IMG/VR virus record: IMGVR_UViG_3300043418_000050
Location: 1-28,987 of that record
DNA from: a virus
DNA length: 28,987 bases
Reading direction: 5' to 3' (one strand)
Below the pieces are notes generated by a model. That model was not told the origin of the DNA. It made no database searches and saw nothing but the letters and a program-made list of their open reading frames with translations. The first letter of the stretch is position 1; each line of letters starts with the position of its first letter. The position numbers and the translations under genes were made by a program. Positions 1 to 28,987 of this stretch are shown piece by piece.

Positions 1-73
1 GTCAATTTCGTAGGAAATATAAGTCAGGAGGGGGAGTAAGGTATACTGTTTAGCAGATTCACAGGGAATTCCC
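1..73. other. Left edge; leader of terminase operon
   Basis: No complete gene fits here. Two frames are open from the window edge and stop early (one at 37-39, one at 51-53), so the 3' end of an upstream gene may be present, but too little is left to identify it. A perfect 10-bp palindrome GGGAATTCCC (64-73) abuts the first ATG at 74, and its GGGA can act as a weak ribosome binding site. A purine run (27-36) resembles a Shine-Dalgarno sequence but has no start codon nearby. Confidence 0.3.
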
Positions 74-445
74 ATGAAAAAAGCACCAAAACACATCATC
101 AATTACATCCGAGAACCTGAGACTTGGGACGCGACAGCTTTTGAAACTCAGATTCGCAATGAGGTTGAGGGGTCTACTGGAGCCTTGACCGCAAGTGATG
201 AAACCTTGGTTGGCATGTTGGTTATGACTATGCAAAGTCTGATTGATGCCGAACGTATTATTCAGACTCAAGGCATGATTGAGCATTACAACTCTGGTCC
301 AGCCACATCCCCTTATTACAAGATACGAACCGAATGTCTCGATAAAGCAATCAAGATACTGGCAGAGCTTGCGCTTGTTGCCCGTGGTCGCCCTAAGAAG
401 ACTTCAACACCTACTGCTATAGATGAGTTATTCAACACTGCTTGA
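74..445 (+). CDS. terS: Terminase small subunit (P27-like)
   Basis: This 123-aa protein is the likely DNA-recognition subunit of the packaging terminase. It would bind the cos/pac site and hand DNA to the large subunit. The assignment rests on size, position directly before terL, and a sequence typical of the P27 small-terminase family: a helical body containing ASDETLVGMLV and YYKIRTECLDKAIKILAEL, then a basic tail RGRPKK. It is translationally coupled to terL, whose ATG (423) lies 23 nt inside this gene. The ATG at 74 directly follows the GGGAATTCCC palindrome. No catalytic residues are expected. The family name comes from general resemblance and synteny rather than a strong motif. Confidence 0.8.
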   Translation: MKKAPKHIINYIREPETWDATAFETQIRNEVEGSTGALTASDETLVGMLVMTMQSLIDAERIIQTQGMIEHYNSGPATSPYYKIRTECLDKAIKILAELALVARGRPKKTSTPTAIDELFNTA

Positions 446-2096
446 ACCAGCGTTTAAGTACGCTACTGCCGTTGTTCGTGGTGACAAACTTGCGTGTGAA
501 GACGTAAAGATTGCTTGCCAGCGATTCCTTGATATGGTTGAGCGCAAAGATGCGCCCTATGAGTTCGTCCCTGAAAAGGCTGAACACATATTAAAGTTTG
601 TTAAGTTTTGCCGCCATGTAAAAGGTCCGGATGCAGGTAAATCTATTGAACTTGAAGGGTTTCAGGTTTTATTCCTGATTGCCATATACGGATTCAGAAA
701 CAAGAAAGATCACAGCATTCGTTGGGTGACAGACGTTATTCTGTTTGTTCCCCGAAAGTCTGGAAAGACTACGCTTGCTTCAATCATTGCCTTATATGAA
801 TTGCTATTTGGTGAAGCTGGACCTGAGGTGTTTACCTTGGCGACAAACCGTGAACAAGCGTCAATCTGCTTTGATTCATCAAAGGCAATCATGGAGAGCA
901 TGGTTCCTGAATTGCAAACTCGCTTTATTCCATTCCGAAGTGAATTGAAAAAGGCGGGTGATTCAACATCTACATATCGTGCCTTGTCCCGAGAAAACCG
1001 TAAAACGGGTGATGGTAAAAACCCCTCGTGCGCCATGATTGACGAAGCGGCTCAGATTACAGAACGTGGGTCAATTGAGGTTTTGCACTCAGGTATGGCG
1101 GCTCGTAAGAATCCTTTGAGGATGTATTTAACGACTGCCAGCTTTACAAAAGAGACAAAGTTCTTTGAGGATTTAAATCACTTTAGGGCGGTGTTGCGTG
1201 GAGCGGCTGAAGATTCGTTTCATTGGTTTGGGTTGTTGTACTCGGTGGACCCCGGCGATGAGTGGTCAGACCCTGCCGTTTGGGGCAAAGCAAACCCTAT
1301 GCTTGGAGTTTCTGTTACGACTGAAGCCATTCAGCACATGGCAGACGAAGCCAAAAGTAAACCAGCATCACTTAATGAATTTCTTTGTAAGCAACTGAAT
1401 ATTTACGTCAGTTCTAACGCTGCTTGGGTTGATAGAAGGTTTTGGGATGAGTCTGTATCGGTTATGCCAACTGATAAACCAGAAGCAACTTTTATTGGAT
1501 TTGACTTAGCTCACAGTCGAGATTTAAATGCGGTGGTGACATTGCACCGATATGCTGAAGAAGACTTGTACGCAAAGTTTAAATTCTTTTTGCCCGAGGA
1601 ATCTATTGAATTGATTCCGAATCATTACAAGTCGATCTTTAGTCAAGCGGTGGCATCTGGAATTCTGCACTTAACGCCCGGCAACGTTACCGACCTTAAT
1701 GAGATTGAATCGTACATTCGTCAAGAAGCCGAGCTATATGAAGTGAAAGAAATTGGCTATGACCCCTACAACGCTGCTGCCCTTGTTGCCAATTTATTTA
1801 GCTATGGTTTACCTGTTAAGAAGGTTGGTCAAGGCATGGCTGTGCTATCAAATCCTTCAAAAACGGCAGAACAGCTTATCTTGAAGAAAGCCATCAAGCA
1901 TGACGGAAATCCTTTTGTTGGATGGCAATTAGGTAACTGTGAAGTCTATACAGATGTAAACGGTAACGTAAAAGTTAGAAAAAACGAAGCCGACCCTTCA
2001 GCAAAAGTGGATGGAATTATTGCAATGATTATGGCTTTGCATTGCCATTTGGATAATGTTTTTGTATCGGATTCTTATGGACTACGAATGTTTTGA
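423..2096 (+). CDS. terL: Terminase large subunit
   Basis: This is the 557-aa ATPase-nuclease motor that packages DNA into the prohead. The N-terminal ATPase shows Walker A RKSGKTT (about residues 111-117) and Walker B CAMIDEA with the catalytic acidic pair at about 207-208. A coupling-type TTAS motif follows at about 237-240. The C-terminal RNase H-like nuclease shows metal-binding acidic residues in IGFDLAHSRD (D361), IGYDPYNA (D447) and KVDGIIAM (D530). The length is normal for the HK97/P27-associated TerL (Terminase_1) family. The start at 423 overlaps terS. The gene ends shortly before portal, as in canonical head modules. All key residues look intact. Confidence 0.96.
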   Translation: MSYSTLLEPAFKYATAVVRGDKLACEDVKIACQRFLDMVERKDAPYEFVPEKAEHILKFVKFCRHVKGPDAGKSIELEGFQVLFLIAIYGFRNKKDHSIRWVTDVILFVPRKSGKTTLASIIALYELLFGEAGPEVFTLATNREQASICFDSSKAIMESMVPELQTRFIPFRSELKKAGDSTSTYRALSRENRKTGDGKNPSCAMIDEAAQITERGSIEVLHSGMAARKNPLRMYLTTASFTKETKFFEDLNHFRAVLRGAAEDSFHWFGLLYSVDPGDEWSDPAVWGKANPMLGVSVTTEAIQHMADEAKSKPASLNEFLCKQLNIYVSSNAAWVDRRFWDESVSVMPTDKPEATFIGFDLAHSRDLNAVVTLHRYAEEDLYAKFKFFLPEESIELIPNHYKSIFSQAVASGILHLTPGNVTDLNEIESYIRQEAELYEVKEIGYDPYNAAALVANLFSYGLPVKKVGQGMAVLSNPSKTAEQLILKKAIKHDGNPFVGWQLGNCEVYTDVNGNVKVRKNEADPSAKVDGIIAMIMALHCHLDNVFVSDSYGLRMF

Positions 2097-2126
2097 GTGA
2101 TAACATAACCAAAACTAGGAGTTCCA

Positions 2127-3524
2127 ATGGCTTTTCTTGACATTTTTAAACGCAAATCTACAGCGTCTAATGAAAGCAATAATTTGTTCGGGCAAACTGC
2201 CCTTGGTAACAATATTGTTTATTCGGGTAGCAATACTCGACCAACAGTAAACACTCAAGTTCTTTATGTAACTACTGCCTCAACAAACTCTGCTGGTCGT
2301 CCAGTAGATATGAACTTGCTGACCCGAAACAGTACGGTAATGGCTTGTGTTGGTGCAAAAGCTCGTGCTTTGGCTCAGTTGCCAATTAAGGTAATGTCAG
2401 AACAAGAAGACGGTTCATATCTTGATGCAATCAAAGATAAGTCTGTTGGCGTTAGGGATAAAAACAAAGCCAAGCAAGTTGCAAAGTTATTGAACAACCC
2501 AAACAACTTTCAATCAAAGTATGAATTTTGGTATCAATGGCTAATGTGGTTGGAATTGTCTGGTGAAGCCTTTACGCTTTGGTGGCGTGAAGACCAGAAG
2601 AACCCAACACAGACTCCAATGGAAATGTATGTTTTGGATTCAACGCTGATTGCTGTAACGATCAACCCTGCTCGTTATCCGTCATATCGTTTGTCTACTC
2701 CTTCTTACGGTTTCAGTAAAGATGAACCATTGATGGCGCATCAAGTGATGCACGTTAAAGAAGCGGCTTGGCAGGGTTCGGCTGGTTTTAACAAAGGAAT
2801 TTTGGCTGCTGAGTTAGTAACTCTGGACCAAGATATTGATGTGTACGCTAACTACATCATGCTAAACGGCGCAAAGCCATCGGGAATGTTTACCACCGAA
2901 CAAGTGATTCCAGACGCTAAGTACAAAGAGTTGGCATCGAGGCTAAAAGAGGCTTGGAGTTCAATGGTTGGAAGCCAAAGGACCGACCAATCAAAGCCGG
3001 GTCAAGGTATGTTGCTGGACCAAGGCATGAAATACACGCCTTTGGATATGCTTACCCTTCAAGACACTCAAGCGGCTGAGTTGAAGGTCCAAACCATGAA
3101 ACGCATCTGTGGTTTGTTTGGTGTTCCTCCTGCACTCATTGGTATTGCTGATCAGAAGTACAACAATACACAAACTTTGTTGGATGAGTTTTATAAATCA
3201 ACAATGTACCCAACAGTTGTAAACGTTCAAGATAAATTGAAACAGCAATTGTTCCAAGGCTATCCGTCTTTGTGTATTCATTTTGATACTGACAACTTTC
3301 TAAAAGGTGCGCCAATTGACCAGATGAATTACGTCAAAGCTGGTGTAGATTCTGGAATTTTGACCCCCAATGAAGCTCGTGAATATTTGGGTAAGCCTCA
3401 AATTGAAGGGGGCGATGAGTTAAAGCAAGATACCAAAGCAACTGACCCTATTTCTGGTTCTAGCCCTCAAGATACTGGTGGAGGCGGCGGTAATCAACGA
3501 AATAAGGCTAATATTGGCAAATAA
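2127..3524 (+). CDS. Portal protein (HK97 family)
   Basis: This 465-aa protein would form the dodecameric ring at the unique capsid vertex, the channel for DNA and the docking site for terminase and connector. The order TerL-portal-protease-MCP and sequence features of the HK97 portal family support the call. These include an N-terminal region with VMACVGAKARALAQLPIKV, a central segment on laying down an NPNNFQSKYEFWYQW helix, and the conserved CGLFGVPPALIG with YNNTQTLLDEFYKST. The C-terminus is a Gly/Gln/Asn-rich tail that is probably disordered. TAGGAG upstream (2116-2121) is a good ribosome binding site for ATG 2127. The stop overlaps the next ORF by one base (TAATG). Confidence 0.94.
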   Translation: MAFLDIFKRKSTASNESNNLFGQTALGNNIVYSGSNTRPTVNTQVLYVTTASTNSAGRPVDMNLLTRNSTVMACVGAKARALAQLPIKVMSEQEDGSYLDAIKDKSVGVRDKNKAKQVAKLLNNPNNFQSKYEFWYQWLMWLELSGEAFTLWWREDQKNPTQTPMEMYVLDSTLIAVTINPARYPSYRLSTPSYGFSKDEPLMAHQVMHVKEAAWQGSAGFNKGILAAELVTLDQDIDVYANYIMLNGAKPSGMFTTEQVIPDAKYKELASRLKEAWSSMVGSQRTDQSKPGQGMLLDQGMKYTPLDMLTLQDTQAAELKVQTMKRICGLFGVPPALIGIADQKYNNTQTLLDEFYKSTMYPTVVNVQDKLKQQLFQGYPSLCIHFDTDNFLKGAPIDQMNYVKAGVDSGILTPNEAREYLGKPQIEGGDELKQDTKATDPISGSSPQDTGGGGGNQRNKANIGK

Positions 3525-3733
3525 TGTCTTTGATTTTTAAGATTATGGTAGCATCGTTGGTAGCTGATAAACCAATTGTGCCGCCTACTCTTAAAAGAGG
3601 TAGACCGCCAAAAATAATACATGACATTGATTTATCTAAAGTCGATGAGGTAATCCATGACGCAAAATTTGATGATGGTGTGCGAGGCCAAGCTGGTTCT
3701 CGAAAAAACGGACAACGCAGAGCCAACGGGTAA
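3524..3733 (+). CDS. Small basic protein with AT-hook-like motif
   Basis: This 69-aa hypothetical protein has a 1-nt TAATG overlap with portal, so it would be read by reinitiation. Its most recognisable feature is LKRGRPPKI (about residues 23-31), which matches the RGRP core of AT-hook DNA-binding motifs. A second charged stretch follows. The last 77 nt overlap the prohead protease gene in another frame, and the C-terminal sequence there (SRKNGQRRANG) may be a by-product of that overlap. The first 130 nt are otherwise non-coding, which supports the gene. Function is unknown; a small head-module protein is the contextual guess. Confidence 0.5.
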   Translation: MSLIFKIMVASLVADKPIVPPTLKRGRPPKIIHDIDLSKVDEVIHDAKFDDGVRGQAGSRKNGQRRANG

Positions 3734-4457
3734 TATTGAAGCTGTTGTTACAACTTGGGGTCCACGAGAAGGCGCTGATGGACGCAAGTTCAACTATCAA
3801 CCTGAAGCATTTATGCAATGGGCTGAGTCATTCAGCAAAGCTGGTCGCCCTCTACCAATGTTTGTAAATCACGAAGCTGATTCAATCCCTGTTGGTGAAT
3901 GGACTTCATTTGAGTTTGACGAAAAAGGCATGAAAGCCAATGGTCGTTTGTATGTAAATACAACTCAAGGTTCTGATCTGCATCAAGTTATGACCGAATC
4001 TCCAAATATGTTTGGTGGTGTGTCTGTTGGTGCTTATGCTGAAGAATATCAATGGACCAAAGAAGACGGTACACCAATGACCGTTGGTTCTGACAATCCA
4101 TACGAAGATGGATACTTCCAAATCACTAAAGGTGGTTTGCGTGAAGTGTCTGTTGTTATGTACCCTAATAATCCAATGGCAGAAGTTAGCAAACTGGAAT
4201 ATTTCCGTCCTGATGGCACTGCCGATTTAAAAGTTTTGGAGCAAGGCTTGCGTGATGCAGGACTCTCTAAGAAAGATGCGGTCGCTGCCGCATCTACATT
4301 CAAGAAGGTCCTAGAACAGCGTGATGTTGTTAAAGTGGCTCTTGATAATGCGACGACTCAGAGCGATTCTGATGCGGAAGCGACCAACGCAGCAATTCTT
4401 GAAGCTCTTGAGCAACGTGAATTGTTAAAACTCCTAGATAAACGACTGAAAGGTTAA
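3657..4457 (+). CDS. Prohead maturation protease (HK97 family)
   Basis: This 266-aa serine protease cleaves the scaffold-like delta domain of the capsid protein during head maturation. The catalytic histidine is in VNHEADSIPVGEW (H72) and the serine in FGGVSVGAYAEE (S123). Their spacing of about 51 residues matches the HK97 (peptidase U35) fold, and the segment GLREVSVVMYPNNP follows as in relatives. The C-terminal about 70 residues are charged and helical and may be a self-cleaved scaffold segment. ATG 3657 has GAGG seven nt upstream and lies inside the preceding small ORF. The substrate gene follows 3 nt after the stop. All catalytic landmarks are present. Confidence 0.93.
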   Translation: MTQNLMMVCEAKLVLEKTDNAEPTGNIEAVVTTWGPREGADGRKFNYQPEAFMQWAESFSKAGRPLPMFVNHEADSIPVGEWTSFEFDEKGMKANGRLYVNTTQGSDLHQVMTESPNMFGGVSVGAYAEEYQWTKEDGTPMTVGSDNPYEDGYFQITKGGLREVSVVMYPNNPMAEVSKLEYFRPDGTADLKVLEQGLRDAGLSKKDAVAAASTFKKVLEQRDVVKVALDNATTQSDSDAEATNAAILEALEQRELLKLLDKRLKG

Positions 4458-4460
4458 ATC

Positions 4461-5804
4461 ATGTCACAAGTCATTCTTGACAAATTGGACGCAATCGAAG
4501 CTAAACAAGCTGAGAGCGTTATGGCTGTTGAAGCCAAAATTCCTGCTGCTGTTGAAGCTGTTAAAGCCGAATTCAGCGAAATGGTTGCTGCTTTGGAAGC
4601 CAAAGTTGCCGCTATTCCAGCTCCTGCTGTGCATAAAGAAAAAGCCAAATCTGTTCGCCAAGATGTGAACCGTTCGGTTAAAGAACAACTGAAAGCAATC
4701 GCTGACGGTAAGAGTTCTTTTGAGAAACAACTGCAAGTTTTTGCTGATGAATCTCAAATGGAAGCCTATATGTCTGAAGCCTCGGCTCTGACTGGTGGCG
4801 GTAACGGTCAAGGTGGTCGCACTGGTTATGACCCTGTGTTTGTCGCTTTGCGTTTGGCTAACCCTATGCGTGGCGTGTCTCGCACTGTGGCTACCGATGG
4901 CTCTAGCTATCAATTCCGTGTCAAGACTGGTAACGCTGGCGCTGCTTGGGGCTATGCAATCCAGAACAACGGTTCGGCTACAACTGAAAACACTTCGATC
5001 TGGCAATTGGTTTTGCAAGACTTGAACGTTCAGTTCCCAATCCGTACTGCTGCTTTGGACGACATTGATGGTCTGGAAGCTAACGTTGTTGATGACATGC
5101 TGGCTGAGTTCGCTCAAGCTGAAGCTCTGTCTATGATTCAAAACAACGACCAAGGCGCTACTAGCTTGCCATACGGCGGCTCTAACGGCTTGCGCGGCTT
5201 GAACCAATACGCTGGCGCTAATGCTACTTACGCTGGTGGTACAACTTCTGCTGCTGCTTTTGGCACTAGCGGCACTGGTTCTACAAGCGGCTTGCACAGC
5301 TTGGCTACCTATGACCAGTTGACTTCTAACGTGAACACTGTGGGTGCTGCAAACATCACTTACAAAGACGTTGTGAACTTCATCTACGCTTTGCCACAAC
5401 AATACTGGACCGAGAGCGCCAAGTTCATCGTTAGCCCTGTGTTGTTGGCTCAAATCCGTGGTTTGACAGACAGTAACGGCACTCCAGTGTTTGAGCGTAT
5501 GTCGCCTCTGGAAACTAACGGTATTGTTGGTCGCTTGTTGGGCTTTGATGTGGTTGTGAACAAGTACTTGGACACTCCATCGCAAACTTCTACTGGCTCT
5601 GCTGGTACTACTAGCTTGTACCCAATGTACTTTGGTGACTTCCAACGTGGTCACACGATCATTGACCGTTTGAACATGGTTATGCGTCGCTACGATCAAA
5701 CACAACCCGGATTTATCACATTTTTTGGTGAAAAACGTCTGGCTACTTCTGTGCGTGACCCTAACGCCATCGTGCGCTATCGCTCGACAGGCACTGCAAC
5801 CTGA
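4461..5804 (+). CDS. Major capsid protein 1 (HK97 fold, with delta domain)
   Basis: This 447-aa capsid subunit is the likely main shell protein. Residues 1 to about 105 form an Ala/Lys/Glu-rich coiled-coil-like delta (scaffolding) domain, removed by the protease in HK97-like phages. The mature part starts near EASALTGGG (106-114) and continues with HK97-type blocks such as NGLRGLNQYAG and QPGFITFFGEKR. Codon use is markedly more biased (GCT, TTG, AAC, GGC) than in neighbouring genes, as expected for the most abundant protein. A strong intrinsic terminator follows 12 nt after the stop. A second, shorter paralogue lies immediately downstream. The exact cleavage site is inferred, not seen. Confidence 0.93.
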   Translation: MSQVILDKLDAIEAKQAESVMAVEAKIPAAVEAVKAEFSEMVAALEAKVAAIPAPAVHKEKAKSVRQDVNRSVKEQLKAIADGKSSFEKQLQVFADESQMEAYMSEASALTGGGNGQGGRTGYDPVFVALRLANPMRGVSRTVATDGSSYQFRVKTGNAGAAWGYAIQNNGSATTENTSIWQLVLQDLNVQFPIRTAALDDIDGLEANVVDDMLAEFAQAEALSMIQNNDQGATSLPYGGSNGLRGLNQYAGANATYAGGTTSAAAFGTSGTGSTSGLHSLATYDQLTSNVNTVGAANITYKDVVNFIYALPQQYWTESAKFIVSPVLLAQIRGLTDSNGTPVFERMSPLETNGIVGRLLGFDVVVNKYLDTPSQTSTGSAGTTSLYPMYFGDFQRGHTIIDRLNMVMRRYDQTQPGFITFFGEKRLATSVRDPNAIVRYRSTGTAT

Positions 5805-5815
5805 TAGTTGCCATT

Positions 5816-5849
5816 GAGGGGGATTGGGAAACCCTTCCCCCTCTTTTTT
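5816..5849 (+). terminator. Rho-independent terminator after MCP1
   Basis: A GC-rich hairpin pairs GAGGGGGA (5816-5823) with TCCCCCTC (5836-5843). Inside it GGG (5826-5828) pairs with CCC (5832-5834) around an AAA loop. Six Ts follow directly (5844-5849). This is a textbook intrinsic terminator. Because the operon clearly continues into the second capsid gene, partial termination here would raise MCP1 expression relative to everything downstream. Confidence 0.88.
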
Positions 5850-5868
5850 AACCATCATTGGAATAACT

Positions 5869-6912
5869 ATGACAATTACCGAAAAAATCCTAAACGGCAT
5901 CAAACAAGCCATCACAGAAGGTGGAAAAGTAACCATTGACTTGAAAGAAGCATCTGCCTTGACAGGTAGCGGTGATGGTAAAGGTGGTCGTACTTATTTT
6001 GATGATGCGTTTGCTGCATTACGTTATGCAAACCCATTTCGTGTGGGCGCACGACAAATTCCTGTAGCTGGCTCATCGGCTCAGTTTGTTGCTAAAACAG
6101 GTAATGCTGCTAGTTCTACAAACCCTTGGACTTACGAGTTCACGCCTAACACTGGTTCTCCAAACATCAATACTACGATTTGGCAATTGCCTACTCGTGT
6201 GTTGGTTGCTCAACTTCCAATTCGTTCGGCAGTTCTGTCGGATGTGAATTACTTGAATGAAGCAATCATTGAAGATTTAATGCTTGAATTCTCGGCTTTA
6301 GAAGCTCAGAGCATGGCGTCTAACAACGATCAAGCTGGTTCTACAACAACTACTACTGGTTCTACCAATGGTTTGCGTGGTTTGAATTACTACCCCGGTG
6401 CGGCTGGTGCTTCTGCTGCTTACGGTTCAAGTGGTACTGCAATCACCAATGGTCTGCATACATTAGCTACGGTTGGCAGTTCGCATACTGCTGTTGACGT
6501 GGAAACATTGCAAGCTATGGCTGGTGCTTTGCCGCCTCAGTATTGGAATTTGCCCGGTACAGCTTGGCACATGCACCCCACCTACATTACTGCAATTCGT
6601 GCCTATGCACATAATGGTGGAACTGGTCCTTATTCGCTGGTTGAAACTGGTGAATTGGGTGAAGGTCCAGCGGTAAATATTATGGGTTTCCCTGTGATTC
6701 CAAATCCTTATTTGGACCCTCATGGTACTGCTGGCAACTTCCCTGTGTACCTTGCTAACTGGCCTCGTTTCATGAGTATTGCTGATGTGGAAGAAATGAC
6801 CATTCAGGCTATGGAACAAACGACCCCCGGTTTCATTACTCTGTTTGCAGAGAAGCGCATGGTTTCCACCGTTCGTGACCCGTTCGCTGGTGTTCGTCTT
6901 ATCGAGACTTAA
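5869..6912 (+). CDS. Major capsid protein paralogue 2 (no delta domain)
   Basis: This 347-aa paralogue of the upstream capsid protein has matching blocks in the same order: EASALTG, GGRT, TGNA, IWQLP, NGLRGLNYY, LPPQYW and TTPGFITLFAEKR. It lacks the roughly 80-residue N-terminal delta domain: EASALTG sits at residue 27 here and at 106 in MCP1, so it begins close to where MCP1 would be cleaved. Codon choice is less biased, suggesting lower expression. ATG 5869 is preferred over an upstream in-frame ATG (5824) inside the terminator stem, because GGA (5860-5862) is well placed. It may be a vertex or minor capsid subunit; that role is inference. Confidence 0.9.
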   Translation: MTITEKILNGIKQAITEGGKVTIDLKEASALTGSGDGKGGRTYFDDAFAALRYANPFRVGARQIPVAGSSAQFVAKTGNAASSTNPWTYEFTPNTGSPNINTTIWQLPTRVLVAQLPIRSAVLSDVNYLNEAIIEDLMLEFSALEAQSMASNNDQAGSTTTTTGSTNGLRGLNYYPGAAGASAAYGSSGTAITNGLHTLATVGSSHTAVDVETLQAMAGALPPQYWNLPGTAWHMHPTYITAIRAYAHNGGTGPYSLVETGELGEGPAVNIMGFPVIPNPYLDPHGTAGNFPVYLANWPRFMSIADVEEMTIQAMEQTTPGFITLFAEKRMVSTVRDPFAGVRLIET

Positions 6913-6914
6913 TC

Positions 6915-7586
6915 ATGCCAGTTGATGCACAACTTGGTTATTTGAATTATGGTGCGCCAACGCGCAATCCATTCAACTACGAAAAGATTGAGCAAATCAG
7001 CCGTGATATTTCTACGGCTTGGTTGACTCTTGAAGAAATTACCAATCAATTAAACCTGTTTGGTGATGACAGTCAAAATACATATCTTTCAAGTCTTGAA
7101 CTTGCTGTTCGCATGGCAATTGAAGACTTCTTGGGAATGTCAATCTTTTCAACGTCATATCGTGTTTGGTACAACTCATCAAGTTTGTACGGAACACCTT
7201 TGTCGTTAGATTTGCCTGAAGTTAGTCAGAACTCAGACCCTTTGTTGTCTGGTGTGACGATTGATGCGGTGAAATACTGGAATGACAACAATCCACCTCA
7301 ATTGATTGTTGTCGCTGAAGATCAGTATTACTACGACAATTCGGGTAATAAAGTTGTGGTGGCTAATTTGCCAACTAACTTGAATAGCTCAATGACTTCA
7401 CCTGTTATTTGTGAGTACACAACAGCAGCAAACCCATTGGCGGCTTATCCCGTAATCAAACAAGCTGGTTTGTTGTTGTTTACTCACTTGTACAACAACC
7501 GTAGTGATACGACTGGTCCAATTCAACATAACATTCCTTGGGGTGTTCAAATGTTGCTTCGTCCATACAAACCATTGGTGATTTAA
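6915..7586 (+). CDS. Head-tail connector (HK97 gp6-like)
   Basis: This 223-aa protein is the likely adaptor ring that binds beneath the portal after packaging. The N-terminal helices (WLTLEEITNQLNL, ELAVRMAIEDFLGM) and the C-terminal block (IKQAGLLLFTHLYNNR, then IPWGVQMLLRPYKPL) match the phage gp6-like/phiE125 gp8 connector family. In these proteins the C-terminal pattern 'W GV..LL.PYR' is typical. It starts 2 nt after the MCP2 stop and ends one nt before the next gene, inside the connector block. The middle section (about 80-160) is beta-rich and variable. No alternative function is suggested by the sequence. Confidence 0.86.
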   Translation: MPVDAQLGYLNYGAPTRNPFNYEKIEQISRDISTAWLTLEEITNQLNLFGDDSQNTYLSSLELAVRMAIEDFLGMSIFSTSYRVWYNSSSLYGTPLSLDLPEVSQNSDPLLSGVTIDAVKYWNDNNPPQLIVVAEDQYYYDNSGNKVVVANLPTNLNSSMTSPVICEYTTAANPLAAYPVIKQAGLLLFTHLYNNRSDTTGPIQHNIPWGVQMLLRPYKPLVI

Positions 7587-7931
7587 ATGGCAATTGCTCG
7601 GTTTGAAAACATTACTGTAAAAAACCTAACTTTTGGGTTGAATAGCTTTGGTGAACAAAGTACAACTCAAACTGAATGGTTTCAAACTCGTGCGCGTGTT
7701 CATTCGGTAAAAAATCACGTTAGGATTTCAGATAAATATCGTGTTTATTCTGATATTGTTGAGTTCACTTTGAACTACACACCAAACACTGAAACAATCA
7801 TTAACAATCAAAATCTTTACTCAATTAATTGGAAGGGATTTGATTGGCGTATTGATAATGTGCGTGAGGCTGATGACCGTATGACTGTTAACGTCCTTTG
7901 TGTTCGTAACGACCCTTCTACGGCGGTATAA
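7587..7931 (+). CDS. Head closure / head-tail joining protein
   Basis: This 114-aa, beta-rich protein sits immediately downstream of the connector, at the position of the SPP1 gp16 / HK97 gp7 head-closure protein. Landmarks are the early segment LTFGLNSFGEQSTTQTEWF, the RARV strand and a C-terminal IDNVREADDRMTVNVLCVR, all characteristic of phage head-tail joining families. It abuts its neighbours on both sides (next ATG at 7932), consistent with equimolar expression. Its role would be to close the capsid after packaging and form the interface to the tail terminator. The family assignment is by pattern and synteny. Confidence 0.78.
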   Translation: MAIARFENITVKNLTFGLNSFGEQSTTQTEWFQTRARVHSVKNHVRISDKYRVYSDIVEFTLNYTPNTETIINNQNLYSINWKGFDWRIDNVREADDRMTVNVLCVRNDPSTAV

Positions 7932-8348
7932 ATGGCACAAATGAATCCTGTTGATTACGGTAAAGCAATTCAGTATCAGTTGTCACAGATTGTGACGCCT
8001 GTTCCTGTGTATGCTGCTTTTAACCGTAACTTTGCCACAGAACCTAAGTTTGTAACTTGGATGTTGAGAAACGTTCATCAACCTGTTTACACGGGTCAAA
8101 ATCAAAGTAACAAAGGTATTGATCGACCAGTCTTTCAAATATCAATTTTCACAACTTTGATTGAAGATGGTTTCACAATTTCAAATCAAGTTTTACAATC
8201 TTTGCATGGTTACAGTGGTCAGTTCGGTAGCCCAACGGAAGGCTTTTGGATTTCAAAGGCTGACGTTTTCTGGTTGTACAACAGTTATGACAATGAAACG
8301 AAGATGGCTCAAATCTTCCTTGATTGCATAATTGATGTACCGACCTGA
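7932..8348 (+). CDS. Probable tail terminator / tail completion protein
   Basis: This 138-aa protein lies between head closure and the tail-tube genes, where siphophages encode the tail terminator (lambda gpU / SPP1 gp17-like). The sequence fits that fold: an N-terminal helix (YGKAIQYQLSQI), a strand run with RPVFQISIFT, a helix with ISNQVLQSLHGYSGQF, and a final strand AQIFLDCIIDVP. The conserved order of a short helix followed by beta strands resembles DUF3168-type proteins. It would cap the tail tube and join it to the head. No definitive motif exists, so the name rests mainly on synteny and size. Confidence 0.68.
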   Translation: MAQMNPVDYGKAIQYQLSQIVTPVPVYAAFNRNFATEPKFVTWMLRNVHQPVYTGQNQSNKGIDRPVFQISIFTTLIEDGFTISNQVLQSLHGYSGQFGSPTEGFWISKADVFWLYNSYDNETKMAQIFLDCIIDVPT

Positions 8349-8385
8349 TAAGACAAGACTTATTCAACCCTTCTAAGGAATCAAA

Positions 8386-8880
8386 ATGGCTTTACCTAAC
8401 AAAGTTCTTCCCGGCTTTAGTGCTGCGATGTATGCTCAACCCGGCGCAACTCCAACACCTTTGACCTTATCTCAACTGTCCACTTTGGCAAGCACTTCTG
8501 CTATTGCTGTTTCTGGTAATTTGTTGAACGTAGAGGCTATTCCAGCTTTCGGTCAAGATGATGCTGTTGCTTCGTTTACTGTTGCTGGCTCTCGTCAATC
8601 TGACAAAATCCCAACTCAGTCTGCTCCAACTAGCATGACAATTACAGCAGCTTGGAACCCAAGCGATGCTTCGTTGTTGCAAGTTCGTGCTGATGCTTAT
8701 TCTGGTGTTATTGATCGCACTTATGTGATTTCTGCAACTGATGGCACAAACATTGTTTATTACGCCTTTAATGGTCGTGCTTCTCAATGGCAAATTGATT
8801 CAGCCCCCGGCGCTGAAGCCAAAGCCACATTTACCATTCACCCCCGTGGCAACTTGTACGGTTGGTCAAACAACGCTTAA
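8386..8880 (+). CDS. Major tail tube protein, copy 1
   Basis: This 164-aa beta-rich protein is the first of two tandem paralogues that follow the tail terminator, the normal location of the tail-tube gene. About 40 central residues (from PAFGQDDAVASF to AAWNPSDA, roughly 48-95) are almost identical in copy 2, as are the ends (LPGFSA near the start, HPRGN.YGWSN at the end). The protein is rich in Ser/Thr/Ala with few charges, as in stacked tube subunits. AAGGAA (8376-8381) is a good ribosome binding site. Which copy forms the bulk tube cannot be told from sequence. Confidence 0.78.
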   Translation: MALPNKVLPGFSAAMYAQPGATPTPLTLSQLSTLASTSAIAVSGNLLNVEAIPAFGQDDAVASFTVAGSRQSDKIPTQSAPTSMTITAAWNPSDASLLQVRADAYSGVIDRTYVISATDGTNIVYYAFNGRASQWQIDSAPGAEAKATFTIHPRGNLYGWSNNA

Positions 8881-8894
8881 TTGGAGAATAAATC

Positions 8895-9413
8895 ATGGCT
8901 GCACCTAACGTAGTTTTACCCGGCTTTAGTGCCTCAATGTGGATGCAGACAACTGCAAATCCCACAGCTTTATCAACTGCTAACTTGTCTGTTTGGACGG
9001 GTCAAGTTGCAACGATTGTTGGCACTACTGCTAACGGCACTGGCGCTTCTGGTCTTCAATTGAACGTAGAAGCTGTTCCAGCTTTCGGTCAAGATGATGC
9101 AGTCGCATCTTTCATGGTTGCTGGTTCGCGTCAATCAGACAAAATTCCTACTCAATCGGCTCCTACCAGCATGACTATCACTGCTGCATGGAATCCTTCT
9201 GACGCTGGCTTGTTGCTGATTCGTGGCGATTCTCAATCTGGCGTTATTGATCGCACTTTTGTTGTTGCTGCTGTGGCTGGTGCAACCACCATTGCTTATG
9301 CTTTCAATGGTCGCGTGAGTCAGTTCCAGATTGATTCTGCCCCCGGCGCTGAAGCTAAATGCACCTTTACTGTTCACCCACGAGGCAACCAGTACGGCTG
9401 GTCGAACACCTAA
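8895..9413 (+). CDS. Major tail tube protein, copy 2
   Basis: This 172-aa paralogue of the preceding gene starts 14 nt after it behind a GGAG site (8882-8885). It carries a short N-terminal insertion (around GTTANGTGASG) and the same invariant core. Synonymous sites in the core have diverged widely while the protein has not, so the duplication is not recent and both copies are under purifying selection. The stop overlaps the next ATG by one base (TAATG). It could be the main tube protein with copy 1 as a minor variant, or the reverse; a mixed tube is also possible. Confidence 0.78.
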   Translation: MAAPNVVLPGFSASMWMQTTANPTALSTANLSVWTGQVATIVGTTANGTGASGLQLNVEAVPAFGQDDAVASFMVAGSRQSDKIPTQSAPTSMTITAAWNPSDAGLLLIRGDSQSGVIDRTFVVAAVAGATTIAYAFNGRVSQFQIDSAPGAEAKCTFTVHPRGNQYGWSNT

Positions 9414-9628
9414 TGAGCGCACAACTTGACTCAGCAGTAGAGGTTTTGACCTCTACATTTCAATCGCTTGATCTAGTTGCTCGGGCGTTGGTTGTTGATG
9501 CAAAAGAAGTTGCTGATACTTTGGCTGCTTGTGAAGAACGAGATACGGCTGAATTTATTGCGCTTTCTGCTTTGGCAAAGTACAACCCCTACACACCACC
9601 TCCACCCTCTGTTAAATCAGAAAAATAA
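9413..9628 (+). CDS. Small helical protein after tail tube
   Basis: This 71-aa hypothetical protein is coupled to tail-tube copy 2 by TAATG. The chosen ATG (9413) gives a protein starting MSAQLDSAVEV; an in-frame upstream ATG at 9359 would overlap the tail gene deeply and lacks a ribosome binding site. The first 55 residues are predicted to be two amphipathic helices, and the tail is proline-rich (YNPYTPPPPS). Position between tube and chaperone genes suggests a tail-assembly role, but I recognise no family. Confidence 0.65.
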   Translation: MSAQLDSAVEVLTSTFQSLDLVARALVVDAKEVADTLAACEERDTAEFIALSALAKYNPYTPPPPSVKSEK

Positions 9629-9631
9629 TAT

Positions 9632-9862
9632 ATGACTCAAGACACTACAATAAAAAATACGAATGACTTGTTGGGCTTTTTGGCTCAACAAGCCGAAGGC
9701 CGTAAAGACTGGTTTGGGTTTACTCAACAACGTCTTACGGCTGTTTCGTTGGCGCATGAAATTGCCAAAAATCATGCAGACAAGATGACTCCTAAACAAG
9801 TTGTGGAATACGCAATTGAGTTGAACGAAGTTATCTATCACAACATCATCAAAACACGATAA
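9632..9862 (+). CDS. Small hypothetical tail-module protein
   Basis: This 76-aa, mostly helical protein lies 3 nt after the previous gene and 9 nt before the tail-assembly chaperone. It contains LLGFLAQQAEGRKDWFGF and TPKQVVEYAIELNEVIYHN. No membrane segment, signal peptide or recognisable domain is visible. Tight spacing makes co-transcription with the tail genes likely. Its small size and location suggest an assembly factor or minor component. No function is assigned. Confidence 0.6.
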   Translation: MTQDTTIKNTNDLLGFLAQQAEGRKDWFGFTQQRLTAVSLAHEIAKNHADKMTPKQVVEYAIELNEVIYHNIIKTR

Positions 9863-9871
9863 GGAAAAGAC

Positions 9872-10342
9872 ATGAGTAAGTTTGCTTCAGCATTTGGTGA
9901 AAAATACCAATCTGCTTTAAATCAAATCCGCACCAAATCATTTGTGATTGGTAGCTATGAATTTAATGTGCGAGTGCCATTGACAGCAGAAGTTACGGCA
10001 TTGCAAGAACGAATTACAAAAGTTGAGCCTGAGAAGATTCAAACTCGTTTTGAAGAAATGACAAAAGAGATTCGTACATCTCCTGTCAATGGCGTTGAGA
10101 TCACTGATGATGATGTGATTATTGACGGAAAATCTACCCGTGAATTAGCAAACGCTGTTCTAATGATGGAGCAACGGATTGTGGAGTACATCCGTTTGTT
10201 GGTTCCTGTTAACGGCTCACTGGATGATATTACCTATGCAGAGATTGAGGATGAGTGGCCTTTGTCTGTGCAAATGGAAATTGTTGAGCGAATTGGTGAA
10301 GCTATTCAGCCGGGTTACAAGGATTCTCGAAAAAACTCGTAA
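9872..10342 (+). CDS. Tail assembly chaperone (gpG-like)
   Basis: This 156-aa protein lies between the tail-tube and tape-measure genes, the conserved position of lambda gpG-type chaperones that coat the tape measure during tail assembly. Sequence features are SYEFNVRVPLTAEVTALQERI and a C-terminal acidic/helical part ending DSRKNS. AAGGAAAAG upstream (9861-9869) is a strong ribosome binding site. Just before its stop codon the mRNA carries A AAA AAC in the zero frame, allowing a -1 shift into a second domain (separate entry). This is the unshifted, presumably more abundant product. Confidence 0.85.
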   Translation: MSKFASAFGEKYQSALNQIRTKSFVIGSYEFNVRVPLTAEVTALQERITKVEPEKIQTRFEEMTKEIRTSPVNGVEITDDDVIIDGKSTRELANAVLMMEQRIVEYIRLLVPVNGSLDDITYAEIEDEWPLSVQMEIVERIGEAIQPGYKDSRKNS

Positions 10343-10704
10343 GGGATAACCGTCAGCAAGCCCGAGCATACGTTTGGGCGCATGGAGGTTGTCCCGACAA
10401 CATACCAGCGGATGAAATGCGAAACATTGAGATCATGTTTAGTGACGGAGCAATCGGGAATAAGGGCGTTTTACTCGCCCTTAGTACGCTGACTACTGGC
10501 AACCTGAATTCCAAGCTAAAACAGGGCGTTAAAGCCTTTACGATCAAAGATGTGTTGCCATCTGCTCATGAATACATCATCCCTCCTTTGAGCGATGAGG
10601 AAAAGAAAGCTCAAACCAATCGTGGCTTGTTGGCAATGATGGCAATGGCTCCTAATGCTCCTGAGTCTTTCCGTGAAAGGGTTGCAAATGCCAACGATCT
10701 TTAA
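9872..10704 (+). CDS. Tail assembly chaperone -1 frameshift fusion (gpGT-like)
   Basis: Predicted product of programmed -1 frameshifting: 155 codons of the gpG-like frame up to 10336, then the -1 frame from 10336 to the stop at 10702-10704, giving about 277 aa. The downstream frame is open across the shift point, reading KKLVRDNRQQARAYVWAHGG and on to ANANDL. The stretch beginning at the internal ATG 10417 is therefore the T-like domain rather than a separate gene, and no good ribosome binding site precedes that ATG. In lambda-like phages the T domain recruits the tail tube protein to the tape measure. The shift itself is inferred from the slippery heptamer and frame continuity. Confidence 0.84.
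10330..10336 (+). promoter_or_regulatory. -1 ribosomal frameshift slippery site A AAA AAC
   Basis: The heptamer AAAAAAC sits in the correct register (zero-frame codons CGA AAA AAC), two codons before the zero-frame stop (10340-10342). A Shine-Dalgarno-like AGGA (10320-10323) lies just upstream, as in the E. coli dnaX site. Possible downstream stimulators are GCCC/GGGC (10360-10363 with 10376-10379) and GTTGT/ACAAC (10388-10392 with 10397-10401). Both are rather far downstream, so their role is uncertain. Confidence 0.85.
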
Positions 10705-11155
10705 GACTGAGGGATTTGAGGAATTAGAGCAACAGCTTCTTGATCTTGCAAACGGGTTTCGTGGTGATTTGGTAATGAGAAATACAGTCACCAAAGCGGT
10801 AAGAGTAGCTATGGAACCCGTATTGTCAAGCGTTATAGCAAGAGCGCCATACGATGAAAAAAACACAGGACCAATTCATTTAAGAGATACGGCAAGAATT
10901 GATGCTCGTATTCCCACGGCTGGCGACAGAAAATCTGAATATGTATCGCAAACAGATGCGGTAATTGGTGTTGTCTCTGTCAAGAAAAGTGCAGTTTCTT
11001 TGTCACAAGAGTTTGGTAACGCTAGAACAACGGCTCAACCTTTTTTGCGTGTTTCTTTAGAAAGTAATAGAGACAATATCATCAACACATTAAAATCAGA
11101 ACTGGCTGTGAGCATCCCTGCTTACGCAAAAAAATTAGCCAAACGGAAGATTTAA
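10688..11155 (+). CDS. HK97 gp10-family tail protein
   Basis: This 155-aa protein shows the HK97 gp10 / tail-completion family pattern. It has an N-terminal helix (TEGFEELEQQLLDLANGF), a run containing VARAP-like IARAPYDEKNTGPIHLRDT, then LSQEFGNARTTAQPFLRVSLE, equivalent to the family's 'Y.EFGt....PaqPFLrPA'. The ATG at 10688 is chosen over an in-frame upstream start (10655) because AAAGG lies 7 nt before it. It overlaps the chaperone fusion by 17 nt. In many phages this gene is found before the tail terminator; here it sits after the chaperone, next to the tape measure. Confidence 0.82.
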   Translation: MPTIFKTEGFEELEQQLLDLANGFRGDLVMRNTVTKAVRVAMEPVLSSVIARAPYDEKNTGPIHLRDTARIDARIPTAGDRKSEYVSQTDAVIGVVSVKKSAVSLSQEFGNARTTAQPFLRVSLESNRDNIINTLKSELAVSIPAYAKKLAKRKI

Positions 11156-11156
11156 C

Positions 11157-13544
11157 ATGGCAGCATCTCAAAATATCGCTCGACTTGGTATTGTTCTTGG
11201 CTTGGATTCTGGCGAACTTGTTACCAAGATTGAAGAAGCTCAACAAAAGTTTGGAAAATTTAAAGCTCAAATTAAACGAGACAGCGAAGATGCCGCCAAG
11301 GAAATTGCTCGCCTTGAAAGTGCCACCCGTAACTATGGAAAGACAATAACCGAAGTTGAAAAGGTTGAAGAACAGATTCGTCTTGGCAAATACAAAAATC
11401 AGCCAGAAATCATCATCAACAATCTTAAGGCTCAAGCTGCCGCTTACGACAAAGTTGCGCAATCCGCTAAAGCAGCGGAGCAAGCAAAGATGGGCAAATC
11501 TGGAGGTTTAACTCAATTTCAAAGTCAAGCATTGATGTATCAAACAACTGATACTGTTACTAGCTTGCTTGGTGGTCAAAATCCAATGATGGTTTTGTTG
11601 CAACAAGGTGGACAACTTAAAGATCAGTTTGGTGGTCTTAAGCCTATGTTTGCAGGTATTTCTGCGGCAATCAGTCCAATGATGTTGGGAGTTGGTGCTT
11701 TAGCTGCAACAGTAGGCTCTCTTGGTTTGGCAATGTATAAAGGCGCTCAAGAAAGTAAAGCATTTCAAAATGCCATGATCTTGACTGGTAACTTTGCTGG
11801 AATTTCTGAAGCTCGTTTTAATGGATTGGCTGAAACCATTAGCTCTAGATATAACCAATCAATTGGTTCGTCTAGAGATGTAATGCAAGCTCTTGTTGCG
11901 TCTGGTCAATTTACGTCTACATCGATGAATTCAGTGGCTAGTGCAATTGCGCGTGTTGCTGATTTGTCTGGTTCTGCTGCTTCTGATATTGCTTCTCAAT
12001 TAATTCCATCTTTAGATGGTTCTACATCATCTGCAAAACGATTAAATGACACATATCATTTCTTGACTTTAGCTCAATACAAACATATTGAATTATTGAA
12101 TGAGCAAGGTAAAACTCAAGAGGCTATTGCTTACACAGCAGATGCTTTGACTAACAAACTGGATGCTCAAGGTAAAAAACTTGGTTATCTTGAAAGCATG
12201 TGGAAGTCTTTTAGAGACACTGCTGGTGACGTATGGGATTGGATGAAAAGTCTCGGCAGGGACAAAGACCCTGCTATTGCTGCTTTAGAGGCTCAATCAA
12301 AACATTTATCTGAATTGTTTGCTAGTCCTCAATTGTTTAGCAAAGATGTTGTTGCTAAAGCTATTGAAAAATACAAAGAACTTGCTGCTGTAGTGCAAGC
12401 AGAGGAAGATAAACGAAATCAAGTAGCTAAAAAAGCAGTTGAAGACCAAAGAAAAATTGAAGATTACTCTGCTACAGGCGGTGGAGATAGCCGTAGAAAA
12501 TTAGCTCTTGAGCGAGCTAAGTTAATTTCAGATATTAATTATCAAGAAACTGCTACTGGTCTTGATCGTATTGCTACTTTGCAAGCAAAACGAGATAAAG
12601 ATATTGCTGATGTACGCGCAAAATTAGCCGCAGAATCACCTCAAAGAATGAGGTCAATGGGATGGGAACTTGAAAAGAATGCTATTCTTGAAGTTTGGAA
12701 AATTGAAAGCCAATACAGCAAAGATGTTCAAGCTATTTCTGATGAACAAAAGAAAAAATGGGAAGATAAAGCTGTAGCTGAAGAAAACGCAATTGAAAAA
12801 GAGAGGGAACGTTTAGAGTTTCTGAAGGCTAATCTTTTAACTTCTAAAGAAGATATGGAGATTGAACTCGCTCGTTTAAAGGTTCGTCAAGAATTAGCAA
12901 ATCTTGATCGTGAAAAAAATATGATGCCAGCAGATAAAGAAAAAGCCGCATCAAGAATAAAAGACATTGCAGAACAAAATGAAGCATTAATCCGTCAAGC
13001 TCAAGAATTAAAAATGCTTCAAGATATGAATCAATCTGTCTTTAGCAATATGGGAAGTGCTTTAGATAATTTTGTTCGTACTGGAAAACTATCATTTAAA
13101 GATTTGACTCGTAGCATTATTCAAGATTTGTTGAGTATTGCAATGAGGGCGCAAATGACGTCTATGTTTAAAGGTTTTAGTTTTTTTGGTGGAGGAACTG
13201 GAACTTTTCAAGATGTTGGTGGTATGGGAGCCGCTGGTGCTGCTGCCATGTCAGAGCTTGGAATCCCTCACGCTGCTGGCGGCACAGTAACCCCCGGCAC
13301 TTCTTACCTTGTCGGTGAAAATGGCCCTGAGTTGTTTACATCTGGAACATCTGGTTCAATCACTCCTAACAACGTTATGAATGGCGCAATGGGTGGTGGA
13401 CCAAGCGTTGTTTATAACGGTCCATACATTGCCAGCATGAGTGCAATTGATACACAATCAGGTGTTCAATTTTTGGCTAAAAACAAACAAGCGGTTTGGG
13501 CTGTGTATCAGTCTGCTAACCGTGGTGTACCAGTAACCCGATAA
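11157..13544 (+). CDS. Tail tape measure protein (lambda gpH-like)
   Basis: This 795-aa protein would set tail length and pass into the host envelope on infection. The N-terminal third is helical. It then shows the gpH/TMP_2 hallmark MYQTTDTVTSLLGGQ...VLLQQGGQLKDQFGG (about 127-160), followed by a hydrophobic segment (about 163-195), long charged coiled coils (about 390-640), and the C-terminal signature SYLVGENGPELFTSGTSG shared by tape measures. At about 0.15 nm per residue the tail would be near 120 nm, a family rule of thumb. The start at 11157 directly follows the gp10-like stop. Confidence 0.93.
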   Translation: MAASQNIARLGIVLGLDSGELVTKIEEAQQKFGKFKAQIKRDSEDAAKEIARLESATRNYGKTITEVEKVEEQIRLGKYKNQPEIIINNLKAQAAAYDKVAQSAKAAEQAKMGKSGGLTQFQSQALMYQTTDTVTSLLGGQNPMMVLLQQGGQLKDQFGGLKPMFAGISAAISPMMLGVGALAATVGSLGLAMYKGAQESKAFQNAMILTGNFAGISEARFNGLAETISSRYNQSIGSSRDVMQALVASGQFTSTSMNSVASAIARVADLSGSAASDIASQLIPSLDGSTSSAKRLNDTYHFLTLAQYKHIELLNEQGKTQEAIAYTADALTNKLDAQGKKLGYLESMWKSFRDTAGDVWDWMKSLGRDKDPAIAALEAQSKHLSELFASPQLFSKDVVAKAIEKYKELAAVVQAEEDKRNQVAKKAVEDQRKIEDYSATGGGDSRRKLALERAKLISDINYQETATGLDRIATLQAKRDKDIADVRAKLAAESPQRMRSMGWELEKNAILEVWKIESQYSKDVQAISDEQKKKWEDKAVAEENAIEKERERLEFLKANLLTSKEDMEIELARLKVRQELANLDREKNMMPADKEKAASRIKDIAEQNEALIRQAQELKMLQDMNQSVFSNMGSALDNFVRTGKLSFKDLTRSIIQDLLSIAMRAQMTSMFKGFSFFGGGTGTFQDVGGMGAAGAAAMSELGIPHAAGGTVTPGTSYLVGENGPELFTSGTSGSITPNNVMNGAMGGGPSVVYNGPYIASMSAIDTQSGVQFLAKNKQAVWAVYQSANRGVPVTR

Positions 13545-13553
13545 GGATAGATC

Positions 13554-14462
13554 ATGGCAGTTCCAAATACATTTGCAACAAGAACAACTCCAATTCCTTT
13601 AAGTTTGCTGGATGCAGACTTTGCGTATTACGATGCGGCGTTTTCTATTTCTGGAATTAATATTACTTTTGCTGGTGCTATTACAGTAACAGGCGGCACA
13701 GCAAACGGCGTAGCCTACCTCAACGGTTCTAAGGTGCTGACTACTGGTAGTGCGCTGACGTTTGATGGGACGAATTTTGGTGTTGGCCAAGCAAGCCCAA
13801 TTGCGAAATTAGATGTGTTGGGTGGCAATGCACGAGTAGCTCTTGGTGCAGGTTCTAGCGCAACCTTTCGTGGCTATGAAATAGCCTCTGCCACCACTGT
13901 ATTTGCAAGCATTAAAGCCGAATCAAGCGGTGGTGAATTGCGTGTTGAGTCGGGATTTTCTGGATTTGGAGGGTTTTCCACGTTTTATACCAACGGCTCC
14001 GAACAAATGCGCCTAACCAGCACAGGTCTGGGTATTGGGACGAGTTCGCCGGGAAACAAACTACACGTTAACGGCTCTGGTGATATTGTAAGGTTTACCA
14101 ACGGATCTAACAGTGCTTATTTTGCTTTAGATTCGGCGGGGTTTACATTGTTTACCGGCGCAGGACAAACAGGTAATGGACTGTATGCTAAGGCTTCAGA
14201 TAATTCTTTACAGTTATGGACTAACAGTAGCGCGAAAGCGTATCTCGACTCCGCAGGCAACCTAGGCTTGGGAGTTACTCCTAGTGCTTCAGCTATTTTG
14301 GATGCGCAAAGTACCACAAAAGGTGTACGTTTTCCAAATATGACAACAACACAAAAAAATGCTATTTCTAGTCCTGCAACTGGATTGATGGTATTTGATA
14401 CCACACTTGCAAAACTTTGCGTTTATTCTGGCGCTGCTTGGCAAACCATTACATCAATTTAA
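13554..14462 (+). CDS. Fibre-like structural protein
   Basis: This 302-aa protein is built of short repeats typical of trimeric phage fibre shafts: FDGTNFGVGQASPIAKLDV, RLTSTGLGIGTSSPGNKLHV and DSAGNLGLGVTPSASAILDA, spaced along the chain. The C-terminal block GVRFPNMTTTQKNAI...GLMVFDTTLAKLCVYSGAAW is a widespread ending of phage fibre and appendage proteins. It lies after the tape measure, where lambda-like phages normally encode tail-tip proteins, so it may be a side fibre or host-binding appendage. AAGGATAG precedes the ATG. Receptor-binding function is inferred from fold-type and context only. Confidence 0.75.
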   Translation: MAVPNTFATRTTPIPLSLLDADFAYYDAAFSISGINITFAGAITVTGGTANGVAYLNGSKVLTTGSALTFDGTNFGVGQASPIAKLDVLGGNARVALGAGSSATFRGYEIASATTVFASIKAESSGGELRVESGFSGFGGFSTFYTNGSEQMRLTSTGLGIGTSSPGNKLHVNGSGDIVRFTNGSNSAYFALDSAGFTLFTGAGQTGNGLYAKASDNSLQLWTNSSAKAYLDSAGNLGLGVTPSASAILDAQSTTKGVRFPNMTTTQKNAISSPATGLMVFDTTLAKLCVYSGAAWQTITSI

Positions 14463-14476
14463 AAGGAAACACCCTC

Positions 14477-14782
14477 ATGACAACAACTTTCAAATGGGCC
14501 ATCCCCGAAACCGACTACCTAACTTCTGATGGTTTCATCACAGTGGCACATTGGACTTGCACAGCAACAGACGGCGAGTTTTCAGCTCCTGCTTATTCAA
14601 CCTGTTCATTCCCTGCTGGTACACCTGCAACCCCTTATGCTCAAGTTACAGAGCAAGACGTTCTTGGTTGGGTGTGGGCTAACGGTGTAGACAAAGAAGC
14701 CACAGAAGCCAGCCTGCAAAGCCAGATTGACCTGCAAAAGAACCCTGTGCAAGCCGCAGGTGTTCCTTGGGCTACGGCATAA
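14477..14782 (+). CDS. Conserved small phage tail-module protein (DUF7936-like)
   Basis: This 101-aa protein starts at ATG 14477, behind AAAGGAAA (14462-14469). An in-frame start 60 nt upstream overlaps the previous gene and is rejected. The pattern TSDGFITVAHWTCTATDG..., PYAQVTEQDVLGWVW, then SLQSQIDLQKNPVQAAGVPW matches a family of small phage proteins of unknown function that usually accompany fibre genes. I associate it with DUF7936 from memory. No catalytic motif or membrane segment is present. Confidence 0.7.
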   Translation: MTTTFKWAIPETDYLTSDGFITVAHWTCTATDGEFSAPAYSTCSFPAGTPATPYAQVTEQDVLGWVWANGVDKEATEASLQSQIDLQKNPVQAAGVPWATA

Positions 14783-14810
14783 TGTAATCTTCATTAACCA
14801 AGGAAAAGAT

Positions 14811-14960
14811 ATGACAGAAATCACAGTTACATTGTTTGAACAAGAATTGACTCAAATCATTCAAGTTCTCAATCAATTGCCAACAGGTACAGGTGCTTAT
14901 CCGCTAGTTCAAAAACTTGCGGCTCAATTGCCAGAACCTGATAAGACTACCAAAGAGTAA
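14811..14960 (+). CDS. Very small conserved-looking protein
   Basis: This 49-aa protein starts at ATG 14811 with AAGGAAA (14800-14806) ideally placed; an in-frame start at 14727 lies inside the preceding gene. It is mostly two helices, EQELTQIIQVLNQLP and YPLVQKLAAQLPE, joined by a Gly/Thr turn, and resembles small helical-hairpin proteins found near phage tail genes. It ends 2 nt before the next gene. Function is unknown. Confidence 0.65.
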   Translation: MTEITVTLFEQELTQIIQVLNQLPTGTGAYPLVQKLAAQLPEPDKTTKE

Positions 14961-14962
14961 AC

Positions 14963-15643
14963 ATGAGCCTGCAAACTATTCTTTCTGTCGCTGAAACGGT
15001 TGGCATTAATGACCGCAAGTTTGCAGGCCAAATGCTTTCTCGCAATATGCGAATTAGCACATCACAGATTTTGACTGTGCAACCTTTTGAGTTCACCATT
15101 AAACCGATGAACTATTTGTTGCTTTCTCAGAATCGTGCTGTGCTTTCTGCCTTGCGTATTGCTGATCGTATTAACGAACAATACTTGAATTTTGGTTCAA
15201 CTGGATGGTTAAATTACATCAAGTACCAAGGTGATATGACTGGCCCTCAAGCAGCAGCGTGTCAAGTTCAAACAGTATCTACTGGTTCAACAATTGTTCT
15301 TGGTTCATTGCCTTCTATTTCAAGTTCTGCTTACATTGTTAAGACAGGCGATTTCATACAGATTAATCGTTACGCTTACATTGCAACTTCGGATGTGCAA
15401 CGTGGTGGCGGTTCAACTGTAAGCATTCCAGTTCATCGACCATTGATTACTACTGTAGCAACAGTTACGGCGGCTGTAATTGGTCAATACGGAACAACAA
15501 CATCATTGGGTGGTTCTACATATACAGGAATCACTTTTCCTGTTATTTTGCGGGAATATCCGACTTATACATTAGTCCCAATGACAAATGACAGTTTTCT
15601 TTCTTGGGACGGTGGCTTTAAAGCAATTGAGGCGGTGCTGTGA
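14963..15643 (+). CDS. Putative minor tail / tail-tip protein
   Basis: This 226-aa protein occupies the position of lambda gpM/gpL-type tip proteins, between the tape-measure block and the hub. It is beta-rich, with an N-terminal helix (QTILSVAETVGIND), a central segment KTGDFIQINRYAYIATSDVQ that looks like a baseplate-hub beta domain, and a C-terminal strand-rich end (ILREYPTYTLVPMTNDSF). It is coupled to the next gene by a GTGA overlap. No motif names it precisely. A distal-tail-like role is inferred from synteny. Confidence 0.58.
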   Translation: MSLQTILSVAETVGINDRKFAGQMLSRNMRISTSQILTVQPFEFTIKPMNYLLLSQNRAVLSALRIADRINEQYLNFGSTGWLNYIKYQGDMTGPQAAACQVQTVSTGSTIVLGSLPSISSSAYIVKTGDFIQINRYAYIATSDVQRGGGSTVSIPVHRPLITTVATVTAAVIGQYGTTTSLGGSTYTGITFPVILREYPTYTLVPMTNDSFLSWDGGFKAIEAVL

Positions 15644-16323
15644 ACAACATTGAACCAGTACAAGGTACAAACACGATTCGTTATGCCGACTTTATGCGGC
15701 TTACAGTTGGTGGTGTTGTTTATTTGTTTGCAACAACTCCAACTAATATAACAATTTCTGGTGTTGGAACTTTTACTGGTTTAAGTCAGTTAGTTAGTGT
15801 TGGTAGCGTTCAAAGAGATATTAAAAGTACAGCTAATGAAACCACAGTTTCCTTAGTTGGAATTGACACGGCAATGCTTGGCCTAGTTCTTGGCTCAAAC
15901 ATTAAAGGTTCTAAACTAGAGCTTTGGCATGGGTTTTTTGATTCTGACAATCAATTAATTACATCATCCCAAATACCTTGGATTAATGATTATCTAAGTA
16001 TTGTTCCTTGGACAAACAACTCAGGAACTGTTATTGATTGGACTGCTTCAGGTTTAAACAATGGTCTTTATCAATATTTCAGTGGTTTTGTAAATTCATT
16101 TACTATCAGTGAAAATTGGATGGAAGAAGTCCGAATGTTTACTGGTACAGTTTCAATTAGCGCATCTAGCTTTCAATTGGTTTTGCAAAATAGAACTGCC
16201 GGACGTTATACAAACAACAATTCATGGCAGAACTTTGCACCAACTGATACATCAATGAACCGTGTTAATTTCATTGAAACCATCAACTATTACTTTGGCA
16301 AAGATGCGCCCAATAATTCGTGA
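15640..16323 (+). CDS. Putative tail-tip/hub protein
   Basis: This 227-aa protein starts with GTG at 15640, overlapping the upstream stop (GTGA). The pattern includes FMRLTVGGVVYLFATTPTN, SVGSVQRDIKSTANETTVSL, GSKLELWHGFFD and a final NNSWQNFAPTDTSMNRVNFI. It resembles tail-tip proteins that precede gpJ in many siphophages. The 'W..f.P.D.SM..V' ending is a common feature of that family. It overlaps the acetyltransferase gene by 20 nt. Its probable place is the tip complex connecting tube and hub. The exact lambda homologue (gpL or gpM) is not determinable. Confidence 0.62.
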   Translation: MNNIEPVQGTNTIRYADFMRLTVGGVVYLFATTPTNITISGVGTFTGLSQLVSVGSVQRDIKSTANETTVSLVGIDTAMLGLVLGSNIKGSKLELWHGFFDSDNQLITSSQIPWINDYLSIVPWTNNSGTVIDWTASGLNNGLYQYFSGFVNSFTISENWMEEVRMFTGTVSISASSFQLVLQNRTAGRYTNNNSWQNFAPTDTSMNRVNFIETINYYFGKDAPNNS

Positions 16324-16756
16324 TGCTTCTCCATTTGACATTTCAGTTATCTTGGATATGCTGAGAAATTATCGTGAAAAAACTCCTTTACCATTTTTGA
16401 CAGAAGCGGATAATGCAGAGTACATCACACGATTGTTGACTGAATTGATGGCTGGTAAAGGTTTGGTTTTGTTGGCAGAAACTGACAAAATAATTGGAAT
16501 GTTGATTGCTGGCATCAATCCTAGTTTGTGGTCGCCAAAGCATTTCCTAATGACTGAAATGGCTTATTGGGTTGAGCCAGAAGCAAGGGGTAGCTCTGCG
16601 GGTTATCGTTTGTTGGCTGAGTACCAACAAAGAGGTTGTGAGTTGAAAATACAAGGTCGCATTTGCAATTTTGTAATCAGTAAAATGGTGAATAGTCCAG
16701 ACCTTCAGTATGATAGGTTTGGTTTCAAGAAACTAGAAGAATTTTGGGTGAGTTAA
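16304..16756 (+). CDS. GNAT-family acetyltransferase in tail module
   Basis: This 150-aa protein, starting MRPIIRDASPFDI at ATG 16304, has a GNAT layout. It has an N-terminal RDAS..DI strand-helix, a mid-strand LVLLAETDKIIGMLIAGI, and motif A around MAYWVEPEARGSSAGYRLL, where acetyl-CoA's pyrophosphate would bind (RGSSAG is a degenerate RxxGxG/A). The C-terminal FGFKKLEEFWV is the usual GNAT ending. It lies inside the tail-tip block between two structural genes, overlapping the first by 20 nt and ending 1 nt before the hub gene. The substrate is unknown; such genes recur at this place in other phages. An in-frame start at 16262 is less likely. Confidence 0.8.
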   Translation: MRPIIRDASPFDISVILDMLRNYREKTPLPFLTEADNAEYITRLLTELMAGKGLVLLAETDKIIGMLIAGINPSLWSPKHFLMTEMAYWVEPEARGSSAGYRLLAEYQQRGCELKIQGRICNFVISKMVNSPDLQYDRFGFKKLEEFWVS

Positions 16757-16757
16757 T

Positions 16758-19700
16758 ATGCCGGGTTCATTAATTGCAGGTTCGGTTTTTGGGCTTGTAG
16801 TTGCTGATGGCTTTGCCTATTACGCAACTGCTTTTGCCATCAACATGGTTGCTTCATCAATCATTGCAAAAGCGTTTGCGCCTGATTCAAATCAGAACTA
16901 TGCTGGAGATCAACAAAACCCCGGCAGTCGCTCACAAGTCGCCCCTAGTGGCTCCAATAAAGTGCCTGTTGTTTATGGCTCTGCTTATGTTGGTGGCATT
17001 GTTACTGATCTTTCCATTACTTCAGATAACCAACAGCTTTACTATATTTTGACTTTGGCTGAAGTTACAAACACAGAACAAGGTGGTTCCCCTGATACTT
17101 ACACATTTGGCAATGTGTATTTTGGCGGTAAGAAATGTGTTTTTGACCCTGTTGACCAATATAAAGTCACAGGTCTTTTGGATGAATCAACTGGTTTAAC
17201 AGATACAACTGTAGCTGGAAAGATTGAAATTTATCTGTATAAAAACGGGTCTAATTCTCCTGTTAATAGTACTTTTTCTGCTGTGTCCGTTATGAGTTCA
17301 TCGGGACTCGTATATCAATGGGACAGTAACAAATTGATGACCAATGTGGCTTTTGCAATTGTTAAGTTGACATATAGCAACACTGCAAATATTCATGGTC
17401 TTCAAGCAACTAAATTTCAAATTACCAATAGTCGATATAACCCCGGCGATTGTTTTCAAGACTATTTAACCTCTGAGCGTTATGGCGCTGCCATACCTCT
17501 AGAAAGCATTGACACAGCAAGTCTTAATTTGTTGAACACATACAGTAGCGGCATTTGTGTTTACACAGACTATAACGGCGGCGTAACAGGTCAAACACGA
17601 TTTAGATTTGATGGCACATTAGACACATCACAATCAATTATGACTAATCTTCAGATTATGTCTAGCTGTTGTGATTGTTTATTAAAATACAATGAAATAA
17701 CAGGAACTTGGGGCGTAATCGTTCAAGAGCCTGTTTATACAGCAGTTGCAAATTTAACTGATTCAGACATTATTTCTGGAATTCAAATTTCTCCAATTGA
17801 TATTGCTAGTAGCTTTAATATTGCTGAAGTTAAGTATCCAGACTCTACTTCTCAAGATTCATTTAACTCTGTCACATACGATTTGTCGGTAATCAATCCA
17901 TCATTGATGTACCCAAATGAACCTGTTAATAAACAATCAATCAATCTTCCACTTGTAAACAATAACGTAAGGGCGCAACTTCTTGCTAATCGTTTTTTAG
18001 AAAGTGCAAGAGAAGATTTGCAAGTTAAATTTACTGTAAATTTTATTGGTCTTCAATATGAGGCCGGTGATATTGTTACGGTATCAAACACAAATTATGG
18101 ATGGACTTCTAAACCATTCCGTATAAGTCAAGCAATTGAAAATTTTGGGTCTGATGGAACAATTACAGTCACTTTGACTTTGATGGAATACAACCCTGCT
18201 GTTTATGATGATGCCAACATCACTCAATTCAGTCCATCCCCTAATACTGGCATTGGTTCTCCATTAGCATTTGGAACAGTTCCTGCTCCTACTGTTTCTA
18301 ATTTACAGCCTTTAATTACCAATCCTTCTTTTGGTGTAAACATAACTTGTGCAAGTTCTGGAATTGTGCAATATGCTGAAGTTTGGTATTCAGCTTATTC
18401 AAACCCTACTGATGCTCAAAGGATTTTTGCTGGAACAACTACGATCAATCCAAGCGGTTCACCATTTGCGCCTAGTTCAAACATGGGCACTGTTACTTTA
18501 TCTAATATTCCAGCAGGAAATTGGTATTTTGCAGTAAGGATGGTTAACTCTTTAGGCTCTAGTAACTTTTCAGCGTCTTCCAGTGTTTTGCAATGGAGAC
18601 CAAGTACTTTCCAATATTCAAGTCAGTATTTAATTGTTGCTTATGCAACCAATATTACTGGTACAACAGGATTTTCTTCTTCTCCAACTAATGCAACTTA
18701 TTATGGGTTGTATAACTCTTCAAACTCTAATTTCTCAAACACGCCATCTGATTACACATGGTATTTAGCGCCTGTGGCTTTTGGAACAAGTGCGTATTTG
18801 CTATATTCCAACAGGACAGGCAGAAAATTTAGTTTCAGCACTGGCACTGCTGCTCAAGCATCTGGCACTGCGGCTTTTGTTCCAACTCAAACATCTATTT
18901 ACGACCCTTCAATTTGGAGTGGTTTACCAAGTGGAACAAACTATATTGATTTAGATGTTCGTACTGGTCAATTGATTGAAACAGGAACTACAAACATTGG
19001 TTCCGGTGAAATTGCTATTACAAACAACACAGATGGAAAAGTTGTTGCATCACTTTCTCAATTGTTGAATTTTGGTGCTGGTGTTCAAACGTTAACTGGT
19101 TCTGCTTCTTCAATCACCATTGATATATATGGTCGAGTGTTGGGTTTCTTAACCCCTGATGGTTTTTATTACACTCGTTATGATGCTGTTGCAACATCTG
19201 GTCAAACTGTATTTACACCAACAGCTAGACAAGCAAACTATATTACTGGAATGGATTTAGTTTTCCAGAATGGAACTTTGTTAGACACAACTGAATATAC
19301 AGAGAGTAGTACAACAGTTACATTGGGAACTGGAGCCACTGTGAATGACAGGATAACAATTCTTTCAATGAGAGCAATTAATCAAGGCATCACATTTACA
19401 GCATTAAATATTCAGGTGTCTTCCGTTGCAACAGCAACTGTGACATACACAAATCTTCCATATCAAAACGTGGTTGCTGGTGATGTTCATACGTTCCTAA
19501 ATACTGGAACTCCAACGCAATACACTGTGTCTTCATACAATGCGGCAACAAAACAAATTGTTTATACAGCTTCTGTAACTGGTGTTACTGCTGGTCAAAA
19601 CATTTATCTTTATAAAACCAACGGACAAAGTTACCGCGCATTTAGTCGATGGACTGCCACTTTGTCAGCATCTGCATCTTATACGCCTACAACATGGGCT

Positions 19701-20075
19701 ATTGATAGTGGCTATGAAAAACCATTCTTAAATGGTTCTTCTTTGAACGATCAAGATTACGACATTGTTTCTGGTGCATTAACAAACTTCCCTGCTTCTG
19801 CGACTGGAAATTTGACATTTATTCAGTTTACAGACAACAATTTAACAACTCCTATTGGTAATCAGTCAAGTATTGCAGTTAATACAGTTATTGGTCAATC
19901 CACATACAATTTCAACATGGACCAAAATGCTTTTGAGTTGTATAACAATGGAATGTTGCAAATCTTGACTTCTGATTACACAACTGCATCTGGCTCTTAT
20001 ACGTTAGGGACGGCTCCAACAAGCAGTCTAAACATTCTTCAACAAACAACATACAACCGTACAGGGGCAGCATAA
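16758..20075 (+). CDS. Central tail hub / tip attachment protein (gpJ-like)
   Basis: This 1105-aa protein, the largest in the window, is the likely central tail fibre/hub. The N-terminal part shows the gpJ-type opening: a hydrophobic start, then SRSQVAPSGSNKVPVVYGSAYVGG...DNQQLYYILTLAEV. After that come a phage_tail_3-like hub domain (about 200-470), fibronectin-like beta domains with PAGNWYFAVRMVNSLGSS (about 510-610), and C-terminal beta-rich modules rich in Thr/Ser/Asn that probably bind host surface. The ATG is 1 nt after the GNAT stop. TAATG couples it to the next, receptor-binding-type gene. A single frame is maintained throughout. Confidence 0.9.
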   Translation: MPGSLIAGSVFGLVVADGFAYYATAFAINMVASSIIAKAFAPDSNQNYAGDQQNPGSRSQVAPSGSNKVPVVYGSAYVGGIVTDLSITSDNQQLYYILTLAEVTNTEQGGSPDTYTFGNVYFGGKKCVFDPVDQYKVTGLLDESTGLTDTTVAGKIEIYLYKNGSNSPVNSTFSAVSVMSSSGLVYQWDSNKLMTNVAFAIVKLTYSNTANIHGLQATKFQITNSRYNPGDCFQDYLTSERYGAAIPLESIDTASLNLLNTYSSGICVYTDYNGGVTGQTRFRFDGTLDTSQSIMTNLQIMSSCCDCLLKYNEITGTWGVIVQEPVYTAVANLTDSDIISGIQISPIDIASSFNIAEVKYPDSTSQDSFNSVTYDLSVINPSLMYPNEPVNKQSINLPLVNNNVRAQLLANRFLESAREDLQVKFTVNFIGLQYEAGDIVTVSNTNYGWTSKPFRISQAIENFGSDGTITVTLTLMEYNPAVYDDANITQFSPSPNTGIGSPLAFGTVPAPTVSNLQPLITNPSFGVNITCASSGIVQYAEVWYSAYSNPTDAQRIFAGTTTINPSGSPFAPSSNMGTVTLSNIPAGNWYFAVRMVNSLGSSNFSASSSVLQWRPSTFQYSSQYLIVAYATNITGTTGFSSSPTNATYYGLYNSSNSNFSNTPSDYTWYLAPVAFGTSAYLLYSNRTGRKFSFSTGTAAQASGTAAFVPTQTSIYDPSIWSGLPSGTNYIDLDVRTGQLIETGTTNIGSGEIAITNNTDGKVVASLSQLLNFGAGVQTLTGSASSITIDIYGRVLGFLTPDGFYYTRYDAVATSGQTVFTPTARQANYITGMDLVFQNGTLLDTTEYTESSTTVTLGTGATVNDRITILSMRAINQGITFTALNIQVSSVATATVTYTNLPYQNVVAGDVHTFLNTGTPTQYTVSSYNAATKQIVYTASVTGVTAGQNIYLYKTNGQSYRAFSRWTATLSASASYTPTTWAIDSGYEKPFLNGSSLNDQDYDIVSGALTNFPASATGNLTFIQFTDNNLTTPIGNQSSIAVNTVIGQSTYNFNMDQNAFELYNNGMLQILTSDYTTASGSYTLGTAPTSSLNILQQTTYNRTGAA

Positions 20076-20857
20076 TGACTCAATCGTTTAATTTAGCTTT
20101 ATTTGCTAACAATTTGAATTCATCTGGTCAGGTTAATGCTGACAATGCGATTTACAACACTGTTAACGTAGCTAACGGTGGAACTAACCTTTCATCAATT
20201 CCTTCAAACGGTCAATTACTGATTGGCAATGGTAGCGGTTATTCACTAGCTAATTTGACATCAGGAACTGGTGTTTCTATTACCAATGCTGCTGGAGCAA
20301 TTACTATTGCAAGTGCAGTCTCAAGCGGTTCTGGAGGTCAGGTATTTACAACGGCTGGAACATTTACTATTCCATCAAACATTACTTCATTAAAGATAAC
20401 TTTGATTGGTGGTGGTGGTGGCAGTGGTGGTGCTTTGGGTTTAGGGATTGTTCCAGATAACATTGCAACTACAAGTGGAAATGGTGGTATTGGCGGTGCA
20501 ACCATTAAATTTTTAACAGGTTTAACACCCGGCTCAACATTAACAGTTGCCGTTGGTGCGGCAGGTGCTGCTGGTACAAGTTCAGGCAATGGCGGCACAG
20601 GCGGAACATCTAGCGTTGCAAGTGGAACGCAAACAATCACAACAATTTCTGCTAATGGTGGTGTTGGTTCTTTGTATAGAAATTCTGGTGGTAATGGTAC
20701 TGCTGGTGCAGCAGGCGCAACAACAAACGGTTCTATTGCTTCATCTTTAATTTTTGGTTTTTACGGCACTTCTGGTGCTGGCGTTTCTTCACAAGACTCT
20801 AGCTCTCCTACTGCTGGTCAAGCTGGTCAAGCGGGTGTTGTTGTTTTTGAGTGGTAA
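20075..20857 (+). CDS. Glycine-rich putative receptor-binding protein
   Basis: This 260-aa protein has two parts. Residues 1-88 carry fibre-attachment motifs (NGGTNLSSIPSNGQLLIGNG, then LTSGTGVSITNAAGAITIA). Residues about 90-260 form a glycine-rich domain opening VFTTAGTFTIPSNITSLKITLIGGGGGSGG and ending AGQAGVVVFEW, the pattern of the Gly_rich_2 family. Some such domains in T4-like adhesins (gp38) form polyglycine sandwiches whose loops decide host range. It is coupled to the hub gene by TAATG and is the last structural gene before lysis. Host specificity is therefore inferred to sit here. Confidence 0.8.
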   Translation: MTQSFNLALFANNLNSSGQVNADNAIYNTVNVANGGTNLSSIPSNGQLLIGNGSGYSLANLTSGTGVSITNAAGAITIASAVSSGSGGQVFTTAGTFTIPSNITSLKITLIGGGGGSGGALGLGIVPDNIATTSGNGGIGGATIKFLTGLTPGSTLTVAVGAAGAAGTSSGNGGTGGTSSVASGTQTITTISANGGVGSLYRNSGGNGTAGAAGATTNGSIASSLIFGFYGTSGAGVSSQDSSSPTAGQAGQAGVVVFEW

Positions 20858-20915
20858 TTAAAACTTTAATTAGGGTAGTTGTAAAATCAATTACTCTAAA
20901 ACATTAGGACTTGAA

Positions 20916-21092
20916 ATGGCTACGATTGATTCAACAGATGCTCGTTTAAATTCTCACGAAGCGGTTTGTGCAGAACGATATGAGCAAATTAACGCTCGAC
21001 TTAAACGCATTGAATCAATTATTATGAAAGCATCTGCTGTAATGCTCATAAGCATGACGGGTGTAATCTTCACATTCCTACTGCATAAGTAA
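20916..21092 (+). CDS. Small single-TM protein (XhlA-like)
   Basis: This 58-aa protein has AGGA six nt before ATG 20916. The N-terminal 37 residues are a charged helix (AERYEQINARLKRIESI), followed by one hydrophobic segment (about 38-56, AVMLISMTGVIFTFLL) and HK at the end. The layout, a coiled-coil-like helix plus a C-terminal TM, matches haemolysin XhlA-type proteins that accompany holins. The stop overlaps an ATG at 21092 and directly precedes the GTG of the next gene. It is the first gene of the lysis cassette. A lysis role is inferred from layout and place. Confidence 0.7.
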   Translation: MATIDSTDARLNSHEAVCAERYEQINARLKRIESIIMKASAVMLISMTGVIFTFLLHK

Positions 21093-21093
21093 T

Positions 21094-21798
21094 GTGGACC
21101 CTTTTACCGCTATTGCCGCTTTACGAGCCGCTTATAGTGGTATTCAGTACTGTTGCCAAGCCTTGGGCGAAGGTAAAGTTGAAGTTCAACGCATCAAAAA
21201 GGCTGTTGAAGACGCAAAAGAAATTGCAGAAGACGTTAGTGGAATTTGGTCCACTATCAAAAGTTTGTTTAGTGGAGCGCCAAAGCAAAAAGAGACTCCA
21301 CAAACAGATTTATCACGCACAGCGACTCCACAAAAAGACGAATACACAGATCACATCCCTGATGAGGATGAGATTGTTCAACAGTTTGTCAAGCACTTGG
21401 GTGTGTTCTTCAAGAACCATCACGACCTTGTTGAGTACACCGAAAAACGTTATCAAGAAGTCTTTGCAAGCGCTAACCCTGACCAAACACAAATCCTTGA
21501 ACTGACAACGCTTCAAGCAGAAGTTGATAGCGCTTACATGAAGTTAAGCGAAACAATGCGAGTTAGAGCGCCAGCACAACTTGGACCTATTTGGACTAAG
21601 TTCAATGAGATGAACAAAAAGGTTTCTAAAGAGCGTGCTGCAAGAAAAGAACGAGACAGAATAAAAAAACAACAAGACAATTCAAAGCGTGATGAAGAAT
21701 ATATAAACAGAGTTGAGTTAGGAATGGGATTGTTTGTAACAATGCTGTTTCTATTGGAGTTGTGGGCGATATGGATAAATTTATTTATCGTGGAATGA
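21094..21798 (+). CDS. Membrane-anchored coiled-coil protein of lysis module
   Basis: This 234-aa protein starts at GTG 21094, directly after the previous stop (MDPFTAIAALRAAYSGIQ). It has an N-terminal helical segment with CC at about 19-20, a long charged middle (EYTEKRYQEV, then KVSKERAARKERDRIKKQQ) that would form coiled coil, and a C-terminal hydrophobic anchor (about 212-230, MGLFVTMLFLLELWAIWI). An overlapping frame from ATG 21092 is rejected for poor composition. Such genes appear between fibre and holin genes in related phages. A lysis, spanin-like or superinfection role is possible, but I recognise no domain. Confidence 0.65.
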   Translation: MDPFTAIAALRAAYSGIQYCCQALGEGKVEVQRIKKAVEDAKEIAEDVSGIWSTIKSLFSGAPKQKETPQTDLSRTATPQKDEYTDHIPDEDEIVQQFVKHLGVFFKNHHDLVEYTEKRYQEVFASANPDQTQILELTTLQAEVDSAYMKLSETMRVRAPAQLGPIWTKFNEMNKKVSKERAARKERDRIKKQQDNSKRDEEYINRVELGMGLFVTMLFLLELWAIWINLFIVE

Positions 21799-21956
21799 TA
21801 ATTCTGGCCTGTTTAATTCTTGCGGTTGTTTTGACATTTACACCTGTTCTTTTGAAGATGTACATGGACACCAGAAAATCCGAGATGAGAATGGAACGTA
21901 AATTTAAAGACTTTGAACAAAAACTTGAGAAACTTGAAAGGAAGAAAGATGAATGA
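21771..21956 (+). CDS. Small N-terminal-TM coiled-coil protein
   Basis: This 61-aa protein starts at ATG 21771, with GGAG (21756-21759) upstream; an in-frame GTG at 21762 is too close to that site. Residues 7-29 are a strong TM segment (GMIILACLILAVVLTFTPVLL). The rest is a highly charged helix (DTRKSEMRMERKFKDFEQKLEKLERKK). The N-in TM plus coiled coil recalls inner-membrane spanins (Rz), but it is very short for that family. It overlaps both neighbours (28 nt and 8 nt). The function is inferred from topology only. Confidence 0.62.
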   Translation: MDKFIYRGMIILACLILAVVLTFTPVLLKMYMDTRKSEMRMERKFKDFEQKLEKLERKKDE

Positions 21957-22404
21957 TTTACTTAATCTTCTTAAAGGTGTTGCGCCTACTCTTGCTACTG
22001 CTGTGGCTGGTCCTCTTGGCGGGGCTGCTGTGTCTGCTCTTGCTTCCAAGTTTGGTGTGTCTGACTCTGTGGAATCTGTTGCCAAAGCTATCGCAGGAAA
22101 TCCAGAAGCAACAGCGAAATTGCAAGAAATGGAATTAGAGTTTTACAAAGCAGAGCAAGGAAACCTCACAGAGCGATTAAAAGCAGATATGGCATCTGAC
22201 TCTTGGTTGTCAAAAAACATTCGCCCTATGGTGCTAATATTCCTTTTGGTAGCATATAGTGGTTTTGCTGTAGCTTCAATCTTTGGCTTAGAGACTCGTG
22301 GGGCTTACGTTGAGTTATTGGGTCAATGGGGAATGCTTGTTATGAGTTTTTATTTTGGTGGTCGAACAATGGAAAAAATTGCAGATAAGGTAGGTAAAAA
22401 ATGA
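21949..22404 (+). CDS. Three-TM holin family protein
   Basis: This 151-aa protein has the layout of the 3TM holin family seen in gene transfer agents and many phages (GTA_holin_3TM). It has an Ala/Gly-rich N-terminal hydrophobic helix (about 10-32), an amphipathic linker (ATAKLQEMELEFYKAEQ), then SWLSKNIRPMVLIFLLVAYSG (TM, about 91-112), and a last TM with MLVMSFYFGGRTMEKIADK. The RP before the second TM and the YFGGRT..EK ending are characteristic. It would form the pore that lets the endolysin reach the periplasm. AAAGGAAG (21937-21944) is the ribosome binding site, and the stop overlaps the next ATG by ATGA. Confidence 0.8.
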   Translation: MNDLLNLLKGVAPTLATAVAGPLGGAAVSALASKFGVSDSVESVAKAIAGNPEATAKLQEMELEFYKAEQGNLTERLKADMASDSWLSKNIRPMVLIFLLVAYSGFAVASIFGLETRGAYVELLGQWGMLVMSFYFGGRTMEKIADKVGKK

Positions 22405-22646
22405 ATGACTTTCAACAATCAATAATTTCAATTGCAAGAGTGATGGCATATACATTGTGTTTTGTCATTATTGCAATGACATTAAGTTTGCTTGGTGGAC
22501 TGTTTATGCCAAACAGCGTAATTGATAACAAAGACATTTTCCCAATCATTGCTCCAGCTTTCAGCACCATTATTGGCGGCTTTATTGGTTGGTTGGCTGC
22601 TATCAAAATCAATAATGCAATTGAAGACAAGATCGATGCAGATTAA
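22401..22646 (+). CDS. Small two-TM protein, possible second holin/antiholin
   Basis: This 81-aa protein with two hydrophobic segments (about 12-35 and 47-67: ARVMAYTLCFVIIAMTLSLLGG and IIAPAFSTIIGGFIGWLAA) is separated by a polar turn. It is coupled by ATGA to the 3TM holin gene. Topology and place fit a second holin or an antiholin that tunes lysis time. The last 11 nt overlap the endonuclease gene. The family is not recognised; a role in lysis is inferred. Confidence 0.68.
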   Translation: MNDFQQSIISIARVMAYTLCFVIIAMTLSLLGGLFMPNSVIDNKDIFPIIAPAFSTIIGGFIGWLAAIKINNAIEDKIDAD

Positions 22647-23235
22647 ACACGGAGACACAAGACAAGATGGATTTCGTTTTTCTGGATATACAAAAAGCGG
22701 TAAAGAACATTGGTTGAGTCCAACGGTCTGGGCTAAAAGGTATTATTCCACCATGACTTTTGAAGATAAAGAAAAAGCTAAAAAGAAAGCAAGAGAATAT
22801 TACGCAAGAAACTCAGAAAAACAAAAATTGCACACAAAAAAATGGAGAGAAAAAAATCCTGAAAAAGTAAAACAACAAAAAGATGCTTGGTTGCAAGTGC
22901 CTATTAATAGAATAAAAAACAATTTGTGCATGAGAAAACAATATGCAGAAGAAAATGATATTGAATTTTCTATAGAAATCAATGATTTATTGCCTTTGCC
23001 GCAATATTGCCCAGTTTTTGGTATTAAATTAAATTATCAAGGAAACAAAGGGCAAAAAGGTTTTGTAGATGATTCTCCATCAATTGACAAAATTGACCCA
23101 AAAAAAGGCTACGTCAAAGGAAATGTCCAAATAATTTCTTGGCGTGCTAATCGCATAAAATCCGATTCAACAATCCAAGAACTTGAAACCCTTGTTATGT
23201 TTTTGAAAGGAAATAAAATTGCAGATCACGCCTAA
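22636..23235 (+). CDS. HNH-like endonuclease, probable homing endonuclease
   Basis: This 199-aa protein looks like a free-standing phage endonuclease. Residues about 40-85 are lysine-rich repeats (EYYARNSEKQKLHTKKW, then REKNPEKVKQ), common N-terminal DNA-binding repeats of homing-type enzymes. Residues 124-175 hold the HNH-like core: CPVFGIKL (C125), SPSIDKIDP (D151, D154), GYVKGNVQIIS (N163) and the terminal N172. The ORF is A-rich compared with its neighbours, suggesting separate origin. It sits between holin and endolysin, overlapping them by 11 and 17 nt. The start is ATG 22636; earlier in-frame starts lie inside the holin-like gene. Confidence 0.82.
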   Translation: MQIKHGDTRQDGFRFSGYTKSGKEHWLSPTVWAKRYYSTMTFEDKEKAKKKAREYYARNSEKQKLHTKKWREKNPEKVKQQKDAWLQVPINRIKNNLCMRKQYAEENDIEFSIEINDLLPLPQYCPVFGIKLNYQGNKGQKGFVDDSPSIDKIDPKKGYVKGNVQIISWRANRIKSDSTIQELETLVMFLKGNKIADHA

Positions 23236-23686
23236 TTTTTCTTACGAAGAGTTGGTCCACACCGACCGCCGTGAGTTAGATAACACTCCAACCAATGCAG
23301 AAAAGTGCATCGTAGACGGCAAAGAAGTCTTGATTGATGCTGTGGCTAACCTACCTCGTTTAGCAAACTTTCTTGAGCAAGTAAAGGCTTTGCTTGGTGG
23401 TAAACCAATTATGGTTAATTCGGCATTTCGATCTGAGGAGGTGAATAGTGCTGTTGGGTCAAAGAATACAAGCGACCATCGTCGTGGATGTGCTGCTGAT
23501 ATTCGTGTGCCGGGTATGACTCCTGATGAAGTAACCAAGGCCATCATTAACAGTGGGTTGCCCTATCAACAAATCATTCGAGAGTTTGACAGGTGGACCC
23601 ATGTGGCAATTACCACCAATGAAAGCGATGTTCCAAAGAAGTCCAAGCTAATCATTGATAAGCAAGGCACAAGACCTTACGCTTAA
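23219..23686 (+). CDS. Endolysin, peptidase M15 (VanY/L-Ala-D-Glu type)
   Basis: This 155-aa zinc peptidase probably cuts peptidoglycan cross-link peptides. The metal-binding motif is SAFRSEEVNSAVG followed by SDHRRGCAADIRV (H87, D94), and the second zinc histidine lies in WTHVAI (H128) with a likely catalytic E122 nearby. The layout matches Peptidase_M15_3. No signal peptide is present, consistent with holin-dependent export. The start is TTG at 23219 with a perfect AAAGGA seven nt upstream, all inside the end of the endonuclease gene. The 3' end overlaps a small convergent gene by 4 nt. Confidence 0.92.
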   Translation: MQITPNFSYEELVHTDRRELDNTPTNAEKCIVDGKEVLIDAVANLPRLANFLEQVKALLGGKPIMVNSAFRSEEVNSAVGSKNTSDHRRGCAADIRVPGMTPDEVTKAIINSGLPYQQIIREFDRWTHVAITTNESDVPKKSKLIIDKQGTRPYA

Positions 23687-23781
23687 TCCATCCATAAAAG
23701 GGCTACAACCACAAAACACAAAGCAATTCCAAGCAACACTCCTATCAAGAGTATGCAAATTATTGCGGCAATGTTTGACAT
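23683..23781 (-). CDS. Tiny membrane protein (32 aa)
   Basis: On the - strand an ATG at 23781 opens a 32-codon ORF (MSNIAAIICILLIGV... ending ALLWMD) that is one uninterrupted hydrophobic helix. AAAAGGG stands 7 nt before the ATG, a near-ideal ribosome binding site. The gene follows the 23797-24048 gene by 15 nt, so it is the last gene of the leftward operon. It overlaps the end of the endolysin gene by 4 nt on the other strand. The nine bases covering the ribosome binding site are complementary to nine bases near the gene's own 3' end. Function is unknown; its size and topology recall small phage membrane modulators. Confidence 0.6.
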   Translation of the reverse strand: MSNIAAIICILLIGVLLGIALCFVVVALLWMD

Positions 23782-23796
23782 GGTTAAGCCCTTTTG

Positions 23797-24048
23797 TTAA
23801 CTGTTCAATGTTTTTGATTGCTTCTTTATTTCACCTTCAAAACTAATCTTTGAACAATCCAATACGATTGATTTAGAAGGTTGTCTAGTTGGCAAAGAAA
23901 CATGACTTTTTGCTCTAACTAACTTTTTTTTGTTTTTGTGCCATTCTTCAACTTTAGGCCAAACAGAAAGATCAGCAATTACGGTTTTTATGGTTTCATC
24001 ATTTTTGGTCTTTTTTGATCTGGACTGTTTTTCATTTGAATGAAGCAT
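23797..24048 (-). CDS. Small basic protein, leftward operon
   Basis: This 83-aa, lysine-rich protein starts at 24048 behind AAGGTG (7 nt spacer). The end of the protein (SLPTRQPSKSIVLDCSKISFEGE) looks more ordered than the start. The first 61 nt overlap the gene before it in another frame. It has no recognisable domain or membrane segment. It could be a real small phage protein, or a piece of a longer protein interrupted by frame changes, since this ORF is in the same frame as the 24076-24267 gene. Confidence 0.5.
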   Translation of the reverse strand: MLHSNEKQSRSKKTKNDETIKTVIADLSVWPKVEEWHKNKKKLVRAKSHVSLPTRQPSKSIVLDCSKISFEGEIKKQSKTLNS

Positions 24049-24173
24049 GGTTCAACACCTTTTTCTCTTTGTTTATCAACCCATTTGGTCATTTTGTTTT
24101 GATGGGTTTTCTGCTTTTGCAACTCCATCGCAAGGCTTGGTTTCGTGAAGTCGATTGTGAATGCGTTTGTCAT
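23988..24173 (-). CDS. Small hypothetical protein nested between two ORFs
   Basis: This 61-aa protein starts at ATG 24173, with GGGA six nt upstream. It begins MTNAFTIDFTKPSLAMELQ and continues as a charged helix (KMTKWVDKQREKGVEP). It overlaps the upstream gene by 98 nt and the downstream gene by 61 nt in different frames. Overlap on both sides is unusual even here. The start and its SD are credible, but a frameshift connecting the ORFs, or an assembly error, are alternatives. No function is assigned. Confidence 0.42.
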   Translation of the reverse strand: MTNAFTIDFTKPSLAMELQKQKTHQNKMTKWVDKQREKGVEPCFIQMKNSPDQKRPKMMKP

Positions 24174-24267
24174 TTTTATTCCCAAATATTCGGTCAAAGT
24201 TTTCTTGAAATTGTTTATCTGAAACACTGAATGGTCTTGGCGAACTGCCTTTTCCTGCATCATTCAT
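24076..24267 (-). CDS. Conserved small phage protein (GKGSSPRPFSV type)
   Basis: This 63-aa protein begins MNDAGKGSSPRPFSVSDKQ and continues with FQENFDRIFG, a pattern I recognise from many small phage proteins located in early operons, whose function is unknown. The conserved half ends near residue 30. The remainder overlaps the next gene and looks less constrained. ATG 24267 has AGGAAG seven nt upstream and overlaps the stop of the preceding gene by 8 nt. A longer in-frame start (24351) is rejected because it runs deep into the upstream gene. Confidence 0.65.
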   Translation of the reverse strand: MNDAGKGSSPRPFSVSDKQFQENFDRIFGNKNDKRIHNRLHETKPCDGVAKAENPSKQNDQMG

Positions 24268-24580
24268 TTGGAGGCTTCCTATATTCAAATAAGTTTTTTG
24301 CTTCTGGATATTTATCGGCAAACATTCTTGCCATGTGTGGAACTGCATCATTGTTTATTTTTAATCCACCAGATGCTTCACGCAAATTTGTGTGGTGTCT
24401 TAAAAACTCAATAATTGTTCTGGCTGAGTAATGTTCATATCCCATATTTTTTACCTTAATTGCTTCTGTGCAAAAGGCATTAAATATTGAACGATTTTCA
24501 TTTAGCCATTGGTCAAATTCATGTTTTGTCATGTTTAAGGTGGGGTACTCACAGTTTCTAAAAAGTGCGGGAATATCCAC
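24260..24580 (-). CDS. Conserved phage protein, early operon
   Basis: This protein is up to 106 aa long. The body, FDQWLNENRSIFNAF, HYSARTIIEFLRHHTNLRE, KINNDAVPHMARMFADKYP and NLFEYR, matches a widespread phage family of unknown function that lies near replication genes. Two starts are possible: GTG at 24580 and ATG at 24532 (beginning MTKHEFDQWL). Neither has a strong ribosome binding site; I list the longer form. It is helical, with no catalytic motif visible. It probably belongs to the same transcript as the Gp157-like gene upstream. Confidence 0.75.
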   Translation of the reverse strand: MDIPALFRNCEYPTLNMTKHEFDQWLNENRSIFNAFCTEAIKVKNMGYEHYSARTIIEFLRHHTNLREASGGLKINNDAVPHMARMFADKYPEAKNLFEYRKPPNE

Positions 24581-24616
24581 ATGCCACTTAGTACGGGAAC
24601 TGCTTTCCCCCTTTAA

Positions 24617-25108
24617 TCATTTGATTTGCAAACGATCTTTGCGAACGATCTGAGCGCCCTTTACAGCTTCACCAGCAAGAATTGCATTCTTGATCTTGGT
24701 TTTGCTTGGTTCTGGCGGCTTAGGGTCATTGCAAAGTTCCAAAGGAAAGATTGCTCCTTCCTCAATCTCAATAGAAGTATCTCGATCAATGTACAGCTTT
24801 ACCTCAAATGAACCATCATCGGCTTTGATTTCATTGATACCCGAAAACTTCATGTTGTCAACAAGGTATTGACGAAGCCTTTCAGCTTTGTTTTCCCGTG
24901 ATGTTTGCAACGCTTTAATTCGCTTGATTGCAAATTTAGCTTGCTCTGCTTCAAGTTCAGTATTCAAAACATAGGCGGCAACCTGTGTGATTTTGCTGCC
25001 AAGCTGCACACGGAATTCTTCAAACTCAGGTTTGGCAATGCCATCTTCATCAAACAAGTCGTCAAGCTGATTGCGGAAATCGCTTGCTAGTTGATAGAGC
25101 GAAGTCAT
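24617..25108 (-). CDS. Siphovirus Gp157-family protein
   Basis: This 163-aa protein has the full layout of the Gp157 family: an N-terminal LYQLASDFRNQLDDLFDEDG, a long coiled coil (about 35-85, ELEAEQAKFAIKRIKALQ), a beta part (DDGSFEVKLYIDRD), a proline-rich PKPPEPSKTKIKNAIL, and the ending GAQIVRKDRLQIK. The family is found in phages of many hosts and has been linked to resistance to restriction or to recombination, but without a settled mechanism. TAATG joins it to the preceding gene, so the two proteins are probably made in balance. Confidence 0.88.
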   Translation of the reverse strand: MTSLYQLASDFRNQLDDLFDEDGIAKPEFEEFRVQLGSKITQVAAYVLNTELEAEQAKFAIKRIKALQTSRENKAERLRQYLVDNMKFSGINEIKADDGSFEVKLYIDRDTSIEIEEGAIFPLELCNDPKPPEPSKTKIKNAILAGEAVKGAQIVRKDRLQIK

Positions 25109-25707
25109 TAGAAGCCTTTGTTGGCTGATGCAGCTTCAGCGTATTGAGGTGATGTTTTGATTGAATCTTTCAACCAATCAGGCAATGTTTCAAAAGTGTC
25201 CCAATCAGCATCATCAAGGTTAAACACAACAGGAGCATGACAAGCCTCTGGCTTCATGTTCTTAAACTCTTTTGGCAATGGAGTAATGGCGGCAATGTTG
25301 GTGTACTTCTTACCGTCTTTTTCGCTGGTGGTGATGTTCAACATGCAATAAGCATTGATAACGTCACTAATGTCAAAGCCAGCAAGTTCTTCAGGGTTAA
25401 AGTCACGACCCCGCCAAGAGGCCAAATCCTTGCGTAGACCAGCTTTTTCACTAAGGGATAGGGTGTAGGTCTTACCAATAGTCATTGGCTTCATTTGACC
25501 GTCTACTTCAATTGTCAACGGTGTACCGTCATCTTCTTCACCAAAGACTTCCCAAGCAAATCGAATCTTGTGTTGAATCTTTTCGCCATACTGCCCATTG
25601 GTCATCTGTTCACCCATGTCTACCAAAAGGTAGCAACGAGCAATATATGAACCAGCAGGAATACGTTTGAAGTCCTGACCACCACTGTCTTTTGCAATAA
25701 ATCCCAT
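25108..25707 (-). CDS. Probable phage ssDNA-binding protein (OB-fold type)
   Basis: This 199-aa protein belongs to a phage group typically adjacent to Gp157 and recombination genes. It is beta-rich: KRIPAGSYIARCYLLVDMG, HKIRFAWEVFG and YCMLNITTSEKDGKKYTNIA. It has the recognisable KAGLRKDLASWRGRDFNPEEL, and its C-terminal tail includes acidic DDADWDTFETLPDWL, as found in SSBs. An ssDNA-binding or annealing role is inferred from this and context, not proven by a motif. AAAGGAAAC precedes ATG 25707. It overlaps gp157 by 1 nt. Confidence 0.68.
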   Translation of the reverse strand: MGFIAKDSGGQDFKRIPAGSYIARCYLLVDMGEQMTNGQYGEKIQHKIRFAWEVFGEEDDGTPLTIEVDGQMKPMTIGKTYTLSLSEKAGLRKDLASWRGRDFNPEELAGFDISDVINAYCMLNITTSEKDGKKYTNIAAITPLPKEFKNMKPEACHAPVVFNLDDADWDTFETLPDWLKDSIKTSPQYAEAASANKGF

Positions 25708-25721
25708 TTTGTTTCCTTTGT

Positions 25722-25745
25722 AAAACCGCAGTTAAAGGTCTGCGG
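25722..25745 (-). terminator. Weak intrinsic terminator or attenuator
   Basis: Read on the - strand, CCGCAG pairs with CTGCGG around an 8-nt loop (25745-25726) and four Ts follow (25725-25722). The first arm overlaps the stop of the 25732-25941 gene. The stem is GC-rich but short, and the T-run is only four, so partial termination within the leftward operon is more likely than a full stop. Confidence 0.45.
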
Positions 25746-25941
25746 AAAACCCTTTTTTTATTTTTTCAAGCAAATTGCGCTGTTGATACATGATTTGTTC
25801 AGATTGATCTAACAAATCTGTTAATTCTCGGACTGTCGCCTCTAAATAACCAACTCGAAAAGCATATCTATCAGCATCATTTGATGAAATAAACAAATTA
25901 GCAGCTTCTTTTGCTCTGTTAATTAAAAGTTCAGCGTCCAT
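25732..25941 (-). CDS. Small coiled-coil hypothetical protein
   Basis: This 69-aa protein is almost entirely helical: LLINRAKEAANLFIS, then RVGYLEATVRELTDLLDQSEQIMYQQ, with heptad-like spacing of L/I. It starts at 25941 inside the end of a 41-codon gene on the same strand. Its stop lies in a hairpin arm of the putative attenuator. No domain is recognised. Small coiled-coil proteins of this type are common next to phage SSB/Gp157 genes, but nothing more can be said. Confidence 0.62.
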   Translation of the reverse strand: MDAELLINRAKEAANLFISSNDADRYAFRVGYLEATVRELTDLLDQSEQIMYQQRNLLEKIKKGFSADL

Positions 25942-26056
25942 ACATTAACCATTGTTTGAATTTAGATTGTTTTTTGTACGGTCCTTCAATAGCAGGTTGA
26001 ACCATACACCAAGTTCCATCATTAAAAAAACGAATTCGTTGAGACAAAATTAACAT
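25931..26056 (-). CDS. Tiny hypothetical protein (41 aa)
   Basis: A 41-codon ORF on the - strand, beginning MLILSQRIRFFNDGTW and ending KFKQWLMYGR, fills the gap between the regulator gene and the coiled-coil gene. AAAGG stands 7 nt before the ATG. It overlaps the next gene by 11 nt. The composition (aromatic, basic, Gly-Pro turn) is protein-like and not what a random AT-rich stretch would give. No family is recognised. Confidence 0.6.
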   Translation of the reverse strand: MLILSQRIRFFNDGTWCMVQPAIEGPYKKQSKFKQWLMYGR

Positions 26057-26073
26057 TTTTAAACCTTTGTAAA

Positions 26074-26373
26074 TTACATTACGGATTCAATAGCGTTTAA
26101 GTACTTTTCAGCTTTTTTGGTAATCAAGATGTATTTTGTGCGACGGTTTGGTTTTTTGTACGTCAAAGATATGTAACCAGCATCTTCAAGCATGTAAATT
26201 TTTCGATGGATTGTTGCTGGTGAAAGAAAACCAGAATTCATTAAATGACCAATTGTGTAAGGCTCGTACTTGTATTCATGTACAGCAATTGTTTCAAGCA
26301 ATTTTTCACAATCTTGATCGCAATCAAACTTGATTGTTGCTTTGATTTCTACAAATTTTAGGTAGTGTTTCAT
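26074..26373 (-). CDS. Winged-helix transcription regulator
   Basis: This 99-aa protein has the wHTH arrangement of small MarR/PadR-like regulators: a helix-turn-helix at about residues 38-62 (YTIGHLMNSGFLSPATIHRKIYMLEDAG) and a wing at about 67-84 (YISLTYKKPNRRTKYILIT). The N-terminus has cysteines C18 and C22. It is first in the leftward operon and divergent from the Cro-like gene, so it probably controls the early switch. ATG 26373 is chosen because the predicted promoter lies downstream of the only longer start (26421). No good ribosome binding site is seen. Confidence 0.75.
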   Translation of the reverse strand: MKHYLKFVEIKATIKFDCDQDCEKLLETIAVHEYKYEPYTIGHLMNSGFLSPATIHRKIYMLEDAGYISLTYKKPNRRTKYILITKKAEKYLNAIESVM

Positions 26374-26391
26374 GTTGTGTCTTATGTTGTC

Positions 26392-26416
26392 GTCCTGATT
26401 GGACAAGTCAAGTATA
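26392..26416 (-). promoter_or_regulatory. Candidate leftward promoter with operator
   Basis: On the - strand TATACT (26416-26411) is a good -10 box; a convincing -35 is missing, so an activator may be needed. The inverted repeat GTCC-N5-GGAC (26404-26392) would overlap the transcription start, a typical repressor-binding position. This would drive the winged-helix regulator and the leftward operon. All of this is pattern matching. Confidence 0.42.
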
Positions 26417-26463
26417 CACAACTAAACATAGAAAAACACACACAAGCAAAAAAAAGTTGAAGA

Positions 26464-26494
26464 TTGTTAACGGTTGATGCAAATCAACTACAAT
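26464..26494 (+). promoter_or_regulatory. Candidate rightward early promoter and operator
   Basis: TTGTTA (26464-26469) and TACAAT (26489-26494) are separated by 19 bp. Between them lies a perfect inverted repeat GTTGAT-GCAA-ATCAAC (26473-26488), where a bound repressor would block polymerase. The -10 box ends 6 nt before the Cro-like ATG (26501), so transcription would start at or very near the start codon. Confidence 0.52.
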
Positions 26495-26500
26495 GCAACC

Positions 26501-26677
26501 ATGAAAAAAGCAGACGCTATCAAACTGGCTGGCAGTGCCATCAAACTTGCTAAGGTGCTAGGCATCACAAAAGGTGCTGTGTCTCATTGGGGCGAAGACA
26601 TTCCCAAGGGACGAGAGTATGAATTACGATACATACGACCTGATTGGTTTACAGAGAAAGAGAAGGGGACAGCATGA
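26501..26677 (+). CDS. Cro-like helix-turn-helix repressor
   Basis: This 58-aa protein is a small Cro/YdaS-type DNA-binding protein. Residues 8-33 hold the HTH (LAGSAIKLAKVLGITKGAVSHWGEDI), followed by the family-typical IPKGREYELRYIRPDWF. It is first in the rightward early operon and divergent from the winged-helix regulator. No Shine-Dalgarno lies before ATG 26501, and the predicted promoter puts the transcript start at the ATG, so a leaderless message is likely. An in-frame ATG at 26474 lies inside the promoter and is rejected. It probably binds the inverted repeat just upstream. Confidence 0.85.
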   Translation: MKKADAIKLAGSAIKLAKVLGITKGAVSHWGEDIPKGREYELRYIRPDWFTEKEKGTA

Positions 26678-26985
26678 GTTCATTTGCAGAGTTAGAGTTG
26701 GCGGTCATTCGTTGGTCGGAAGATCGAAAAATCATCCCTAACAGCACACCGCTTGCTCAAGCTAAGAAGGCCAAAGAAGAAGTTCAAGAGTTGTATGACG
26801 CCTTAGTTTTAAATGATCGCAAAGCCGCCATAGATGGAGTTGGAGATACCGTTGTTTGTTTGCTTAACGTGTGCGCACTGATGGACGTTAACTTAACCGA
26901 TTGCCTTGAAGCTGCTTATGACGAAATCAAATTTAGAACTGGAACTATGGGCGCTGATGGAATTTTTTATAAGGATGTGATATAG
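26674..26985 (+). CDS. MazG-like nucleotide pyrophosphohydrolase
   Basis: This 103-aa protein of the all-alpha NTP pyrophosphohydrolase group shows KEEVQEL (E35, E36, E39) and IDGVGDTVVCLLN (D54, D58), which correspond to the metal-binding ExxE...ExxD pattern with D54 replacing the usual E. The ending EAAYDEIKFRTGTM..DGIFYKD is typical of phage MazG-like enzymes. Such enzymes remove (d)NTPs or alarmones; the substrate here is unknown. AAGGGGA precedes ATG 26674, which overlaps the Cro-like stop. The last bases contain the promoter of the structured RNA that follows. Confidence 0.82.
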   Translation: MSSFAELELAVIRWSEDRKIIPNSTPLAQAKKAKEEVQELYDALVLNDRKAAIDGVGDTVVCLLNVCALMDVNLTDCLEAAYDEIKFRTGTMGADGIFYKDVI

Positions 26986-26986
26986 T
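26978..26986 (+). promoter_or_regulatory. Extended -10 promoter for structured RNA
   Basis: TGATATAGT is an extended -10 element (TGn + TATAGT) lying over the stop of the MazG-like gene. At 17 bp spacing the -35 region (26958-26963, TGGAAT) matches 3 of 6 consensus bases, acceptable for an extended -10. The transcript would begin near 26992-26994, just before the first helix of the RNA element. Confidence 0.58.
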
Positions 26987-26991
26987 TCTTG

Positions 26992-27113
26992 AAAGACGCT
27001 TGGCGGCGTTTCTCAGTAGGGTTACACATGCTGTCTGCTGGTACTGAGCCAGTCCGCCAACGTATCCTCCTTAAAAAAGAGAGTACGAGACAGCAGGTGT
27101 AGCCCTTTTTTTT
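26992..27113 (+). ncRNA. Highly structured RNA element with terminator
   Basis: This is a roughly 120-nt non-coding stretch with four helices. A: TTGGCGG (27000-27006) with CCGCCAA (27054-27060), extendable by ACG/CGT. B: CTCAGTA (27012-27018) with TACTGAG (27042-27048). C: 27018-27036 with 27088-27106, 19 positions with one mismatch and one G-U pair, followed by eight Ts (27106-27113). D: 27062-27069 with 27079-27086, with one mismatch. C uses the loop of B, so A+B and full-length C cannot coexist except as a pseudoknot. A promoter precedes it, and the replication gene's GGA site and ATG follow after the T-run. It fits an independent sRNA, a pseudoknotted regulator or an attenuator leader. 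No family recognised. Confidence 0.78.
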
Positions 27114-27122
27114 GGATTAAAA

Positions 27123-27950
27123 ATGGCAAGAATAAGAACGATCAAGCCTGAATTTTTCAGGCATGAAGGTCTTTATGAGGCGGAAATAAAGACGAAATTA
27201 CCTTTGCGGATTGCTTACGCTGGTCTTTGGACTTCATGTGATCGAGAGGGAAGATTCAAATGGCGACCAAGACAACTCAAACTTGATTCGCTTCCTTATG
27301 ATGATGTTGATTTTTCACGCGTACTCGACGCGTTGCAATCGCGTGGATTTCTTGTCAAGTACGAGATTGATGGCGACCAATATGGAGCAATTCCTTCTTG
27401 GAAAAGTCATCAAGTTATCAACAACAAGGAATTGGCCTCAATTTTGCCAGAGCCACCAGAATCCTTAATTGAATCAAGTACTTACACGCGTGAATCACGC
27501 GTAGATGACGCGATGCTCACGCCACTTAATCTAGATCAAGGGGAAGGGAAAGGAAAGGAAGGGAAGGGGAAAGGAAAGGAAGCAGCTAACGCTGCGGCAA
27601 CTGTCGTTGCCTGTCCACCAGATGTTGATAAACAAGTTTGGGATGATTGGGTAGCACTTCGTAAAGGTAAAGGCGCAAAGGTTACAGAAACGGCTGTAAG
27701 TGGCGCAAGGCTTGAAGCAGAAAAAATTGGTTGGACACTTCAACAATTTCTTGTTGAATGGTGTACTCGTGGCAGTCAGGGCTTAAAAGCTGAATGGATT
27801 GTTGGTAAACAATCCCCTGCTGACAAACGCCAAAGCCACATGGCTCAGTTGACTCGCGGAATGTCAATCCCTAAGCCTCAACCTTTTTGGTCAAAACCTG
27901 TAACCGTTATTGAGGAGATTCCAAATGTGGAACCAAAACGACTTTTGTAA
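27123..27950 (+). CDS. Replication initiator (lambda O / DnaD-like)
   Basis: This 275-aa protein has a conserved N-terminal domain (about 1-105) opening RIRTIKPEFFRHEGLYEAE with GLWTSCDREGRFKWRPRQLKLD and ending SHQVINNKE, common in phage replication proteins and winged-helix-like. A Lys/Gly/Glu low-complexity linker follows (about 140-153), then a C-terminal part (VWDDWVALRKGKGAKVT...) that may contact the helicase loader. The loader-like P gene overlaps its end. The coding sequence holds two arrays of 11-bp repeats and a 45-nt pure-purine tract (separate entries), so the origin probably lies inside it, as in lambda O. GGA at 27114-27116 is the ribosome binding site. Confidence 0.82.
   Translation: MARIRTIKPEFFRHEGLYEAEIKTKLPLRIAYAGLWTSCDREGRFKWRPRQLKLDSLPYDDVDFSRVLDALQSRGFLVKYEIDGDQYGAIPSWKSHQVINNKELASILPEPPESLIESSTYTRESRVDDAMLTPLNLDQGEGKGKEGKGKGKEAANAAATVVACPPDVDKQVWDDWVALRKGKGAKVTETAVSGARLEAEKIGWTLQQFLVEWCTRGSQGLKAEWIVGKQSPADKRQSHMAQLTRGMSIPKPQPFWSKPVTVIEEIPNVEPKRLL
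27315..27347 (+). repeat. Iteron array 1 (three 11-bp units)
   Basis: Three units begin at 27315, 27326 and 27337 (TCACGCGTACT, CGACGCGTTGC, AATCGCGTGGA). The shared core is CGCG, placed at exactly 11-bp intervals (27318, 27329, 27340). Since 11 is not a multiple of 3, the repeats fall in different codon phases and encode different peptides, so the periodicity is a DNA signal. One helical turn per unit fits cooperative initiator binding. Confidence 0.75.
27484..27527 (+). repeat. Iteron array 2 (four 11-bp units)
   Basis: Units begin at 27484, 27495, 27506 and 27517 (ACACGCGTGAA, TCACGCGTAGA, TGACGCGATGC, TCACGCCACTT). The first three have CGCG at 27487, 27498 and 27509, and the fourth is degenerate (CGCC at 27520). 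The 11-bp phase equals that of array 1, 137 bp upstream. Together with the purine tract that starts 11 bp downstream, this is the best origin candidate in the window. Confidence 0.78.
27538..27582 (+). repeat. 45-nt pure-purine tract next to iterons
   Basis: An uninterrupted run of A/G on the + strand. A 15-nt unit, GGAAAGGAAAGGAAG, occurs twice (27547-27561 and 27568-27582). It encodes the Gly-Lys-Glu linker of the initiator. Homopurine-homopyrimidine tracts can melt or form triplexes, and such a tract beside iterons could aid unwinding; a purely protein-level linker repeat is the alternative. Confidence 0.6.
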
Positions 27951-28317
27951 TGCCGACTTTGGCTTTGATTACATCTTTAGCACCATGAACGCAATCTACG
28001 GCGCAAGGTTTGAGAGTAACTGGCAAAACGTAGATGCTGCAATCATTCGTCAAGTATGGAAAGAGCGTTTAGGTCGTTTTTTGACATACAAGCCAAGCCT
28101 TGACTATGCTTTAAGCCACCTTAAAGGTGAGTTTCCACCAAGTGCTATTACGTTTCGGGATATGTGCAATGCAGGGCCAAACATTCCTGATAAACCAGTT
28201 ATTGCAATTGCACAACAAAAGACAAAAGCTGAGATTGAAGAAGGTGAACGCGTAAAGGCTGATTCTCTTGCAAGACTTGCAGAACTTAAAAAAACATATA
28301 GGGGGGTACATGAATGA
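27925..28317 (+). CDS. Helicase-loader-like replication protein (lambda P type)
   Basis: This 130-aa protein starts at ATG 27925 with GAGGAG seven nt upstream; an in-frame TTG at 27910 is weaker. The arrangement FDYIFSTMNAIYGARFESNW, AAIIRQVWKERLGRFL, ALSHLKGEFPPSAITFRDMCN matches phage P-like proteins (a helical body ending in 'pPs...eFr.mC'). The C-terminus is a charged helix (TKAEIEEGERVKADSLARLAEL). It overlaps the initiator gene by 26 nt. The likely role is to deliver the host DnaB helicase to the initiator-bound origin. It overlaps the methyltransferase start by 8 nt. Confidence 0.72.
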   Translation: MWNQNDFCNADFGFDYIFSTMNAIYGARFESNWQNVDAAIIRQVWKERLGRFLTYKPSLDYALSHLKGEFPPSAITFRDMCNAGPNIPDKPVIAIAQQKTKAEIEEGERVKADSLARLAELKKTYRGVHE

Positions 28318-28987
28318 GTTGGCTTTATTCGCAGGCGCTGGTGGAGGAATACTTGGGGGAAAACTTCTCGGATGGCGAACAGTTTGCGCCGTTGAGTGGG
28401 AGCCCTATTCAGCAAGCGTATTGTGCGCCCGACAAAATGACGGCATTCTCCCGCCTTTCCCGATTTGGGATGACGTACAAACCTTTGACGGAAAGCCTTG
28501 GCGAGGAATTGTTGACGTTGTATCGGGAGGATTTCCATGCCAAGACATTAGCGCAGCAGGAAAAGGCGCAGGAATTGACGGGGAACGAAGCGGAATGTGG
28601 AAAGAAATGGCGCGCATCATTCACGAAGTACGACCCAAGTTTGTCTTTGTGGAAAACTCACCAATGCTCACTTCTAGGGGACTTGGACGAGTTCTTGGAG
28701 ACTTGGCCTCAATGGGGTTTGATGCGCGATGGGGAGTGTTGGGAGCAGCGGACGTTGGAGCAAACCATCAGAGGGACAGAATCTGGATTGTCGGAACAAA
28801 TATGGCCTACACCCAGAAGTTGTTCAGCAATGGCGGCAACAATAACTCCAGAAGCGGCTTGGAACAAAAAACGCAATCCGAATCTGGAAACAATTGTTGG
28901 CAGAGTTCAATTCCCGACACCGACTTGTCACAACAGCAAAGAGGGAGCTTATCCATCGGAATTCAACAGGAAAACTCCTACGCTTGC
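28310..28987 (+). CDS. C5 cytosine-specific DNA methyltransferase (partial)
   Basis: The first 226 residues are seen; the gene runs off the window. Motif I is LFAGAGGGILGG (6-17), motif IV with the catalytic cysteine is GGFPCQDIS (C77), motif VI is FVFVENSPM (E115, N116), and motif VIII is QRDRIWIV (about 154-161). These are all diagnostic for C5 methyltransferases. The target-recognition domain begins after about residue 162 and is mostly beyond the window, so the target site cannot be predicted. ATG 28310 follows a G-rich run (28301-28306). Glycine is spelled mostly GGA, unlike the rest of the phage, because the gene is also open in another frame. Confidence 0.92.
   Translation, partial: MNELALFAGAGGGILGGKLLGWRTVCAVEWEPYSASVLCARQNDGILPPFPIWDDVQTFDGKPWRGIVDVVSGGFPCQDISAAGKGAGIDGERSGMWKEMARIIHEVRPKFVFVENSPMLTSRGLGRVLGDLASMGFDARWGVLGAADVGANHQRDRIWIVGTNMAYTQKLFSNGGNNNSRSGLEQKTQSESGNNCWQSSIPDTDLSQQQRGSLSIGIQQENSYAC
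28314..28987 (+). CDS. Overlapping ORF inside methyltransferase gene (partial)
   Basis: An ATG at 28314, 4 nt after the methyltransferase start and in the +1 frame, opens a second frame without stop for at least 224 codons to the window end. It begins MSWLYSQALVEEYLGENF and contains MTAFSRLSRFGMTYKPLTE, DFHAKTLAQQEKAQEL, SLWKTHQCSLLGDLDEF and TWPQWGLMRDGECWEQ. I recognise this sequence type as a recurring hypothetical phage protein, with W..PQWG and WPTP motifs. The GGA bias of the methyltransferase frame keeps Glu/Asp codons in this one. Whether it is translated is unproven, but random openness this long is unlikely. Confidence 0.55.
   Translation, partial: MSWLYSQALVEEYLGENFSDGEQFAPLSGSPIQQAYCAPDKMTAFSRLSRFGMTYKPLTESLGEELLTLYREDFHAKTLAQQEKAQELTGNEAECGKKWRASFTKYDPSLSLWKTHQCSLLGDLDEFLETWPQWGLMRDGECWEQRTLEQTIRGTESGLSEQIWPTPRSCSAMAATITPEAAWNKKRNPNLETIVGRVQFPTPTCHNSKEGAYPSEFNRKTPTL

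Follow-up and report, generated by a model that had tools for sequence, protein, structure and literature searches.

The roughly 135 non-coding bases that separate a MazG-like gene from a replication initiation gene in a virus record hold, to judge from related sequences, one copy of a genuine RNA family missing from Rfam, and this leader is likely, at a probability of about 60%, to be a cis-acting transcription attenuator of the replication gene. As such, the RNA probably decides when the phage begins to copy its DNA. The window, the whole stretch of DNA that was analysed, comprises 28,987 nt (positions 1 to 28,987 of IMG/VR virus record IMGVR_UViG_3300043418_000050). The structured RNA that an initial annotation had placed before the replication gene proved to be real and larger than first noted, being conserved in about 90 phage records. 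The features of the locus, all on the plus strand, are as follows.

26677..26985, +, MazG-like / PRA-PH gene, upstream (PF01503, E 1.3e-5)
26958-26963, +, weak -35 TGGAAT (sequence)
26978..26986, +, extended -10 TGaTATAGT, overlapping the MazG stop TAG 26983-26985 (sequence)
about 26992-26994, +, predicted transcript start (promoter position)
26996..27009, +, hairpin H0, stem ACGC/GCGT, loop TTGGCG (3 of 4 pairs with two-sided changes, 100% paired, 21 sequences)
27000..27006, +, helix A 5' arm TTGGCGG, within the H0 loop (partner 27054-27060; 6 haplotypes)
27012..27018, +, helix B 5' arm CTCAGTA (partner 27042-27048; 94% of cells paired, 5 of 7 pairs with two-sided changes)
27019..27036, +, 5' arm of terminator helix C, GGGTTACACATGCTGTCT (13 of 17 pairs with two-sided changes; arms free of indels in 21 sequences)
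27038..27052, +, hairpin E (CTGG/CCAG), its loop being the helix B 3' arm 27042-27048 (4 of 4 pairs with two-sided changes, 100% paired)
27052..27061, +, linker J, GTCCGCCAAC, containing the helix A 3' arm 27054-27060 (co-varies with the H0 loop, six haplotypes)
27062..27086, +, hairpin D, unusually long in the window copy (4 of 4 pairs with two-sided changes)
27088..27105, +, 3' arm of terminator helix C (sequence, folding, covariation)
27106..27113, +, T8 run of the intrinsic terminator, predicted RNA 3' end (sequence)
27123..27950, +, downstream replication initiation protein gene, ATG at 27123 (phrog_16167 in PHROG, E 6.7e-40; no match in Pfam)

The extended -10 said to lie over the MazG stop does cover it, helices A and B agreed with the sequence when checked, and the eight Ts reported just before the initiator ATG are there. 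The long terminator stem claimed as helix C is also present, with its best start moved to 27019 (27018 may join by pairing with T27107) and with one internal mismatch, A27028.G27096; as for the four helices counted originally, A, B and C stand and the fourth is best taken as hairpin D, H0 and E having been missed. The stretch has a folding energy of -53.5 kcal/mol (z -5.2), matched by none of 200 shuffles. The loop stretch of hairpin D spans 17 nt in the window copy vs 4 in the model (CM alignment), D in relatives being mostly short and of the GNRA type. In its enlarged form, D of the window copy carries CCTCCTTA at 27065-27073, which has the same letters as the 16S rRNA 3' tail and is absent from the relatives listed. 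A mid-stem A.G or A.C mismatch occupies the same place in helix C of main-type, type-2, L288 and L294 copies (27028/27096 in the window), and it is kept in lineages whose C sequences otherwise differ. A leader peptide was considered (ATG 27028-27030, 24 codons, stop 27100-27102) and rejected: relatives do not preserve its frame, and the ATG is missing from type 2 and L233. Inside the replication gene, a polypurine repeat at 27539-27586 (GGGAAAGGAAAGG...) encodes a GEGKGKEGKGKGKE linker and is a possible origin-like feature.

The RNA was found in about 90 records, which are phage plus two bacterial genomes. The exact 18-mer of the C 5' arm is present in 58 IMG/VR contigs, divergent copies were gathered with further patterns and anchors, and the GenBank phage MW202462 carries a copy, across which a hypothetical protein is annotated in antisense (MW202462.1 33654-33896; L002 817-1059, minus), probably a spurious gene call. 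The bacterial carriers are L222, a Betaproteobacteria MAG, and L250, a genome belonging to the same order; a sample of 399 genomes from this order gave a strong hit in these two only. Several further hits were discarded: those of the covariance model on the minus strand reflect the long stem matching its own mirror image, the hits in L251, L252 and L493 were weak (the first two also unconvincing on reading), and a pattern scan of genome contigs gave mostly chance hits, L222 alone being real. A plasmid collection gave just one 25-nt match, by chance. The family had not been recognised in the initial annotation, and at gathering score Rfam 15 likewise gave no match in the window, a weak hit to JPX at the E-value threshold being chance; scans of the relatives gave no match to the RNA and one tRNA, in L233. 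A literature search of limited range found no description of it.

The architecture from 5' to 3' is H0 (loop TTGGNGG or a variant), the B 5' arm, the C 5' arm, hairpin E with the B 3' arm as its loop, J with the A 3' arm, hairpin D (often GNRA), the C 3' arm, the T run and the start codon. An alignment of 21 divergent copies, made from sequence only, has 97.6% of the cells in the six helices (A, B, C, H0, E and D) paired and 33 of 42 pairs changed on both sides, with a covariation score of 0.627 vs 0.190 for shuffled and at most 0.117 for slid partners. For A and B alone, 97.0% of cells are paired and the score is 0.493 vs 0.162. The compensatory changes that had been proposed as a check on A, B and C thus occur in each and, since they occur in all of the helices across the divergent relatives, these are not products of chance. 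Helix A exists in six haplotypes (TTGGCGG/CCGCCAA, TTGGAGG/CCTCCAA, TTGGTCG/CGACCAA, TTGACCG/CGGTCAA, TTGACGG/CCGTCAA and TGGGGAG/CTCCCCA) and helix B in about 14, nearly all complementary. When partners were exchanged among copies, with six positions counted, own partners paired at 6.0 positions and swapped ones at 4.4 for A, and at 5.8 and 4.7 for B. Helix C keeps its 17 counted pairs with zero indels in 21 sequences despite complete sequence replacement. Copy count inflates the main type, but separate changes lie behind the six A types and behind several C sequences that differ completely. Comparison among copies thereby bears out the helices, and likewise the promoter, the terminator and the conserved position.

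This pattern of change also bears on whether A, B, H0, E and D could form a small-ligand aptamer with C as its expression platform. A pseudoknotted domain in competition with an intrinsic terminator that directly precedes a gene would suit such a riboswitch, and terminator-type riboswitches share that layout. However, the junction nucleotides nearly all change by compensation between types (those of A, B and E, and the conserved GTCC too), the downstream genes have no common metabolic theme, and the few universally conserved unpaired nucleotides leave no ligand pocket evident. With few invariant unpaired positions and no Rfam match in the window or its relatives, in which the RNA differs from terminator-type riboswitches, we regard a riboswitch as improbable.

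The leader appears to be a transcription unit of its own. Among 71 distinct upstream regions, the best promoter score averaged 8.9 vs 3.9 for shuffled sequences, and the -10 lay mostly 13-17 nt upstream of H0; because this distance is near-fixed, the transcript start is placed at the base of H0, and because a sigma70-like -10 ends just before H0, the RNA and its promoter seem to travel together. A generic promoter scan did not list the window promoter on account of its weak -35. At the other end, hairpin C with its T8 (27019-27113) forms a stable terminator between the promoter and ATG 27123 that is kept in relatives, at least five Ts being present in every relative listed. A unit with its own promoter and terminator could also be a plain trans-acting small RNA directed against host or other phage mRNAs, the replication gene standing behind it by compaction and being fed by terminator leakage. 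Compactness can explain the position, and compact genomes could put a ribosome-binding site right after a small-RNA terminator without any regulation, which weighs against the attenuator. Yet the alternative helices are kept in every lineage, and the slot is shared with a second structured leader that has no terminator and abuts the same start codons, so that a plain small RNA is very improbable.

The strongest argument for a role in cis comes from the genes behind the terminator. After the T run, an ATG follows almost always within 15 nt (at most 15 nt in every copy tabulated with a downstream gene), which leaves no room for a second promoter, and the downstream genes should therefore be transcribed through the terminator; this need for readthrough favours the attenuator most, compactness alone being a possible explanation as well. 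The downstream families vary and include replication initiators, HNH and GIY-YIG nucleases, ParB-like proteins and small unknowns. Often a free-standing nuclease gene has been inserted immediately between the RNA and the replication gene, one that is GIY-YIG-like in L005, L006, L011, L028, L036 and L222 and of the HNH type in L030, L045, L060 and L089; an association with HNH genes (L030, L060, L089) was considered and is not general. The same neighbourhood speaks to a replication origin or primer transcript: the RNA adjoins replication initiators in most lineages, but the next gene is often not related to replication and a strong terminator ends the RNA, leaving this reading hardly credible.

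Related loci with the same replication genes and without the first RNA often hold an unrelated structured leader in its place. From 5' to 3', this second leader consists of a promoter, GAAACACGGCTAGG, a covarying hairpin, CCGAAAAGAG, a C-rich loop, CTGCCGnnGTTTC, and a G-rich strand complementary to the C-rich loop, so that loop and downstream strand would form a pseudoknot, followed by the start codon without a T run. It was found as 42 distinct sequences in 60 places (L356, L335, L338, L344, L253, L417, L429 and others); in the L333-L492 loci it lies some 100 nt upstream of the ATG at 701. The complementarity between its loop and tail averaged 5.8 nt for own partners, 4.8 for swapped and 4.0 for shuffled ones, and an Rfam scan of three of these loci gave no match. 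Among 240 anchor loci, in which some contigs belong to more than one set, 46 had the first RNA, 97 the second leader and none both. Since two unrelated RNAs alternate in one slot before one gene type, a shared leader function is indicated, and their mutual exclusion supports such a function.

How the leader might switch was explored by minimum-energy folding of growing transcripts from eight representatives in a pseudoknot-free model. At a length of about 72-85 nt, most or all of the eight show helix A (L030m at 85 nt but not at 72 nt). In the window, L018 and L250 it is accompanied by B, in the others by hairpin E or different pairings; C takes over from about 95-105 nt. In the window, A+B is the best fold at 72-95 nt and C at 105 nt and longer. 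Nucleotide 27018 is shared by B and C, and the B 5' arm abuts the C 5' arm without a linker while the B 3' arm lies at the far end of C; with no linker to span the 17-18 bp of C, the helix dimensions imply that full B and full C should be mutually exclusive in one molecule, whereas helix A may coexist with C. The suggestion that A+B and full-length C are alternatives has thus gained support from separate covariation, geometry and the folding of growing transcripts: A and B form a covarying alternative pairing which, by geometry, would exclude the terminator. In these models, C beats the A+B fold by about 15-23 kcal/mol, which weighs against the attenuator, since A+B would have to be trapped kinetically or be helped by some factor for antitermination to occur. 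Being pseudoknot-free, the models may understate the stability of the fold made up of H0, A, B and E.

We therefore picture the element as the leader transcript of a phage early replication operon, acting in cis as a transcription attenuator, and infer the direction of the switch as follows. Transcription would begin at H0; in the growing RNA, helix A would form between the H0 loop and linker J, and helix B between the stretch following H0 and the E loop. Together, A and B would act as anti-terminator by keeping the C 5' arm inside a loop. As the C 3' arm emerges, helix C (17-18 bp and the T run) would oust B and halt transcription about 10 nt before the start codon, and anything that stabilises or delays A+B would let the polymerase reach the replication gene. 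Termination would release a free RNA of about 120 nt.

This released RNA could instead be the main agent, acting in trans on its own kind. Both target (H0 loop, B 5' segment) and antisense (E loop, J) would be exposed in one molecule, so that the accumulated RNA could capture a new leader, block A+B and force termination, or form a self-dimer, with feedback limiting replication or immunity as in phage P4 as the effect. Consistent with this, the arms of A and of B are complementary between two molecules just as within one, the 14 or so B and 6 A haplotypes are as expected of specificity elements, the RNA has its own promoter and terminator, and the constant length of C would suit a rigid spacer between two ends. 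In addition, the two copies within one genome (L030, L045) differ in their A and B types. In L030 the copies lie at 2849-2958 (-) and 3622-3727 (+); L045 has the same pair, and the copies point apart, apparently in two divergent early operons. The same covariation is nevertheless explained by cis pairing, and action in trans as the main role, though the chief rival of the attenuator, is put forward only tentatively. More doubtful is a feedback switch made of RNA only, in which the terminated RNA binds, or dimerises through, H0/B of same-type transcripts and sets replication by its own concentration, the A/B haplotypes being immunity specificities and the two unrelated RNA classes exchangeable modules in the slot. 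By analogy with P4 CI RNA or IsrK, the terminated RNA of an attenuator might possibly act in trans as an additional role.

A downstream target for J would also favour action in trans. J is complementary to its upstream site in H0 in all types, and to the downstream Shine-Dalgarno over exactly 7 nt in type 2, L233 and L283/L288; elsewhere the match reaches at most 5 nt, and in the window lineage and several others at most 4 nt, which speaks against such a target in those lineages. J as a universal anti-Shine-Dalgarno was accordingly dropped, being exact in three lineages alone and no better than swapped. In some lineages, the Shine-Dalgarno that precedes the downstream ATG is an exact repeat of the H0 loop sequence (TTGGAGG or TGGGGAG), namely in L030 2849-2958 (-), L045 1964-2073 (-), L233 5665-5771, L230, L232, L236, L239, and L283 and L288 (both about 1822-1928), and it is because of this recurrence that J is complementary to both.

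The RNA thus represents a covariation-backed family absent from Rfam 15, carried by a large number of phage contigs from the environment and by two or more bacterial genomes, and located at the control point of phage DNA replication. It offers an unusually clean case in which anti-terminator and terminator are each independently protected by evolution, and together with the unrelated second leader in the same slot it suggests RNA control of replication onset in many phages.

Among known systems, the put antiterminator RNA of HK022 comprises two stem-loops that act on RNA polymerase and has no terminator of its own; the present RNA differs in architecture and ends in an intrinsic terminator. 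In the plasmids pT181 and pIP501, attenuation depends on an antisense RNA transcribed from the other strand. The attenuator proposed here shares with them the choice between terminator and anti-terminator before a replication initiator gene, but no opposite-strand antisense RNA is evident at this locus. By analogy, the functionally nearest systems are the CI RNA of phage P4 and IsrK. P4 CI RNA, which arises by processing, halts the transcription of replication genes by pairing with sites on both its sides (PMC4825925). The present RNA similarly has an antisense segment with a complementary site upstream and, in some lineages, downstream, whereas it is defined by an intrinsic terminator with alternative pairing, not by processing; neither a match to an Rfam 15 model of the P4 CI / P1 C4 type nor sequence likeness was found in the window or its relatives. 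IsrK of prophage Gifsy-1 has its own promoter and terminator, part of its transcripts are read through into the downstream mRNA, alternative structures determine expression, and it acts on orf45-anrP translation (PMC4825925). No Rfam match to IsrK was obtained at gathering score for the window or its relatives, and the two differ in that, in the present RNA, it is the terminator that forms the mutually exclusive helix, and a replication initiator gene that lies downstream.
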